From assembly GCF_000015045.1 (NCBI RefSeq), contig NC_008609.1, positions 2,241,501-2,305,500 of the forward strand: DNA of 64,000 nucleotides. Direction: 5' to 3'. Within the stretch, counting starts at the first letter, position 1, and every line of letters starts with the position of its first letter. Positions 1 to 64,000 of this stretch are shown piece after piece. A program made the translations under genes and the position numbers. The notes under the pieces were generated by a model. It was not told the DNA's origin, searched no databases, and saw nothing but the letters and a program-made list of their open reading frames with translations. The DNA is from Pelobacter propionicus DSM 2379. Its GTDB lineage: Bacteria > Desulfobacterota > Desulfuromonadia > Geobacterales > Pseudopelobacteraceae.

Positions 1-170
1 AGAGCGCCCGTGCCCTGGCAGCCTACCGCGGACTCCCGGACGTGGGGAGCGCGGAGATCCGTGATGGGGCACTGCTGGCCCTGCCCCACCGACAGAAACG
101 GCTCCCCTTCGAGGAATTGGGGAGTGAACGGGGCAGGCTGGAAAGAGTTCTGGAAGAGAGCCTGCCGTGA
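1..170 (+). CDS. Magnesium-chelatase-like AAA ATPase (BchI/ChlI-like), C-terminal end only
   Basis: Only the last 55 codons are in the window (reading frame starts at base 3). The visible peptide contains ARALAAYRG and LLALPHRQKR, which resemble the helical lid of BchI/ChlI ATPases (TARALAAL... ALPHRLRR). The stop codon TGA overlaps the GTG start of the next gene, so the two are translationally coupled, as expected for the I and D subunits of an ATP-driven metal chelatase. In a non-phototrophic anaerobe the metal is more likely cobalt for corrinoid synthesis than magnesium, but this is inference. Family call rests on a short stretch and on the neighbour. Confidence 0.6.
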   Translation, partial: SARALAAYRGLPDVGSAEIRDGALLALPHRQKRLPFEELGSERGRLERVLEESLP

Positions 171-2020
171 AATTCAGCCAGTTCATCGGCCAGGAGGATG
201 CCGGGCTGGGGCTGCTGCTGAACGCCGTCGATCCGCGCTGCGGCGGGCTTTTGCTGGTGGGAGGCAGGGGGAGCGGCAAATCCACCCTGGCCCGCCTGGC
301 ACGGGGCATCATCCCGGCCCACCTCCCCTTCGTCGAGCTGCCGCTGAATGTCACCGAAGAGTCGCTTTTGGGGGGCATCGACCTGGAACAGACCCTGGCC
401 AGCGGCCGACCTGTCCTACAACCGGGCATCATCTCGCGGGCGAATGGTGGCGTTGTCTTTGTGGACGACATCAACCTGCTCTCCCGGGAACTGCTGGCGC
501 TCTTGATGGAACCCCAGTCACGGGGTATGGAGATCATCCAGCGGGAGGGTCTGACCGAACAGAGAGAGAGCAGCTTTGTCATCCTGGCCACCATGAACCC
601 TGAAGAGGGAGACCTGTCGCCGCACCTGGCCGACCGCATCGGCCTCTGCGCCGTCATGGAGGAGCAGAACGGCCGCGATGAGCGTCTGGCCATCATGCGC
701 CTGGCCAAAGAGACTCCCTTTTTTACCGTCGAGCATGACCGGGAAGCCATGGACCTTATCAGTGTCGCCCGGGGTCTGCTGCCGGAGGTCAGGTTTTCAG
801 CCCAGGCCCTGGAGCATCTTCAACAGGTCGTGCAACGGAACATCAGCCCCGGCCACCGGGGCGACCTGTTTCTCTACCATGCGGCCCGAGCCTGTGCCGC
901 ATTGCAGGGCGCAGCCGATGTGGAAAAGGAGCACATCGACCGGGTCGCCAACCTGGTCTTCAGCCACCGTCGCCTGCAACTCCGTGAAGAGGAGCAGAAC
1001 TCCACCGAGCCGGAGCAGCCGCACGACCAGGACCAGCAGCAGAACAACGAACAGCGCGACGACCAGGGCGAACAGCCGCCTCCACCGGAGAACGGACAGG
1101 ATGAAAACGACCGGCACCCCTCCGGTGAGGGAGAGCATGAGTCCACCGTCTCAATGGGCGAATCTGCCCAGCGGGAAGAGATCATGGGGGTGGGGGCTCC
1201 TTTCAAGCTGCGCCGCCTCAGTTTTCGCAAGGATCGCCGAAAACGCCAGGCCAACGGCCGTCGCACCAGGACCCGCATCAAGGGGCGCGGCGGGCGCTAC
1301 GTCAAGAGCCTGCTCAGCTCGACCGAGCACGACATCGCCATCGACGCCACCCTGCGTGCCTGCGCCCCCTTTCAGAAGGCGCGCAATCGCCAGGGGATGC
1401 TGAAGATCGAGCAGGACGACCTGCGTTTCCGTCAGCGGGAGCGCAGGATGGGGCACCTGGTGCTGTTCGTGGTGGATGGATCCGGTTCCATGGGGGCTCG
1501 GCAGCGGATGATGGAAACCAAGGGCGCAGTCCAGTCGCTGCTCTTGGACTGTTACCAGAAACGGGACAAGGTGGCCATGATCGTCTTTCGCAAGGACCGG
1601 GCCGAACTGGTGCTGCCCCCCACGGCCAGCGTGGAGTTGGCTGCCAGGCGTCTGGCAGAGTTGCCGGTGGGGGGCAAGACCCCCCTGGCGTCCGGCCTGC
1701 TGAAAACCCACCGCCTGGTCAGGCGCACCTCTATGCACCACCCCGAACAGCGCATCCTGGTGGTACTGATCACCGATGGGAGAGGCAACCAGCACCTGAC
1801 GCCGGAAACTAGGAAGGAAGAGGTATCCAACCTGGCCGGCCTGCTGATGGAGGAGCCCCAGTGCGACTTCATCGTCATCGATACCGAGCATAAGGGCAAT
1901 TTCCTGCGAAGCGATCTGGCAATGGACCTGGCCCGCCAACTGGAGGCGGAGTACTACACCATCGAGGCGCTTAAGTCCGAGTACCTGGCCGGGATGGTCC
2001 AGGCCAGGATGCCCGGCTAA
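167..2020 (+). CDS. Magnesium/cobalt-chelatase-like subunit D (AAA + von Willebrand A domain)
   Basis: 617 aa. The order is an AAA ATPase domain with Walker A GGRGSGKST at about residues 32-40 and a Walker B-like VVFVDD near residue 95. An acidic, Gln/Pro-rich linker follows (about 270-330), then a basic stretch and a C-terminal VWA domain whose MIDAS motif DGSGS lies in LVLFVVDGSGSMG. This is the architecture of BchD/ChlD, the subunit that docks the I-subunit ring onto the large catalytic subunit during insertion of Mg or Co into a tetrapyrrole. The start is GTG, overlapping the upstream stop. The large chelatase subunit is not in the window. A MoxR/VWA-type chaperone is the alternative, but the linker and domain order favour BchD. 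Confidence 0.8.
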   Translation: MKFSQFIGQEDAGLGLLLNAVDPRCGGLLLVGGRGSGKSTLARLARGIIPAHLPFVELPLNVTEESLLGGIDLEQTLASGRPVLQPGIISRANGGVVFVDDINLLSRELLALLMEPQSRGMEIIQREGLTEQRESSFVILATMNPEEGDLSPHLADRIGLCAVMEEQNGRDERLAIMRLAKETPFFTVEHDREAMDLISVARGLLPEVRFSAQALEHLQQVVQRNISPGHRGDLFLYHAARACAALQGAADVEKEHIDRVANLVFSHRRLQLREEEQNSTEPEQPHDQDQQQNNEQRDDQGEQPPPPENGQDENDRHPSGEGEHESTVSMGESAQREEIMGVGAPFKLRRLSFRKDRRKRQANGRRTRTRIKGRGGRYVKSLLSSTEHDIAIDATLRACAPFQKARNRQGMLKIEQDDLRFRQRERRMGHLVLFVVDGSGSMGARQRMMETKGAVQSLLLDCYQKRDKVAMIVFRKDRAELVLPPTASVELAARRLAELPVGGKTPLASGLLKTHRLVRRTSMHHPEQRILVVLITDGRGNQHLTPETRKEEVSNLAGLLMEEPQCDFIVIDTEHKGNFLRSDLAMDLARQLEAEYYTIEALKSEYLAGMVQARMPG

Positions 2021-2095
2021 TGCCTGGAGAAACATCTTTGGGGCGTGGAAACGCGCGTCCGGCCACCACTGTGCTACGGTCCGGAAAGGCGACGA

Positions 2096-3097
2096 CTAGA
2101 AGCGGTACTCCAGCGAGACGGAGACGCTCGCCTGTTGCGACCAGACCTTGACCCCGTGGGACCAGGTATAATCAAGACCTATGTCATCGTTGACAATCCG
2201 GTGTGAACCGGTGGTTTTCAGCCTGAGATATTCCGCCTCCACTGCCAGAGACAGGGAGTCATAGAGGCTCTTTCTCAGTCCCAGGGAGGCGTGCCAGGCA
2301 TCCCCATGGGTATTTTCGTAGGTGTAGCGCTTTCCTGTCCTGAGGAGATGGTGGTCGCTGTTGTCCCCCTCCACATAGGCCCAATCCAGCTGCATGAGCA
2401 GGTTCAGGCCACCCACATCCAAGAGCCGCCCCAGGTCGATGTCAGAGCGCAAACCGATGAAATACTGCCAGTAGGTCTGCCAGAAACTGATCCCGTCTCC
2501 CGGCAAGGCAATCGAGCCCCCCTCTTCGTACTGCACCCCGTCATGGGTAACGAGATGGAAACTCTGCCAGCGAAAACCGATCAGAGGGCGGAGGCTGACC
2601 CACAGGGGAAGACCGATCCTGTCCGCCACCTCCAGGTCCATGTCCCCCCTGACCATGTAACTGGGCTCCATGCGACATTTCGACTCGCTGTAGATGGTGC
2701 GCACATCCGGCCTGAGATCATCATCCCAGTCCGAGTCCTTCATCATCCCATCCACATCCCCGTTAAGGTTTCTGAGCGCTTCCACGCCGATGGACAACCG
2801 GCGGTAGTTCGCCCTGAGCTCCGCCCCGCCCCACCAGGAATCGAGGGGAAACTCCAAACGACTGAACGGTTTCTGATGGGGGGGCAGAGGGTTGCCGAAT
2901 TCGTACGAAGTGTGACTGTTGAAGAGGCGTTTCGTCTTCGCACCCAGGGAAAGGTACGGGGTCAGGGAGGTCAGTCCATCGCTTTCTGCCGCACACAGGG
3001 GTGACGCGGCCAAAACCGCCAGGAGGAACAGGCTATGCACAAGGAGAGGGGCAGCGAGGGAGATCCCCAGTCGGTCGTTATCGGGAGTTTTTATCAT
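2096..3097 (-). CDS. Omptin-like outer-membrane beta-barrel (putative surface protease)
   Basis: 333 aa with an N-terminal signal peptide (hydrophobic segment about 17-37, cleavage near SPLCAA) and a C-terminal barrel strand ending in aromatic F (SLEYRF). Comparison by eye with E. coli OmpT finds matching blocks: LGAKTKRLF with LSGKTKERVY, GMMKDSDWDDD with GNMVDQDWMDS, and YVEGDNSDHH...GKRYTYEN with WVESSDNDEH...KKRITYRS. The four omptin active-site residues thus appear kept as D121, D123, D248 and H250. Omptins (peptidase family A26) cleave peptides at the cell surface and need LPS for activity. Monocistronic, convergent with the chelatase gene. Protease activity is inferred from the residues; a non-catalytic barrel remains possible. 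Confidence 0.65.
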   Translation of the reverse strand: MIKTPDNDRLGISLAAPLLVHSLFLLAVLAASPLCAAESDGLTSLTPYLSLGAKTKRLFNSHTSYEFGNPLPPHQKPFSRLEFPLDSWWGGAELRANYRRLSIGVEALRNLNGDVDGMMKDSDWDDDLRPDVRTIYSESKCRMEPSYMVRGDMDLEVADRIGLPLWVSLRPLIGFRWQSFHLVTHDGVQYEEGGSIALPGDGISFWQTYWQYFIGLRSDIDLGRLLDVGGLNLLMQLDWAYVEGDNSDHHLLRTGKRYTYENTHGDAWHASLGLRKSLYDSLSLAVEAEYLRLKTTGSHRIVNDDIGLDYTWSHGVKVWSQQASVSVSLEYRF

Positions 3098-3328
3098 GGG
3101 CGACTACTACATTTCCTGCGAGCCTGTCCATCGACAACACCCAGGGAGATGGAAAGTGCTGCACGCCCCGTCTCCCGTCCCCGGTTTTTCATTTATATTC
3201 CGCACTCTCCAGAGGCTGATCGATCAGGAGACATACCCCCACCCAAAAGAGAAACATCGTTTGACCGATCCGGGCACGAATGTTATACATGTGGCTCATT
3301 ACCCACTACCCATGTACCAGGAGGACCT

Positions 3329-4102
3329 ATGAAACAAAGCTTCAGCCGCTCACCCCATCTGTCGTTGCTCGTATCCCTCGTCGTTCTGCTGCTTCTGCCC
3401 TTTTCGGCGATTGCGGAGACAGGGGCTAACCTGATGCAGCCCCTGTCGGTAGCGAAAAGTTCGGCATCACCGGCAGGTGGTGCAGCGGACCTGATCGTAT
3501 CCAACATAAACATGTCACCGGGCAAACCGAACTCCAACGACCAAATCACCGTCTGGACCTTCGTCAAGAACGTCGGTCCGGTAACCGCTCCCGCCTCTTC
3601 CCTGCAACTGCAGGTGGGGGGAAAACTCTATCCACCAATCACCGTCCCCCCCCTGAAAGTCAATCAGGATTGGTGCTTTACCACCCAAACAGGACCGCTG
3701 CGCGCCTGGAATTACCAGATCACCGCCACGGTGAATCCCCAAAACCTGGTGGCGGAGACCAACTACGACAACAACAAGCGCATACGGAAGTTCACCGTCG
3801 CTCAGGGGCCGCAGGTGTTCATCAGGGACATAACCTGGAACAGGTCGACCAAAGTTTGGGTCGCTGAGGTGAAGAACACATCCTCGGCACGTGTGGAGAT
3901 AGGAGTAACCGGCTTTCCCCTGGAGAACGGCGGCAGCGGCATGACCAAATGGGCCAATACATCCCTTGCCGGCTATGCAACGTTCGAACTCAGGGGCGAC
4001 TACTCCTCGTTCAACGTGCCTGCCGGAACCAGGCTGAAGGTGCGCGTGATCAAGAAAGGCACGAATACCGTGCTGGATGAAAAGGTGCGCATACTGGATT
4101 AG
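3329..4102 (+). CDS. Secreted CARDB-domain protein
   Basis: 257 aa from the ATG that follows a strong ribosome binding site (AGGAGG about 5 bases upstream); an upstream in-frame extension lacks one. A signal peptide covers about residues 1-29 (hydrophobic LLVSLVVLLLLPF then SAIAE). Residues about 55-150 form a CARDB domain (cell-adhesion-related, Ig-like), with the typical ADLIVSNINMSP start, NVGPVTAP core and ETNYDNN near the end of the domain. A second beta-rich region follows to the C-terminus. CARDB domains are found in exported and surface proteins, but no enzymatic part is visible, so the function is unknown. It is divergent from the omptin-like gene, 231 bp away. Confidence 0.75.
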   Translation: MKQSFSRSPHLSLLVSLVVLLLLPFSAIAETGANLMQPLSVAKSSASPAGGAADLIVSNINMSPGKPNSNDQITVWTFVKNVGPVTAPASSLQLQVGGKLYPPITVPPLKVNQDWCFTTQTGPLRAWNYQITATVNPQNLVAETNYDNNKRIRKFTVAQGPQVFIRDITWNRSTKVWVAEVKNTSSARVEIGVTGFPLENGGSGMTKWANTSLAGYATFELRGDYSSFNVPAGTRLKVRVIKKGTNTVLDEKVRILD

Positions 4103-4417
4103 TTGAACATGCTGTCCGCTTGTTCCGGCAACGATTCAGGGAAGCGATAACAGCGTAACTATTGACTCTTTATAATCTCTTTTACCTTGACAGCCGACCT
4201 GACTCTTTTTTAATCAATCCAAAAGTAATGTGGATTTTTCAAAAGGTTGCGGCGCACCGTTCACAGCTTTTCAAGTGCAATTGTGGAAAAGACCAGACTG
4301 ATCAAGGGGCATTTCTGCCCCCCGGTCAACCTGGTTAACCGGCACGCACGCCGTACGGGTTAACCCTGTTTTGCCTTCGGGGAACTCGGAGTTGAATCCA
4401 CGGAGAGAATTAAAAGA
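4103..4417. other. Intergenic region between CARDB gene and histidine-rich gene
   Basis: No convincing gene. The stretch is AT-rich for about 150 bases, then holds a GC-rich part with the small hairpin-prone sequence GGTTAACC repeated (CTGGTTAACCGG and GGGTTAACCC). The last bases before the hairpin at 4418 read as a T-rich tract on the minus strand. I recognise no riboswitch or known RNA here. Confidence 0.4.
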
Positions 4418-4464
4418 ACACCAGGCAAAGGCGGGGGCTCCGTGCCCCCGCCTTTGCCTGGTGT
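4418..4464 (-). terminator. Strong intrinsic terminator of the histidine-rich gene
   Basis: A perfect 21-bp inverted repeat (4418-4438 with 4444-4464) with a 5-base loop starts in the stop codon of the minus-strand gene. On the minus strand it is followed by TCTTTTAATT. The stem is unusually long and perfect for a terminator. Confidence 0.8.
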
Positions 4465-4772
4465 CAGTGCTGATGGTCGTGCGCTTCCTGGTCATGGCCG
4501 GGATGGTCGTGACCATGCTCGCTGTCGGGATGGCTTTCGTGGCTGTGGTCATGGCCCGTCTTCCCGCCATGGACATGGGGATGCTCGTGGCTGTGGTCAT
4601 GGCCCGTCTTCCCGCCATGGACATGGGGATGCTCGTGGCTGTGGTGGTGGGGATGGACATGGTCATGCTCGTGGGGATGAACGTGCACCAGGTCCCCATG
4701 GCTGTGGGCATGCTCGTGGGTATGGTGGTGCGGATGCTGATGATCGTGGGTATGACTATGCTTTCCTTCCAT
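4464..4772 (-). CDS. Histidine-rich metal-binding protein (nickel/zinc store or chaperone)
   Basis: 102 aa, about 40 percent His, mostly HxH, HDH and HEHPHVH runs, with Asp, Glu, Gly and Pro and almost no hydrophobic residues. There is no signal peptide, so it is cytosolic. Such sequences bind Ni or Zn like Hpn of Helicobacter or His-rich tails of HypB/SlyD. A 16-residue unit (HEHPHVHGGKTGHDHS) occurs twice in tandem. A ribosome binding site GGAGA precedes the ATG. NikR is encoded 3.6 kb away and an FmdE-like gene is divergent, which suggests nickel, though zinc is not excluded. The antisense ORFs of similar length here are mirror images of the His codons. Confidence 0.75.
   Translation of the reverse strand: MEGKHSHTHDHQHPHHHTHEHAHSHGDLVHVHPHEHDHVHPHHHSHEHPHVHGGKTGHDHSHEHPHVHGGKTGHDHSHESHPDSEHGHDHPGHDQEAHDHQH
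4538..4645. repeat. 48-bp tandem repeat inside the histidine-rich gene
   Basis: Two perfect 48-bp units (4538-4585 and 4586-4633) followed by the first 12 bases of a third. The unit length is a multiple of three, so gain or loss of units changes the number of 16-residue His blocks without frameshift. Confidence 0.9.
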
Positions 4773-4821
4773 GGCGCTCTCCTTTTCCGGTTATGAACAA
4801 AATCGGTTATAGCCTGGTCTG

Positions 4822-4850
4822 ATTCTTCAACAGCTTGATTTCATTGTCAA
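4822..4850 (-). promoter_or_regulatory. Possible sigma70 promoter of the histidine-rich gene
   Basis: On the minus strand TTGACA (4850-4845) is followed after 17 bases by AAGAAT (4827-4822), about 50 bases upstream of the start codon. The -35 is consensus and the -10 is poor. The rest of the divergent intergenic stretch 4773-5111 shows nothing else I recognise. Confidence 0.4.
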
Positions 4851-5111
4851 TACCGTGCTACGGATACTTTTTTGCGGTGCGGCGAAGGCGCCGAATTATG
4901 AAAAAACGGTGCCGTCATCCCTCTGCGCGCCCTGACAGTCCCCAGTGTCATGGCGAATAGCGGAAGATGGCCAGACCATCGCTGATCCCTGTTGAAATAC
5001 TCACCCAAAACCCGTACCATTTGCCGGCTGCCGCCATCGGCGAAGAACCTGACACGGATACCGAAACTGGCTGCGATGGAACATGATGACACGAAAACAG
5101 GAGTGAACAGC

Positions 5112-5642
5112 ATGGATATGACGGAATGGGAAAGGTGCGTCGCCTTTCACGGCCATGAGTGCCCCGGCCTTGCCATCGGCATCAAGGTCTGCCAGGCGGC
5201 ACAGAAACATCTGGGGATAGGATTTTCAGCGGACGAGCAGGTGGTCTGCGTCACCGAGAACGACGCCTGCTGCGTGGACGGGATCCAGTTCATCGCCGGC
5301 TGCAGCGTGGGCAAGGGAAACCTGATCTTCCGCAACCGGGGCAAGATGGCCTTCACCTTCTTCCGGCGGGACACCGGCCAGGGGGCGCGTTTCGTCCTCA
5401 AGAGTTCGGTCTCGCGGGGGGATATGGAGCGCCCCGCCTATCAGCGGGCGCTTCTGGAGATAGACCCGGATGAGCTCTTCGACGTCAAGGAGCCCCCCTT
5501 TGCCCTGCCGGAAACGGCGCGCCTGTTTCCGGGGGTGATCTGCGAGCAGTGCGGCGAGACCACAGCCGAGCCGATGATCCGGCTTAAGGAGGGGCGCAGG
5601 CTCTGCCTTGACTGCTGTGAGGGCTACACACGGGGATGGTGA
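5112..5642 (+). CDS. FmdE-family protein with C-terminal zinc ribbon
   Basis: 176 aa from the ATG preceded by AGGAG; the longer upstream reading frame has no ribosome binding site. The N-terminal FmdE domain shows FHGHECPGLAIG and ENDACCVDGIQ..GCSVGKGN, the pattern of formylmethanofuran-dehydrogenase subunit E-like proteins, with conserved His and Cys for metal binding. The C-terminus has a four-Cys zinc ribbon (CEQCGE ... CLDCC). FmdE-like proteins occur in many anaerobes without methanogenesis, often near molybdenum, tungsten or nickel genes; their exact role is unknown. It is divergent from the His-rich gene. FmdE identity is secure, function is not. Confidence 0.8.
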   Translation: MDMTEWERCVAFHGHECPGLAIGIKVCQAAQKHLGIGFSADEQVVCVTENDACCVDGIQFIAGCSVGKGNLIFRNRGKMAFTFFRRDTGQGARFVLKSSVSRGDMERPAYQRALLEIDPDELFDVKEPPFALPETARLFPGVICEQCGETTAEPMIRLKEGRRLCLDCCEGYTRGW

Positions 5643-5676
5643 AACCGAAATCGGCCGCGGCCTGAGGGCATGGAGC

Positions 5677-8085
<2,409 letters not shown>

Positions 8086-8362
8086 CCGTATCTCCACCGC
8101 AAAAAGTGTGCTGGAAACAAGCCAGAAACAGAGTGCACACTCTACCCCGCGGCTACGGCCAAAGCAAGACTCTCTCTCGTAGTACAACCCGATTCGTCAG
8201 AAGGATATGCCCTCAAATCCCTGCTCGAGCCAGAACAAAGCATTCACCGCCGGGTGCTGGACGGAAGTTAGCCTGGACAGACAACAGCTGAAACACTTGA
8301 ACGCAGGCACGCTTTGACATATATATGGCGGTAGATGAATTCAATTGATTCGGGGAGGTATC

Positions 8363-8782
8363 ATGGGCGAGACCATTCGCTTCGGAATTTCCATTGACGA
8401 TAAACTACTGGAAAGCTTTGACCAACTGATTGAGCACAAGGGGTATGCCAACCGCTCAGAGGCGCTGCGGGATCTTATCCGAGCCTCGCTGATCGATGTG
8501 AAGTGGGAAAACGGGGAGGAGGAGATGGTCGGCACCGTGACCCTGGTGTTCAACCACCACGTGCGCGACCTGTCCGACAAGCTGACCGAGCACCAGCACG
8601 CCTATCACCACCAGATCATCTCGGCGCTGCATGTGCATCTGGATGCCCACAACTGCCTGGAAGTGTTGGTGGTGCGGGGAAAGGCGCGGGAGATCAAGAA
8701 GATCGCCGACGAGCTGATCGGCGTCAAGGGGGTCAAGCATGGCAAGCTGGTCATGACCGCCACCGGCCATGACCTGCACTGA
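8363..8782 (+). CDS. nikR: Nickel-responsive transcriptional regulator NikR
   Basis: 139 aa. An N-terminal ribbon-helix-helix domain ([18 protein letters not shown] ... [11 protein letters not shown]) is followed by the ACT-like nickel-binding domain. The Ni ligands of E. coli NikR (H76, H87, H89, C95) match H79, H90, H92 and C98 here (HAYHHQ ... [13 protein letters not shown]). The start is the ATG after GGGGAGG. As a tetramer it binds operator DNA when nickel is present and represses uptake genes. No nickel transporter is in the window; the His-rich gene nearby is a candidate target. I did not find a clear GTATGA-type operator. Confidence 0.92.
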
Positions 8783-8791
8783 CGGCTCCGT

Positions 8792-9628
8792 TCAGGGGAT
8801 ATCGTCGCTCTTGCGGGCGACGATGTACATCACCTCATAGGTGGCCGGGATCATGCCGTCCCTCTGGAAACGGGAACGGTAGGTATCGGCCATGGCGGTC
8901 AACAACCCCCGCCATCCCAGCCCGCCACCGGTACCTGTGCGTGCGGGAGTGGTTGCGCCGATCCCCTTGATGGAGCGCAAGAGAGCGGGGACATCGGGAT
9001 GATACTCCATCTCGATCTCGGTCGCCACCATCACCTGGTCGAAACCCAGCCCCTCCAGGGCCTGACGCACATCCGTGGCACTGCGGAAGCGCTGCAAGCG
9101 CCCTCCACGGCAGTCGTCGCGGGAAAAGCGATCCGCCAGGGCCTCCCGGTAGCTCTCCTGCAGCTCCCACAATGTTTTCCCTCCGAAGAAGGCCGCGCAG
9201 AGCAGTCCGCCCGGCGCCAGCACACGCTGACATTCCCGGAAGCAACTGTCAAGCCGCTGAACCCACTGCAGCGTGGAGGCGGAGACCACCAGATCGAAGC
9301 ATGCGCTCCCGAAGGGGAGGGATTCGGCATCGCCATTGACCAGCATGGCAGCGGGGCCGAGACGCTGGGCCGAGCGCAGCGCCATGTTGAAGGCCAGGTC
9401 GAGACCGCAGAGCCGGGCAGTGGGATAGAGCCCGGCGAGTGCGGAGAGCATGGCCCCGGTGCCGCAGCCGATATCCAGCGCGCTTCCCGGCGCCGCGTCG
9501 CAGTGCGACTGCACCAGACGAGTCAGGTTGGTCACCACCCGCTTCTGCACCACCGCATGTCGGTCATACTCGCCGGCCTGGCGGTGGAATCCCCTGCCGA
9601 TCCTCGTTCTGTCATCTACCCTGTTCAA
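8792..9628 (-). CDS. bioC: Malonyl-[ACP] O-methyltransferase BioC
   Basis: 278 aa from a TTG start that follows AGCAGGAGG; the ATG ten codons upstream (9658) has no ribosome binding site and would increase overlap with bioH. The SAM-binding motif is ALDIGCGTGAML, followed by GLDLAF, NGDAESLPF and LVVSASTLQWV, all typical of BioC. The enzyme methylates the free carboxyl of malonyl-ACP so that fatty acid synthesis can build pimeloyl-ACP methyl ester. It is the last gene of a bioF-bioH-bioC operon with short overlaps, which supports the assignment over a generic methyltransferase. Confidence 0.88.
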   Translation of the reverse strand: MNRVDDRTRIGRGFHRQAGEYDRHAVVQKRVVTNLTRLVQSHCDAAPGSALDIGCGTGAMLSALAGLYPTARLCGLDLAFNMALRSAQRLGPAAMLVNGDAESLPFGSACFDLVVSASTLQWVQRLDSCFRECQRVLAPGGLLCAAFFGGKTLWELQESYREALADRFSRDDCRGGRLQRFRSATDVRQALEGLGFDQVMVATEIEMEYHPDVPALLRSIKGIGATTPARTGTGGGLGWRGLLTAMADTYRSRFQRDGMIPATYEVMYIVARKSDDIP

Positions 9629-10442
9629 AAATCCTCCTGCTGAAACGCGTGATTGCATCGTTGAATTCAGTGCAGCGGGTCAAGAAGGGCGCATGTCCGC
9701 AGCCGGCGAAAACGACCTGCCGGCATTCCGGAATCCTGCGCGCCATGTAGTCTGAAGCCAGGGGCAGGCAGATGGCGTCCCGGTCCCCGCCCATGATCAG
9801 TGTCGGCAGATCCACGGCCGGGAGCAGGGAGCGCAGGTCGGTCTCCCCGAGAAGCCTGAGCCCCTGCAGCGCCACCTCCCCCTCCGGCAGCGGGATCGAA
9901 GCCAGCATTCGCTGGATACGTCCGTCAGGGAAGCAGACATCGCGCTCGGCCTCGGCGAACATGCGCGAGACAAAATCCCGCAGCGTGATTAAGGGGTTGC
10001 GGCGCATCCTGGCCTGCATGCCGCGCAGTTCCCTGGCCTCCAGGGCATGGGGGAAGTCGTCGTCCGCAATGAAACGGGGGGTACCGGAAACCAGCACCAG
10101 CCCGGACAAGCGCTCCCGCAGCGTTCCCCAGGCCTGCAGGGCCAGCTGCGCCCCCAGGGACCACCCCGCCAGGAGCGCGCTCCTGAGATCCAGATGTCGG
10201 AACAGCTCATCCAGATCAGCGCACAGGGCGGAAAGAGTGAAGCCGTCGGGGGAGAGGTCGGATCGCCCATGGCCGGCCAGGTCGGGCGCGATCAGGCGAA
10301 AATCACGCTGAAGGGTCTCCAGCTGGAAGCGCCACACCTGCGACGACATGCACCAGCCGTGCAGCAGCACCAGCGGAATCCCCTCCCCCTGATCCTCGTA
10401 CCAGAGGCGCCGTCCGCTCCCGAGCCTGAGCCAAGGCATCAA
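9612..10442 (-). CDS. bioH: Pimeloyl-[ACP] methyl ester esterase BioH (alpha/beta hydrolase)
   Basis: 276 aa alpha/beta hydrolase. Oxyanion region [11 protein letters not shown], nucleophile elbow GWSLG, acid in IMGGDRD, and catalytic His in [11 protein letters not shown]. BioH hydrolyses pimeloyl-ACP methyl ester to stop chain elongation and release the BioF substrate. The ATG overlaps the bioF stop, and its 3' end overlaps bioC. The fold alone is not specific, but position between bioF and bioC makes BioH likely. Confidence 0.82.
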
Positions 10443-11614
10443 ACCACTCCCAGACGCCTGCCGATATGGGTGATCCGTTCCGCGGCCCAGGTCAGGTCCT
10501 GGGGCGAATGGGTTGCCATGACCGTGCAGCGCAACCGGCAGGCGCCGGCAGGCACGGTGGGGGGGCGTATCCCCTGGACGAACATTCCCTCCTCCAGCAG
10601 TTGCCGGGAGAAGTCCATGGTCTCTTCGGCGCCGCCGGTGAGGATCGGCACGATCTGGGTGTTTCCCTCCCCCAGGAAAAAACCGGCATCCCGCAGCAGC
10701 CCCCGGAACAGGGATGTGTTGTCGCGGAGCCGCTTCCTCAGTTCGTCCCCCTCGGCCGCCTGAACCAGTTCCAGGGCTGCCGTGGAAACCGCCAGCACCG
10801 CCGGCGGCAGGGAGGTGGAGAAGATGAAGCTGCGGGCGCGGTTGACAAGGAGATCGCGCAGTTCCCGGGAGAGGGCGGCATAGGCGCCAAAGCTCCCCAA
10901 CGCCTTGCCGAAGGTCCCCACGTGGATATCGATATGGGAGAGAACCCCCAGCAGTTCAGCGCTTCCCCTCCCCTGTTCGCCCAGCACGCCGCAGCCGTGG
11001 GCATCGTCCACCATCAGCAAGGCATCGTGGCGCCGACGGAGTTCCGCAAGCTCCGCCAGCGGCGCCAGGTCGCCGTCCATGCTGAAGACGCCGTCGCTGA
11101 CGATCAGGCAGCGCCCCGTGCCGCGCTGCTTTTCCATCAGCCCGGCCAGGGCAACGGCATCGTTGTGGGGATAGCGCACCAACCGGGCGCCGGAGAGCAG
11201 GGCGCCGTCGATGATGCTGGCATGGTTGAGGCGGTCGCAGAAGATCACGTCCCCCCTGCCCACCAGGGCCTGGATGATACCGGTGTTGGCGGCATAGCCG
11301 CTGTTGAAGGCCAGGGCGCTCTCGGTGCGCTTGAATGCCGCCACCGCCGTTTCCAGGGCCTCGTGCGGCTCCATGCTGCCGGAAACCAGGCGCGAGGCGC
11401 CGCTGGAACTGCCGAACTGTTCGGCGGCTGCCATGGAGGCCGCGATGAGGGCCGGGTGCTCGGCCAATCCCAGATAGTTGTTGGAGCAGAGCAAGAGCAG
11501 CTGGCGCCCCTCCATGGTCACCCGCGCAGACTGCCGTCCCTGGATCAGGCGCGTGGAGCGGAACAGCCCCTTAGCGCGGATCTGCTCCAACTCATCCTGT
11601 ACTGTACGACCCAT
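10439..11614 (-). CDS. bioF: 8-amino-7-oxononanoate synthase BioF
   Basis: 391 aa from the ATG that follows GGAGGG; the 17-codon upstream extension is rejected. A PLP-dependent alpha-oxoamine synthase: [14 protein letters not shown] near the N-terminus, [28 protein letters not shown], and the PLP-lysine motif [15 protein letters not shown]. It condenses pimeloyl-ACP (or CoA) with L-alanine to give KAPA. The close relative Kbl (glycine C-acetyltransferase) has the same motifs, but linkage to bioH and bioC decides for BioF. First gene of the operon; bioA, bioD and bioB are not in the window. Confidence 0.88.
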
Positions 11615-11804
11615 GCCCCCTCCCTGGTCAACCATCACTAAAAAGAAAGTTGACAATAGCGGCAAATAAAAACGCCGTCAACAAAATCCGACAGCGCTGG
11701 CCGCAATCAGGCGGCCCTCAACCAGCATTTCCGGTTTTTCTGATCAGCGCCCCGGACACCTTCCGCGTCAGCGGTCGGTACGGGGCGCACAGACAAAGGG
11801 CTGG

Positions 11805-12881
11805 CTACAGGAGCGTCTCCATCCCCCTGGCGGAGAGTTCCGCCACCACCTTCTTCACCTCCTGGGCCCGCTCCCGGTGGCAGACCAGCAAGGCATCGGG
11901 GGTGGAGACGACGATCAGGTTGCTGACCCCGACGGTGGCGACCAAACGACCGTCGCCGTAGATCAGGCAATCCCTGGAGTCGATGGCGATGTGTCCGGCG
12001 GTGTTGACGCTGACCGTGCCGTCCCCATCCGGTTCGATCACCTCAGGCAGGGCGCTCCAACTCCCCACGTCGCTCCAGCCCATCTCCACCGGTAGAACCT
12101 GCACCCGGTCCGAGCGCTCCATGATGCCGTAATCGATGGAGATGCTGGCGGCCCTGGGGAAGAGCTCCCCGATCTGGCTCTGCAGGTCGGACAGTTCCCA
12201 CACGTCGCCAGTGAAGCTGATCTCCGTAAGCAGGGAGGAGAGGTCGGGCATATGCGTGGCGATCTCCTCCAGGATCGTGTCGCAGCGCCAGATGAACATG
12301 CCGCTGTTCCAGAAATAGCTGCCCTCATCCAGGTAGCGCAGGGCGTCCTCCAGGGGCGGCTTTTCCACGAAGCGCCGCACCGGAAAGGGTCCCTGGCCGC
12401 GCAGCTCAGTGTCGGCCTCGATGTAGCCGTAGCCGGTCTCAGGGCGGGAGGGCACGATTCCCAGGGTCACCAGATAGCCGTTCCTGGCCGTGTGGCCGGC
12501 GGCAACGAGTGTAGTCCGCAGGGCATCCTCATCCCTGATGAAGTGGTCGGCCGGCAGCACCACCATCACTCCCCTCGGATCATGGGCGGCGATGATGGTG
12601 GCGGCCAGTCCTATGGCCGGTGCGGTGTTGCGGGCAACCGGTTCGGCCACCACGTCGATGGGAACGCCGTGGTAGCCAGAGACCTGATGCCTGGTCTCCT
12701 CGGCCTGGAGCACGTTGGTGACGATCATGATCCGCTTCGGCTTGAGCGGCAGGACCCGCTCCACGGTGCGCTGGAGCATGGTCCGGTCTCCGCAGATGGA
12801 GATGAGCTGTTTGGGTCGCGAGGTCCGCGACAGTGGCCAGAACCTGGTTCCGGAACCGCCGGCAAGTATGACGATATACAC
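11805..12881 (-). CDS. manC: Mannose-1-phosphate guanylyltransferase (GDP-mannose synthesis), nucleotidyltransferase domain only
   Basis: 358 aa. The nucleotidyltransferase signature ILAGGSGTRFWPLSR...PKQL is at the N-terminus and FVEKPPLEDA plus YFWNSGMFIW in the middle, all typical of ManC/AlgA. It makes GDP-mannose from mannose-1-phosphate and GTP. The usual bifunctional enzyme (about 470 aa) carries a C-terminal cupin isomerase domain that is absent here; a separate cupin gene of the right type lies 0.5 kb upstream in the same operon. The product is probably a precursor for the polysaccharide made by the genes further along. Confidence 0.85.
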   Translation of the reverse strand: MYIVILAGGSGTRFWPLSRTSRPKQLISICGDRTMLQRTVERVLPLKPKRIMIVTNVLQAEETRHQVSGYHGVPIDVVAEPVARNTAPAIGLAATIIAAHDPRGVMVVLPADHFIRDEDALRTTLVAAGHTARNGYLVTLGIVPSRPETGYGYIEADTELRGQGPFPVRRFVEKPPLEDALRYLDEGSYFWNSGMFIWRCDTILEEIATHMPDLSSLLTEISFTGDVWELSDLQSQIGELFPRAASISIDYGIMERSDRVQVLPVEMGWSDVGSWSALPEVIEPDGDGTVSVNTAGHIAIDSRDCLIYGDGRLVATVGVSNLIVVSTPDALLVCHRERAQEVKKVVAELSARGMETLL

Positions 12882-12891
12882 GTTGTCCCCC

Positions 12892-13446
12892 CTATTTGTA
12901 CTGGATACGGTCGAGGAAATTGGCCACTTCGCGACCCAGGCGGCCTACGGCTTCGCTGGTGTCAAGCACATCCCAGAGGGTCTGGCGGAAATAGGCCACC
13001 TCCTGGCCCGAGGCCCCGTCCAGAAGAAGCGCCTCGATGGTGATGCGGAAGCGCCCCATCCTGATAAACTTCCCCTGCAGGATCAGGGTTTTGGGCGTGA
13101 GCTCCGTAGTGCGCGACACGCTTTCATACACGCGCCGCGCCTTGACATAGCGCTGGATCTGTTCGGTCAGCTGGGCAGGAATCCGTTCGTAACGCTGTTC
13201 CCGTTCACCCATGCGTTCGTCGCCGTCATCGTAGAGTTCGCGCTTCAACTCGAAATCGCGCAAAAGCAGGGATGTGTAGGTCGCCATCGGCTTCTGGTTG
13301 GTGACGATCTCCTCGTCGGTTACCACATTTGACGTTGCGGCGCATGCGGTCATGAGCAGCGCGACACTACAGAGCATGAAGAGCCAGCACCAGCGCCCGA
13401 TCGGCGCCGGTCTCCCGGCGATGCTCCGGCCGACGTCAACGCTCAT
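12892..13446 (-). CDS. Lipoprotein of unknown function
   Basis: About 184 aa from the ATG overlapping the stop of the cupin gene by 11 bases; a longer frame starts at 13512 and a shorter ATG lies at 13377. A hydrophobic segment and lipobox LLMTAC mark a lipoprotein signal. The mature part contains charged stretches (ELYDDGDERMGEREQRYE) and a beta-rich C-terminal half (TLILQGKFIRMGRFRITIEALLLDG). It resembles the DUF4410-type lipoproteins in size and layout, but I am not certain. The operon position between manC and the mannose isomerase domain suggests an envelope role. Confidence 0.6.
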   Translation of the reverse strand: MSVDVGRSIAGRPAPIGRWCWLFMLCSVALLMTACAATSNVVTDEEIVTNQKPMATYTSLLLRDFELKRELYDDGDERMGEREQRYERIPAQLTEQIQRYVKARRVYESVSRTTELTPKTLILQGKFIRMGRFRITIEALLLDGASGQEVAYFRQTLWDVLDTSEAVGRLGREVANFLDRIQYK

Positions 13447-13795
13447 CAGGCTGCTTGCAGCGATCGTAGTCGTCATCGAAGCGGACGATATCGTCCTCCC
13501 CCAGGTATTCACCGCTCTGTACTTCGATGATCACCAGCGGGATCTTGCCCGGGTTCTCCAGGCGGTGCTTCTCGCCGATGGGGATAAAGGTGGATTCGTT
13601 GATGTTGACGTAGAACTCCCGTTCAGCGCAGGTGACCCTGGCGCTGCCCGACACTACGATCCAGTGCTCGCTGCGATGGTGGTGCTTCTGCAACGACAGC
13701 CGTTCCCCCGGCGCAACCTCGATGCGTTTGATCTTGTAGCCGTTATTCTCATCCAGCACGGAATACGAGCCCCAGGGGCGTTCTCCCCGTTCCAT
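13436..13795 (-). CDS. Mannose-6-phosphate isomerase-type cupin (split ManC C-terminal domain)
   Basis: 119 aa. The whole protein matches the type-II phosphomannose isomerase domain normally fused to ManC/AlgA: RPWGSYSVLDENNGYKIKRI, PGERLSLQKHHHRSEHWIVVSG, FIPIGEKHRLENPG, IEVQSGEYLGEDDIVRFDD. The metal ligands of the cupin (QxHHHRSEHW and the later H of KHRLEN) are present. It converts fructose-6-phosphate to mannose-6-phosphate. Together with the single-domain guanylyltransferase in the same operon it makes a split version of the bifunctional enzyme. Confidence 0.85.
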   Translation of the reverse strand: MERGERPWGSYSVLDENNGYKIKRIEVAPGERLSLQKHHHRSEHWIVVSGSARVTCAEREFYVNINESTFIPIGEKHRLENPGKIPLVIIEVQSGEYLGEDDIVRFDDDYDRCKQPDER

Positions 13796-13798
13796 GTT

Positions 13799-14641
13799 TC
13801 ACCCCCTGTTGGAATGTGTTCTCAGTTTCATGTAGTCGGTCAGCGCATCACCCCAGGACTGGAGACGGAAACCGGTGTCCCGCTCCAGTTTGGAGCAATC
13901 CAGCGTGGAATAGAGCGGCCGCTTGGCCGGACGGTTCAGCTGCTCCGTGGTCATGGGCTCGACCCTCACTCCCAGACCGGCCTCCCGGAAGATGGCGCGG
14001 GCAAACTCGTTCCAGGAGCAAAAGCCGGCGTTGGCGGCGTGATAGGTGCCGCGGCAGCCCCTGGCCAGAAGCGCCAGGATGGCACGGGAGAGGTCCACAG
14101 TCCAGGTGGGAGAGCCGATCTGGTCGTCCACCACCGTCAGGCACTCCCTCTCCGTTCCTAGACGCAGCATGGTTTCGACGAAGTTATTTCCCTGCAGGCC
14201 ATAGAGCCACTGGGTGCGCACGATCAGGTGATCCGGGTTGGTGGCGGCGTTTCTCTCCCCCAGCAGCTTGGACTGGCCATACACGCTTAAGGGAGCGGTC
14301 TGGTCGTCCTCCAGGTACGGGCTTCCCTTGGCGCCGTCGAAGACATAGTCGGTGCTGATCTGCACCAGCCTGGCCCCGATGCCGCGGGTCACCCTGGCCA
14401 GGTTGGCAACACCCTCTGCGTTGACCAGCATGGCGGTCTCCCGGTTGCTCTCGCAGCCGTCCACATCCGTATAGGCGGCACAGTTGATCACCACGGAAGG
14501 TTTCAGAGAGGTCAGCAACCGTTCGGTGGATTCCAGAGAGGTGATATCCAGATCCCGGACATCCACGCCACGCCCCCTCCCCTCCAGCAGCGTCATCAGG
14601 TCGCTGCCCAGCATGCCGTTGCATCCAATGACAAGAATCAT
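13799..14641 (-). CDS. rfbD: dTDP-4-dehydrorhamnose reductase RfbD/RmlD
   Basis: 280 aa. N-terminal NAD(P) motif ILVIGCNGMLGSDL, substrate region ISTDYVFDGAKGSPYLEDD, catalytic YGQSKLLGE, and RTQWLYGLQGNNFVETM. This is the last enzyme of dTDP-L-rhamnose synthesis. The ATG overlaps the rfbB stop by four bases (ATGA), so a longer upstream frame is not the gene. Confidence 0.9.
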   Translation of the reverse strand: MILVIGCNGMLGSDLMTLLEGRGRGVDVRDLDITSLESTERLLTSLKPSVVINCAAYTDVDGCESNRETAMLVNAEGVANLARVTRGIGARLVQISTDYVFDGAKGSPYLEDDQTAPLSVYGQSKLLGERNAATNPDHLIVRTQWLYGLQGNNFVETMLRLGTERECLTVVDDQIGSPTWTVDLSRAILALLARGCRGTYHAANAGFCSWNEFARAIFREAGLGVRVEPMTTEQLNRPAKRPLYSTLDCSKLERDTGFRLQSWGDALTDYMKLRTHSNRG

Positions 14642-15708
14642 TGCGCGCCTCCGTACTGTTTGGCGTAGTAGTCGCGATAGGAGCCGGAGGTGACCTGGGC
14701 CACCCACTCCTGATTGGCCAGGTACCAGTCGACGGTCTCGGCGATGCCCCGTTCAAAGGTATAGGCCGGTTCCCACCCCAGGTCGCGCTTCAATCTGGAG
14801 GCGTCGATGGCATAGCGCCGGTCATGGCCGGGGCGGTCCTTGACATAGCTGATCAACCCCCGGCTCTCGCCGGAACCCCTCCCCAGCCGCTGGTCCATCA
14901 GGTCGCACACCAGGTTGACGATAGCGATGTTGAACCACTCGTTGTTGCCGCCGATGTTGTAGACCGCACCGGGCTCTGCCCCCTTCAGCACCACCTCCAC
15001 TGCCCGGGCATGATCGCTGACGTGCAGCCAGTCGCGCACGTTTCTGCCATCACCGTACACCGGCAACGGCCTGCGCTCGATGATGTTGTGGATCAGAAGC
15101 GGGATCAGCTTCTCGGGAAAGTGGAACGGGCCGTAGTTATTGGAGCAGCGCGTGTTCAGGGTCGGAAGCCCAAAGGTTTCGTGGTAGGCGCGCACCAGCA
15201 GGTCAGCACCGGCCTTGCTGGCCGAATAGGGTGAATTAGGCGCCAGGGGGGTCTCTTCGGTGAAGAAGCCGCTCTCCCCCAGGGAGCCGTAGACCTCGTC
15301 GGTGGAAATCTGCAGGAAGCGGAAATCACCGACCTCCCCCGCGTTCCAGTGCTTGCGGCTCTCCTCCAGCAGCACCTGGGTTCCCAGCACATTGGTGCGT
15401 ACGAAGATCTCCGGGCCGCTGATGGAGCGGTCCACGTGGGATTCGGCGGCGAAATGCACCACCGCGTCTATCTTCTGAACCGCCAGGATATTGGCCACCA
15501 GTACGCTGTCGCCGATGTCGCCCCTGACGAAATGGTAGCCGGGGTGATGCTCCAGACTCTTCAGGTTGGCCAGATTCCCGGCATAGGTCAGGCTATCCAG
15601 GTTGGTCACCCGGCAGTCGGAGTTGTTGGCGAGAAATGAATGAATGAAATTTGATCCGATAAAGCCGGCGCCGCCGGTCACAAGAAGCGAACGGGGAGTA
15701 CATGGCAT
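14638..15708 (-). CDS. rfbB: dTDP-glucose 4,6-dehydratase RfbB/RmlB
   Basis: 356 aa from the ATG with AAGGA upstream. Rossmann motif LLVTGGAGFIGSNFI, active-site ISTDEVYGSLGE, YSASKAG, and NNYGPFHFPEKLIPL, all diagnostic for RmlB. It makes dTDP-4-keto-6-deoxyglucose. Translationally coupled to rfbD. The partner rfbC is 20 kb away and rfbA is not in the window, so the four genes are dispersed. Confidence 0.92.
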   Translation of the reverse strand: MPCTPRSLLVTGGAGFIGSNFIHSFLANNSDCRVTNLDSLTYAGNLANLKSLEHHPGYHFVRGDIGDSVLVANILAVQKIDAVVHFAAESHVDRSISGPEIFVRTNVLGTQVLLEESRKHWNAGEVGDFRFLQISTDEVYGSLGESGFFTEETPLAPNSPYSASKAGADLLVRAYHETFGLPTLNTRCSNNYGPFHFPEKLIPLLIHNIIERRPLPVYGDGRNVRDWLHVSDHARAVEVVLKGAEPGAVYNIGGNNEWFNIAIVNLVCDLMDQRLGRGSGESRGLISYVKDRPGHDRRYAIDASRLKRDLGWEPAYTFERGIAETVDWYLANQEWVAQVTSGSYRDYYAKQYGGAQ

Positions 15709-15973
15709 GGCAGTTCCTTTCTGGGTGGAGCAAGCACTTCTTTCTAGCATATTTTCGCCAACGATGTGAACTCATTTACCTTCAAGAAGCGGAAAGCAGG
15801 GCATCTCGCGTCCATGCTGGCGGATCCGCCACCTGAAACGGAGAATTGCGTTGCATGTTGACGTCGGCGCCTCTTCGTTCTACCATCGGAGCGTTTTCGC
15901 CCATCAGGCCAGACGTTGCAACCGGAGCCGGAAGCGCTGAAAACATCACTCTGTTACCCTTGGGAACCTGGAC

Positions 15974-16606
15974 ATGCCTAACAACGCCTTGAGACCGCTC
16001 TTTTGCCTGCTGGTTGCAGTGCTGCTGGCTTTGCCCGCCGGCCATGCTCGCGCCTTCTGCTTTCAGGAAGCCGGCCATATGTACGGCATCAATCCCCTGG
16101 TGCTGCGTTCCATAGCCAACGTGGAATCCAGCACGAATCCCAGCGCACTCAACCGGAACAAAAACGGCACCTTCGATGTGGGGCTGATGCAGATCAACAG
16201 CATCTGGAAGCCGCTGATGGGGGAGGAACGCTGGAAACTCCTGGGAGACGCCTGCTACAACACCAAGACCGGCGCCTGGATCCTGGCCATGTGCATCAAC
16301 GACTACGGCTACAACTGGAAGGCGCTGGGCTGCTACCACAGCAGGACGCCGGGACTGAGCGAGGAGTACGCCAAGAGGGTCTTCATCCAGCTGAAACGGC
16401 TGGAGCGCGGCCAGGAACCGCAACCGATGGACAGGGATGTGCAGGTGGCGGTGCTGGGAGACATCGACGAGCTGGTGGAGTCGGCCCGCCTGGGAAAGGC
16501 TACCCGGAAGAAAAAGGTGATCACGTTCGTCCCCTACGTGCGCCTCTCCCCCCGGCAGACGCGTCAGCCGCCGCCTTTGCCAGGCGAATCTTCACCCGGT
16601 TCGTGA
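15974..16606 (+). CDS. Secreted lytic transglycosylase (SLT domain, IagB-like)
   Basis: 210 aa. A signal peptide covers about residues 1-27 (LFCLLVAVLLALPAGHARA). The SLT fold follows: YGINPLVLRSIANVESSTNP with the catalytic Glu, then FDVGLMQINS and CYNTKTGAWILAMCI. Family members cut peptidoglycan between MurNAc and GlcNAc and often help surface machines cross the wall. The last 50 residues are basic and unstructured-looking. It is the only plus-strand gene in the polysaccharide region and stands alone. Confidence 0.85.
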   Translation: MPNNALRPLFCLLVAVLLALPAGHARAFCFQEAGHMYGINPLVLRSIANVESSTNPSALNRNKNGTFDVGLMQINSIWKPLMGEERWKLLGDACYNTKTGAWILAMCINDYGYNWKALGCYHSRTPGLSEEYAKRVFIQLKRLERGQEPQPMDRDVQVAVLGDIDELVESARLGKATRKKKVITFVPYVRLSPRQTRQPPPLPGESSPGS

Positions 16607-16635
16607 AACCCCATCTGCTCACGCAATAAGGTCAG

Positions 16636-16949
16636 TCTCACGCAAAGCCGCCAAGGCGCAAAGAAGGCAACAAGAAAAAAAACGTTGAAACAGTAACGGG
16701 ATTGATGAGGTTGCTTTCAGTTTGTTACAGTCTGTCTTCCGTTATGTTTTTCTTTGCGTCTTCGCATCTTGAGCGAGCATAGCGAGCGGGCGTGACATAA
16801 AATCGTTCTCCCGCAAAGACGCAAAGAGAACCGGAAAACGGAACTACTTGAGAGAAACCATAATGTCTTGTTTTACCGTTGGTTACGATTTGTTATTTGT
16901 TTTCCTTTGCGCCTTGGCGTCTTGAGCGAGCATGGCGAGCGGGCGTGAG
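16636..16949. repeat. Two tandem copies of the dispersed 'cgcaaag' repeat family
   Basis: Each copy is about 150 bases. One edge has cgcaaagNNgcaaag, and the other has ctttgcgNcttggcgtctt then gagcgagcatNgcgagcgggcgtgag. The middle is AT-rich. The two copies meet near 16795. The same sequence occurs at 27088-27237 and 27681-27832 (inverted) and at 33925-34073. The right-hand copy overlaps the 3' end of the minus-strand glycosyltransferase. Confidence 0.85.
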
Positions 16950-18017
16950 GAAGGCGTTTATCTGGTGCAGCACCTGCTCAACCGTGATCTCCCGCATGCA
17001 GCGCGCACCGCTGGGGCATGGCGGCGTGGTGCCGAAGGTGGTGCAGGGTGAACAGGCCAGGTTCCGGTTGAGTACCACGTGCCCCCCTCCCCGTGGCGCC
17101 CATTTCAGCGCCCTCCCCGGCCCGAACAGGGAGACGGTCCGCACCCCCAACCCCACGGCCAGATGCAGCACCCCGGAATCGCCGCTCACCAGCAGACTGC
17201 TCCTGGCGAGAACCGCGGCGGTTTCGGCCAGGGACGTCCGGCCGGCCAGGTTCAGCCCCCTTCCAGCGGCAACGATCAGCTCACCCTGCTCCCTGTCGCC
17301 ATTTCCGCCCACCACCACGACAGGATAGCCCTCGTCGTTCAGCGCTTCTGCCACCCGACTGTACCGCTCAGCCCCCCAGCGCCGTTCGGGAATGCTGGCA
17401 CCGGGAAAGATGACCACGAATGGCTGTCCGCCGAGGGGGGCCAGCAGGGCATCCGCCTCCTCCATTGCCGCTGCCGGTACGGTCAGAAATGGTGCCTCGA
17501 CCTTTCCCCCAGTGATCCCCAGCGGTTCCAGCAACCTGAGAAAACTGGTCACCTCGTAGTCGTCGTGGGAGTAGGAGACGCCATGGCTGAAGAGACGCCG
17601 CCGCTCGTTGGTAGCGAAGCCGATCAGCAGCTTCGGCCGGCAGAGACGGGCCACCACCGCCGAGAGGCGATGCCACTGTTCACTGTCGATCACCAGGTCA
17701 TAGCGTCCGCGAATCGCGGAGAGTAGTTCCGAGGGCATATCGTAGTGCAGGACACGGTCAACCTCCGGGCAGAGGGCAAAGGTGGCGGCGTTGCGCCGTT
17801 CGGCCAGGACGGTGATACTTGCTTGGGGGAATTTCTGCTTGAGCGCGATTATGGCGGGCATCAGCAGCACGGCATCGCCGATGCCGCCGGGGCGGATGAG
17901 GAGGATGGAGACGATCGATCCCGGCTGTGATGTTGAAATCGGCATACGTGAGGCAACGCAGGCAACCGCGCGCCCCACGACAGCATCAATCCCCTTGAGC
18001 AGCCGAACCCGGTTCAC
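16893..18017 (-). CDS. Glycosyltransferase family 9 (heptosyltransferase-like)
   Basis: 374 aa from a GTG overlapping the stop of the preceding gene (GTGA). ILLIRPGGIGDAVLLMPAI near the N-terminus, FVVIFPGAS..RRW, and LLVSGDSGVLHLAVGLGVRTVSLFGP are typical of GT9 LPS heptosyltransferases. It probably adds a sugar to lipid A core or O-chain on the inner face of the inner membrane. The C-terminal 15 or so residues (ARHARSRRQGAKENK) are basic and are encoded by the dispersed repeat, which also provides the stop codon; the native end was probably replaced when the repeat arrived. Confidence 0.85.
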   Translation of the reverse strand: MNRVRLLKGIDAVVGRAVACVASRMPISTSQPGSIVSILLIRPGGIGDAVLLMPAIIALKQKFPQASITVLAERRNAATFALCPEVDRVLHYDMPSELLSAIRGRYDLVIDSEQWHRLSAVVARLCRPKLLIGFATNERRRLFSHGVSYSHDDYEVTSFLRLLEPLGITGGKVEAPFLTVPAAAMEEADALLAPLGGQPFVVIFPGASIPERRWGAERYSRVAEALNDEGYPVVVVGGNGDREQGELIVAAGRGLNLAGRTSLAETAAVLARSSLLVSGDSGVLHLAVGLGVRTVSLFGPGRALKWAPRGGGHVVLNRNLACSPCTTFGTTPPCPSGARCMREITVEQVLHQINAFLTPARHARSRRQGAKENK

Positions 18018-19372
18018 CCGCGGGTACTTCCATTGAGTGTCGGTTCGGCTCCACCATTCAGCAACCGCTCCACCACCTCCACCCCCTGCATGAAGGAATG
18101 ATCCATGTTGCCCACCTCGTACTTCCAGGCACCGAAGCGACCACGGGAATAGACTCCCCTGTTTTCAAGCCAGGGCTGAATCACGGCCAGCGCCCGGTCC
18201 CGCCCCAGGGTCGGCACCGGGTAGGAGTAGGGAATGTCCATCAGGTAGCTGCTGACGATCCGGCCCCGATCCTCTTCGGCTATCATGCCGCTGTTGATCA
18301 GCCCCTGGATCGTCTCCTCGATGATCGTCTCCTTGTCCACCGGCTTGTGGGGCGAGTAGGTGGTCTCGCACATCAGGGAGAAATAGTTGTCAATGTCGCC
18401 ATTGGGGACGTTATGTGGTGAATAGTTGAAGAAGTTTGTCACACGGTAGAAGGGAGAATCGGATTCGGGGAAGTACATCCAGCACTTGGAATCGACCCGC
18501 TTGCCCCTAAAGCCGAGACCGACGATCAGTCCGCCGCTGTGCACCAGTTTTTGGGTGGCGTCGCGCACCGCCTCTGGAACTGAAACGCACTTCCCGATAA
18601 AGGCGTCCAGGGGAGTGGTGTTGATCAGGATGTCATAGCGCTCCGTTAGGCCGTTGGTAAAGGTGACCATCTTCGCCTCCAGGTCGACGACCGCAACCTC
18701 ATGCTCGCATGAAATGCGCTCCCGTAACGGTTTCGCGATCCCTTCGAATATGGCGCCGGTCCCTCCGTACCTGGGGAACTTGAAGCGGTTGTTCGGCCCC
18801 CAGTTCACATCGTCCCGCTGTTCCGCGATATTCTTCTCGATCCGGGCCAGATCGACAACACTGACCCGCTCGCCCAGCCACTCCCTCCCCATGTTCTCCA
18901 GCGGTACTCCCCAGACCTTTTTATTATACGGTTCCATGAAGTAGCGGACGATTCCCTCACCGAAGACCGCGTCCATCCATTCCCTGAAATTGTTGGTATC
19001 GGCGGGATTCAAACGCATGGCCCGGAGGCCGTCGAGGCATGCCCGCAGGGCATCGGGGGGGAGATGACGGATGTTGTTCTGGAAGGGGTACGGCACCCAG
19101 CCATTCAGGATGCGTATGCGGCACTCCCGCAGATGGCTGTAGTAGTCGTCCCCCAGCGCCTTCTCCACCGCCCGGTCGAAGTAGTCGTAATGGGAGAAGA
19201 GCACATGACCGCCGATGTCCCAAGTGAAACCAGTGCCATCTTGAAACGAGGCGGAGAGACCGCCGACGTGAGTGTTGCGCTCGAAAATGCGCCAGTCGGT
19301 CCGGCCGAGTTTGTTGAGGTGGTATGCGGCGCCGAGGCCGCAGGGCCCGGCGCCAAGGATAAGGATGGTCAT
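18014..19372 (-). CDS. FAD-dependent UDP-galactopyranose-mutase-like / protoporphyrinogen-oxidase-like flavoprotein
   Basis: 452 aa. N-terminal FAD motif ILILGAGPCGLGAAYHLNKLG followed by VGGLSASF and WDIGGHVLFSHYDYF, and C-terminal GRFGAWKYEVGNMDHSF matching the second FAD-binding region. It is related to UDP-galactopyranose mutase and to amine-oxidase flavoproteins common in polysaccharide clusters. It is longer than canonical Glf (about 370-390 aa), so UDP-galactofuranose formation is a possibility and not a certainty. Couples to the GT9 by a four-base overlap; the next GT2 gene ends one base upstream. Confidence 0.7.
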   Translation of the reverse strand: MTILILGAGPCGLGAAYHLNKLGRTDWRIFERNTHVGGLSASFQDGTGFTWDIGGHVLFSHYDYFDRAVEKALGDDYYSHLRECRIRILNGWVPYPFQNNIRHLPPDALRACLDGLRAMRLNPADTNNFREWMDAVFGEGIVRYFMEPYNKKVWGVPLENMGREWLGERVSVVDLARIEKNIAEQRDDVNWGPNNRFKFPRYGGTGAIFEGIAKPLRERISCEHEVAVVDLEAKMVTFTNGLTERYDILINTTPLDAFIGKCVSVPEAVRDATQKLVHSGGLIVGLGFRGKRVDSKCWMYFPESDSPFYRVTNFFNYSPHNVPNGDIDNYFSLMCETTYSPHKPVDKETIIEETIQGLINSGMIAEEDRGRIVSSYLMDIPYSYPVPTLGRDRALAVIQPWLENRGVYSRGRFGAWKYEVGNMDHSFMQGVEVVERLLNGGAEPTLNGSTRG

Positions 19373-20842
19373 TCAGAACTTCCTGTCAACACTGGTAATT
19401 GGCACGTTGCATTGTTGTCTAAAAAGGAAAACTCCCACACCCCAGAAGAATGGCAAGATAATAACGGTTACTAGATAGCTCGAAAGTATAGATAAGATCA
19501 ACAAAGGCAGCTTCCCTCTGCTGATAGGTACTTTTCTGAATGCTCTTGACGAAAAATCGAAAAAATAGGTTCTTGAAGCGGCAAACGCGAAAGGTGACAT
19601 ACTTCTGTGCGTTGTAACGACCGTGTCGAATCGTTCAGTAACAATTTTCAAGAAGACCCTTATATATTCGAGAAACAGATTATTGACCCGGTCATCAAGA
19701 ATCATAATATTAGCATGATAATCTGAATATAAATCTGAACGCGAATACGGTATGAGAATAGTTATTCTCTGTTTCGTATTCTTCGGGAGTAGTTCAAATG
19801 CAAGCTTCATAGCATCAGCTGATCCTTCGAAAGTTATAAGATAGCTGCTTCCTTTCAGATCATTATTCGACAGCAGAGATTGCAAAAAATCTTCAGTATA
19901 TGGTGATGCACCAGGAACATATTTTCCAAATCTTAGACATACAAAATCAGTGAGTCCTCGAAAAAGGACTGATGCACCTTTAGCATCCCCAATAAGTCGG
20001 GCAAACAGCAAGTTTTTTATAAACCTGTTCAATATATTAATAAACGAGAGTATTTGCGGTATAGGCTTCACATGTTTTGCAAAGAATAAAAAAGTATTCC
20101 TTATGAGGTAATAGCTGTAATCGCGACTCTTTTCTGTAAAAGAAGGGTGATATACTATCGAATTTGTGGCTACTACTGTTTTATAACCATGTCTTTTCGA
20201 GCGAAGACAATAATCGGTATCATCCCAGTACAAAAAAAAGCGTTCATCAAGTCGTCCTGTTGCCTGAAAACAACTGCGCCGGATTAATGCTGAACAAAAC
20301 GGTACATAGTCAACATCATTTAATTCACTAGCACTTTCAAAATTCCTGACATTCTGACTTTTCGAACGTACAAGTCCCCTTGGCCAATCGATTGTAGCGC
20401 CAAGCTTAACAATATACGCCGGTTCTTCAGCATTGAGAATCTTCGAGCCAACCACTCCAATCGTCGGATCTCCTTCTGCAACTCTGACCAAATGAATAAG
20501 GGCATCCGGGGTAATTCTCGCATCGTTGTCCAACAACCACATATAATCAAAGCCTTGCACTCGACAGTAATCAAGGCCTGTATTGAAACCACCTGTCCCG
20601 CCAAGATTGGTTTCATTAACAATTAGAGTCACTTTTGGGTGTCTACTCTTTACCTCATCTGCAGAACCATCATCGGAAGCATTATCGACAACTACCACCG
20701 CTGCAGCAGAATAATTAAGGGATTCGATCTGATCAAGTAACTTCAGCAAATCCACTTTCTTGTTCCAACTCACGATGACGATGCCGACACTCGGCAACAG
20801 ATCCAAAGACCGTATATTGTCAGGATTTAATTGACAGTTCAT
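19373..20842 (-). CDS. Glycosyltransferase family 2, C-terminally extended, with membrane segment
   Basis: 489 aa. GT2 fold at residues about 15-270: VGIVIVSWNKKVDLLKLL, VVVDNASDDGS, NLGGTGGFNTGL, WLLDNDARI (the DxD-like site) and WDDTDYCLRSKRHGY. About 200 residues of less clear identity follow, ending in a hydrophobic segment (LLILSILSSYLVTVIILPFFWG). It resembles rhamnosyl/galactofuranosyl transferases in the N-terminal half. Base composition is clearly more AT-rich than in the genes before it. Confidence 0.75.
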   Translation of the reverse strand: MNCQLNPDNIRSLDLLPSVGIVIVSWNKKVDLLKLLDQIESLNYSAAAVVVVDNASDDGSADEVKSRHPKVTLIVNETNLGGTGGFNTGLDYCRVQGFDYMWLLDNDARITPDALIHLVRVAEGDPTIGVVGSKILNAEEPAYIVKLGATIDWPRGLVRSKSQNVRNFESASELNDVDYVPFCSALIRRSCFQATGRLDERFFLYWDDTDYCLRSKRHGYKTVVATNSIVYHPSFTEKSRDYSYYLIRNTFLFFAKHVKPIPQILSFINILNRFIKNLLFARLIGDAKGASVLFRGLTDFVCLRFGKYVPGASPYTEDFLQSLLSNNDLKGSSYLITFEGSADAMKLAFELLPKNTKQRITILIPYSRSDLYSDYHANIMILDDRVNNLFLEYIRVFLKIVTERFDTVVTTHRSMSPFAFAASRTYFFDFSSRAFRKVPISRGKLPLLILSILSSYLVTVIILPFFWGVGVFLFRQQCNVPITSVDRKF

Positions 20843-22094
20843 CGATAATTTCCAGATACCGCATAAATATGGTGCGGTAGTCGTATTTTTTTGCTAGAGA
20901 GCGAGCGCCGCTTTCAAGCTGATTTCGCTGGGTAGAATTTCTTGTCAATTGGCTAATCTGTCTAGGAAACTCACTTATTTCATCGCAGAGCATTCCGTGT
21001 ACACCATGTTCAAACGCCAAACCGCGGACCCCTACAGGAGTAGTGATAATGACCTTCCCATACGCCATTGCCTCAACGGTCTTTAATGACGAACCAGTGC
21101 CCCATGTAACGGGAATCAAAGCAAACGTGATCATTCGATACAGTATTGAAAGTTCCTCTGCAGAAAGTACGCCCAGTAGCCGCACATTGCTAGGGGCGTT
21201 CTTCACCCATGTGGAACATTCACCAGCTATAAAAAAAGTCACATATGGGCAATCAAGAGCAATTGTAGTGGCAATGGCTTGGGCTGCCTCGCGATTTGGA
21301 AACCAGCCACTTCCCACGAATAGAGCTCCGATATGGAATTCAAATCCTCGAAAACTATAATTCAATTGTGGAGCACAGCTACACTTAATAGTATCAAACG
21401 ATACTTTAATTGGATTCGTAATCACCGCTGTATGTTCTGACTTCAATCCTTGATCAACAAAAAATTTCCTGTCACTTTCAGCAACAAAAACCACCCGCCC
21501 GGCTGACTCGAATGACGAAAGTTCCTTGTTTAGAAGTATCTTATACAGAAAATTATTCAGCCATCTGCATCCACACTTAGTCCATGATTCAGCAATAATG
21601 TCGTGGTCGGTCAAAATGGTTCGTATTTTAAAGTCATGAATCAATTTTGCCCAGAAGGGATACTCGAGTAAGATTATTCCAGCTTTAGCCATCTCCTCTT
21701 TCATCAAACGGGCAAAGCGTCTATCATATTGAAAAAAGGTATAGTAAATCCAAGCATGAAGCCCTTGCCATCCCAGGCACCGGGTAAAAAGAATCAATGC
21801 CGCATATAAGGTTAAGAGGACAAAAGTAGACGGGAATCGAAACTCACGAAAATGTATACCATTTCGCTCAAATTCCCTTTCCGTTCGGCCTACACTCGCC
21901 ACCGTTATCCTGAAACCGTTTTCCTGTAAGAAATCGGCTAGAAGACCGACACGTAATCCGGCGCCAATATTCTTTTCTATAACCGAATCAACACCCCAGG
22001 GATAGATTATAAGCAATGACCTATCATTACCCGTCAAACTAAGGCACCCCGCCGTTTGATGAGATAGTGATATATTCCTTTCGTACGGGACCAA
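20820..22094 (-). CDS. Glycosyltransferase family 4/1-type
   Basis: About 424 aa. The N-terminus reads SLLIIYPWGVDSVIEKNIGAG, and the C-terminal GT-B domain has FHIGALFVGSGWFPNREAAQ, NVRLLGVLSAEELSILYR and TWGTGSSLKTVEAMAYGK..ITTPVGVRGL, the sugar-nucleotide-binding region of GT4-type enzymes. The start is uncertain: this frame overlaps the upstream GT2 by 61 bases, and a TTG at 22037 just past that stop is an alternative. Overlap with the next gene is 23 bases. Presumed to add one sugar of the O-chain in the cytosol. Confidence 0.72.
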   Translation of the reverse strand: MVPYERNISLSHQTAGCLSLTGNDRSLLIIYPWGVDSVIEKNIGAGLRVGLLADFLQENGFRITVASVGRTEREFERNGIHFREFRFPSTFVLLTLYAALILFTRCLGWQGLHAWIYYTFFQYDRRFARLMKEEMAKAGIILLEYPFWAKLIHDFKIRTILTDHDIIAESWTKCGCRWLNNFLYKILLNKELSSFESAGRVVFVAESDRKFFVDQGLKSEHTAVITNPIKVSFDTIKCSCAPQLNYSFRGFEFHIGALFVGSGWFPNREAAQAIATTIALDCPYVTFFIAGECSTWVKNAPSNVRLLGVLSAEELSILYRMITFALIPVTWGTGSSLKTVEAMAYGKVIITTPVGVRGLAFEHGVHGMLCDEISEFPRQISQLTRNSTQRNQLESGARSLAKKYDYRTIFMRYLEIIDELSIKS

Positions 22095-22942
22095 GCCAAG
22101 CGTATGCTCCGGTCATGTATAAGACCACGTATAAGCATGCAAACCCTCTCACAAATAGGACTTCGTGTAGACAAACCTAGTTTTTCCACAAACAGCAAAG
22201 AGTTACGATAAATATAATATTCATATCGTAAGGAATTATTGCCTATACTTCGAGACACCTTATGCCACAACTTGGATTCTGGTACGTATCGTGTGAAATA
22301 CCCTGCCATCTGCACCCTGGAACAGAAGTCAGTATCCTCGAACAACAGAAAAAAGTCCTCGTCCAGCATTCCAACTGTTGTGAGTATCTCCCGACTTATT
22401 AATAAGCTACAACCAGTTATATATCCGACATCTTTCATGACATCGTGTTGGCCAATATCACGTTCATTCTGACCGGTATGTCCCGCAAGACCTCGCGCCC
22501 GGTCTACAAAGCCACCGGCGAACCAGAGAATATCTGGCCGGTCGAAATAGTAAATCTTTGAACCGACGCAACCAACATTATCGGACGCATAAAGTTCATG
22601 AACCAGCGCCCCCAAGGTACTCGATTCCACAACAGTGTCGTTGTTGAGAAGCCAGACTGAATCAGCCCCCTGATTCAAAGCATGACGGATTCCGGCATTA
22701 TTGCCACCTGCATACCCCAGGTTGGAATCAAGTTTAATCAGCTCAATATCGGAGAAACGGGCTGCCAGTTCATCTGCTTCGTTACCATTTGATGCGTTGT
22801 CGACAACAACGATCCGAAAATTTGAGTATGTAAGTTCCCGGCATGACTTCAGGCATTCCGACGTATCTTCTAAACCATTCCAGTTAAGAATAACAATATA
22901 GACCAGATAATTTTCTCCAGCAGTTAATGTGGACCTGGACAT
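22034..22942 (-). CDS. Glycosyltransferase family 2 (rhamnosyltransferase-like)
   Basis: 302 aa. YIVILNWNGLEDTSECLKSC, VVVDNASNGNEADEL, LDSNLGYAGGNNAGIR, VWLLNNDTVV and DEDFFLLFEDTDFCSR follow the common pattern of bacterial GT2 rhamnosyltransferases in O-antigen clusters. The specific donor sugar cannot be read from sequence, although dTDP-rhamnose genes are in the window. Cytosolic, inner-membrane associated. Confidence 0.78.
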   Translation of the reverse strand: MSRSTLTAGENYLVYIVILNWNGLEDTSECLKSCRELTYSNFRIVVVDNASNGNEADELAARFSDIELIKLDSNLGYAGGNNAGIRHALNQGADSVWLLNNDTVVESSTLGALVHELYASDNVGCVGSKIYYFDRPDILWFAGGFVDRARGLAGHTGQNERDIGQHDVMKDVGYITGCSLLISREILTTVGMLDEDFFLLFEDTDFCSRVQMAGYFTRYVPESKLWHKVSRSIGNNSLRYEYYIYRNSLLFVEKLGLSTRSPICERVCMLIRGLIHDRSIRLAWSRTKGIYHYLIKRRGALV

Positions 22943-22944
22943 GT

Positions 22945-24036
22945 TCAGTTACACCGATTAATTGCTTGTCTGGTCTTTTCGAGATATTGTTTACCCCAAC
23001 GAAGATCAGGTTCCAGATGATTTCCCTCTCCCCATTCGTTCCAGGCATTTACAAATACCAATCGTTCTTCGGGCGAATGGTTGCAGGATGTCCATTCAAC
23101 AACCTCATTAAGCCACCGGAAATAGAGTTCAGGTGTTGAATTGTGAAAAACCACTGAATCAGTCTTGCGACGGGGGCTGTTGTCAAATGAAGGGCAGACA
23201 CATCGGTAGAATGGGTAGGTAGGAAGTTCCTTGCCAAGCATGGCATCAACAAGCGAACTATATTCATAAATTTGGTGTTTCAGGCAATTCATTGATTTGA
23301 GCCCTAGGTAAGTCATTAATTTACTAAAAAGCCCCCGTTGCGTGATATTCCCTTTATTATGCCAGTCGGGTGCAAACTCAACGGCGGCGTCAAATCCAAT
23401 TGAAGCGGGTTCCATCCCACTCGTAAAACTTTCAACCCTTACCAGATACAAATCTCCAGCCCCCGCCTTACATGCCTCGGAGCGCCAGATGTCAACGGTT
23501 CGTTTCGGATCGGGTAGTATTTCAGTGCGATAAACGAGTATCAGCGCTTTTCCTTTGATGCGTATGTAGCGGGAATCTCTCAGAGCGGGCAAGAGAGAAT
23601 GTATATGTGCGAGATCATCTTCGTCGCTGTATCGCTGACGGAGCAGGATGTTATCGGCCCCGCCATCCCAGGTCCGTGTCCAGTTTTCGTTGGCCCAGCA
23701 GAGACAGAAGGGAAAATCAGGATTGCCTGAAGCAAGCACCTCGGTAAATGGCCTTTCAAGAATCCTCCGACCATTAAACCAGTAGTGGTAGTAACAGAAA
23801 CCGTGAATGCCATATTCTCGGGCCAGTTCAGCTTGGGCTATTCTGGCCTCCGGGAGACGCAGATCATAAAAGCCCAGATCAGCCGGCAAATGCGGTTGGT
23901 AATGTCCCTTGAACAACGGGCGCGCTTTGCTGACATTTGTCCATTCGGTGAAACCGGTTCCCCACCATGCATTATTTTCTGGGATCGGATGAAATTGGGG
24001 TAGGTAAAAAGCTATCAGCCTCGCTTTTGTTGACAC
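22945..24036 (-). CDS. WbsX-like glycosyltransferase (GH99-like fold)
   Basis: 363 aa from a GTG start preceded by GAGGG. RLIAFYLPQFHPIPENNAWWG.GFTEWTNV, FCYYHYWFNGRRILERP, PFCLCWANENWTRTWDG and VFVNAWNEWGEGNHLEPD are the blocks of the WbsX family. Members accompany O-antigen and rhamnan genes, and are predicted to have a GH99-like TIM barrel; whether they transfer or cleave sugar is not clear. Tightly placed between a GT2 and the methyltransferase gene. Confidence 0.82.
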   Translation of the reverse strand: MSTKARLIAFYLPQFHPIPENNAWWGTGFTEWTNVSKARPLFKGHYQPHLPADLGFYDLRLPEARIAQAELAREYGIHGFCYYHYWFNGRRILERPFTEVLASGNPDFPFCLCWANENWTRTWDGGADNILLRQRYSDEDDLAHIHSLLPALRDSRYIRIKGKALILVYRTEILPDPKRTVDIWRSEACKAGAGDLYLVRVESFTSGMEPASIGFDAAVEFAPDWHNKGNITQRGLFSKLMTYLGLKSMNCLKHQIYEYSSLVDAMLGKELPTYPFYRCVCPSFDNSPRRKTDSVVFHNSTPELYFRWLNEVVEWTSCNHSPEERLVFVNAWNEWGEGNHLEPDLRWGKQYLEKTRQAINRCN

Positions 24037-24040
24037 GCAA

Positions 24041-25738
24041 CTACCCTCTCGCTGACAAGCAAAACCAGTTGCTAATTTTTTGAATCAGCAGATGGAAATA
24101 TGAATCAATTTTCTTCATAACCGAAATGTCTTCTTGACGAGAAAAATCTGGAGCTTTTTCGAGGTAAACCAATTTCGAGATAATATCGTTTACTCTCCTG
24201 TAATCCATATAAATCCTGTCATTAAAGGGAATCCCGAGATAGTGTAACAATCTGCCACAAGGGCGTTCTTGCCCCCTTATGTGCTTATTGATGAATGCAG
24301 CATTGCTTTCCCGGTCGAGATACCGCAAAAGCAGAGTCGTCAATGAAAAGTCAGCCATAAAACGCCACTCTCTGTCAATATAGACGAGGCCTTCGGGTGA
24401 TGTGATCAGGTTAATCGGTATGCAGTCGATAAATTCAGGCAATAGCAGGGAACTGTAAATATCTTCACTGTTTGCGCTTTTAATACCGTCGCTGATGACA
24501 AACTCAATCCATTGCTGAATTTTTTTAATATAGCCGTCCAAGTCATCTTCGTATATGACCTTGCGTATTTCAGCATCAAGGTGCCTTCCAGGATAGTAGC
24601 AGTCCTCAATACACTGATGAATAATAACCTGGTCCGCTCCAGGCTTTTCAATGATAGGAGCCTTTCTGACAAGGATGTTTTCAGCGCCGTCTTCGACAAA
24701 CTCGGTCCTGACATTATATTCTGCAGCCCTGTCAACGGTATAATAGATTGCAAGTATATTTGAAGTTGCAGGCTTTTCATTTTCAGTACCTGCAAAGACA
24801 AGAAATGAATTGGAAAAATCCGGGATCAGCTTATTTGCTTCTAAAACCGGCCAGACCAGGTTTTCAGAAAATTGGTGTGTCGTTTTTTTAGAATAAGCTC
24901 TAGAGTTAAGCTGCCGTATAATCTCGGCAGGCCTGAATAGGGGGTTTTTGAAAGCACTTTCCATGAAGACCACTTTCGGAATCTTGTAGTCTGGAAATGG
25001 ATATTGGTACTCAATGGAGCAAAAACCGTTATCTGAAAGGAGATTAGAGAGCTCAACCTTTCCGTAAGTTGCCACGGTATTAGGCTTATAGAAATCTTGT
25101 ATGCCGTAATATGGTATTCCCACATGGTCTTCTTCGATGCCCGCGAAATATTTGAGTCCGAGCCGGTTCTCTATTGCGAGAATGAGTTTTCCGCCAGGTT
25201 TAAGCGCGGACTTTACTATATCAAGGCACTGTGGGACGGGATCATCACCTTTGAAATACATCGAGCAATACTCAAAAACTCCGATCATGGTGACATAGTC
25301 ATATTGTTTTTGAAAAGCTATATCCTGAAAGTTGGAACAAAACACCTCTACATTGTTTAAATCTTCGCAACGTGCTGCAGCACACTTTGCCCTGTCGAAA
25401 TTACCCTCCACCGCTGTTACGTTTGCGCCACTTTCGCCTAATTGCCTTGTAATGGCGCCACAACCACACCCTAACTCCAGTACATTATCAGAAGAAGTAA
25501 ATGTAACGTGACGAAGCAGATTATGACGCAATGAAGAAAAATGATATTCACTGGGCCAATCGATTATTTGTGATGCCAATTCTCTCGAAAAGCAGGTCCG
25601 ATCAGTCGCTTGGACCAATACTTCATAAATTCTCTTCTCCACATCCGCCCCATCAGAATAAAGAAATGCATCTCTTTGGGGTAGAGCGGAAACATTGAAT
25701 TTTGCATCATTATTAAAATCTTTGAGCTTAAATTTCAT
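24041..25738 (-). CDS. SAM methyltransferase fused to a kinase-like domain (WbdD-like candidate)
   Basis: 565 aa. Residues about 80-240 are a class I methyltransferase (VLELGCGCGAITRQLG at 86-101, AVEG, PGGKLILAIENRLGLKYFAG). The C-terminal part, about 340-530, looks like a degenerate protein-kinase/APH fold: an NILVRK candidate lysine (K359), a catalytic-loop-like DCIPIN (D438, N443), and a metal-binding-like VYIDREW (D455). In E. coli O9a, WbdD has a methyltransferase and a kinase that cap the growing O-chain and set its length for Wzt. The neighbour here is a wzt gene with a C-terminal sugar-binding domain, so the same role is plausible. The kinase reading is by eye. Confidence 0.65.
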   Translation of the reverse strand: MKFKLKDFNNDAKFNVSALPQRDAFLYSDGADVEKRIYEVLVQATDRTCFSRELASQIIDWPSEYHFSSLRHNLLRHVTFTSSDNVLELGCGCGAITRQLGESGANVTAVEGNFDRAKCAAARCEDLNNVEVFCSNFQDIAFQKQYDYVTMIGVFEYCSMYFKGDDPVPQCLDIVKSALKPGGKLILAIENRLGLKYFAGIEEDHVGIPYYGIQDFYKPNTVATYGKVELSNLLSDNGFCSIEYQYPFPDYKIPKVVFMESAFKNPLFRPAEIIRQLNSRAYSKKTTHQFSENLVWPVLEANKLIPDFSNSFLVFAGTENEKPATSNILAIYYTVDRAAEYNVRTEFVEDGAENILVRKAPIIEKPGADQVIIHQCIEDCYYPGRHLDAEIRKVIYEDDLDGYIKKIQQWIEFVISDGIKSANSEDIYSSLLLPEFIDCIPINLITSPEGLVYIDREWRFMADFSLTTLLLRYLDRESNAAFINKHIRGQERPCGRLLHYLGIPFNDRIYMDYRRVNDIISKLVYLEKAPDFSRQEDISVMKKIDSYFHLLIQKISNWFCLSARG

Positions 25739-25764
25739 TTTCGTCTGCTGTTTCGCAATGAGGT

Positions 25765-27078
25765 CTAATCGCAGCCCACCTCTTTGCCTCGACTTGCTTC
25801 GTCATCAATCTTTTTAACTACCCACTCGTGTGGAACTAACACCTCACATAGGCGAAAATCTGGAAGTTTTCCGTTCCCGAAGTAATCTGAAACGTACACA
25901 TCAAAATAAAGTGCATTGGGGATATATTCCAGCACTTCACTACCGCGCAAGAAGCAGATGTTAACTTTGTAGCGACCTGGAACGAGCCTGATGCTATTGC
26001 ATTGGCATGTAATTACGCCATATGCTGGCAACTCCTCAAAAACTGAAGATTCGAAGCGGAGGACTCCGGTTTCAACACTGTTGTAAACTCCCAAGTGCAC
26101 AATCAACCCTCTTATGGCAGTTTTGAACTGATAACGAAGGCAAATTTTCAAGGGATCAGACAGTGATATAGCCTTTACAGAGTTATCATTCTTATCGAGC
26201 AGATAGGCATCTTCAAGTCTAAGACTGGGGTCAGGCCTGCCAGGAATACTGTCGCGTTTGGTTGCAACACTGACCTCTTCCATCCGAGTATGGTAGAGCT
26301 TGACACAATCCTCTACATACCCCTGCGTCAAGATTGTTCCCCTTTCCAATAATACTCCACTGCTGCACAATGAGCTTATCGCCGCCATATTATGACTGAC
26401 AAACAACACCGTCCGCCCTTCATTCGCCGACACATCCTCCATCTTCCCCAGACATTTCTTCTGAAACTGTGCATCCCCCACTGCCAACACTTCATCAACA
26501 ACCAGTATCTCCGGTTCCAGATGCGCCGCTACGGCGAAGGCTAAGCGAACGTACATCCCGGATGAATAACGTTTCACCGGGGTATCCAGAAACTTCTCTA
26601 TTTCGGCAAAATCCACGATCTCATCGAACTTTTTCTTGATCTCGGCCCGATGCATCCCGAGTATCGCGCCATTAAGAAAGATATTTTCCCGCCCGGTGAG
26701 TTCAGGATGAAAACCGGTCCCGACCTCCAGCAGGCTGGCCACACGCCCCTTGATCCGCACACTGCCGGAGGTCGGCTCGATGATGCGGCTGAGAATCTTG
26801 AGCAGAGTTGATTTTCCGGCGCCATTGCGGCCGATGATTCCGATGCGGTCCCCCTGCTTGACCTCGAAGGAGACGTCTTTGAGAGCCCAAAAATCTTCTG
26901 AAGTCGGGGACTGGGGACCAGGGACCGGGGATCGGAAAAAGAGAGAGGAAAACTTACGGCCGGCATTTTTGACGCTATCAGTCAAAACATCACGCAGCGC
27001 AACATACGGTTGCTGGCTGGACTGGTGCCGCAGGGTGTACTTCTTGCCGAGATTTTCAACGGTAATGACAGTTGACAT
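25765..27078 (-). CDS. wzt: O-antigen ABC exporter ATP-binding protein Wzt with C-terminal sugar-binding domain
   Basis: 437 aa. Residues about 1-260 are the ABC domain: GIIGRNGAGKSTLLK (Walker A), YSSGMYVRLAFAVA (signature), EILVVDEVLAVGD (Walker B). The C-terminal part (about 290-420) is the beta-sandwich that in Wzt proteins recognises the capped end of the O-chain. With Wzm (next but one gene) it exports undecaprenyl-linked polysaccharide across the inner membrane. An unusual Pro/Gly/Ser insert (RSPVPGPQSPTSED) before the ABC core is encoded by a heptamer repeat. Confidence 0.92.
   Translation of the reverse strand: MSTVITVENLGKKYTLRHQSSQQPYVALRDVLTDSVKNAGRKFSSLFFRSPVPGPQSPTSEDFWALKDVSFEVKQGDRIGIIGRNGAGKSTLLKILSRIIEPTSGSVRIKGRVASLLEVGTGFHPELTGRENIFLNGAILGMHRAEIKKKFDEIVDFAEIEKFLDTPVKRYSSGMYVRLAFAVAAHLEPEILVVDEVLAVGDAQFQKKCLGKMEDVSANEGRTVLFVSHNMAAISSLCSSGVLLERGTILTQGYVEDCVKLYHTRMEEVSVATKRDSIPGRPDPSLRLEDAYLLDKNDNSVKAISLSDPLKICLRYQFKTAIRGLIVHLGVYNSVETGVLRFESSVFEELPAYGVITCQCNSIRLVPGRYKVNICFLRGSEVLEYIPNALYFDVYVSDYFGNGKLPDFRLCEVLVPHEWVVKKIDDEASRGKEVGCD
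26906..26933. repeat. Heptamer tandem repeat (ggggacc-like, four units) inside wzt
   Basis: Four consecutive 7-base units: GGGGACT, GGGGACC, AGGGACC, GGGGATC. Total 28 bases, not a multiple of three, yet the frame of wzt stays open. It encodes the PVPGPQSP insert. Such heptamers are seen dispersed in Geobacter-like genomes (established knowledge, not checked here). Confidence 0.75.
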
Positions 27079-27087
27079 ACTTTTATC

Positions 27088-27237
27088 TCACGCCCGCTCG
27101 CGCCGCTCGCTCAAGACGCTAAGGCGCAAAGAGAATCAAACAGCAAATGGTAGCAAACTGGAAAACAAGACATCTTTATTTGTTCACAAATATTTCAGTT
27201 TTACGGTTCCCTTTGCGGCTTTGCGGGAGATTGTTTT
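27088..27237. repeat. Dispersed 'cgcaaag' repeat, copy between wzt and the GxxExxY gene
   Basis: Starts with tctcacgcccgctcgcgccg then gctcaagacgctaaggcgc and ends with ctttgcggctttgcgggag, i.e. the inverse orientation of the copies at 16.6-16.9 kb. It abuts the stop codon of the GxxExxY gene. Confidence 0.85.
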
Positions 27238-27624
27238 TCATGACGGCATACCATTGGCTATGCGGGTAATTCCATCCTTGATGAGATTGGCGCCGAAGTT
27301 GACCAGCAAACCAAGCCTCTTCCCCGATAATTTCAGATAGGTATTCAACTGTTTCTTATGGACCGGCGCAATCGTTTCAACTGATTTCAGTTCAACTATC
27401 ACGAGGTCTTCAACCACCAGATCAGCCCTGAACCCTTCGTCAAGCACCATGCCATCGTATATAATTGGCAACGCCTTCTGCCGTGCAACGAACAAACCTC
27501 GCTGTTGCAGTTCGTGGGTCAAAACAGATTCATAGACTGATTCCAGAAGGCCTGGGCCGAGCGTGGTGTGAATCTTGTAACAGGAATCTACAATGATTTC
27601 AGCAATCTTATTTTCGTTCATCAT
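27238..27624 (-). CDS. GxxExxY protein (PDDEXK-like fold family)
   Basis: About 128 aa. GLLESVYESVLTHEL carries the GxxExxY signature, followed by GFRADLVVEDLVIVELKSVE, which matches a PDDEXK-type nuclease core (D, then ExK). The C-terminus LGLLVNFGANLIKDGI..RI is typical of the family. Function is unknown; the nuclease-like core suggests DNA metabolism. The gene lies between two copies of the dispersed repeat and separates wzt from wzm, which normally adjoin. Start is one of two adjacent ATGs, with no good ribosome binding site. Confidence 0.85.
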   Translation of the reverse strand: MMNENKIAEIIVDSCYKIHTTLGPGLLESVYESVLTHELQQRGLFVARQKALPIIYDGMVLDEGFRADLVVEDLVIVELKSVETIAPVHKKQLNTYLKLSGKRLGLLVNFGANLIKDGITRIANGMPS

Positions 27625-27680
27625 AAACACGTCTGTCCAAACAACTTTATCTTCTCGGCTTTACGGAAAAATACAAATAA

Positions 27681-27832
27681 TCTCACGCCCGCTCGCGCCG
27701 CTCGCCTAAGACGCTAAGGCGCAAAGAAGAACAAACAACAGACCGTAACCAACCGAAAAATAAGACTCTTTCTCTCAAACATTTTGGCTTCTCGGTTCCC
27801 TTTGCGCCTTCGCGGCTTTGCGGGAGGCGGGT
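27681..27832. repeat. Dispersed 'cgcaaag' repeat, copy between the GxxExxY gene and wzm
   Basis: Same orientation and layout as the copy at 27088 (cgcccgctcgcgccgctcgc edge, then aagacgctaaggcgcaaag, ending ctttgcgccttcgcggcttt). The pair forms direct repeats around the GxxExxY gene. Confidence 0.85.
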
Positions 27833-27839
27833 TTTGCCC

Positions 27840-28676
27840 TTATACCACATCGGCAAAGGAGCGTTCCATATTCCTGAAGTACCACAGTCCTCCCGCAAAC
27901 ATGAGAAGCGTCAACGCGGCGGAGAGGCACAGGCCGGGCCAGTTCACCGGGAAGGCGTCCCCAAGAAGTACCCAGCGGAAGCCGTCGATCACCCCCACCA
28001 TGGGGTTGAGGAAGTAGAAGAAGCGCCACTCTTCCGGCACGATGGAGCTGGAGAAGCCCACCGGCGAGATGTAGAGGCCGAACTGCACCAGAAAGGGGAC
28101 AACGTAGCGGAAGTCCCGGTACTGCACGTTCAGGGCGGAAAGCCATAGTCCGGCGCCGAAGGATGCCAGGAAGGCCATGGCCAGGAACAGCGGCAGCAGC
28201 AACAGCTTCAGATCGGGGATGACGCGGTACCACGCCATCAGACAGCAGAGGATAACGAAAGAGATCAGAAAGTCCACCAGGCTGACGATCACCGAACCGG
28301 CCGGCACGATCAGGCGGGGGAAATAGACCTTTGTCAACAGATTTGCATTGTCGATCAGTGAATTGCTGCTCTCGGTCAGGGAGTTGGCGAAGAACTGCCA
28401 GGGGAGCATGGCGCTGAAAACCATCACCGGGTAGGGAACGCCGTTGGAGGGGAGTTTGGCCAGTTTTCCAAAGACGATGGTGAAGACCAGCATGGTTGCC
28501 AGGGGGCGCAACACGCTCCAGGCAATGCCGATGGCGGTCTGCTTGTAGCGCACAAGAATATCCCGCCAGGCCAGGAAATAGAACAGTTCCCGGTAGCGCC
28601 AGATGTCGCGCCAATAGTGCAGCGCTCCCATGCCCGGCCTGATGACGATCTCGTCACGCCCAATCATCTCAGCCAT
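27840..28676 (-). CDS. wzm: O-antigen ABC exporter permease Wzm
   Basis: 278 aa from the ATG after GGGATGG; longer starts at 28712 and 28688 are less likely because of overlap. About six transmembrane segments are visible. YFLAWRDILVRYKQTAIGIAW, FSAMLPWQFFANSL and FYFLNPMVGVIDGFRWVLLG are typical of the ABC-2 polysaccharide exporter family. With Wzt it moves undecaprenyl-PP-linked O-chain to the periplasm. Its stop is a few bases from the repeat at 27832. Confidence 0.92.
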   Translation of the reverse strand: MAEMIGRDEIVIRPGMGALHYWRDIWRYRELFYFLAWRDILVRYKQTAIGIAWSVLRPLATMLVFTIVFGKLAKLPSNGVPYPVMVFSAMLPWQFFANSLTESSNSLIDNANLLTKVYFPRLIVPAGSVIVSLVDFLISFVILCCLMAWYRVIPDLKLLLLPLFLAMAFLASFGAGLWLSALNVQYRDFRYVVPFLVQFGLYISPVGFSSSIVPEEWRFFYFLNPMVGVIDGFRWVLLGDAFPVNWPGLCLSAALTLLMFAGGLWYFRNMERSFADVV

Positions 28677-29571
28677 AGCGATATCCATCCCTTTTAAACG
28701 GCGACATGACAACTCCCATCAGAAATCCCAGGCCGAAGCGTCCCATCTCACGGAAACGCCTGACCGGAAGCAGGTAGAGCGGCGCATGGCGACAACAATT
28801 GAGGATCACCAGCAACCAGATCGCCAGGGGATAGCGATTCCTGAGACCGTAGAATGAGTTTCCCACCGCCTGGGGCTTGCGCAGATTGGGAACCAGCAGC
28901 GGCGGATGGAAGTACTCCAGTTGCGGAGCATTGAGAGAGTGTTTCCCCGAAAGCAAAAACCTGATCACGAACTCCACATCCTCCTGCCCCACGAAATCAG
29001 ACATGAATCCAGCCAGTTCCGACAGGACGGAACGGCGATAGGCGCAGCAGCGGCTGGTCATGAAAAAGGGATCGTGGAAGGCGTAACGGTCGCGGACAAG
29101 CGAAAATGCGGCCCTGCCGCGGGGGACGATGGCATCGGTCATTCTGTTCTCTTCGAACACCAGCTCCAGTTTCTTGAGGAAATCCTCCTGCATGATCACC
29201 GTATCGTCATCCAGGAAGAGAACATACCGTCCTCGTGAACGGGTAAGGGCGAAGTTACGCGAATAGCCCATCCTGCCGAAATTGCGGTCCAGAGAGACAT
29301 AGTTGATGTTCATCTCCCGGCTGAATGAATCGGCCAGACGCCTCCCCTCGTCCGTCCCACCCCGGTCCTCCACCAGAACCACCTCGAAGCGCTCCCGTGG
29401 AAAGGTCTGCTGGGCCAGTGAATACAGTATTCCGGCCAGCAGGTCCAGGCGGCCATAAAAATTGATGATGCAGGAGATCCTGATTCCGTCCCGCTCCGGA
29501 GGAACGGCGCAGTCGCCCCGCTTGTCAAAGGGGAACAACGCATCCAGCTTTTTCAGTAGCGCCCTTCTCAT
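28669..29571 (-). CDS. Glycosyltransferase family 2
   Basis: 300 aa from the ATG overlapping the stop of the next gene upstream (ATGA); stop overlaps wzm by eight bases. ISCIINFYGRLDLLAGILYSL, VVLVEDRGGTDEG, NFGRMGYSRNFALT and GRYVLFLDDDTVI are the GT2 nucleotide- and metal-binding parts; a hydrophobic C-terminal segment may anchor it. GC-rich, unlike the AT-rich glycosyltransferases further along. Probably an early transfer step of the polysaccharide. Confidence 0.78.
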   Translation of the reverse strand: MRRALLKKLDALFPFDKRGDCAVPPERDGIRISCIINFYGRLDLLAGILYSLAQQTFPRERFEVVLVEDRGGTDEGRRLADSFSREMNINYVSLDRNFGRMGYSRNFALTRSRGRYVLFLDDDTVIMQEDFLKKLELVFEENRMTDAIVPRGRAAFSLVRDRYAFHDPFFMTSRCCAYRRSVLSELAGFMSDFVGQEDVEFVIRFLLSGKHSLNAPQLEYFHPPLLVPNLRKPQAVGNSFYGLRNRYPLAIWLLVILNCCRHAPLYLLPVRRFREMGRFGLGFLMGVVMSPFKRDGYRYG

Positions 29572-30425
29572 GCTCCGTAGATCCCCCACCCCACCATGGC
29601 CAGCCAGAGCAGTCCCACCACAAACAGTGGCAGATCCCTGGTCAGCGATTCCGTCGGGTCGCCATCGGCGCCGGACTGGATTCTGAGCATGTGGCGCAAA
29701 AGTCCGAAACAGCAGAGCGGCACGGTATGGAGCACGAGACCCGATGAGCGGGTAAGAGCGTACAGGGTATAGGTCACCAGGACCGAGCCGCCGGTCATGT
29801 ACATGGCCCCCTCCAGAAATCCCTTTGGATAGGCCACCAGGACCTTGCGGTGCTGCTCGGCCAGAGCACCCAGGTGCCGTTTCTCACCCAGCCGCTTGCC
29901 GGTACTGAGGAAGATGGAGAGGAGGAAGACACTCAGGAAGAGCCATTCGGAGATTGCAACGCCGAACACCGCGCCGCCGGCCAGAAGTCGGAACAAAAAA
30001 CCGGCCGAGATGCAGAAGATGTCCACCAGCGCGATGTCCTTGAGAAACAGGCTGTAGGCGGTGGAGACAACGAAATAGGCCACCAGGTAGTAGAGAAAGA
30101 CGGCGGAAGAGCCCCAGGCGGCAAGGGCTGAGCCCATGACGCAGGCAACGGAAAGCAGCGAGGCCGTTCGTGACGACACCCGGCCCGAGGGGAGTGGGCG
30201 CAGACGCTTCTTGGGATGCTGACCGTCGTTTACCCTGTCGCACAGGTCGTTGAGGATATAGATGGCGCTGGATGCCAGACAGAATGCCGCGAAGGGGCGC
30301 AGGCCCCTGAGCGCCATGCCCGACTGGAGCAGCACTCCTCCCAGAAAGGGGGGGAAGAACAGCATCAGGTTCTTCAGCCATTGCCGTGGACGCAGCAACT
30401 GGCAGGAGGAGGAAAAACTTACCAC
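29568..30425 (-). CDS. UbiA-family prenyltransferase (decaprenyl-phosphate phosphoribosyltransferase-like)
   Basis: 285 aa from a GTG start, with about eight or nine hydrophobic segments. The first aspartate-rich motif is NDLCDRVNDGQHPKKRLRPLPSG, and a second lies near YSLFLKDIALVDIFCISAGF. The pattern fits the subgroup that moves phosphoribose onto a polyprenyl phosphate. In that case it supplies a pentofuranosyl donor for the polysaccharide, and the mutase-like flavoprotein would fit a furanose-containing chain. Quinone or heme O synthesis is less likely given the glycosyltransferase neighbour. Substrate is inference. Confidence 0.72.
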   Translation of the reverse strand: MVSFSSSCQLLRPRQWLKNLMLFFPPFLGGVLLQSGMALRGLRPFAAFCLASSAIYILNDLCDRVNDGQHPKKRLRPLPSGRVSSRTASLLSVACVMGSALAAWGSSAVFLYYLVAYFVVSTAYSLFLKDIALVDIFCISAGFLFRLLAGGAVFGVAISEWLFLSVFLLSIFLSTGKRLGEKRHLGALAEQHRKVLVAYPKGFLEGAMYMTGGSVLVTYTLYALTRSSGLVLHTVPLCCFGLLRHMLRIQSGADGDPTESLTRDLPLFVVGLLWLAMVGWGIYGA

Positions 30426-30464
30426 GGATTCATCCGTTTCTCCCGATCAGGAAGTGTTTTTCGT

Positions 30465-31313
30465 TCACGGACAGTCCTCGCCTTCCGCCGTCCTGACAGT
30501 ATCCAGGAACACCAGCAGTTCAGCGATCCGCGATTCTTCCAGATCCAGGATTTCCGCCTCCTCCGTTGCCATGAGATCCAGGTCCGGCTCATGCCTGAGC
30601 CCCAACCCCACCCGGTGGCAGGCCAGATTGACGAGACGCACGACCGCCAGCATCTTGTTGATCCCGTCCCACTCCGCCGCGTGGTGAAAGCGGATGACAT
30701 CGCAATACATGGCCGGAAAGTTCCAGTGCTGCACCAGACGCAGCCCCTGTTCCACATGCATTTCATCGAAAATTAGGCAGATCAGCTCATCATCCAGCGA
30801 CTGAATGACGCCGGCGCCCCTCAGGCGCTCGATGGCCTTCAAAAGGTACAGCTTGCCGATGTCGTGCAGCAGGGCGGCCAGGTAACTCTCGTCCACCGCA
30901 CCGCGCATCCCGCAGCTCTGGGTCAACCAGCGCGCCCCCAGGGCGGCTCCATGGCTGTGCTGCCAGAGCGACTTCATGAAGCGGTTCAGCAGCGGATCGG
31001 CGGAAACATGGGCGGCTGCCTGGGAGACGGCGATGGCGATGTTGATTACCTGCTGCGCGCCCAGGCGGATAACGACCTCCCTGATGGTCGCCACCCTGGT
31101 TCGTCCCATGTACATGGGGGAGTTGGCCATCTTGAGCATCTGACTGGCCAGGGCCGGATCCTCGTTGGCCACGGCAGCCACGCCGTCCACCGTGAAATCG
31201 CTGTCCGTGAGCATGCTCTGGAGCTTGAGCGCAACGGGATGAAAGACCGGCAACTCGATCGGCTGGGAAGCCAGCAGCTTTCTCATGTTTTCGGAAATCA
31301 GCGCCGTTGTCAT
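30465..31313 (-). CDS. HDOD domain protein
   Basis: 282 aa. LPVFHPVALKLQSML, VANEDPALASQMLKMANSP, LGAQQVINIAIA, YLAALLHDIGKL and HHAAEW belong to the HDOD domain, a relative of HD phosphohydrolases. Such proteins in Geobacter-like bacteria act in signalling, usually without catalysis; here a proper HD pair is present in LLHDIGKL. No second domain. First base of the ATG overlaps the preceding stop by four bases. Confidence 0.85.
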   Translation of the reverse strand: MTTALISENMRKLLASQPIELPVFHPVALKLQSMLTDSDFTVDGVAAVANEDPALASQMLKMANSPMYMGRTRVATIREVVIRLGAQQVINIAIAVSQAAAHVSADPLLNRFMKSLWQHSHGAALGARWLTQSCGMRGAVDESYLAALLHDIGKLYLLKAIERLRGAGVIQSLDDELICLIFDEMHVEQGLRLVQHWNFPAMYCDVIRFHHAAEWDGINKMLAVVRLVNLACHRVGLGLRHEPDLDLMATEEAEILDLEESRIAELLVFLDTVRTAEGEDCP

Positions 31314-32200
31314 GGGGTATGCTCTCCTCCACTGGCTTCATTAACCGACAGCCGCAGGCGACCTTCTAGGTCATCGATGAACTGCCGCGCCGAACGCCCG
31401 CTTCTTTTTGCCGTATACATGCACCATTTCAGCGCTTTATCGCACAACACCTCATCCGACAGCTGAATGTCGCGCAGGGCGGCGTAGCGTCGCACCACGG
31501 CCAGATACTCGTTCTGGTCAAAGCTGTAGAAGCCGAAGGAGAGTCCGAAGCGGTCAGCCAGCGCCAGTCGCTCACCCACGGCCTCTTCGGGGTGAATCTC
31601 GTCGTCCCACCTGGTGTCGCGCACCTTCTCCGGCATCAGGTGGCGCCGGTTGGAGGTGGCATAGATCAGGACGTTGGATGGACGTTCCTCGATATCGCCG
31701 TCCAGCAGGGTCTTGAGAGCGCGAAAATCCCCCTCCCCCTCGTCAAAGGAGAGGTCGTCGCAGAAGAGGATAAAACGGAAGCGCGCATCACGTAACAGGG
31801 AGACGATGCGCGGCAGGGACATGATATCCCAGCGTTTCAACTCCACGATGCGCAGCCCCCGCGGTGCGAAGGGTTTGAGCAGCCCCTTGACCAGCGATGA
31901 CTTACCGCATCCACGCTCACCCCACAAGAGGACATTGTTGGCGGGAAGCCCCGACACGAACTGGTTCGTGTTGCGCAGCACATCGTCACGGATAGAGTCG
32001 ATGCCCACCAGTTCATCCAGGTCAAAGAGGTGGGGATTGCTCAACGGTGCCAGGCTGCCCCCCTCGCCGCTCCGTTCCCAGCGGAAGGCGAGATAGCGCT
32101 CGAAATCAGGGGCACCAACCGGTTCAGGAGCCAGACGGTCCACAAGCCGCTCGATCTTTTCGAGCAGCACCTCAACTCTATCCACAGAACTATTCGTCAT
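31310..32200 (-). CDS. DUF815-family AAA ATPase
   Basis: 296 aa from the second ATG. The N-terminal region before the AAA module contains FERYLAFRWE. Walker A is LLWGERGCGKSSLVKGLL, Walker B FILFCDDLSFD, then LIYATSNRRHL. This is the DUF815 family, MoxR/ClpX-like ATPases of unknown substrate. Operon with the HDOD gene (overlap) and with the 167-aa gene and aminopeptidase upstream. Confidence 0.85.
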   Translation of the reverse strand: MTNSSVDRVEVLLEKIERLVDRLAPEPVGAPDFERYLAFRWERSGEGGSLAPLSNPHLFDLDELVGIDSIRDDVLRNTNQFVSGLPANNVLLWGERGCGKSSLVKGLLKPFAPRGLRIVELKRWDIMSLPRIVSLLRDARFRFILFCDDLSFDEGEGDFRALKTLLDGDIEERPSNVLIYATSNRRHLMPEKVRDTRWDDEIHPEEAVGERLALADRFGLSFGFYSFDQNEYLAVVRRYAALRDIQLSDEVLCDKALKWCMYTAKRSGRSARQFIDDLEGRLRLSVNEASGGEHTP

Positions 32201-32210
32201 AACGATCCAT

Positions 32211-32714
32211 TCATTCCTTGAGCGGACACTCGGCCTCCCACTCCTCATAGCCGTCCCCCCTGAGGGCCAGGAAGCTCTCCAGGCGGTGGCGATAGTACTC
32301 CGTCCGGGAGGCTTCCTCTTCCAGCCAGGCCAATTCTTCCCGGGAGATGAAGTGCTGCTGGCGCAGAAAGCCGTACAGTTCGCAAATTGCCTTCAGGTGG
32401 CGCTCCAGAACGACCATCTCCGGCTCCAGGGTGCGGGTGATGAACCAGGTGGCCGCAAAGCGCCTGACCACTCCCGGAACAGGACGCACCACGTTCTGGC
32501 GGCCAAAATCAATCAGATAATCGCGCAGATAGTGGTCGGCGCAGTAGGCCAGATCGGAGGCAGCCTGCGGGTCGTCCCCCCTGGCAAGCAGGTAGTGATA
32601 AAAGCTCTCCAGCAGTGACTGGCAGCGTTCGTTCACCCGCAGTTCCTGGTCCATGGTGTCAAAGTCGAAGTCTTCATGTTCGAATTCGACTTCGGGAAAG
32701 GTCGGTTCCATCAT
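32211..32714 (-). CDS. Conserved hypothetical protein
   Basis: 167 aa (two ATGs in a row, with GGGGGG upstream). Acidic N-terminus (PEVEFEHEDFDFDTMDQE) and a helical body with LESFYHYLLARGDDPQAASDLAYCADHYLRDYL and WFITRTLEPEMVVLERHLKAI (described, not identified). I do not recognise a family. It sits 10 bases before the DUF815 gene, so it may act with that ATPase. Confidence 0.6.
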   Translation of the reverse strand: MMEPTFPEVEFEHEDFDFDTMDQELRVNERCQSLLESFYHYLLARGDDPQAASDLAYCADHYLRDYLIDFGRQNVVRPVPGVVRRFAATWFITRTLEPEMVVLERHLKAICELYGFLRQQHFISREELAWLEEEASRTEYYRHRLESFLALRGDGYEEWEAECPLKE

Positions 32715-32726
32715 GGTGCCCCCCTG

Positions 32727-33830
32727 TCAGGCCGGGTTCAGTTCCAGCAGCGCGTCAAGAACGAACAGCCCGTTCTTCTGAATCAGTACATCATCAAACC
32801 AGATTTCACCGCCGTCGGTCAGTACCTTGACCAGGTCCCAGTGCACGGCGGAACGGTTGCCGTTGTCGCACTCGTCGTAGGCCTGCCCCGGGGTGAGATG
32901 GATCGAGCCGAAGATCTTCTCGTCAAAGAGGATGTTGCGCATGGGGGTACGGATACCAGGGTTGATCCCCAGGGCAAACTCGCCGATGTAGCGGGCGCCA
33001 TCGTCCGTATCCAGGATTTTGTTCAAGGCGTCACTCATTCCTCCAGCGGCGGATGCCGCCACGATTCTTCCCCTGGAGAACTCGAAGCGCACGGCATTGA
33101 ACTCCTTGCCCTGATAGATGCTGGGGCAGTTGTAGGTTATGTGACCTTCAACCGATTCCCTGACCGGGGCCGTGAAGACCTCGCCGTCGGGCATATTGAA
33201 ACGTCCATCGCATTTGACCCCCGGCATCCCGCCGATGCTGAAGCTGAGATCCGTATCCGGGGCAGTGATGCGCACCCGCGAGGTTCCGTCCATCAGCTTC
33301 TTGAGCTTCTCCTGCTTGCGGGACTCCTGCTCCCAGTCGATGCAGCAGGCGGAGAAGAGATACTCCTCGTACTCCTCCAGACTCATCCTGGCCTCCTGGG
33401 CCGCGGCATGGGTCGGGTAGCGGGTCACCACCCAGCGGGTGTGCTTGACGCGCTGATCGATGAGCGGTTTGGTGACCTTCTGGTAGGTCACGATTGCCTC
33501 CTGGCGGGCATTGGCCATGACCATGGAGTTCTCGCCGGCTGCGATGCCGATGTAGACCGTCAGGGTCTTGTAGAAGTCCAGCTTGTGCTGGGGGAAGTGC
33601 GCCAACTGCTGCTGGTTTGCCAGGTTGTAGAAGGTGCGGTCGATCTCCGGCACGCTGAAGCCGTATTCCACATAGCTGGCGCCGCGCTCCAGGCAGAGTT
33701 GGTAGATCTCCTTGACCAGCGGGGTCGCCTCCAGGCCGGCGGCGTTGATCAGCACCACATCTCCCTTCCCCACTCTGGTGGAATAATCCACCAGTATTTC
33801 CGCAAACCGTTGTACACGGGGATCCTTCAT
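32727..33830 (-). CDS. M29-family aminopeptidase
   Basis: 367 aa from ATG MKDPRVQRFAEIL, which has AAAGGG upstream; a 54-codon extension runs into the dispersed repeat and is not the gene. The metal-binding blocks of thermophilic M29 aminopeptidases are visible: GVKCDGRFNMPDGEVFTAPV and GSIHLTPGQAYDECDNGNRSAVHWDLV with the HxD pair. It removes N-terminal residues from peptides in the cytosol. Last gene upstream of the 167-aa/DUF815/HDOD operon. Confidence 0.85.
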   Translation of the reverse strand: MKDPRVQRFAEILVDYSTRVGKGDVVLINAAGLEATPLVKEIYQLCLERGASYVEYGFSVPEIDRTFYNLANQQQLAHFPQHKLDFYKTLTVYIGIAAGENSMVMANARQEAIVTYQKVTKPLIDQRVKHTRWVVTRYPTHAAAQEARMSLEEYEEYLFSACCIDWEQESRKQEKLKKLMDGTSRVRITAPDTDLSFSIGGMPGVKCDGRFNMPDGEVFTAPVRESVEGHITYNCPSIYQGKEFNAVRFEFSRGRIVAASAAGGMSDALNKILDTDDGARYIGEFALGINPGIRTPMRNILFDEKIFGSIHLTPGQAYDECDNGNRSAVHWDLVKVLTDGGEIWFDDVLIQKNGLFVLDALLELNPA

Positions 33831-33924
33831 ACATTGCACCCTTTCCGCGACAGGGAGGCGTACCGGCGAAGCAAAGGAACACCACCCTCCGCTTCCGGCC
33901 CGCTCTTTTTTTGTCGCGCGATTT

Positions 33925-34073
33925 GTGATTTGTTTTTCTTTGCGCCTTGGCGTCTTAAGCGAGCAGCGCGAGCGGGCGTGACACAAAATCATTCTCCCGC
34001 AAAGCGGCGAAGACGCAAAGGGAACCGTAAAACGGAACTACTTGAGAGCAATCAAAGATGTCTTGTTTTCGGA
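33925..34073. repeat. Dispersed 'cgcaaag' repeat, junction of two partial copies
   Basis: 33925-33982 matches the right end of a unit (ctttgcgccttggcgtctt, then gcgagcgggcgtgac), and 33983-34073 matches the left part of the next (ctcccgcaaagcggcgaag, aacggaactacttgagag, gatgtcttgtttt). It has the same junction as the tandem pair at 16.6-16.9 kb. The remaining sequence to the dut start (34074-34344) shows no gene or motif I recognise. Confidence 0.8.
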
Positions 34074-34344
34074 TAACTTTTCAGCATAGTGCACATTACT
34101 GCATATTACAGGGACAAAACAGCTACAGGGGATACCATCAAAACGCACGGGGAGCGCAAGGGCCTGCTGAAAACCAGACGAACCGCATTGGGTATACCTC
34201 CAGCCCCGTAACAGCTGAAGAAATGGTTCTCGGTTGGAGCCTTGCCGAATGGTTGTGCTGTTTCAGCGCAAGATTCCGGTTTCCGGACAGGCACTTCTCT
34301 GCTACCATGGCGGTCCAATCCAACCTGTAAGCATTGGAATTTAC

Positions 34345-34809
34345 ATGAACAGACACAAAATTGAAACCAAAATCATGAATCCCCTGATGGGCTCGAAGAT
34401 ACCGCTCCCCTGCTACGCCACCGATGGCGCGGCTGCCATGGACCTGCGCGCCTGCCTGGAGGGGCCGCGTACCGTTCAACCGGGAGAAACAGCCCTAATC
34501 CCCAGCGGCATAGCCATCGCCATCCACGACCCCGGCCTGGTGGCGCTGATCGTGCCCCGTTCAGGCCTGGGGATCAAACATGGCATCGTGCTGGCAAATA
34601 CGGTGGGCGTCATCGATTCCGACTACCAGGGGGAGATAGGGATCGGCATCCACAACCGGGGAGAGGCGCCCTACACCATCGAACCGGGTGAGCGCATCTG
34701 CCAGATGATGTTCATGCCGGTGGTCCAGGTCACCCTGAACCTGGTCGAGTCGTTCAGCAGGGAGAGTGAACGGGGAGCAGGGGGATTCGGCCATACGGGA
34801 AAAATCTGA
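34345..34809 (+). CDS. dut: dUTP diphosphatase Dut
   Basis: 154 aa trimeric dUTPase. The five motifs are present: [50 protein letters not shown] and the C-terminal Ser-Glu-Arg-Gly-x-Gly-Gly-Phe-Gly-His type arm. It hydrolyses dUTP to dUMP and PPi. Start chosen at [10 protein letters not shown]; upstream frame lacks a site. Confidence 0.95.
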
Positions 34810-34860
34810 GGGGATAGCCACAGGGGGATGCTGTCGTGAAAGGTGCGCCAGGCGCCGGGA

Positions 34861-36150
34861 TCAGAGCCGCAGCAGATCCTCCGTCAGCCCGGTATGCCAC
34901 GTTTTCCCCATCACTTCCAGGTGGATGCGGCTTCCGTCGAAGAGCTGGTTGCCCAACCGCAGGATATCTTCTCCGGTCACGGCATCAAAGGCGGCCAGCA
35001 CCTCCTCAACGGTCTGGTTGCGATGCAGATAAATATCGTTCTTGGCCAGCCGGGTCATCAGGTTGTCGCTGCTCTCCAGAGACATCAGCAGGTTGCCCTT
35101 GAGCTGCTCCCGGGCTGAATCGAGCTCATCCTGGGGGACCATTTCCCGCTTGAGTTGCCCCATCTGCCGCAGCGCGATCTCAATCACCTCCCGGCACTGC
35201 TCCTGCTCCGTACCGGCATGGATCACCAGGGCACCGCAATCGGCATGGGAGATGACATAGGAATAGATCGAATAGGCCAGCCCCCGATTTTCACGCACCT
35301 CCTGGAACAGGCGCGAACTCATGCCTCCCCCCAGGACCGTGTTCAGCAGATGCAGGGCAAAGCGGTCGGGATGGTCCTGGGAGAGCCCGTTGGTCCCCAT
35401 GCAGAGCAGGGTCTGCTCCAGGTCGCGCTCGCACTGGTTTATCCGCGGTCCGACGTGTGCAACCGGCGCTTCCGTCCGGGAGCGCTGATCAGAGGTCATG
35501 CCGGAAAAGGCGCCTTCCATCAATGAGAGCAGCTCTTCATGCCTGACATTTCCGGCGGCGGAGATGACGATGTCCCGCGGTCGGTAACGACTCTGCTTGT
35601 AGTCGATGATCTGTTCACGGGAAAGGGAGCTCACCGTCTCGTGGGAGCCGGGGATGGTCAACCCCAGGGAGTCCCCCTGCCAGAAGTTCTGGTGAAACTG
35701 ATCGTGGATGAACACGTCCGGCGTATCGTCGCGCATCTTGATTTCCTGCAGGATGACCCTGCGTTCGCGCTCGATCTCTTCACTGGGGAAGGAAGAACAG
35801 AGAAAGATGTCACACAGCAGGTCGGTTATGCGCGGCAGGAACTTCGCCAGAACCTTGGCGTAGTAGCAGACGTACTCGTGGCTGGTGAAGGCGTTGAGAA
35901 TCCCTCCCATGGAGTCGATCTCCATGGCTATCTGGCGGGCCGAGCGCCGGGCGGTCCCCTTGAAGAGCAGATGCTCGATAAAGTGGGCGATGCCGTTAAG
36001 GTGCGGAGCCTCATGCCGTGTTCCGTTGGCCACCCAGATGCCCATGGATACGGTGTGCATGTACTTCACGCGCTGGGTGACAACCCGGATGCCGTTGTCG
36101 AGGGTGGTTGAGCAGATCATGGATTTCACTATACCCTGCTTTTTACCCAT
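34861..36150 (-). CDS. M16-family zinc metallopeptidase (processing-peptidase-like)
   Basis: 429 aa (an ATG at 36120, starting MICSTTLDNGIRVV, is a plausible shorter start with 419 aa). Zinc motif HFIEHLLFKGT (HxxEH) and the distal Glu region YVCYYAKVLAKFLP; C-terminal VLGGGMSSRLFQEVRENRGLAYSIY is typical of PqqL/MPP-like subunits. Convergent with dut. These enzymes degrade or process short peptides; substrate unknown. Single-chain, without partner gene. Confidence 0.9.
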   Translation of the reverse strand: MGKKQGIVKSMICSTTLDNGIRVVTQRVKYMHTVSMGIWVANGTRHEAPHLNGIAHFIEHLLFKGTARRSARQIAMEIDSMGGILNAFTSHEYVCYYAKVLAKFLPRITDLLCDIFLCSSFPSEEIERERRVILQEIKMRDDTPDVFIHDQFHQNFWQGDSLGLTIPGSHETVSSLSREQIIDYKQSRYRPRDIVISAAGNVRHEELLSLMEGAFSGMTSDQRSRTEAPVAHVGPRINQCERDLEQTLLCMGTNGLSQDHPDRFALHLLNTVLGGGMSSRLFQEVRENRGLAYSIYSYVISHADCGALVIHAGTEQEQCREVIEIALRQMGQLKREMVPQDELDSAREQLKGNLLMSLESSDNLMTRLAKNDIYLHRNQTVEEVLAAFDAVTGEDILRLGNQLFDGSRIHLEVMGKTWHTGLTEDLLRL

Positions 36151-36260
36151 GTCCAACCCACTGAATATTATTTGGTTTTAAACAAACGCTTGCAGGAAGC
36201 GCCGATATTTTGCTACTTACATGCAAGCATCTCCGAATAAAAACAGCAGGATTTCACACC

Positions 36261-36806
36261 ATGACCATTATTCCCACCAGCATCCCCGATGTGCTGATCG
36301 TCGAACCGAAGGTGTTCGGAGACGAGCGCGGCTTTTTCTTCGAGAGTTTCAACCAGCGCATCTGGCGCGAACTGACCGGTCTGGACGGCTGCTTTGTCCA
36401 GCACAACCACTCCCGATCAACAGCCGGAGTCCTGCGCGGTCTCCACTACCAGATCCACAATCCCCAGGGGAAGCTGGTGCGGGTCGTCAGCGGAGAGGTC
36501 TTTGACGTGGCCGTGGATATCCGTCGAAGTTCCGCCACCTTCGGCCGCTGGTTCGGCGCCGCGCTTTCGGCGGATAACAAGCGCCAACTGTGGGTACCGC
36601 CCGGTTTTGCCCACGGTTTCTACGTTACCTCCCCGGTTGCCGAATTCCTCTACCTGACCACCGACTTCTGGGCGCCGGAGCATGAACGCTGCATAGCCTG
36701 GAACGATCCGGACCTGGCCATCCAGTGGCCGCTTGCGGGAGAACCGTCCCTGTCGGACAAAGACCGAGCAGCCCCCCCCTTCAGGAAAGCGGAACTCTTT
36801 CCCTGA
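36261..36806 (+). CDS. rfbC: dTDP-4-dehydrorhamnose 3,5-epimerase RfbC/RmlC
   Basis: 181 aa. EPKVFGDERGFFFESFNQ, CFVQHNHSRSTAGVLRGLHYQ (with catalytic His), GEVFDVAVDIRRSSATFGRW and LWVPPGFAHGFYV are the RmlC blocks. Third step of dTDP-L-rhamnose synthesis. RBS AGCAGGA. It lies 20 kb from rfbB/rfbD on the other strand. Confidence 0.93.
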   Translation: MTIIPTSIPDVLIVEPKVFGDERGFFFESFNQRIWRELTGLDGCFVQHNHSRSTAGVLRGLHYQIHNPQGKLVRVVSGEVFDVAVDIRRSSATFGRWFGAALSADNKRQLWVPPGFAHGFYVTSPVAEFLYLTTDFWAPEHERCIAWNDPDLAIQWPLAGEPSLSDKDRAAPPFRKAELFP

Positions 36807-36917
36807 TCCGGACGACATCACGCAGCGGGATTACCCTGAGCAGCTCTGAAAAATAGACATTGCACCACGAACGAAACGTTTTTTGAGGGATACACTCATT
36901 CCAGGGAGGGAACGGAT

Positions 36918-38084
36918 ATGCCACGAGCACTGATTCCGCTGGCGGACGGATTTGAAGAGATAGAAGCCATGACCGTTGTCGATGTGCTGCGAAGGGCCGG
37001 ATTCGAGGTGGTACTGGCGGGCCTGCACGGCGGACCGGTGGAAAGCGTGCGCAGGGTCAGCGTCATCCCTGACGCAACCATCGACGCCGCACGTTCAGAC
37101 CAGTTCGACATGGTCATCCTCCCGGGAGGGCAGCCGGGAGCCGCCAACCTGAGCGCCGATGTCCGCGTCATCCGCCTGCTGAACGACTTCAGCAAGGACA
37201 ACAAACTTATCGGCGCCATTTGCGCCGCCACCACGGTGCTGTCGGAGGCGGGGTTGATCAGGGGAAAACGGGTCACCGCCTACCCTGACTACCGTGACAG
37301 GCTGCCCGGCGCACAGTACGAGGACAGCGCGGTAGTCATCGACGGCAAGATCATCACCAGCCAGGGACCGGGCACTGCCATGGCGTTTGCCCTGGCCATC
37401 GTATCCCGCTTTGCCGGTAAACACACTGCCGATGAAATCGCCGGCAAGATGCTGGTGCAGACCGATGACCGGCAGCACACCATCTGGGACAGGTACCTGT
37501 TCAACACCACGGTGCAATCCCTGGTGGAGGCGCTGGAACTGAAGGACAGCTTTACCCAGGGACACGCCAAACGGGTCAGCGAGTACAGCCTGAGCATCGG
37601 GGCCAAGCTGAAACTGCCCCCCCTCGAGATGCGGAACCTCTACCTGGGGGCCATGCTCCACGACATCGGCAAGATCGCCACCGAGTCCGATCTGCTCACC
37701 AAGCCCGACAGCCTCAACCTGCGGGAGGAGACCCTGATGCGCGAGCACCCCATCAAGGGAACACTCTTCATCGTCGGCTTCGACAACATGAGCAACATCG
37801 TCCCCACCATCCTGCACCACCACGAACGCTGGGACGGCAGCGGTTATCCTGCCCGTCTGAAGGAGGAGCAGATCCCCCTGCACGCCCGCATCGTCTGCCT
37901 TGCCGACGCCTTTGCCGCCATGCTCTTCCCGCGCTCTTTCCGGCCTGGCATGGAGAGGGAACAGGCCATCCAGGAGATCCTTAAGCAGAAGGGAGCGCAA
38001 TTCGACCCACACCTGGTCGACCTGTTCCTGGAGTGCCTCACCGAATCACCCTTTGAAATGAATGATTTCAGTTTCTATTTCTAG
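36918..38084 (+). CDS. DJ-1/PfpI domain fused to HD-GYP domain
   Basis: 388 aa. Residues 1-180 are a DJ-1/YajL-type domain: LIPLADGFEEIEAMTVVDVL with the conserved Glu (E16), and GAICAATTVL with the nucleophile C102. Residues about 200-380 are HD-GYP: H216, HDIGKI (H248, D249), HPIKGT (H277), HHHERWDGSGYP (300-311) and ADAF. All catalytic positions appear intact, so it could hydrolyse cyclic di-GMP under control of a redox- or glyoxal-sensing domain. No membrane segment. The last codons (EMNDFSFYF) are the left attachment site of the island downstream, so the C-terminus was supplied by integration. Confidence 0.85.
   Translation: MPRALIPLADGFEEIEAMTVVDVLRRAGFEVVLAGLHGGPVESVRRVSVIPDATIDAARSDQFDMVILPGGQPGAANLSADVRVIRLLNDFSKDNKLIGAICAATTVLSEAGLIRGKRVTAYPDYRDRLPGAQYEDSAVVIDGKIITSQGPGTAMAFALAIVSRFAGKHTADEIAGKMLVQTDDRQHTIWDRYLFNTTVQSLVEALELKDSFTQGHAKRVSEYSLSIGAKLKLPPLEMRNLYLGAMLHDIGKIATESDLLTKPDSLNLREETLMREHPIKGTLFIVGFDNMSNIVPTILHHHERWDGSGYPARLKEEQIPLHARIVCLADAFAAMLFPRSFRPGMEREQAIQEILKQKGAQFDPHLVDLFLECLTESPFEMNDFSFYF
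38053..38084 (+). other. attL: left attachment site of the island, within the 3' end of the DJ-1/HD-GYP gene
   Basis: The 21 bases 38053-38073 (TTGAAATGAA, then T, then GATTTCAGTT) recur at 51430-51450 with one mismatch (T to G). The similarity continues in reading-frame terms: EMNDFSFYF stop here against EMKDFSYYF stop there. Confidence 0.75.
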
Positions 38085-38113
38085 AAGTATCTTATTTTGT
38101 TGAGTTTATTTTT

Positions 38114-38146
38114 TGTCACCTCGAAAAAGGTAGCACATAGGTAACA
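38114..38146. promoter_or_regulatory. Left-end integrase arm-type repeats
   Basis: Three variants of AGGTAACA: TGTCACCT (inverted AGGTGACA, 38114-38121), AGGTAGCA (38128-38135) and AGGTAACA (38139-38146). The same octamer occurs three times next to the integrase gene. Confidence 0.55.
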
Positions 38147-38172
38147 TTGGAACACAAAAGCCGCCTCCCTAG

Positions 38173-39849
38173 GAGTCTGTCGGGCTTGACCTCAGGGGCG
38201 CCCTCTTTTGTGGCCAAGCCGATTAAAAAAGTTCCGTATGTGTTCGTCTTCCCACCGGCAACCTGGTTAATTCAGCCCTTTCAGCGATGACTGCGGTTAT
38301 TACAGGCTGATTTTCGCTATTTCTCATTCTATCCGGCCAAGACATGCAGCCGTTTGATGTTGTAGGCCATGCAGACGAGGTTCCATTCGCCTTTTACTGC
38401 TTCAAAGCCACGAAGAAGAAAGCTTCTGAATCCCATGACCGCCTTGATGATGCCGAAGACCGGTTCCGAGGTGACTTTTCGCTGGGCGTAGATCGCCTTG
38501 CCGGAAGGTGTCTTCAGGCGATGCTTCATTCTGGCCACGGAATCGGCATCTTCGGGTAACGGCGGCGGTTCGGCAAAGCGCTCCATCAGTGGCACGTTGT
38601 GACTCTGCCGGTCTACGGCAATGTAGGGAGTTATCCCGTTCTCCTCACAGGCAGTTACATTGGTTTCGCTGAAGTAGCCACTGTCAGCTACCAGATCGGT
38701 TGCCTTGCCAAGCTTCTCAGGCAGCGCCGCCAGGTTCTCCAGGGTCGGTGTCAGCTCCTGTTTGTCATTGGGATTCTGGGTAACATGGGCCGAAACGATG
38801 AGCTTTGATGCTGTATCCACACCGGCCTGGGCGTTGTAAGTCTGCTCGAATCCGCCACCGGAGGTCGGCATGATCCGCGACTCTTCATCGGTCAGATTGA
38901 CCTGATCTTTGGCAGTGGGGCCGGATTTGGGCGGTTTCGGCTCTTTCCCCTTGGCCTTCTTGCCCGTTGCCTGCTCCTTCTTGGCCCGTTCGGCGACTTT
39001 CTTCTCATAAGCGGCCTGTTCACGAGCATGGCGCTCAGCGGCTCGTTTTTCGATCTCGACCTTGGCTGCGGCAATGGCGGAAAGACGCTTTTCCCGACGT
39101 TCCAGTTCTTCGGGGATGTTCATGCCGTCCGGAATATCGGCACGGTCCGCTGCCTCGGCCTTTTTGAGCAGTTCGCCAACCTCAGCCTTGATCTGCTCTT
39201 CAAGCTTGCAGGCATGCTCATAGCTCAGCGCCTTGTGCTTGGAGGCGTTCGCCTTGATTTTGCTGCCATCCAAACTAACGTTGCCCAGTTTCAGCACCTC
39301 CATCTGATGAGCGATCAGCAGAATCTGGGCAAACAGCTTGTTCAGTTGCGGCAGAAAACGCCGGCGGAAGGTGGCAATGGTATCGTGGTCAGGATGACTG
39401 TTTGCCGCTATGAACCGGAATGCCACGGAGTCGTAGGTGCTGCGCTCAAGCTTCCGGCTGGAGAATACGCCTGTCGCATAACCGTAAAACAACAATGCTA
39501 CCAGCATCTCAGGGTTATAGGGCTGCGAGCCTCGGCCGGCATAGGTAGCTTTCAAAGAGCGCAGGTCGAGCTGTTCGACAATTTCGACCACAAACCGGGC
39601 CAAGTGCTTTTCTGGTAGCCAATCCTGCAGCGATGGCGGGAGCAGATAGGGTGTTTCCCGGTCAACTTCAATAAACTTTGATTTCATAGTCAACCCCGAT
39701 ACCTAACCAGTTGATATTACCGGACAAATATACGGGATACACCAAGAAAACGCAAGCTAAAGCTGACGACTTATTCAATAAATACAGCAGGTTAACCAAT
39801 TGAAAACGCCCTGGAGATGACGGCTGAATGCGTTAAGCCCGACAGACTC
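38173..39849 (-). mobile_element. IS1182-family insertion sequence
   Basis: 1,677 bp with perfect 15-bp terminal inverted repeats (GAGTCTGTCGGGCTT at 38173-38187, AAGCCCGACAGACTC at 39835-39849) and CTAG directly outside both ends (38169-38172 and 39850-39853), consistent with a four-base palindromic target duplication. One transposase gene. Confidence 0.88.
38329..39687 (-). CDS. IS1182-family transposase
   Basis: 452 aa from the ATG (a TTG six bases upstream is in frame). N-terminal region QDWLPEKHLARFVVEIVEQLDL and YNPEMLVALLFYGYATGVFSSR; first Asp in GNVSLDGSKIKANAS, second in DLVADSGYFSE, Glu in RKVTSEPVFGIIKAVMGFRSFLLRG. A charged, Lys-rich insert (EKKVAERAKKEQATGKKAKGK...) lies before the second Asp, as usual in this family. 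Complete DDE set and both ends intact, so likely active. Confidence 0.9.
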   Translation of the reverse strand: MKSKFIEVDRETPYLLPPSLQDWLPEKHLARFVVEIVEQLDLRSLKATYAGRGSQPYNPEMLVALLFYGYATGVFSSRKLERSTYDSVAFRFIAANSHPDHDTIATFRRRFLPQLNKLFAQILLIAHQMEVLKLGNVSLDGSKIKANASKHKALSYEHACKLEEQIKAEVGELLKKAEAADRADIPDGMNIPEELERREKRLSAIAAAKVEIEKRAAERHAREQAAYEKKVAERAKKEQATGKKAKGKEPKPPKSGPTAKDQVNLTDEESRIMPTSGGGFEQTYNAQAGVDTASKLIVSAHVTQNPNDKQELTPTLENLAALPEKLGKATDLVADSGYFSETNVTACEENGITPYIAVDRQSHNVPLMERFAEPPPLPEDADSVARMKHRLKTPSGKAIYAQRKVTSEPVFGIIKAVMGFRSFLLRGFEAVKGEWNLVCMAYNIKRLHVLAG

Positions 39850-39911
39850 CTAGTACCCATTGATCACCCCACTGCCTCCAGCACGGACAGCACGAAAGGA
39901 GACCAAAAAGC

Positions 39912-39943
39912 AAAGGCCAGCTCCCAGGAGGGAACCGGCCTTT
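39912..39943. terminator. Stem-loop, probable bidirectional terminator
   Basis: AAAGGCC...GGCCTTT (39912-39918 with 39937-39943) with an inner CTCCC/GGGA pairing. It lies downstream of the leftward island operon, between the palindrome and the insertion sequence. Confidence 0.5.
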
Positions 39944-39987
39944 GATGTTGTTGAGGTAGGAACCTAGCCCCTCCCCGGCGCTAGAGA

Positions 39988-40122
39988 TGTTGCGAGGGTG
40001 CAATTACCCGCATCCGACGCCCCCCGGGAAGGACCCGCGAGGGTACAAGCATGCAAGTTCATGCATTGAGAGCATGGGTCCTTCTGGGGAGGTCACAATA
40101 TGCGGGTAATTGCACCCGCGAC
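39988..40122. repeat. Large palindrome with iteron-like repeats (candidate origin or regulatory site of the island)
   Basis: Two 18-bp perfect arms (GGGTGCAATTACCCGCAT at 39996-40013, its complement at 40100-40117) enclose a second inverted pair (GGAAGGACCC/GGGTCCTTCT) and ATGCAAGTTCATGCAT. The motif GCGAGGGTNCAA occurs twice in direct order (39992, 40037) and a close variant TCGCGGGTGCAA once inverted (40121-40110). No ORF. The rest of 39854-40411 outside the hairpin shows nothing else I recognise. Confidence 0.65.
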
Positions 40123-40411
40123 AAGTCTCTCCTCTCGATCATTTTTAATTTTTCAATTTTTCAGAGAAACGAGTCGAGGAGCATCGGACGACCTGATACA
40201 GCAACGCCAACCGGGGCGTGCCGGCTGGTGTCTGCTCATCTTCTATCGTTGAGCTTCTCTCTTTCCACTGTGAATCGTTTCCGCTTTTCTCCCTGTCTAA
40301 CTACGACCACCGGCTTTGATTGTTTCCAGTCCGCTCTTACAATGGACAGGTTCTTTGCGAAGGCCATGTCCTCATCGCTCAATGGGTAGAGTAGCCCCCT
40401 TTGAACATTCT

Positions 40412-40708
40412 TCACGCGGTGCCTCCCATGATGCCGCCTTCTGCTGCAATGCCCGATGACGCCAAGAAGGCGAGTTCGTTGTTACTTCGTCGCAACTGGA
40501 CATTCTCCGCGTGAAGCCGTTCGCAACTGGCAATCAATCTGCTGGAAAGGTTCACGTGGTCGTTGGCCTCTGTGACAGACTCAAGCAACACCCCCATGGA
40601 TTCCCCCAGGATCGCCAGGGCGCGCTCCGCCTCGATCATCCCGGCTGAGGGTAGAGTTCCGATCTTGTCAGCTAATTCCCGCATTCTGGTAGATAACTCA
40701 ATGCGCAT
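40412..40708 (-). CDS. Small hypothetical island protein (coiled-coil)
   Basis: 98 aa from the ATG preceded by GAGGAG; the longer upstream frame lacks a site. Helical with Leu/Glu/Arg content (AERALAILGESMGVLLESV ... LHAENVQLRRSNNELAFLA), the ending GIAAEGGIMGGTA. It resembles the small ead/ea22-like phage accessory proteins in style only; I do not recognise it. Last gene of the leftward operon. Confidence 0.5.
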   Translation of the reverse strand: MRIELSTRMRELADKIGTLPSAGMIEAERALAILGESMGVLLESVTEANDHVNLSSRLIASCERLHAENVQLRRSNNELAFLASSGIAAEGGIMGGTA

Positions 40709-40772
40709 GTTTGTTTGCTCCTCTGAATACTCCAGGGGGCGGACACTCGATGTCCACCCCCTTTCGCCACGT

Positions 40773-40955
40773 CTACAGTAGCCCGTTTTCCCTGGCCGCT
40801 CGGATACGTTCCTTTTGCTCGGCTTTCTTGCGCTCAAGAAGGTTATGCATCTTCTTGCTGTGCCCGGTCATTGACCGAATATCATTGTCCAAAATTCTCG
40901 TGCGCAGTTCTACTTCCCACAGTTCCCACGACTCGCTGAATTCAATTACTGCCAT
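40773..40955 (-). CDS. Small hypothetical island protein
   Basis: 60 aa with an excellent ribosome binding site (AAGGAGG seven bases before ATG). Acidic N-terminus (MAVIEFSESWELWEVELRTRIL), basic C-terminus (LERKKAEQKERIRAARENG). Family not recognised. The strong site makes it likely real. Confidence 0.55.
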   Translation of the reverse strand: MAVIEFSESWELWEVELRTRILDNDIRSMTGHSKKMHNLLERKKAEQKERIRAARENGLL

Positions 40956-41240
40956 AGTGTTGCCTCCTTGGTTAGAGTGTGTATTCGAAACCATTTTGGA
41001 AAAAATGGCCCCTGTTGCCGCCGGTCTTCCACTCCTTGTAATCCTGCAGTTGATTTACCTCGGCTTGTAGTTCGTCAATCTTCCAGGCGCGTTGATGAGA
41101 GTAAACACGATAATCGAGGGAGGTTCAGACTTGCTAATTGAGGGATCATTGCAGGCCCTGACCTGACGATCATGGATGCTGGATGGGCGGCGGTTGAGCC
41201 CTGCATAACAGTAGGTTCATCCGCCGCCCCCAGGTTTTTC

Positions 41241-41489
41241 CTACCTCAGTTGCCGCATGAGCTCCCTTGCCTTCTTCCGGCTGTAACCGATGTCCTCCCT
41301 CGATACGTCATACAGATAGACCGGATAGTTAAACCCTGTCTTGATGAGCAGTCCTCCGTTCCAGTCAGTGATCATGGTGATGCTTCTAATATTCCGACGG
41401 TAGCGGAACCATGTCGTATTTTCCTCCGTGATCTCCACATCGAGCGTTTCCAGCCGTCTTTTCTGGGGGTTATACACAGTGCATTCCAT
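41241..41489 (-). CDS. Small hypothetical protein next to the AAA/transposase pair
   Basis: 82 aa from MECTVYNPQ, with GGGAGG five bases upstream. Mixed sequence (TLDVEITEENTTWFRYRRNIRSITMI ... YDVSREDIGYSRKKARELMRQLR). It follows the AAA ATPase by 19 bases and is probably part of its operon. Below it lies a hairpin made of GGGCGGCGG/CCGCCGCCC (41185-41229). The rest of 40956-41240 holds no other feature I recognise. Confidence 0.55.
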   Translation of the reverse strand: MECTVYNPQKRRLETLDVEITEENTTWFRYRRNIRSITMITDWNGGLLIKTGFNYPVYLYDVSREDIGYSRKKARELMRQLR

Positions 41490-41508
41490 ATCCACCTCCC
41501 GGGCTATT

Positions 41509-42339
41509 TCAGGAACGGCGCGGCTGACGCACGGGAGGAGTGAATAGGTCGAAGTAGAGGGGTTCGTCGATGCGCGGGAGGTTGCGCTCGGCGGCGGCGG
41601 TGAGCAGTTCCGCCGCCATGTGTGTGAGCACCCGCAGGTTTCCGTGTGCATGGGTTGCCAGGGTTTGGATCAGCTCCGGTGCGATCAACTGGGGCGCCCC
41701 GGCTTTCTGCAGGACGTAGTCCAGGTAGGAAGCCAGCTCCTGCGGGGTGAGCGCGGAGAGTTCCAGGCGGGCGCGGATGCGACTGCCCAAGGGTAGGAGT
41801 TCCGGGGTGCGGAAGCGCTGGGGGAGCCGGGCGTCGCCGCACAGCACGGTGAAGAGCAGGCTCTGGGAGTCGAAGCTCGCGCTTTGCAGGAGCCTCAGTT
41901 CGGTCAGGCACTCGGAGCTGACCTCCTGAGCCTCATCGACCAGGAGCAGCGGGCGCAAGAGAGTCGCTGCACAGTGTGCGCGCCAGCGCTCACGCAGCGC
42001 CTTGAATCCGCCATACCGGTTGGCGGGATTGAGCTGAACGCCGAATAGCTCTCCAAGCTCGCGATAGAAATCGGCGACCTTGCTTTGGGGGCGCTCCATC
42101 ACCCCCACTACGATGTCGGGCAGTTGTCCCAGGCGGGCGCCAAGCCACTGCAGGGTCTTCGATTTGCCGTAGCCCGGCTCACCGGTGATCAGGGAGAACC
42201 CGCCCTGGGAGACCAGGGACTCCAGGCGCCGGGCAAAGAGTTCGGCGCCCGGCAGCGGCCAGAGCGCCTCCACGGGAAGCGCCGGCACGAACGGGTTGTA
42301 CTTGAGCCCGTAGAGGGCCAGGAGAGTCTTATCGTTCAT
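41509..42339 (-). CDS. AAA ATPase of the ExeA/TniB/MuB type (transposition regulator)
   Basis: 276 aa. Walker A SLITGEPGYGKSKTLQWLG, Walker B LLRPLLLVDEAQEVSSECLTEL, sensor LLFTVLCGDARLP, and C-terminal lid HGNLRVLTHMAAELL. Resembles TniB/ExeA-type ATPases that select target DNA and activate a DDE transposase. Its start overlaps the stop of the rve gene by 11 bases, so the two are translated together. Confidence 0.82.
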   Translation of the reverse strand: MNDKTLLALYGLKYNPFVPALPVEALWPLPGAELFARRLESLVSQGGFSLITGEPGYGKSKTLQWLGARLGQLPDIVVGVMERPQSKVADFYRELGELFGVQLNPANRYGGFKALRERWRAHCAATLLRPLLLVDEAQEVSSECLTELRLLQSASFDSQSLLFTVLCGDARLPQRFRTPELLPLGSRIRARLELSALTPQELASYLDYVLQKAGAPQLIAPELIQTLATHAHGNLRVLTHMAAELLTAAAERNLPRIDEPLYFDLFTPPVRQPRRS

Positions 42340-43783
42340 CGGGACCCTCCTTCACGGCAAGATAGGCCGGTGGAAGCCCGGTGGCGGCGTAATCCGCCAG
42401 CCACTTGCGAAGCAGTGCGGGCATCTCCTCGGGTGAGGCGTTCGCCTGGGCCGACTGCGCCGCAACCGGTTCCAGAGTGCGGCGCTGACCGGAGGCGTTT
42501 TTCTCCTTGTCCTGGGGGAGCAGCCGGGCCAAGGGATTGCAGCTGTCGGGATCCACTAGAACCATCCGGCTTACGTCCCAACCGGCATGGCGTAACGTCA
42601 GGCGGGGGAGATGCCTGAACCGCGACGGGACCTCGAAGCGCACCCCCTCGACCGTCACGGTTGCATCGCTTTTGCGCTGGGTGCGCGTAACCTGGCGGGT
42701 GAAGGCGAGATTCAAGGAGTCCATGTCGGGAGCCGAGCGGGAGACCTCCGGTCCGGCGAGCAGGCGCTCGATCGGAGCGCAGCCGATCTCGCTGTGGGTA
42801 CGGCGGTGATAGTCCTGTTCGACCCACGCCTGGGTGGTGCGGTTGAGGAACTCCAGCCGCAAGGGGCTCACCCCGCGCAAAAGCTCCATGAGACGTCCCT
42901 CAAGCTGCGCCCAGAACACCTCCTGTTTCCCGTTCATATAGGGCGAGTAAGGAAGGGTTGTGTCGTGGCTCACCCCGAGTCGGGCCAGCCCCTCCCGGGT
43001 TTCCTCCGCCAGCATCGCGCTTCCATTATCGGTCATCAGAGCCCTGGGAAGCCCACGTTTCAGCATCGCCTGCGTGAGAGCATGCGCGAGGTTCTGGGCG
43101 CTTTCCGCCAGATACCACTGCAGATGGCAGCAGAGCCTGCTCCGGTCGTCCAGAACCGCGCACACCAGGGGCGTCTGCCAGCCCCCCTCCTCGTCCAGCA
43201 CCTTGAGGCTTCCCTGGTGGAAGTCGAGGTGCCACAGGGCGTGCACGTGGCTCGCCTCATAGCCGCGAATCTCACGGCTTTCGCGGCGCCGGACGGCGCG
43301 GCGTTGTCCTTCGGTCGGGTTCGCGGGCTCGCGCCTTTTCTGCCACCCCTTCTCCCGCATTCGGCGAAGCACGCTCTGGTAGCTCGGCAAGGCTCCCATC
43401 TGGGGCTTTTGGGCCACTTCGGCGGCGAGGTTGTCGTAGTGCAGTTGCACCGTCCAGCGAGGATACCTGGCATACTGCACTTCCAGGGCGCTCAAGAGCG
43501 CCTCGGACAGCGCAATCTGACACCCGGCGTCCGAACGCGCCTTGCGACTCAGCGCAGCGATCGGGTCCGCGGCGTCCTTCGCCTGGTAGTACCAGCGTTC
43601 GAGCGTGGAAAAACCAAGTCGTATAGACTTCTCCGGGAGCAGGGGATGCCGGTACACCCTCTCGCTCAATTCCCGGATCTTTCCCTGCAACTCCCCGCTC
43701 GCGGCAGGGCTCGCCAATAGCGGTCCGATCACCTGCAGCCGAAACCTGGCCCAGCGCTGCTTCGGGACTACATTCTTCTTCAT
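42329..43783 (-). CDS. rve-type (DDE integrase core) transposase
   Basis: 484 aa. N-terminal helical DNA-binding region (GFSTLERWYYQAKD). The integrase core shows WHLDFHQGSLKVLDEE..., LMTDNGSAML and YSPYMNGKQEVFWAQLEG, giving D-D-E, all in place. C-terminal part like Mu C/TniA (VRFEVPSRFRHLPRLTLRHAGWD). ATG preceded by AAGGAG. With the ATPase it forms a TniA/TniB-type unit. Typical TGT/ACA ends were not found. Confidence 0.82.
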   Translation of the reverse strand: MKKNVVPKQRWARFRLQVIGPLLASPAASGELQGKIRELSERVYRHPLLPEKSIRLGFSTLERWYYQAKDAADPIAALSRKARSDAGCQIALSEALLSALEVQYARYPRWTVQLHYDNLAAEVAQKPQMGALPSYQSVLRRMREKGWQKRREPANPTEGQRRAVRRRESREIRGYEASHVHALWHLDFHQGSLKVLDEEGGWQTPLVCAVLDDRSRLCCHLQWYLAESAQNLAHALTQAMLKRGLPRALMTDNGSAMLAEETREGLARLGVSHDTTLPYSPYMNGKQEVFWAQLEGRLMELLRGVSPLRLEFLNRTTQAWVEQDYHRRTHSEIGCAPIERLLAGPEVSRSAPDMDSLNLAFTRQVTRTQRKSDATVTVEGVRFEVPSRFRHLPRLTLRHAGWDVSRMVLVDPDSCNPLARLLPQDKEKNASGQRRTLEPVAAQSAQANASPEEMPALLRKWLADYAATGLPPAYLAVKEGPDER

Positions 43784-44005
43784 TTAAGGCTCCTTTCCGG
43801 CCGCCATCCAGGCGTCTCCACTGTGGAGCACCTTCGGGTCAGCCAAGAGCCGCCTTATAAACCATTCCGAGCCCGATGCGAATCCGCCATCTTTTGCGCG
43901 GACCCTTACGACAGTCCAGCTCCCTCGCCGATCCTGTTCAAAAGCCGCATCCCGCAAGCAGTCGCAGACAGCGCACCAACGCCGTTTCCGGGCCGTCGCG
44001 GCCAA
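43784..44005 (-). CDS. Possible small ORF between accessory gene and transposase
   Basis: 73 aa; its stop is directly before the transposase ATG and its start overlaps the preceding gene by 68 bases. Sequence MAATARKRRWCAVCDC...ADPKVLHSGDAWMAAGKEP. No family recognised. It may be an artefact of the GC-rich opposite frames. Confidence 0.3.
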   Translation of the reverse strand: MAATARKRRWCAVCDCLRDAAFEQDRRGSWTVVRVRAKDGGFASGSEWFIRRLLADPKVLHSGDAWMAAGKEP

Positions 44006-44411
44006 GCCCCAGGCGCTCCAGCACCCCCAACGGAATCGCTTCCGCCGCCACTGGAGGGATCAGGAGACCGCGCAATCTTTGCCAGGTTGAGGTATGCGGG
44101 AAGGTCGAGCGAAAAAACGCCAGCCAGCGTCTGAAAGTCGAGAGGGTGACGCCGAAGAGGTCCATGATCTTGCGGGCGCTGTAACCCTTTTCCCGCTGTT
44201 GGCGAAGGGCTGTGGCGACAACGATCACCCCGCCCCAATAAACACGCCGGCCCAGGAAGAGCACCGATGGCGGCAAGGTCCGTCGTCGGCAACCTTCACG
44301 ACCGCAGCAAAGACTATGGCGTATGAAGAATGTTTCGAACAGGTTGGCGGGGCCGCCACGGGGTTTGCGCACATAGGCGCCTCGGTGCAGCGGTCCCGAA
44401 CAGTAGGGCAA
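43938..44411 (-). CDS. Zinc-ribbon plus HTH accessory protein of the transposition unit
   Basis: 157 aa from a TTG start with a GAGGGGG sequence upstream. The N-terminus has Cys/Arg-rich zinc-ribbon pattern (PYCSG...RHSLCCGREGCRRR) then TLPPSVLFLGRRVYW, and a helix-turn-helix (ALRQQREKGYSARKIMDLFGVTLSTFRRWLAFF). This pattern is common in IS-associated accessory ORFs. It lies upstream of the transposase in the same direction. Confidence 0.6.
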   Translation of the reverse strand: MPYCSGPLHRGAYVRKPRGGPANLFETFFIRHSLCCGREGCRRRTLPPSVLFLGRRVYWGGVIVVATALRQQREKGYSARKIMDLFGVTLSTFRRWLAFFRSTFPHTSTWQRLRGLLIPPVAAEAIPLGVLERLGLGRDGPETALVRCLRLLAGCGF

Positions 44412-44527
44412 CCAAGGGAGCGCACCCCCTCGGCAAGGTCGACGTCGATGTTATGAAGGAGGGAAAAAAGCTTCTGACGCTGAATAATTTCTGGTAGCAT
44501 GACTCCTGCCTGATTCCTGCTGGGCAA

Positions 44528-44609
44528 GGAGGAGCCCCCGTCGATTCCGCCAAGAAAAGTGAGGGGGCTTCTCCATCTTTTCCTCACATTTCTCGTCTAT
44601 TTCTCGCCT
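44528..44609. repeat. Hairpin and 11-bp tandem repeats upstream of the transposition unit
   Basis: GGAGGAGCCCCC (44528-44539) pairs with GGGGGCTTCTCC (44563-44574), one mismatch, followed by ATCTTTTCC. Then ATTTCTCGTCT and ATTTCTCGCCT (44588-44598, 44599-44609). They may be transposase binding sites or a terminator. 44412-44697 contains no gene. Confidence 0.4.
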
Positions 44610-44697
44610 AATTTCCATCAATTTTTCTGATCAGCCTCAGCGTTGATTGATTTCCCAATCGATCTTCTCAACTGTCCAGCTTGAGTTCAGCAGCACG

Positions 44698-45294
44698 CTA
44701 CACCCCCGTGGACAGATATTCACTGTCGATTTCAGACCTGATCGTTCTTTCCGCCTCGTCTGTCGACCGTGCTGCATCAGTGATAAATTCCGCAATGTGT
44801 TTGTGCCGATCAGCTCCAGGTAACAAAAGCGACGCACCATAGCAAACGCTCAAACGTAGCAAGGTGGGTCTGAACTCTTCGAGCAACTCCTGCGCAACAA
44901 CCCCATAAAACACTTTTTTCCGCCTGTCTACATACGGACTGGTCTCGTGTAGTAGCTTATGACGCTTCGCATCCAGGGTTTCATGCGTCAGCCCCTGGAT
45001 GTCCCTGTAATTCGATATCTGGCGCTCAGCTTTTGCCTGGTCCTCCGCCAGCTGATCCGTTGCGTCCATGGGAACCTTGCCCGCTACGATATCCGCATGG
45101 ATAGTCTGCTTTCTGGTGTTCATGTTCTCGAGCATTGCGGCAAGCCGGTTTACCTGAAGACTGGCATCACTCAACCGTTCTTCAAGTTCCCTGATTTCCG
45201 CCTCGGCCTCGTTCTGCTGTTGCTGTGCTGCAAAGAACGCTTCACGGGCCGCCTGAACTCCTTCTGAAAACGCTTTCTCAACTTTTTTTGTCAT
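44698..45294 (-). CDS. Hypothetical coiled-coil protein (island)
   Basis: 198 aa from the ATG after AAGGA. The first half is a coiled coil rich in Gln/Glu/Ala (FFAAQQQQNEAEAEIRELEERLSDASLQVNRLAAML), the second half is mixed (VVAQELLEEFRPTLLRLSVCYGASLLLPGADRHKHIAEF). No family recognised. Part of the leftward operon downstream of the AlpA-like gene. Confidence 0.55.
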   Translation of the reverse strand: MTKKVEKAFSEGVQAAREAFFAAQQQQNEAEAEIRELEERLSDASLQVNRLAAMLENMNTRKQTIHADIVAGKVPMDATDQLAEDQAKAERQISNYRDIQGLTHETLDAKRHKLLHETSPYVDRRKKVFYGVVAQELLEEFRPTLLRLSVCYGASLLLPGADRHKHIAEFITDAARSTDEAERTIRSEIDSEYLSTGV

Positions 45295-45453
45295 AGAATG
45301 ATTCCTTTCGGGCTGTTCGCCCACTGTGGGTTAGTTTTTGCGCCGTGCTCTGGTGGTCTGCAGTTGATGGAGGAGAAGCCAACAACAACATTTCCAGCCG
45401 GGAGGCGCGCCGACGAATGGCGGTGTCCATTGTCCCCTTTGCCCCGCCGGTGT

Positions 45454-45645
45454 TCAGGGCATTACCTCTGTTCCGCTCATTACCTCCTTGAGGTCCGATC
45501 TGGGGATGAAGCGTCTGCTGGTGAATCCGAATTGAAACGCCCTCAGCCTCCCCTCATCGATCATGAAATATATCTTCTGGCGAGACACCCCTAACAGGCG
45601 CGCCGACTGGGAGATCGTCAGCATCTGGTGTTTATCGAAAATCAA
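45454..45645 (-). CDS. AlpA/excisionase-like helix-turn-helix protein
   Basis: 63 aa. MLTISQSARLLGVSRQKIYFMIDEGRLRAFQFGFTSRRFIPRSDL is the winged HTH of the excisionase (MerR/AlpA-like) family. It overlaps the end of the preceding ORF by 14 bases. In P4-like elements such proteins control the integrase or act as excision factors. Confidence 0.75.
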   Translation of the reverse strand: MIFDKHQMLTISQSARLLGVSRQKIYFMIDEGRLRAFQFGFTSRRFIPRSDLKEVMSGTEVMP

Positions 45646-46042
45646 TCATCGGCTCCCTGGTCATGTTCATGCTGCCAAGCAAATCAGGCTGTGTGATCGT
45701 CGCACCCTGGAGCGCCGCCAGAGCCTTTCCGAGTTCAAGCCTTGCCGCTGACATGTCCCCGGCTCTGCAAAGCTCCATGGCGGCTTCCTTGTGCTGTTTG
45801 TGCTGTTCCCATGAGTCCACCGCCTTCGGTGATAACCTGTAGACCCGGTCGGCTTCTAAGGTGAACCAGCGCCAAAGGGTGATGATTGTATCGGCCGTTG
45901 CCTGCCTCCTGGTCTGGTCCACTGGCAGAAGCGCAACCTTTCCCGCCAACCGCCGCAAGAGCGTCGGGCTGACCTCGATAACCTGACCGGCAGGTATGGT
46001 GCCCCTGGTGGTCGTGATCTCACAGATGGCTCGGACCTTCAT
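45632..46042 (-). CDS. Hypothetical island protein
   Basis: 136 aa. MKVRAICEITTTRGTIPAGQVIEV looks like a small beta-barrel; the C-terminal half is helical (HKEAAMELCRAGDMSAARLELGKALAALQG). ATG overlaps the stop of the helicase gene (ATGA). Unknown function; possibly replication-associated by position. Confidence 0.6.
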   Translation of the reverse strand: MKVRAICEITTTRGTIPAGQVIEVSPTLLRRLAGKVALLPVDQTRRQATADTIITLWRWFTLEADRVYRLSPKAVDSWEQHKQHKEAAMELCRAGDMSAARLELGKALAALQGATITQPDLLGSMNMTREPMIDFR

Positions 46043-47436
46043 GGGGTCACCCCCTCGAAATCTGATTCAGTGAAGGTGGGGATACCGGGGCCATGTGCGG
46101 GATATATATCCCCTATAACCCCTAGTGCGGCATTGCCCGCATGCCCGCACTTAGGGTTGCGGGTGATATGCTGTGAATGCTCATTTTCATCATTGCCCGC
46201 ATGCCCGCAAGCCTTGTCTGTAGGCACTAAAACGCGCATCTTGTGGCGGTCGCTGCGGGTAATGGTGGACTCCTCAATAAAGCCCATTGCCCGCAGTTCT
46301 TCCATGTGACGCCAAAAACGCTTTTTTTCAGCCTTGCCAGCACGTAACGAGGAGGGAAAATTCGGTTGAACAGACAGTACGTGGAAGGCAGTACGTGGAC
46401 CTGAAGATGCCGCTGGAATATGGCCATCCGGGCACGTCATGAACGCGGCAAGGATCCCCTCCCGCTCCTCTTGCTCGCGGAAATTTCGGTCCATTGGCCC
46501 CTCGCTGCGCTCAGTATGTCCCACGAACATGCCGGTGGAATCGTCCCACCTGAAGCGCATTGCTCCAGATGTCGGCCCCAGATTGGATTTTTGGAGCTCC
46601 AGGAGCAGCTCCCCGGTCTTCTCTGCGGCCTCTTCACCGAATTTAGTTTCGGGGTACAGATACCAGCGGGCGCGAACGCTATTGTGCCAGGAGGTAGAGC
46701 CCGAATAGCCTTCGGTGCTGGTTTTGGTGAAGGCGGTCAGCTTTGCAACATGTCCTATCAAAACCACCGCGCCGTCCAGGGGGATAGTTGCCAGGAGGCA
46801 GTTCACGAAGGCTTTCACCTCGGCGCGGGCGTTTTCGTTCCCGTTGTACGTGTCCGAAATACCATCCACGTAGACTACTTGATAACCTTCGCGCCGAATC
46901 CGTGCAGCCAAGTGGCGATAGGCGGCGGTGATGTGGGTTTCATCGCCATTCGCTGACTGAAAAAGGATAGTGTCGTGGCCCACGAGGTCCAGCAGCCCCA
47001 GCCAGCCGTCAAGGTCGGCTATCGAAACCCCCAGGTAGGTGCATGTTCTGGCAAGCCGCCAGTGCAATACATCGCCCCGATCTTCACAACTGAGATACTT
47101 CACCTTGCGACGTTCAACCGGCAATCCAAAGAAGTCGTGTCCCAGGGCGATACAAACAGCCTGGTGTAATGCGATGGTTGACTTCCCCGTGCCGCCATGC
47201 GCCGAAAGCAGTGTTGCGTATCCCTCCGGCAACCACCCGTCAATTATGTGCCTCGGTGGGGTGGGGGGCTTCTTGGATAGCTCCACTAGGTCAATTGCTG
47301 GCGGCCATTCATCAGGCGATATTTCCGAAGTGCTCGACGGGGCGCCCGTCACGGGTGCTGCTGCTTCAATGCAGGCCTTGACAGCTTCCGGCCCAGCAAA
47401 TTGATGAAGGTCGTTAAGGTCGGTCGGCTTACTCAT
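46039..47436 (-). CDS. RepA-like AAA helicase/ATPase (replication module)
   Basis: 465 aa from the ATG after GAGGGGG. RecA-like domain: WLPEGYATLLSAHGGTGKSTIALHQAVCIALG (Walker A), VKYLSCEDRGDVLHWRLA, VVYVDGISDTYNGNENARAEVKAF (Walker B) and VVLIGHVAKLT. This is the RSF1010 RepA / phage helicase type, seen with toprim primases on plasmids and integrated elements. The C-terminal part is variable, with HAGN repeated twice. It overlaps the toprim gene by eight bases. Confidence 0.8.
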   Translation of the reverse strand: MSKPTDLNDLHQFAGPEAVKACIEAAAPVTGAPSSTSEISPDEWPPAIDLVELSKKPPTPPRHIIDGWLPEGYATLLSAHGGTGKSTIALHQAVCIALGHDFFGLPVERRKVKYLSCEDRGDVLHWRLARTCTYLGVSIADLDGWLGLLDLVGHDTILFQSANGDETHITAAYRHLAARIRREGYQVVYVDGISDTYNGNENARAEVKAFVNCLLATIPLDGAVVLIGHVAKLTAFTKTSTEGYSGSTSWHNSVRARWYLYPETKFGEEAAEKTGELLLELQKSNLGPTSGAMRFRWDDSTGMFVGHTERSEGPMDRNFREQEEREGILAAFMTCPDGHIPAASSGPRTAFHVLSVQPNFPSSLRAGKAEKKRFWRHMEELRAMGFIEESTITRSDRHKMRVLVPTDKACGHAGNDENEHSQHITRNPKCGHAGNAALGVIGDIYPAHGPGIPTFTESDFEGVTP

Positions 47437-48262
47437 GACGTACCCCCTCAATAAAGGGTACTGCCAGCAAGCCGCCCACGGCCCGCGCCGCCTCGGTTGC
47501 CTTGGTCAATCCGGGGTTACCTTCGGTCCATTGGTCATTGTCGGCACAGATGATGATGTTCAGCTGCGGGACCTTCGCTCTGACGTTTTCGGCAACCGGC
47601 TTCAGATTTCCGGCGTCGAAAGCCGTAAGAACCGGGTAGCCGGTCGCCTGATGAATGCTTGCCGCCGTTGCGTAACCTTCAGCAATGCAAAGCGTGTTGC
47701 CTTTACCCTCTCCCATGCTGTAGAAATGTCCTCGTTTGGCGGTGCCGGTCTTGAATGTTTTGGAACCGTCCGGCCGGATGAACTGCATTCCGTAGATATT
47801 CCCCGCGATGTCCTGAATGGGAATCAACAGGCTACCTCTGAAACACTTCAGCCCGAAGGACTTGACTCCCTTGGCCTTGAGATACGGGTGATCGTTGGTG
47901 GCGTCTTCGGCCTTGCCCCATACATCGGCGCACCATGCCCGGCACTCAGCATGGATCCGCACCTGCTCTTCCTCCCGCTGCCGCTTTATGGTCTCCATTT
48001 TGGCGCTGTATGCGGCTTTCTCTGCCGGGTCCATGCTGTGGTATTCCTTGGCGCTCCATGTCTCGTTGAGCTGCCGTTTCCAGCAACCGAATGAGCCGGC
48101 CGCCGGGGTGTCAGCATGGAATACATACCAGCCGTTGAGGCTCCGCGGTTTGTCACCGGGAACAGTGAACCGGTTAAGGCTTCCGTTCGCTACGATCTCG
48201 CCAGGAGGTTCAAGCCCGGCGTTCCTCATGAACTGCCTGAATCCGTCAATGGGGTTGTTCAT
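47429..48262 (-). CDS. Toprim-domain primase-like protein
   Basis: 277 aa from the ATG after AGGGGA. KGVKSFGLKCFRGSLLIPIQD, GYATAASIHQATGYPVLTAFDAGNL (Toprim with the acidic Glu upstream: LCIAEGYATA), and NIIICADND (DxD). Such short toprim proteins initiate replication in phage P4-like or plasmid systems together with a helicase. Stop overlaps the helicase gene start. Confidence 0.8.
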   Translation of the reverse strand: MNNPIDGFRQFMRNAGLEPPGEIVANGSLNRFTVPGDKPRSLNGWYVFHADTPAAGSFGCWKRQLNETWSAKEYHSMDPAEKAAYSAKMETIKRQREEEQVRIHAECRAWCADVWGKAEDATNDHPYLKAKGVKSFGLKCFRGSLLIPIQDIAGNIYGMQFIRPDGSKTFKTGTAKRGHFYSMGEGKGNTLCIAEGYATAASIHQATGYPVLTAFDAGNLKPVAENVRAKVPQLNIIICADNDQWTEGNPGLTKATEAARAVGGLLAVPFIEGVRHE

Positions 48263-48546
48263 AGCGTCCCCTGCTTCAACATCCGGCATTCACCAAGCAA
48301 AGCGCCATGAGACTGCATGATTGCTTTCTGTGGAATTGGGAGCACTTTTTTCAATTCATAGTCGTCCAGAAGTCTGCGTGTTTCCGGGCCGTCCGAATAC
48401 TCAAACGCGCAACGGGGTGAACATGGGAGTTTGATGGTCGCAACCTGGTAGCCAGCAGCCCGAAGGACTGCGGCACGCTTAATATCTCGATCTGTTATGG
48501 TTTTCAAATATTCGTGTCCTTCATAAATTGGATTGGGTTGTTGCAC
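48259..48546 (-). CDS. Small hypothetical protein upstream of the primase
   Basis: 95 aa from GTG preceded by AAAGGAG. Sequence PNPIYEGHEYLKTITDRDIKRAAVL...; Cys residues near PCSPRCAFEYSD. The stop overlaps the primase ATG. Not recognised; likely an accessory protein. Confidence 0.55.
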   Translation of the reverse strand: MQQPNPIYEGHEYLKTITDRDIKRAAVLRAAGYQVATIKLPCSPRCAFEYSDGPETRRLLDDYELKKVLPIPQKAIMQSHGALLGECRMLKQGTL

Positions 48547-48607
48547 TCACTCCTTTCTTGGCAGCCCCCCTCGGCTGGACCTGGGGGGACGTTGTCGTTG
48601 TTAGGGG

Positions 48608-48931
48608 TTAGGCCGCTATAGGCCACCTCGCCCCAAGATGGTCGTATTCGTTGGCGAGATGTTTGAGGCTTTCCCACTCGCCCATGTGCTGGACACGGAA
48701 CCCAGGATCGTCTCTCAAAAGACAAGCCATGTGGATCTTGAGCATTTCAACAAATACGTCCTGGTGTTTCTTTTCCGTTTTCTTAAAAAGATCGACCACG
48801 AGGTTAGCCTCTAAATCCATCACATGAGCTTCAAATTCATCGAGCGCTTTGACCCGCTCTGCGGGCGGTAATTTGTCAAGAAGTGCTTCAACTCTGCTAA
48901 GGAATGATTTGACTTTGCGAGTGTATTCCAC
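48608..48931 (-). CDS. Small hypothetical helical protein
   Basis: 107 aa from GTG following GGAGGGAGA (a TTG fifteen bases upstream is less likely). Helical, acidic (YTRKVKSFLSRVEALLDKLPPAERVKALDEFEAHVMDL...). No family recognised. First gene of the replication operon after a bidirectional gap. Confidence 0.5.
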   Translation of the reverse strand: MEYTRKVKSFLSRVEALLDKLPPAERVKALDEFEAHVMDLEANLVVDLFKKTEKKHQDVFVEMLKIHMACLLRDDPGFRVQHMGEWESLKHLANEYDHLGARWPIAA

Positions 48932-49039
48932 GATCTCTCCCTCCAATATAAATTTCAGGTATGCCTGGAACCGCCAGGCGGCGGACCGAGTGGGGTTTTA
49001 TCACTAGACCTGAATTGCAGCTTTTATTGCCGCTTCACC

Positions 49040-49396
49040 GTGATCCTGGATGCCACTCACCAAGCACAGACGAAAGACGGTATGCTGGATTTCAACAAGG
49101 TCAATCCAGGCCGGTTTCTATTGGCCGACCTCAAGAACATTCAGGACGTGATAGAAGGGACAGGCAGCAAAGAAACCCGCCGCGAAGTTATTGAGCAATA
49201 TGTTTTCCCCAGCCTTCACCACACCTGGGAAATGTACCGGCGCGACTGGTCGGGACTGAGCGAAGACGAGCGGGCAGCAATCCGTGAGGCGTTCCCGATC
49301 ATGATGAGCCTTGGTGTTCCGATCGAATGGATACCGCCAGGGGGAGAACCTCCCGCCGATCACGACGACAAACAAGAAAAGCCGGACTCTGAATGA
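49040..49396 (+). CDS. Hypothetical island protein on the opposite strand
   Basis: 118 aa from GTG (an internal ATG at 49082 is an alternative). Sequence FNKVNPGRFLLADLKNIQDVIEGTGSK...WEMYRRDWSGLSEDERAAIREAFPIMMSLGVPIEWIPPGGEPP. The only rightward gene of the island. No family recognised; divergent from the 107-aa gene. Confidence 0.5.
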   Translation: MILDATHQAQTKDGMLDFNKVNPGRFLLADLKNIQDVIEGTGSKETRREVIEQYVFPSLHHTWEMYRRDWSGLSEDERAAIREAFPIMMSLGVPIEWIPPGGEPPADHDDKQEKPDSE

Positions 49397-49461
49397 ATCC
49401 GGCTTTCACGGCCCTACTGCTTTCGATCCTCACACCGCCAGTTTCTGCAGCGCAATTAGGG

Positions 49462-49806
49462 TTACAGCAGCATCCTGTAATCCACATGCAGTGCCGCCGC
49501 AAGCTTCTTGGCCCGTTCCTTACCAATTACCCGTTTCCCACTCTCCATTTCGCTGATATGTCGCCGGGGAATGCCGGTGATCTCCGCAAGCTGTACCTGG
49601 GTAAGTTCCTCTCGGTAACGTGACCCCTTCAAGTAAATACCGGCTGGGTTGGTCAAAAGCTCCGGTGACACCTCGGTTGCGGGGATGCTGTCAGCAGTCT
49701 CAAGCGCTCCGATCCGTTGTGCATACTTCCTCAGACGATTGATGATTTCCGGTGCCCCTGTAAAGCGCGTGTTTTCAATAGGGTGCTTTTTCGTGGGTGC
49801 CAACAT
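49462..49806 (-). CDS. XRE-family antitoxin
   Basis: 114 aa. C-terminal HTH: ELTQVQLAEITGIPRRHISEMESGKRVIGKERAKKLAAALHV. N-terminal half may neutralise the toxin. RBS GGAGA. It overlaps the toxin gene by 32 bases, in toxin-first order like HigBA. Confidence 0.8.
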   Translation of the reverse strand: MLAPTKKHPIENTRFTGAPEIINRLRKYAQRIGALETADSIPATEVSPELLTNPAGIYLKGSRYREELTQVQLAEITGIPRRHISEMESGKRVIGKERAKKLAAALHVDYRMLL

Positions 49807-50053
49807 AGGTTATCTCCACTATCTTGATTTCTCCGGCCTCTTCTCGCCAAACAGCGACATAGGTCGGCTTGCCTCTTTTCAGGTGGCAATGGTGCAACCC
49901 GCCTGAAAGCTTGCCGTAATTTTGCCAATTACCACGGACCGGACCGCTCTTCATGATCTCGTAAACAAGGGTATCGAGCAGCACCCTGATTCTTTCCGGT
50001 AGCTTCTGCTGCTGTTTTTCAGCGGCCCGGCAGTAGTTGACTGTCCATGACAT
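49775..50053 (-). CDS. RelE/ParE-superfamily toxin
   Basis: 92 aa. NYCRAAEKQQQKLPERIRVLLDTLVYEIMKSGPVRGNWQNYGKLSGGLHHCHLKRGKPTYVAVW matches the RelE fold (basic, with the Lys/Arg and C-terminal VWREEAGEIKIVEITYVGTHEKAPY). Usually a ribosome-dependent mRNA endonuclease. Translated before the antitoxin. Confidence 0.8.
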   Translation of the reverse strand: MSWTVNYCRAAEKQQQKLPERIRVLLDTLVYEIMKSGPVRGNWQNYGKLSGGLHHCHLKRGKPTYVAVWREEAGEIKIVEITYVGTHEKAPY

Positions 50054-50058
50054 GGCTT

Positions 50059-50086
50059 ATTGTACCTTTCTAGAGTACATTGTCAA
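50059..50086 (-). promoter_or_regulatory. Toxin-antitoxin promoter with overlapping operator
   Basis: TTGACA (minus strand, 50086-50081) is followed after 16 bases by TACAAT (50064-50059). The inverted repeat TGTAC-N9-GTACA (50061-50079) sits between the boxes. Only five bases separate the -10 and the toxin ATG, so the mRNA may be leaderless. Confidence 0.65.
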
Positions 50087-51256
50087 TTACTTGATTGACC
50101 TGGTCGTAATCCCCGCCAGACTCAAAATCTCCTTTGTCACGGCCTCGGTATGCGGCCTGAGTTGCCCCACGGAGGGGAACGTGTAATGCCTTCCCGTCAC
50201 GTCTTGGGGGACATGGCCGGTCAGACAGTCCACCATCGCGCCGGGGATGAGTGACGCCGCTATGGTGGTGAAGGTCTTCCGCAGCAGGTGCGGGTATACC
50301 CTCACGCCAAGTGCGGCCAGCTCCCGACAGAACTGCTGATCGTTCGTCAGGTGCCCTACCCGGCTGTTGCTGGGGAACACCCATGGCGAGCTGATCCGCT
50401 CTTTACGCTTCTCCAGGATCGCCGCCAGGTGGCCAGAGATGGGGATGTTTAAGGGCGGTCCCGTTTTGGTCTCCTCGATGTGCAGCGACTTGTTTTCAAG
50501 GTCAATGTCGATCCAGCGTAGGCCCATGGCCTCACTTTTCCTCATGCCGGTGAACAGTAACACCCTGAACAGGTCAGAGCCGTTATCACCCTTCAGTTGA
50601 TCCAGTGCTTTAAGGAATCCGGGGATCGCCTCCGGCGGCATCGCTTCCCGCCTGGGGGTCTCCTTGGCCCATGCCACGTCCGCGGCGGGATTGCCCTCCA
50701 CCTTGGCGAACTTCATCAGTGCTCGCAGCAGCCCAATGGAATGATTGGCGGCATACCCGCCGCAATCCTTCACAATGCTTACATGGAGCTGTTCCACCAT
50801 CTCAGACTCGATCTCATCAATCTTCAGCTCCTGCCACTTTTCAAGACGCCTGAAGGCCGAACGATACGCGGCCTTGGTCGATGCCTTTATGTCGCCATCC
50901 TTGCCGCCAGACGCAAGATATGAGTCAAACACAGCCGAAAGCAGACGACTCTTGTCTTTCTGTTGCGCCCGTTCTCGCTTCCGTTCTATATTTGGGTTGA
51001 CACCTGCCGTCATCGACACCAACATCTCTGCGGCCATCTTGCGAGCGGTATCGACATTCATCTCCGGAAAGGTTCCCACGGTGGCGCGTACCAGCTTCCC
51101 CTTGACGCGGCGCATGACAAAGAAGGTCTTGCGGCCCCTCGGAGAGACGCGGACGGCAAAGCGCGGTTGTTCAGCATCCCAGACATCGAACTGCTTACCA
51201 GCCACCGGTTGAAGGTCTGCAACTCGTTTCTGCGTAAGCCTGATTTTCTCCGGCAT
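50087..51256 (-). CDS. int: P4-type tyrosine-recombinase integrase
   Basis: 389 aa from the ATG after AAGGGGG. N-terminal DUF4102-like arm domain (RLTQKRVADLQPVAGKQFDVWDAEQPRFAVRVSPRGRKTFFV), central SAM-like domain, and catalytic domain with TGMRKSEAMGLRW (Arg), HLLRKTF (HxxR), LTGH and RHYTF (Tyr). All catalytic residues are visible. The att core lies about 175 bases beyond its start. Stop near the toxin promoter. Confidence 0.92.
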   Translation of the reverse strand: MPEKIRLTQKRVADLQPVAGKQFDVWDAEQPRFAVRVSPRGRKTFFVMRRVKGKLVRATVGTFPEMNVDTARKMAAEMLVSMTAGVNPNIERKRERAQQKDKSRLLSAVFDSYLASGGKDGDIKASTKAAYRSAFRRLEKWQELKIDEIESEMVEQLHVSIVKDCGGYAANHSIGLLRALMKFAKVEGNPAADVAWAKETPRREAMPPEAIPGFLKALDQLKGDNGSDLFRVLLFTGMRKSEAMGLRWIDIDLENKSLHIEETKTGPPLNIPISGHLAAILEKRKERISSPWVFPSNSRVGHLTNDQQFCRELAALGVRVYPHLLRKTFTTIAASLIPGAMVDCLTGHVPQDVTGRHYTFPSVGQLRPHTEAVTKEILSLAGITTRSIK

Positions 51257-51268
51257 AGCGCCCCCTTT

Positions 51269-51327
51269 TGTTACCTTGAAAACGATCAAAGCCATAAAAA
51301 CACCGTCAAGGTAACAATAAGGTAACA
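51269..51327. promoter_or_regulatory. Right-end integrase arm-type repeats
   Basis: TGTTACCT (inverted, 51269-51276), AGGTAACA (51309-51316) and AGGTAACA (51320-51327). The left end of the island has related octamers at 38114-38146. Together they frame the island as expected for integrase arm sites. Confidence 0.6.
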
Positions 51328-51429
51328 ACAAAGGAGGTAAACAGTCAATAACAAGGAATCGGCATTAAATTTAACAGTTTGTTTTTACTTGATTTATTGT
51401 TGATAAGGTAGGATATAAATTGACAAGAA

Positions 51430-51461
51430 TTGAAATGAAGGATTTCAGTTATTACTTCTGA
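51430..51461 (+). other. attR: right attachment site of the island
   Basis: 51430-51450 repeats attL with one mismatch. Read in frame it gives IEMKDFSYYF then TGA, the former C-terminus of the DJ-1/HD-GYP gene, now separated from it by the island. Confidence 0.75.
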
Positions 51462-51506
51462 CAACTTTGCCCGGTCGGGGAGGTCACCCGACAAGAGGAA
51501 CTATCC

Positions 51507-51680
51507 ATGCCAAACGAAATCGTAAAGTACATCGTTCAAATCCCTGGTTCAACTCCGATGAGCGAGCACAGCACGGAAGAGGACGCCAGGAAAGAATGCC
51601 TCAAAGCCAACAGGATCTGCTGCCCGGGCCACAAGGTCTTCGCTGAACACGCAGACGGCACGGTGAGCGGTCCCCATTAA
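51507..51680 (+). CDS. Small hypothetical protein
   Basis: 57 aa, too short for a usual ORF cut-off. Start ATG preceded by AGAGGAA. Sequence begins MPNEIVKYIVQIPGSTPM and has CLKANRICCPGHKVF with three Cys. Followed by a good terminator. Not recognised; likely a native gene just outside the island. Confidence 0.6.
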   Translation: MPNEIVKYIVQIPGSTPMSEHSTEEDARKECLKANRICCPGHKVFAEHADGTVSGPH

Positions 51681-51708
51681 CCACTTCTTCCCTACTTGCC
51701 GTAAAACA

Positions 51709-51737
51709 GAAACGCCGGGCTGACAACCCGGCGTTTC
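51709..51737 (+). terminator. Intrinsic terminator after the small protein gene
   Basis: GAAACGCCGGG / CCCGGCGTTTC, 11-bp stem, seven-base loop, then CTTGCTCT. Ends the 57-aa gene. Confidence 0.7.
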
Positions 51738-51793
51738 CTTGCTCTATCTCTTCCCCGCCCCCCTATCATCCCCACCATTGCCCCGAATCCCGG

Positions 51794-51955
51794 TCAGACC
51801 CGGGGCGGTTTGATCAACCAGACGAGCAGCAGGATCAGGACGACCGCGCCGACCGCCACCGGCAGCAGCAGCTGATAATTGGAAGAAAGATACCCGAGTC
51901 CCCGTGCGATCATCCTTCCAAGGGACAGCGACAGAAACGTTGCGTATTCGACCAT
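51794..51955 (-). CDS. Small membrane protein
   Basis: 53 aa from the ATG after GGAGGGG; the longer upstream frame is rejected. One transmembrane segment (LLLPVAVGAVVLILLLVWLI). No family recognised. It follows the znu operon but may be transcribed with it. Confidence 0.5.
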   Translation of the reverse strand: MVEYATFLSLSLGRMIARGLGYLSSNYQLLLPVAVGAVVLILLLVWLIKPPRV

Positions 51956-51999
51956 GCCCCCCTCCGTGCAACATGCAGGGAAAGTGTAGCAGAAAATGA

Positions 52000-52833
52000 T
52001 CAGGCAGTAGCGGATGGATTGCGCAGGCGGCGCAGCAGGAAGGCACAACTGAAGAAGAGCAGGTTGATCAGCACGACCGTTGCACTGGCCGGAAGGTTGG
52101 TGACAAACGAGGTCAGGATGCCGGCCACTACCGAACAGCCCCCCTGGAACGCCGCCAGTACGACGCAGGCCCTGAAACTGCGCGCCAACTGCAGGGCCGA
52201 GGCGGCGGGCAGGATCAAGAGCGACGAGATCAGCATTATCCCCACCAGTTTCATGGCCAGAACGACCGAAAGGGCGGTCAACAGAACCAGCACCGCATTG
52301 ATCAGGTTGGTGGCGACGCCGGAGACCCTGGCCAGTTCCTCGTTGAAGGTGATGGCCAAGAGTTCGTTGTAGTAGAGGACTAGCAGAGTCATCACCAGAC
52401 AGAACAGGCCGGCCGATATCCAGACCTCTTCCGGGGTGATGGAGAGAATGTTTCCGAACAGGTAACTCAGCAGGTCGACGTTGTACCCTCCCCCCACGCT
52501 TGCCATGGTGATCCCCAGACAGATCCCCAGGGACGACACGATACCGATGGCCGCGTCACCGTTCAAGCGCGCCTTTTCCGTCAACTTGAGGATCCCCAGG
52601 GATGACAGCAGCACCACCGGCAAGGAGACCAAAAGCGAAGAGGCGGAGTACAGTTTCAGTGCCAGGGCGATGGCCGTGCTGCCGAAGGTGACATGGGCCA
52701 GGCCGTCGCCTATCAGCGACATGCGCCGCAGCACCAGGAAGACGCCCAGCACCGAGCAGAGCACCGCGATCAGCGTCCCCGCCAGCAATGCGCGCTGGAT
52801 GAAGCCGTATGCAAGGATATCAATGAGATTCAT
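52000..52833 (-). CDS. znuB: Zinc ABC transporter permease ZnuB
   Basis: 277 aa, about eight transmembrane helices. LVLRRMSLIGDGLAHVTFGSTAIAL and the helices with SLGICLGITMAS and MLISSLLILPAASALQLARSF are typical of ABC-3 permeases for Zn or Mn. Start one base before the znuC stop. Membrane channel of the ZnuABC system. Confidence 0.9.
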   Translation of the reverse strand: MNLIDILAYGFIQRALLAGTLIAVLCSVLGVFLVLRRMSLIGDGLAHVTFGSTAIALALKLYSASSLLVSLPVVLLSSLGILKLTEKARLNGDAAIGIVSSLGICLGITMASVGGGYNVDLLSYLFGNILSITPEEVWISAGLFCLVMTLLVLYYNELLAITFNEELARVSGVATNLINAVLVLLTALSVVLAMKLVGIMLISSLLILPAASALQLARSFRACVVLAAFQGGCSVVAGILTSFVTNLPASATVVLINLLFFSCAFLLRRLRNPSATA

Positions 52834-52834
52834 G

Positions 52835-53587
52835 TCAATGCCTGTGGCACATCAGGTGCTGTGAATGCTCGCCGAAGAGAAGCGACATATCCGCTGAATG
52901 GCAGAATTCCTCGAAACTGCCGTAAAACAGGACCCGCTTATCCAGATAGAGCAGCTTGGAAGCGTACAGGCCGATGGTGCCCATGTCGTGGGTTACCAGC
53001 AGCACGGTCACCCGGCGATCCTGGTTGATGTCCCTGAGCAGACGGTAGAAACGTTCCCTGGTCTCGGGGTCGAGGGCAGCCGTCGGTTCGTCCAGGATCA
53101 GCAGTTCGGGATTGTTCACCAGTGCCCGCGCCAAAAGCACCCGCTGCTGCTGTCCGCCGGAAAGCTCGCCGATCAGTTTGCCCGCCAGATCGTGCACCCC
53201 CAGCTCATCCAGTATGCGCTCCACCCTATGGCGGTCATGACGCGTCATCCTGCGGGGGAAGCGTTTCAGCGACAAAAGCCCCAGGGCCACCGTCTCGGCC
53301 ACCGTCGCCGGAAACACGGGGTTGAACAGCTTGACGTGCTGGGGGAGATAGCCGATCCTGCCCCACTGGCTGAAGCGCTCGCTGGGAACGCCGAACAACT
53401 CCGCGCTTCCGCTGCCGATGTCGTTCAATCCCATCAGTGCCCGTACCAGGGTGCTCTTCCCGGAGCCGTTGGGCCCCACGATGCCCACATAGTCGCCGGC
53501 CTGCACCGAGATGGAGACGTTCTCCAGCACCGGACCGCTGTAGTAGGAGCAGCCCAGGCGCTCCGTCCTGACTACTTCGGCCTGCAT
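52835..53587 (-). CDS. znuC: Zinc ABC transporter ATP-binding protein ZnuC
   Basis: 250 aa. Walker A IVGPNGSGKSTLVRALMG, Q-loop YLPQHVKLF, signature LSGGQQQRVLLARAL, Walker B LLILDEPTAALDP, and TVLLVTHDMG. Overlaps znuA end by 16 bases; next to znuB. Confidence 0.9.
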   Translation of the reverse strand: MQAEVVRTERLGCSYYSGPVLENVSISVQAGDYVGIVGPNGSGKSTLVRALMGLNDIGSGSAELFGVPSERFSQWGRIGYLPQHVKLFNPVFPATVAETVALGLLSLKRFPRRMTRHDRHRVERILDELGVHDLAGKLIGELSGGQQQRVLLARALVNNPELLILDEPTAALDPETRERFYRLLRDINQDRRVTVLLVTHDMGTIGLYASKLLYLDKRVLFYGSFEEFCHSADMSLLFGEHSQHLMCHRH

Positions 53588-54573
53588 GCCAGCCCCTTTT
53601 GCAGATTGACCAGATTCCGATCCATCAGGCTGATGAAGGTCACCCCGGCCCGAAAATCGTCCAGCGCCAGATTATGCCCCCCGTGCAGCCTGAGCACCCG
53701 CACCCCTGCCTCGGCAGCCAGGGTTTCCGTCAGGCGGGGTGAGAGCAACTCCTCGGCGAACAGGTACTGGGCGCCGGACTCCCTGATGTGGCGCACCATG
53801 GCGGCCATGCGTGCGGCCGACGGCTCCGATTCCGACGAGACGCCGCTTAAGGAGCGGTAGGCCAGGTTGTAGCGTCGGGCCAGATACCCGAAGGCGTAGT
53901 GGCCGCCATGCAAAAACTCGCGACGTTCGCAGGATGCCAGTCCCCCGCGATAGCGCCTGTCCAGGTCAGCCAGCCTCGACTTCAGAGCGGAAGCATTGCC
54001 GCGGTAGTAGGCAGCATTAACCGGATCGGCGGCCGTGAAGCCGGACAGGATGTTGTCCACCATCAGCTGGGCGTTGTCCAGGTCGAGCCAGATATGGGGA
54101 TCCAGGGCGCCGGCATGCTGGTGACCATGTTCATGGCCATCAGCATCGCCATCAGGGGTGACCGTCCGATAGCCTGCACCCTGGCCCGCGTTTATCACCC
54201 GCACCCGGTTCGGGTCCACTCCCTGGATGATCCTGGCTGCCCAGGGCTCCATAACCGGATTGGTGTAGACGAACAGGCCGGCACTGTTTATGCGCAGCAT
54301 GTCATCAGGCCGGGGTTCGAAGCTGTGCGGCTCCATGCCGGGAGGCAGCAGCATGGACACCTGGGCACGCTCTCCGGCGATGGAACGGGCAAAGTCGTAC
54401 AGCGGGAAGAGCGTGGTTACCACCCGCAACCTGCCATCCGCGGGGGGAGTAGTCCGGGGTCCGTCCGTACCGCCGCAGGCCGCCAAGAGAGCGATCAGGG
54501 CAAGGCAGAGCGCTGCCAGCGCCCGGCGAAAAGAGCAGGTGACGTTCTCCTGGTGTATGCTGTCATGGGTCAT
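53572..54573 (-). CDS. znuA: Zinc-binding lipoprotein ZnuA
   Basis: 333 aa. Lipobox LLAAC at C33, then cluster A-1/ZnuA fold: FPLYDFARSIAGERAQVSMLLPPGMEPHSFEP (H83), loop DGHEHGHQHA (about 145-154), DPHIWLDLDNAQL (H160), YAFGYLARRYNL. The His loop is typical of zinc-type cluster A-I proteins. Delivers zinc to ZnuBC. Confidence 0.9.
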   Translation of the reverse strand: MTHDSIHQENVTCSFRRALAALCLALIALLAACGGTDGPRTTPPADGRLRVVTTLFPLYDFARSIAGERAQVSMLLPPGMEPHSFEPRPDDMLRINSAGLFVYTNPVMEPWAARIIQGVDPNRVRVINAGQGAGYRTVTPDGDADGHEHGHQHAGALDPHIWLDLDNAQLMVDNILSGFTAADPVNAAYYRGNASALKSRLADLDRRYRGGLASCERREFLHGGHYAFGYLARRYNLAYRSLSGVSSESEPSAARMAAMVRHIRESGAQYLFAEELLSPRLTETLAAEAGVRVLRLHGGHNLALDDFRAGVTFISLMDRNLVNLQKGLACRPK

Positions 54574-54880
54574 GCTGATTCTCCCGACTGGCCGCGCAGA
54601 GGCCGTTGATCCGCAGGATGGGGGAGGTTACGCGCACCCCGGAGCGTTGCGCGACCTCATCAAGCATTCCATCCAGGTCGCACCGTTCCCATCCTTCCAG
54701 CCTGCGGCAGAACTCGCAGACGAAGTGGTGGTGATCTGTATACCCCCCTCCCCCATGGCCCGTCAAGCGCCATCTGGACGAGAACAGCGGTGCCACGCGG
54801 CTCGACGTCACGACAATCACCCAAGCGAAGGCTGGACAAAACATTGAAAACAGGTAATGATACGCGGCGGATTCATACAC
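54563..54880 (-). pseudogene. Truncated Fur/Zur-family regulator (C-terminal half only)
   Basis: The sequence from about RLTGHGGGGYTDHHHFVCEFCRRLEGWERCDLDGMLDEVAQRSGVRVTSPILRINGLC corresponds to the metal-binding and dimerisation half of Fur/Zur (HHHFVCxxC motif). The preceding 30 or more codons do not resemble the usual N-terminal winged helix, and the divergent BI-1 gene starts at 54911, so the missing ~85 residues cannot fit. It overlaps znuA by 11 bases. Either a decayed zur or a metal-binding remnant. Confidence 0.6.
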
Positions 54881-54910
54881 ACCACATACAGTAAATAAGG
54901 AGCAACTCAG

Positions 54911-55609
54911 ATGAATCGCTACGACATGGAGTACCCGGCGACCACCGACCGGACCGTGGCAAGCCAGAACACTCTTGTCAGGCAGGTCTATGCCTGGATG
55001 GGGCTGGGCCTTACCCTCACCGCCCTGGTTGCGCTGGTCACCATCTCGTCCCCCGGACTTCTGGGGGCAGTCGCGGGCAACCGCCTAATCTTCTTCGGAC
55101 TCATGATCGGTGAACTGGCCATGGTTGCCGTCCTCTCCGCCGCCATCAACCGTCTCAGCGGCAGCGCCGCGACACTGCTCTTCCTGGGGTATTCGGCGCT
55201 CAACGGCCTGACCCTCTCGGTCATCTTCCTGGTCTACACCGCCGATTCCATCGGCTCAACCTTCCTGATCAGCGCCGGCATGTTCGGCGCCATGAGCGTC
55301 TACGGCCACCTGACCAGCCGCGACCTGACCTCGTGGGGCAGTTTCCTCTTCATGGGGCTGATCGGCATAGTAATCGCATCCATCGTCAACATCTTCCTGG
55401 CCAGCGACGCGGTCTCCTGGATCACGTCGGGGATCGGCGTGCTCATCTTCACCGGCCTGACCGCCTACGACAGCTGGAAGATCAAGGCATTGGCAGCCCA
55501 GGGGCAGACGGGGAGGAAACCGGCCATTCTGGGCGCCCTGACCCTCTACCTGGATTTCATCAACCTCTTCCTGATGCTGCTCAGACTGTTGGGCGACCGT
55601 CGACGCTAG
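54911..55609 (+). CDS. Bax inhibitor-1 / YccA family membrane protein
   Basis: 232 aa, seven hydrophobic helices. Family blocks: TLVRQVYAWMGLGLTLTALVAL, LNGLTLSVIFLVYTADSI, GAMSVYGHLTSRDLTSWGSFLFMGLIG, and the C-terminal TAYDSWKIKAL. Members modulate membrane proteases or ion flux. RBS AAGGAG. Ends in a terminator. Confidence 0.88.
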   Translation: MNRYDMEYPATTDRTVASQNTLVRQVYAWMGLGLTLTALVALVTISSPGLLGAVAGNRLIFFGLMIGELAMVAVLSAAINRLSGSAATLLFLGYSALNGLTLSVIFLVYTADSIGSTFLISAGMFGAMSVYGHLTSRDLTSWGSFLFMGLIGIVIASIVNIFLASDAVSWITSGIGVLIFTGLTAYDSWKIKALAAQGQTGRKPAILGALTLYLDFINLFLMLLRLLGDRRR

Positions 55610-55635
55610 CAACGCATCGTCAGGGCTGAATGCAC

Positions 55636-55669
55636 GGGCTGAACGCGCATTGTCGCGTTCAGCCCTTTT
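55636..55669 (+). terminator. Intrinsic terminator of the BI-1 gene
   Basis: GGGCTGAACGCG / CGCGTTCAGCCC (12-bp stem, six-base loop) followed by TTTT. Confidence 0.85.
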
Positions 55670-55753
55670 CGTATCAGCCCCCCCTTCGGACACGGAACAA
55701 GCGGCTGCCCACCCAGGGCGTTATAGGCTATGATAAAATGTACTGGAGATTGA

Positions 55754-55930
55754 CTGGTGGATCTGTCCGCCGTTCGCTCCGGATCCCTGATCCTGTGGTT
55801 CAACGGTTCATTCCGCGGCAACCGGAAACTTGCCCCCCGGGCTCAAACAGTCCGGCTGCTTTTCGCTCCATTTCGCCGGGAACCACGACGGATCAAGGAT
55901 AAGTCGCTCTCCACGGACAGATCCACCTGT
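55754..55930. repeat. Large imperfect palindrome upstream of rtcB
   Basis: Outer arms GGTGGATCTGTCCG and CGGACAGATCCACC lie about 150 bases apart; inner arms TGATCCTGTGGTT and AACCACGACGGATCA pair with few mismatches. No ORF. It ends about 30 bases before the rtcB start. Candidate structured leader RNA, or a decayed mobile element. Confidence 0.6.
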
Positions 55931-55959
55931 CGGACAACAAGCACACCACGGAGGATGCC

Positions 55960-57417
55960 ATGCCCGTACCTCCCCAGCTTCGCCAGATATCAGAAACAAT
56001 ATGGGAACTGCCCCGCTCCTTTCGCGACGGCATGCTGGTGCCGGCGCGCTTTATCACGTCGGAGAAGCTCCTGGCCGGACTGGAGAGCGGCGTGTTCGAG
56101 CAGACCGCCAACGTGGCCTGCCTGCCGGGCATCCTTAAGTACTCCTTCTGCATGCCGGACGGCCACTGGGGCTACGGTTTCCCCATCGGAGGGGTGGCTG
56201 CCATGGATTCAGACAGCGGAGTCATCTCTCCCGGCGGTATCGGCTTCGACATCAACTGCGGCATGCGCCTGCTGCTCACCAACCTCACCGAAGAGGAGGT
56301 CAGGCCAGTTATCAAGGAGCTGGTGGACAGCCTGTTCAGCCGCATCCCCACCGGCGTCGGCTGCAGCGGCTTCATCCACTGTTCCCGCAGCGAGTTCCGC
56401 AAGCTGCTTACGGAGGGGTCACGCTGGTGCCTTAAAAACGGCTTTGCCTGGCCCGAAGACCTGGAGTTGACCGAAGAGGGGGGCTGCTTCGAGGGCGCCG
56501 ACCCTGGGGCCTGCAGCGACAAGGCCGTCGAGCGTGGCTACGACCAGGTCGGCACCCTGGGAAGCGGGAATCACTACTGCGAGATCCAGGTGGTGCGGCC
56601 GGAGAATGTTTTCGACAACAAGACGGCGGCTGCCTTCGGCCTGACCATACCCAACCAGGTGGTGATCAGCTTCCACAGCGGCAGCCGCGGATTCGGCCAC
56701 CAGGTGGCCACCGACTATCTTGCGACGTTCCTGCGGGTGATGACCGGCACATACGGCATCAGGACCAACGACCGCGAACTGGCCTGTGCTCCTTTCCGTT
56801 CCCCCGATGGACAGGCCTACTTTGCTGCCATGAAGTGCGCCGTCAACATGGGATTTGCCAACCGCCAGATGATACTGCACCGCATCCGCGAGGTATTCTC
56901 CCGCGTCTTCAACCGCTCTCCCCAGGATCTAGGCATGGGCATGGTCTACGATGTGGCCCACAACACCGCCAAGCTGGAAACCCATGAGATAGACGGCGAA
57001 AAGCGGGAGGTGCTGGTGCACCGCAAGGGGGCCACGCGCTGCTACGGCCCCGCCATGGCCGGAATACCCGCGCGCTACCAAGAGACGGGGCAGCCGGTGA
57101 TCATCGGCGGCAGCATGGAGACCGGCTCCTTTCTCCTGGCCGGAGAGTCAAGCGCGGCATCCACCTTTTTCACCACGGCCCACGGCAGCGGCAGGACCAT
57201 GAGTCGCCACCAGGCTAAGAAAATGGTAAAGGGGCAAAAGCTTCTGGGTGAGATGGAGCAGCGCGGCATCCACGTGCGCACCTCCACCTATGGAGGGCTG
57301 GCCGAGGAGGCAGGCTTCGCCTACAAGGATATGGACGAGGTTGCCTCGGCCACCGAGATGGCGGGGTTGAGCCGGAGAGTAGCCAAACTGCTCCCCATGG
57401 GGAACATCAAGGGGTAG
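55960..57417 (+). CDS. rtcB: RNA-splicing ligase RtcB
   Basis: 485 aa. Metal and guanylylation residues are all visible: FDINCGMR (D97, C100), GSGNHYCE (H205), SFHSGSRGFGHQ (H239, H247), DVAHNTAK (H334) and the guanylylated His in AHGSGRTMSR (H408). Joins 2',3'-cyclic phosphate and 5'-OH RNA ends using GTP and Mn. Two bases from archease. Confidence 0.95.
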   Translation: MPVPPQLRQISETIWELPRSFRDGMLVPARFITSEKLLAGLESGVFEQTANVACLPGILKYSFCMPDGHWGYGFPIGGVAAMDSDSGVISPGGIGFDINCGMRLLLTNLTEEEVRPVIKELVDSLFSRIPTGVGCSGFIHCSRSEFRKLLTEGSRWCLKNGFAWPEDLELTEEGGCFEGADPGACSDKAVERGYDQVGTLGSGNHYCEIQVVRPENVFDNKTAAAFGLTIPNQVVISFHSGSRGFGHQVATDYLATFLRVMTGTYGIRTNDRELACAPFRSPDGQAYFAAMKCAVNMGFANRQMILHRIREVFSRVFNRSPQDLGMGMVYDVAHNTAKLETHEIDGEKREVLVHRKGATRCYGPAMAGIPARYQETGQPVIIGGSMETGSFLLAGESSAASTFFTTAHGSGRTMSRHQAKKMVKGQKLLGEMEQRGIHVRTSTYGGLAEEAGFAYKDMDEVASATEMAGLSRRVAKLLPMGNIKG

Positions 57418-57419
57418 CC

Positions 57420-57851
57420 ATGCCGTTCCGTTTTCTGGAGCATATCGCCACGGCGGACGTGGCCTTCGAATCATGGGGAGAGACGCTGGAAGAGCTGTTC
57501 GTTTCCAGCGCCGCGGCCCTGTTGGCCACCATGGTTCATGAGCCGGAGCAGGTGCTGCGCAGCCGGGAGGTGCGCATCGACCTGGAGAACGAGGAACTGG
57601 ACCTGCTGCTGTTCGCCTTCCTGAACGAATTGGTGTTTCTGAAGGACGCCCGGGGGATCCTGCTCCACGGGGAGCGTGTCATGATAACGGAGCAGGAAGG
57701 GCTCCTCCGCCTGGAGGCGCTGGTCAGGGGGGAGCGGATCGACCCCTCGCGCCACAGGTTTCTGGTGGAGGTGAAGGCGGTCACCCTGCATCGCTTGGCG
57801 GTCGTCAATGAAGGGGGGCAGTGGAGGGCAACCGTGGTGCTGGATGTGTAG
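57420..57851 (+). CDS. Archease (RtcB activator)
   Basis: 143 aa. FRFLEHIATADVAFESWGETLEELF (acidic metal site), the body LLLFAFLNELVFLKD and C-terminal RATVVLDV are archease family. It speeds multiple turnover and guanylylation of RtcB. Directly after rtcB, so one transcript. Confidence 0.9.
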   Translation: MPFRFLEHIATADVAFESWGETLEELFVSSAAALLATMVHEPEQVLRSREVRIDLENEELDLLLFAFLNELVFLKDARGILLHGERVMITEQEGLLRLEALVRGERIDPSRHRFLVEVKAVTLHRLAVVNEGGQWRATVVLDV

Positions 57852-57874
57852 CCCACGAACAGCCCCCCTCCCCC

Positions 57875-59515
57875 TCAGAGCATGAAATCGGTGGAGAGGA
57901 AGTGGGACTTGCGTTCCTTGACGATGTTGGTGATGATCTCCCGGTTGGCGTCGGTCTCACGGGCCGCCACCACGATGCGGATGGAGAAGATGCGCAGGGC
58001 GTCGGCCACGGACTGGGTCCCCTCGGCGGAGTTCTTGCGGCCGTTGAAGGGGAAGCTGTCCGGGCTGCGCTGGCACTGGCTGTTGATGTTGATGCGGCAG
58101 ACCTGGTTGACCAGGGCATCCACCAGTTGGGCCAAAAGGTCGCTGCTGCGACCGAAGATGCTGGCCTGCTGTCCGTAGTTGGAGGCAACCACATAGTCGA
58201 TGGGCTCGCGGATGTCGTCGAAGGGGACCACCGGGATTAGTGGACCGAACTGCTCCTCGTTGTGGATGCGCATGGCCGGGGTGACTGGATAGAGCAGCGC
58301 AGGATTGAAGAAGGAACCGCTGCTGATCCCGCCGCCCCTGTTGACGACCTGGGCTCCGTGGGAGCGGGCGTCCCGGACCAGGTCGTTCAGGTGCTCGGGT
58401 TTTTCCGGTTCGGGCAGGGGGGTGACGGTGACCCCCTCCTCCCAGGGCATGCCGCACTTGAGAAGCGCCATGGCGTCGGCCATGCGCCGGAGGAACTCAT
58501 TGACGATGGAGCGGTGCACGAAGAGGATCTTCAGGGCGGTGCAGCGTTGGCCGTTGTAGGTCAGGCTCCCCTTGATGCATTCCGAGACCGCCAGCTCCAG
58601 ATCGGCGTCCTGCAGGATGATGGCCGGATTCTTGGCATCCAGCCCCAGCACGCAGCGCAGGCGGTGGGGACGGGGGTGGATGGCGCGCAGGGCATCGGCC
58701 ACCCGGTGGGTGCCGATGAAGCCGAGCACATCCACCCGTCCCGAGGCCAAAAGCGGCGGAACGACCGCCTGGCCGTCGCCGTAGACCGTATTGACCACGC
58801 CTGGGGGGAAGCAGTCGCGGAACGCCTCCAGGAGCGGCTGAAACAGCAGGATGCCGAACCGGGGCGGCTTGAGCAGGATGGTGTTGCCCATGACCAGGGC
58901 CGGTATCAGGGTGGTGAAGGTTTCATAGAGCGGGAAGTTGTACGGCCCCATGCAGAGCACCACCCCCAGGGGGGCGCGGCGGATCTGGCCGATGATCCCC
59001 TGCTGGATAACGAAGCGGGACGAGACCCGGTCCAGTTCCTTGAGCGCCTCGATGGTGTCGCGGATATAGGAGAGTGCCCGTTTGAACTCACGCTCCGCCT
59101 CATCCAGGGACTTGCCGATTTCCCACATGAGCAGCCTGACGATTTCGTCATGCTTTTCCCCCATGGCGCGGGTAAAGCGCTGGATGCACTGGATGCGCTC
59201 CCCCACCGACATGGTCGGCCAGACGCCGCGGCCGTTGGCGTAGGCCTTGACCGCCACATCCAGGATCTCCAGGGCCGCTTCTTCGGAGAGCAGGGGCGTT
59301 TCCCCCAGGGTGCGGGGAACCGGGCCGTCGGGGGTGCGCAGGCAAACCGGCGACAGCACCTGTTGCAGGGGGCCATCCCAGCGGCGCAACTCTCCGCCCA
59401 CAAGATAGCGGTCCTGCAGGATCGGAGCAGGCATGCGGTGCTGGGGAGGAATCTGCTCCTCTTCGGGGAACAGGGATTCAACGACCTGCTGCATGAGATG
59501 GAGATCGACTACCAT
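57875..59515 (-). CDS. Aldehyde dehydrogenase, GapN-like (NADP-dependent glyceraldehyde-3-phosphate dehydrogenase type)
   Basis: 546 aa from the ATG with GAGGAG upstream. ALDH fold: PLGVVLCMGPYNFPLYE, GNTILLKPPRFG, GFIGTHRVADALR and the catalytic Cys in YNGQRCTALKI. The usual LELGGKNP (general-base Glu) reads LGLDAKNP, so Glu is absent at that position with an Asp two residues on. Longer than typical ALDH (about 480-500 aa) at both ends. Related genes are annotated GapN in Geobacter-type genomes. Convergent with archease. Confidence 0.78.
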   Translation of the reverse strand: MVVDLHLMQQVVESLFPEEEQIPPQHRMPAPILQDRYLVGGELRRWDGPLQQVLSPVCLRTPDGPVPRTLGETPLLSEEAALEILDVAVKAYANGRGVWPTMSVGERIQCIQRFTRAMGEKHDEIVRLLMWEIGKSLDEAEREFKRALSYIRDTIEALKELDRVSSRFVIQQGIIGQIRRAPLGVVLCMGPYNFPLYETFTTLIPALVMGNTILLKPPRFGILLFQPLLEAFRDCFPPGVVNTVYGDGQAVVPPLLASGRVDVLGFIGTHRVADALRAIHPRPHRLRCVLGLDAKNPAIILQDADLELAVSECIKGSLTYNGQRCTALKILFVHRSIVNEFLRRMADAMALLKCGMPWEEGVTVTPLPEPEKPEHLNDLVRDARSHGAQVVNRGGGISSGSFFNPALLYPVTPAMRIHNEEQFGPLIPVVPFDDIREPIDYVVASNYGQQASIFGRSSDLLAQLVDALVNQVCRININSQCQRSPDSFPFNGRKNSAEGTQSVADALRIFSIRIVVAARETDANREIITNIVKERKSHFLSTDFML

Positions 59516-59774
59516 GACAACTCCTCTTTTCATGAAAACCAGACAGCCCCGGCCGAAGGCTACGGGGCAGCGGTTGAGATACAGAGAACGGTCGGGATTG
59601 GGGATTGCAGCGACATGCGGTTCTTATGACGGGTATCTTCCGGAGAAAACCGGCCTTTCTGTATGCTGACGTGACAGCATACGTGATATCGCAGGAGGTT
59701 TCAATTGTTCATACGCCGGGGAGCCACTCCCAAAGGCCGTTTTTCCCTTCCGGTCCGAGGCACAAATCTCCGTA

Positions 59775-61046
59775 TCAGGCAAACAACGGAACGCTGGAGC
59801 CGAGACCATGGGCAACGCTGGTAAACGCGTTGCGCTGCTCCAGTTTTTCCTTGCCGAAGCGCTGGGCGAACAGGGACTGGATACGGGGAATGCGCGACGT
59901 GCCGCCGGTCAGAAACACCGTATCCATCTGCTCCGGGGCAAGCCCTGAACCGGAAACCACCTCGTCGACGCAGTCGGCTATGCGCTGGAAGTTCTCCCCG
60001 TTGATCGCCTCGAACCCGTCCCTGTCGATCTCTTCGTTGATACACAGGTCGCGCTCCGAAAAACGGATCATTGCCCGCTCCTGGCCGGAGAGCTCGCACT
60101 TGGCCTTCTCGATGGCCTGGAACAGGAAAAAGCCGTAGTTGTCGCTGATAATGTTCTCCAGATTTTCGATGGCCCGGCGATCATCGGTGCTTCCCTTGAT
60201 GACCCTGATATGCTCCCTGGTGGCCCGTGCCCGCAGGAGCGGGATGCGATGCCACTGGCAGAGGGTGTGGGTGATGCTCCTGGGCACGGAGACCCACTCG
60301 TCCTTGCCCAAAGTCTTGTATCGGGCGTACCGTCCGAAATGCCGGGCCACCCGGTCCCACATGATCTGGGAATCGAAGGAGTCGCCGGCAATGTAGACCC
60401 CGCCCAGAGAGAGCACATCCCCGCGCCGGTCGGAGCGTCCGGAGTCGCCACCCCGCACACGGATGACCGAGAAGTCGGAGGTGCCTCCGCCGAAGTCGCC
60501 GATGAACACGACCCGTTCCTCCCCCGATCGCAGGGTCTCCTCGAAAGTCAGCGCCGCCGCCACCGGTTCGTACTGGAACCAGATCCTGGAGAAGCCGGCC
60601 TTGCGGGCCGCCTTTTCCAGGCGCCGCTGGGCCAGACTGTCCTTGGCCGGATCCGAGGAGAACAGAACCGGCCGCCCCAGCACCACGCTGTCCACGGACC
60701 GCCCCACATGGTTCTCCCCCTGGGCTTTGATCCTCTTGAGGATGATTGCCACCAGGTCCTCGATGGCATAGCGCCTGCCAAACACCTCGGTACCGTCAAA
60801 GCTGCTGTTGGGCAGAAAGGTCTTGATGGATTGCATGAAACGCCCCCCTGCCCCGTCGTCCACATACTGGCGAATGGCCTCCTGGCCGGCGAAAATCTCA
60901 TTTTCCTCGTTGAAATAGAGCACCGAACGCATCAGCGCAGCGGCCGTTCCGGCGCCATCCAGGGCAACCATTTCCACCGCGCCGTTGCGATACACCGAGA
61001 GCGCCGAGTTGGTTGTCCCGAAATCGATGCCAAAAACAATCTGCAT
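59775..61046 (-). CDS. Hsp70-family ATPase without substrate-binding domain (YegD-like)
   Basis: 423 aa from the ATG after GGAGG. FGIDFGTTNSALSVYRNGA (phosphate 1), VFIGDFGGGTSDFSVI (phosphate 2), and TVFLTGGTSRIPRIQSLFAQRFG (adenosine), with YEPVAAALTFEE between. The substrate-binding domain and C-terminal lid are missing, as in YegD. Function in this group unknown. Confidence 0.85.
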   Translation of the reverse strand: MQIVFGIDFGTTNSALSVYRNGAVEMVALDGAGTAAALMRSVLYFNEENEIFAGQEAIRQYVDDGAGGRFMQSIKTFLPNSSFDGTEVFGRRYAIEDLVAIILKRIKAQGENHVGRSVDSVVLGRPVLFSSDPAKDSLAQRRLEKAARKAGFSRIWFQYEPVAAALTFEETLRSGEERVVFIGDFGGGTSDFSVIRVRGGDSGRSDRRGDVLSLGGVYIAGDSFDSQIMWDRVARHFGRYARYKTLGKDEWVSVPRSITHTLCQWHRIPLLRARATREHIRVIKGSTDDRRAIENLENIISDNYGFFLFQAIEKAKCELSGQERAMIRFSERDLCINEEIDRDGFEAINGENFQRIADCVDEVVSGSGLAPEQMDTVFLTGGTSRIPRIQSLFAQRFGKEKLEQRNAFTSVAHGLGSSVPLFA

Positions 61047-61299
61047 GTACAAAGCCTCCGTTTCCCACAGACGAAAAAATCCGCGACAGACAGCGCCACT
61101 ACGGCGTGCGGACAGGGATCGATCCAGAGGGAATTGTGCTGTGGTGGTTTATCCAAAGTGGGGGAAACGGGACGGCACCATCCGATTCAGCTTTCCAGCG
61201 GGGAATGGTTCCATCCTCTGCGCCGCATCAGTCTGGCACAGAGGATGACGTCTGATCATAACGGCGGGAAGCGAGGGCCGCCTAGTCCGCCAGCGGTCA

Positions 61300-62217
61300 T
61301 TACAGGAGTTTCTCTCCCTCATCTACAGCGGGTACGCCAGCGGAGGGCAGTTGGGGAGGCGAGGCGTCTTCGTCCGCCTGGGTAGCGGAGACGCACGGCT
61401 CCTCGAAGCTGATCCTGCCCAGCTTACCGGAGCGCAATTCCCGCAGAAACGCCTCCGCAGCGCGGTTGTGGTCAACAGTTCCACCACTGATCAGGCATCC
61501 CAGGCGACGGCCGACAGCATCGAGCAGCGTGGTGGGGTTATCCGGAAGCTCGGCCAGCTTGTAGCGTTCCCTTATGGTCTGGGGATAGCGCTGCATCATG
61601 TACTCGGCCGCGAAAAGAGCCACGGTAACCACATCGAAGGCGCCGGAGCCGATGGCGCCGCTGGCTGCAAGACGTTTGGCGGCCACCTGGTCATCCATCT
61701 CCGGCCAGAGCACCCCGGGAGTGTCGGAGAGGATGATACCGTTCTTCAGGTCGATCTGCTGGGCGCAGGTGGTGATGGCAGGCTTGTCGCCGACCCTGGC
61801 CAGGGATCTTCCCGCCAGGGTGTTGATCAGGGTCGATTTGCCCACATTGGGAATTCCGAACACCATCACCCGCAACGGCCAGCCCGGCTTGCCGCGATGG
61901 GGCACCAGCCGCTGGCAGAGCTTGATCAGCTTCTTGGCATCGGCCAGTTGCCGCGCCGACAGCGGCAGGGCCTTGACCCCGGCCTGCGCCTCGAAATGGC
62001 GGACCCAGGCCTTGGTGATAGCCGGATCGGCCAGGTCGTTTTTGTTCAGCACCTTAATGCACGGCTTTGTGCGGCGGATCCCCTCCAGCAGATGATTTGA
62101 ACTGGACGAGGGGAGACGTGCGTCCAGCACTTCGATAATAACGTCGATCCTGCGGACCGTCTCGGCCATCTGCTCCAGGGCCTTATCCATATGGCCGGGA
62201 TACCATCGTATTGTCAT
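61300..62217 (-). CDS. YlqF/RbgA-type ribosome biogenesis GTPase
   Basis: 305 aa. Circularly permuted GTPase: NKNDL (G4) and ALPLSAR (G5) before GIPNVGKSTLINTLAG (G1), with SDTPGVLWP (G3). N-terminal MTIRWYPGHMDKALEQM is characteristic of YlqF. Assembles the 50S subunit. C-terminal tail is acidic and variable. Confidence 0.9.
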   Translation of the reverse strand: MTIRWYPGHMDKALEQMAETVRRIDVIIEVLDARLPSSSSNHLLEGIRRTKPCIKVLNKNDLADPAITKAWVRHFEAQAGVKALPLSARQLADAKKLIKLCQRLVPHRGKPGWPLRVMVFGIPNVGKSTLINTLAGRSLARVGDKPAITTCAQQIDLKNGIILSDTPGVLWPEMDDQVAAKRLAASGAIGSGAFDVVTVALFAAEYMMQRYPQTIRERYKLAELPDNPTTLLDAVGRRLGCLISGGTVDHNRAAEAFLRELRSGKLGRISFEEPCVSATQADEDASPPQLPSAGVPAVDEGEKLL

Positions 62218-62294
62218 AACGGGTCTTTCATCCTTAAGCGTTGCGCGGGAATCGTTGTCTCGCGGGAAATGGTGCAAAACATTCTAGCGGAGAG

Positions 62295-62729
62295 TCAGAA
62301 CTTGATCTCCAGACCCACGCCAACGGACTGGGGAGTCGACGAGCCACTGTCGTGTGACTCGTCCGATCCAAGATCGAGAAATTTGTAGTCGAAGGTGAGT
62401 GATGACTTATCGCCCAAGAGATATCTGAAGCCTGCCTGCCCCGCCACACCGGTCCTGACTCGCACCGAATCGTCCGTTTTGATGTCGGGCTGATAGCTGT
62501 AACCCAACCCGGTCGCCAGATACGGCCTGAAATTCCCCAGGGAGCTTACCTGGTATCTGGCCACAAGCTGGCCGAACTGCTCCGCACCGGGATCGGTCCG
62601 CTCCGCTGTCAGGCTGTTGAACCCCAGCGAGAAGCCGCTCCGCCCGTCCTCGGCGAAAACGGTGCATATCCCCGCAAGATGGGTGCACCCCAGTATGACC
62701 ACGACTATGTAAAGCTGAAAGGTTCTCAT
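62295..62729 (-). CDS. Small outer-membrane beta-barrel protein
   Basis: 144 aa from the ATG. Signal peptide about 1-26 (LYIVVVILGCTHLAGICTVFA). Amphipathic strands with alternating residues (FGQLVARYQVSS, FRPYLATGLGYSYQ, SSLTFDYKFLDLGS) and C-terminal VGVGLEIKF ending in Phe. OmpW/OprF-like eight-strand barrel. Function unknown. Confidence 0.75.
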   Translation of the reverse strand: MRTFQLYIVVVILGCTHLAGICTVFAEDGRSGFSLGFNSLTAERTDPGAEQFGQLVARYQVSSLGNFRPYLATGLGYSYQPDIKTDDSVRVRTGVAGQAGFRYLLGDKSSLTFDYKFLDLGSDESHDSGSSTPQSVGVGLEIKF

Positions 62730-62825
62730 GGTTGAACCAGTATATGCCCTGCCCCGTTGCCCGGCAACATGCGGCACGACAAAAAAAGCCGACAGGAAAC
62801 ACGCTGTCGGCCCACTACTGTCCTA

Positions 62826-62911
62826 TGGTACCAGAGGTCGGATTCGAACCGACAAGCCCTTACGGGCGGCAGATTTTGAGTCTGCTGTGTATACCGTTCC
62901 ACCACTCTGGC
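62826..62911 (-). tRNA. tRNA-Leu (CAA)
   Basis: 86 nt, reads GCCAGAG at the 5' end and CTCTGGTACCA at the 3' end, with an anticodon loop CTCAAAA (anticodon CAA), a long variable arm (CCGCCCGTAAGGGCTT) and TTCGAATC in the T loop. CCA is encoded. Confidence 0.96.
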
Positions 62912-62989
62912 GTGGTCAAGGACTTTACTGCATAATCCATGAATCAGTCAAGAACAAAGCATAAAAACAATCACCCACAAAAAAAGATA

Positions 62990-63018
62990 TTGACAACAGC
63001 GGAACGCTCCGGTATACA
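62990..63018 (+). promoter_or_regulatory. sigma70 promoter of tRNA-Ala
   Basis: TTGACA (62990-62995), 17-base spacer, TATACA (63013-63018), ending 14 bases upstream of the tRNA. Confidence 0.8.
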
Positions 63019-63032
63019 CAGGACTCCTTTGT

Positions 63033-63108
63033 GGGGCTGTAGCTCAGCTGGGAGAGCGCTTGACTGGCAGTCAAGAGGTCGACAGTTCGATCCTGTTCAG
63101 CTCCACCA
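63033..63108 (+). tRNA. tRNA-Ala (GGC)
   Basis: 76 nt with GGGGCTG / CAGCTCC acceptor, anticodon loop CTGGCAG (anticodon GGC), T loop TTCGATC and encoded CCA. Confidence 0.96.
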
Positions 63109-63116
63109 AACAATTC

Positions 63117-63150
63117 AAGGACTTGGCAACGACGCCAAGTCCTTTTTTTG
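63117..63150 (+). terminator. Terminator after tRNA-Ala
   Basis: AAGGACTTGGC / GCCAAGTCCTT (11 bp, six-base loop) followed by a run of T. Confidence 0.9.
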
Positions 63151-63563
63151 TTTTCACCCGTATAATGTACCGAGAATCAACCTGCCACAGCCATCCCCCA
63201 TTCCCGTCATTTCACTCCCCAGACAGAAGTTACTGCGACAACACAGATCCCGTCATACGAGACGCCGCCAATGGAAAGCGCATCCCAGCTTTGTTTCCAA
63301 CGCCCCCTGGTTTCGGCATGACAAGAGGATCGTTGACAACTTTCTGATCTCGTCTTAATTTCGTATCGTCCGATCAGACGCCTTCACCTCACTGTCTGAC
63401 CGGTTTTATGCACTCAGGTGTTGTCAGGTTTCGCGGAGCGCAGCAAAAAGAGACCTCAGCCGATCGGGCAGAGTTTTTTGCCCCGGCAATAACACTGATT
63501 GCGAACAGATAGTGCCGTACACCTGTGCCATACCCGGAAACGCTCGACAAACAGGACACTCCC
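63151..63563. other. Intergenic region before recC
   Basis: No convincing gene, repeat or RNA. The minus-strand ORF 63389-63655 overlaps the recC start and has no family features. Confidence 0.4.
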
Positions 63564-64000
63564 ATGCCCCTTACCATCTGCACCAGCAACAGGATGGAGA
63601 ATCTCGTAGAGGCTCTTTGCGACGTTCTCAAGACGCCGCTCTCATCACCGTTCACCCCCGAGATCCTCGTTGTTCAGAGCAAGGGGATGCAACGCTGGCT
63701 TGCCATGAAACTGGCAGAAACGTTCGGCGTATGGGCCAACTGCACGTACCCCTTCCCCAACAAGGTGGTCTGGGAACTCTTTATGAAGGCTTTCCCCGAG
63801 CTGCCCGACACCTCGCGGTTCTCCCCCGAGGTAATGACCTGGAGAATCATGGGACTTCTCCCCGCTTTCCTCGGACGCCAGGAATTCACCCCGCTCAATC
63901 ACTACCTGGACGGGGATGGGGACGGACTAAAAAAATTCCAGCTTGCGGGAAAGATCGCCGACACCTTTGACCAGTACACCCTGTTTCGACCCAACATGCT
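63564..64000 (+). CDS. recC: Exodeoxyribonuclease V gamma subunit RecC, N-terminal part
   Basis: Incomplete at the window edge (about 145 codons visible). Start ATG after AGGA. MPLTICTSNRMENLVEAL, EILVVQSKGMQRWLAMKLAETFGVWANCTYPFPNKVVWELF and KIADTFDQYTLFRP are the conserved N-terminal blocks of RecC. Part of the RecBCD double-strand-break repair nuclease/helicase; recB and recD would follow outside. Confidence 0.92.
   Translation, partial: MPLTICTSNRMENLVEALCDVLKTPLSSPFTPEILVVQSKGMQRWLAMKLAETFGVWANCTYPFPNKVVWELFMKAFPELPDTSRFSPEVMTWRIMGLLPAFLGRQEFTPLNHYLDGDGDGLKKFQLAGKIADTFDQYTLFRPNM

Follow-up and report, generated by a model that had tools for sequence, protein, structure and literature searches.

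The window (the whole 64,000-nucleotide stretch of the Pelobacter propionicus DSM 2379 genome that was analysed) carries an open reading frame which opens with an ATG at position 36918 and continues in a single unbroken frame of 388 codons to a stop codon ending at 38084. An N-terminal DJ-1/PfpI domain, of a type associated with stress, and a C-terminal HD-GYP domain, of a type that normally breaks down cyclic-nucleotide signals, are encoded within this frame (Table 1), with the matches to PF01965 and PF13487 both far exceeding the Pfam cut-off values, while residues 4-175 also match the NCBIfam model TIGR01383 with 180.2 bits, against a cut-off of 131.25, and thus score as a member of the DJ-1/YajL family. 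The frame check and the two Pfam matches bear out an earlier sequence-only reading of this DNA, which had placed both domains in one frame, and the residues it had singled out (E16, C102, H216, the HD pair at 248-249, H277, the HHH at 300-302 with E303, and DGSGYP) are all present. No promoter was found by consensus, and three terminator-like sites were found, compared to 2.3 in shuffled sequences. An ORF of 305 amino acids on the minus strand within the fusion gene was set aside as a shadow. A DDE transposase gene (PF01609, PF05598; window positions 38329-39693, minus strand) lies 3' of the fusion.

Table 1. Positions of the fusion gene, its domains and its key residues in the window
Feature	Position	Strand	Remarks
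Shine-Dalgarno-like GGGAGGG	36904..36910	+	Spotted by eye, just 5' of the fusion ATG
DJ-1/HD-GYP fusion ORF	36918..38084	+	388 aa; stop included in coordinates
DJ-1/PfpI domain, residues 3-163	36924..37406	+	PF01965, E=8.8e-50
Glu16 (human DJ-1 Glu18)	36963..36965	+	By alignment; retained in 31/31 fusions read
Cys102 (human DJ-1 Cys106)	37221..37223	+	By alignment; retained in 29/31 fusions read
Linker, residues 181-191	37458..37490	+	Length differs among relatives; pLDDT <50 at residues 185-189
HD-GYP domain, residues 202-366	37521..38015	+	PF13487 (HD_5), E=9e-35
His216 (PmGH His189)	37563..37565	+	Gln in 15/31 fusions read
His248-Asp249, HD pair (PmGH His221-Asp222)	37659..37664	+	
His277 (PmGH His250)	37746..37748	+	
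His300-302 (301/302 = PmGH His276/277)	37815..37823	+	
GYP motif, G309 Y310 P311	37842..37850	+	Motif of the HD-GYP family
Asp330 (PmGH Asp305)	37905..37907	+	
Ala333, replacing a conserved Asp (PmGH Asp308)	37914..37916	+	Alignment with 4MCW
C-terminal tail DFSFYF	38064..38081	+	Also in both stand-alone HD-GYP proteins of genus g2 read (L023, L024)

Using a profile built from eleven fusions, the ten others of which are 60-72 % identical to the window protein, 76 genomes of the family (including that of P. propionicus) were searched, and a full-length fusion could be distinguished in 29 of these, the genome studied here among them, distributed over 7/9 genera. Three further family genomes gave a shortened match (G041, G048 and G044), that of G041 reaching the end of its contig. 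Searches of the class (277 genomes) and of a phylum sample (395 genomes) were performed at E ≤ 1e-75, with the best six and four candidates per genome scored, respectively. The former added one more fusion in another family of the same order (G264), which may result from transfer or mis-binning as G264 is a draft genome in 280 contigs, while no further fusion was found in the latter. Among the matches listed from the genome-contig collection, comprising 80 loci with 14 DJ-1 and 71 HD-GYP ORFs, there was no independent fusion elsewhere, although near relatives may be missing from this set. An assembly or frameshift artefact could be ruled out on the basis of the full-length orthologs in these genomes and genera. 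The combination of PF01965 with HD-GYP, for which the sequence-only reading had suggested a domain-architecture search, recurs (29/76 family genomes and G264), and the fusion is of long standing within one bacterial family, where it is conserved. At E ≤ 1e-25 the 29 full-length genomes have no DJ-1 match other than the fusion. Relaxing the threshold to E ≤ 1e-20 brings up a second and weaker hit to the DJ-1 superfamily in G020, G050, G051 and G058, and other enzymes of this type may thus exist in the cell beside the fused domain. No description of a DJ-1 and HD-GYP architecture was found in the open-licence papers searched, where co-mentions of the terms were unrelated, nor was DJ-1/YajL found there as a partner of HD-GYP; within those bounds this agrees with the sequence-only reading, in which no characterised protein of such architecture was known. 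The fusion is a real and conserved domain combination, for which no described precedent was found in these papers, built from known parts.

Residue counts across the fusions refer to 31 distinct genes (L130 repeats L019, and G044 and G048 were left out), and to 30 rows at sites beyond residue 306, at which L139 stops with its contig. Alignment with human DJ-1 pairs the nucleophile Cys102 with the nearby Glu16, as in DJ-1/YajL proteins, and places Tyr122 at the position of human His126, where Drosophila DJ-1 beta likewise has a Tyr. Judged by its sequence, the DJ-1 half has what a Cys-Glu DJ-1 enzyme needs. It resembles YajL and human DJ-1 (TIGR01383, PF01965) in its predicted fold (rmsd 1.2 against human DJ-1) and in the Glu18/Cys106 pair, but these proteins have no C-terminal HD-GYP domain, and the human His126 is not conserved in the fusion. 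DJ-1 proteins form dimers, and the function of DJ-1 itself is still disputed; a genomic partner that has been kept for so long is a useful clue to it. Cys102 is replaced by Gly in two fusions (L021 and L149), both with complete HD-GYP motifs, and one of the two sits in G264, the draft genome from another family.

Large-subunit catalases also join a DJ-1 superfamily domain to another enzyme, but this domain belongs to the Hsp31 branch, is located at the C-terminus and has a different partner (PMC9137513, in excerpt). The DJ-1-like domain of 3FSE is matched by the DJ-1 half, whereas the second domain of 3FSE is ferritin-like and the alignment over both parts is poor (rmsd about 16). Among the best 50 rows of the structure comparison, no chain fitted both halves of the fusion well.

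The closest reference for the HD-GYP half is PmGH, the GAF/HD-GYP phosphodiesterase of Persephonella marina (4MCW), whose numbering was obtained from the alignment by subtracting 6 from the chain index, with HHERWDG and GYP serving as a check. The H...HD...H...HH...D metal motif of the HD-GYP family is present (H216, H248, D249, H277, H301, H302 and D330). Seven of the eight metal ligands of PmGH are retained in the window fusion, the exception being the third-metal ligand Glu185, and equivalents of Asp183 and Lys225 (Asp210 and Lys252) are kept, as is a basic residue at each of the substrate positions Arg314 and Lys317. PmGH differs in having a GAF domain where the fusion has DJ-1, and in the residues Glu185 and Asp308, which are Phe and Ala in the fusion. 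As Phe212 stands at the Glu185 site, in place of the Glu or Asp of the trinuclear (E/D-T-G) subgroup, the window HD-GYP can be placed in the Y/F subgroup according to the criterion of PMC4159591, and members of this subgroup are expected by Bellini et al. to be binuclear (PMC4159591, in excerpt). The HD-GYP half is of the Y/F class and probably binuclear.

In PmGH, the D308A replacement was about as damaging as alanine mutations of the metal ligands (PMC4159591, in excerpt), and the window fusion has Ala333 where an active phosphodiesterase would be expected to carry the Asp308 equivalent. This counts against the predicted activity, but not against the fold family, since Asp308 lies outside the motif for which the family is named. 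In 96 other distinct HD-GYP rows (70 from the genome-contig collection, 17 from relatives and nine from the own genome; a set biased to near matches), this position is occupied by Asp (75), Glu (11), His (5), Ser (2), Cys (1) or a gap (2), and in no case by Ala. Among the fusions, Ala333 is restricted to the window protein and the single relative from its genus (2 of 30 rows), with an Asn in one other copy. The HD-GYP domain, which had been described as intact, is so with regard to the seven metal ligands, but not at the Asp308 and Glu185 sites. The residues required of a binuclear phosphodiesterase are in place in this half, apart from Asp308 in the window's genus. There is a substantial chance, if somewhat short of even, that the HD-GYP half of this genus has no catalytic activity and functions in binding or interaction instead, which would be compatible with each of the readings discussed below; the parallel with D308A and the lack of Ala in the 96 rows argue for this, while the retention of all seven ligands besides Glu185, and of the Asp183 and Lys225 equivalents, argues for activity, as does the HD-GYP dN/dS of 0.076 between the two members of the genus, although dS is saturated at 1.9.

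A second change in the HD-GYP half, His216Gln, is confined to genus g6, where the 15 fusions carrying it form a single clade (support 100; 100/100 in a second tree). RpfG, which is named as an active enzyme, has a Phe at the His189 position (PMC4159591, in excerpt), and thus His216Gln need not be inactivating. Pro278Thr, adjoining the metal ligand His277, accompanies His216Gln in 15/15 copies (L020 and 14 others) and is absent from the other fusions read. None of the fusion copies read combines the loss of Cys102 with a change at position 216 or 333, which is weak evidence given that there are only two Cys losses. Values of dN/dS were well below 1 in each half for every pair tested (11 pairs; nine for both halves, one for the HD-GYP half only and one for the DJ-1 half only), and ranged from 0.05 to 0.23 in the DJ-1 half and from 0.04 to 0.13 in the HD-GYP half, with synonymous sites near saturation or saturated in some pairs, such as the window protein and L012. 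The HD-GYP values of the four His216Gln pairs (0.037 to 0.069) indicate strong purifying selection. In 29/29 fusions compared (L019/L130 and L139 left out), the HD-GYP half is better conserved than the DJ-1 half.

Each half also occurs alone. The HD-GYP half alone is found in 7/15 genomes of genus g2, and DJ-1 alone in six genomes of genus g6, all six of these proteins retaining the Cys; G064, with a DJ-1 fragment only (1-79), was counted with neither the fused nor the DJ-1-alone group. Both g2 loci read (L023 and L024) occupy the same slot, between rfbC/MFS and a Znu-type transporter. By eye, their HD-GYP proteins retain the Trp-Asp of the fusion linker together with the DFSFYF tail. In genus g6 the same slot is visible in the flanks of two of the six DJ-1-alone loci read, with the gene directly adjoining the Znu-type permease in L155 and other genes inserted in L151. 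No HD-GYP remnant was found beside the DJ-1-alone genes at E ≤ 1 in the six loci, one of them, L152, being on a contig only 3.7 kb long. The DJ-1-alone genes are nested among the fused ones in the tree, and a constraint placing the fused genes in one clade was rejected (p-AU 0.0123) in a quick tree of a reduced set, which had four outgroup rows and lacked L149, L153 and L154, and for which the group was chosen after the first tree. As the DJ-1-alone genes fall among fused ones, the HD-GYP half has most likely been lost in these g6 lineages. For the HD-GYP-alone genes of g2, the fused genes as one clade had a support of 54/10 and the alternative was not rejected (p-AU 0.436), in a test using nine outgroup rows, and HD-GYP alone in g2 may be either the ancestral state or the outcome of a DJ-1 loss; the outgroup rows of the HD-GYP trees were hand-picked from the 96-row set. 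A single fusion event probably took place before or early in the family, in a tree without a settled root.

The neighbours of the fusion in relatives include an M16 peptidase, a dTDP-sugar epimerase, an MFS transporter and a Znu-type metal transporter, the latter two of which are missing from the compared 23 kb of the window. None of these neighbours points clearly to carbonyl or redox stress, and the Znu-type genes and the fusion are convergently oriented.

The AF2 model of the fusion as a monomer has a mean pLDDT of 91.4 and a pTM of 0.54, and is confident within the domains but not between them. Residues 185-189 and 378-383 have a pLDDT below 50, and the linker is predicted to be disordered. 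The tail DFS[YF]YF (residues 383-388) is common to all eleven fusions aligned, despite the low confidence of the model at 378-383.

The best explanation overall, to which we would assign about an even chance, is a conserved two-domain protein whose halves function side by side with only loose coupling between them. The DJ-1 half would act as the YajL-type stress or carbonyl enzyme of the cell and as the dimer-former, and the HD-GYP half, tethered to it, would hydrolyse or at least bind cyclic di-GMP, a plausible substrate in a genome with 35 GGDEF matches. Having lost the Asp308 equivalent, the HD-GYP half of the window's genus may have little or no hydrolytic activity. The low-confidence linker of variable length and the occurrence of the halves alone point to a single chain with two functions that are loosely tied to each other. 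Against this, the 29 genomes that keep both halves in one chain hint at a useful coupling, and a DJ-1 dimer could order the linker, whereas the AF2 model is that of a monomer. The two Cys losses also make up only a small sample, and the Phe of RpfG and the purifying selection on the His216Gln copies likewise count against this reading.

A tighter arrangement, in which an oxidant or reactive carbonyl is sensed by the DJ-1 dimer at Cys102/Glu16 and the HD-GYP hydrolysis of cyclic dinucleotides is switched in response, appears doubtful. Fusion partners of HD-GYP domains can be regulatory, sensory or catalytic (PMC8177086, in excerpt), and the near-constant Cys102, the invariant Glu16 (29/31 and 31/31 fusions read, respectively) and the spread of the fusion over 7/9 genera of the family are consistent with such a switch. 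However, the Cys-less fusions L021 and L149 keep complete HD-GYP motifs, each half can stand alone, the linker is modelled with low confidence and varies in length, and the window protein itself carries Ala333. Since one half is frequently missing or changed in relatives, tight coupling is unsupported as a general rule. The direct coupling of carbonyl or redox stress to second-messenger turnover put forward in the sequence-only reading is thus weakened by the Cys-less fusions, the lone halves and the variable linker. That reading had named the loss of activity-critical ligands as counting against it, and here the ligands stay in place in the window protein, but the Asp308 equivalent is Ala and 15 other fusions carry His216Gln. 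Coupling via Cys102 across the family is not supported, while regulation by Cys102 is possible. It is unlikely that an oxidant or reactive carbonyl at Cys102 of the DJ-1 dimer directly sets cyclic dinucleotide turnover, with the half-losing lineages as natural uncoupled controls. The natural variants (Cys-less, His216Gln, Ala333, HD-GYP alone and DJ-1 alone) make coupling directly testable.

It is quite improbable that the DJ-1 half has no enzymatic role and instead stabilises or dimerises the HD-GYP domain or acts on it like a chaperone, as might be suggested by analogy with the Hsp31-like C-terminal domain of large-subunit catalases (PMC9137513, in excerpt), by the loss of the Cys in 2/31 fused copies and by the greater conservation of the HD-GYP half in all fusions compared, given that most fused copies keep both the Cys and the Glu and that the Cys is kept in every DJ-1-alone protein read.

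The g6 DJ-1-alone loci L150, L151 and L155 have a gene of a REC-GGDEF cluster in the same region, directly adjacent in the case of L150, with Pfam run solely on the member from L155. They also carry CheR genes, identified with Pfam in L155, or genes that resemble CheB by eye. Members of the REC-GGDEF and CheR/CheB-like clusters are likewise found at the fusion locus L146.
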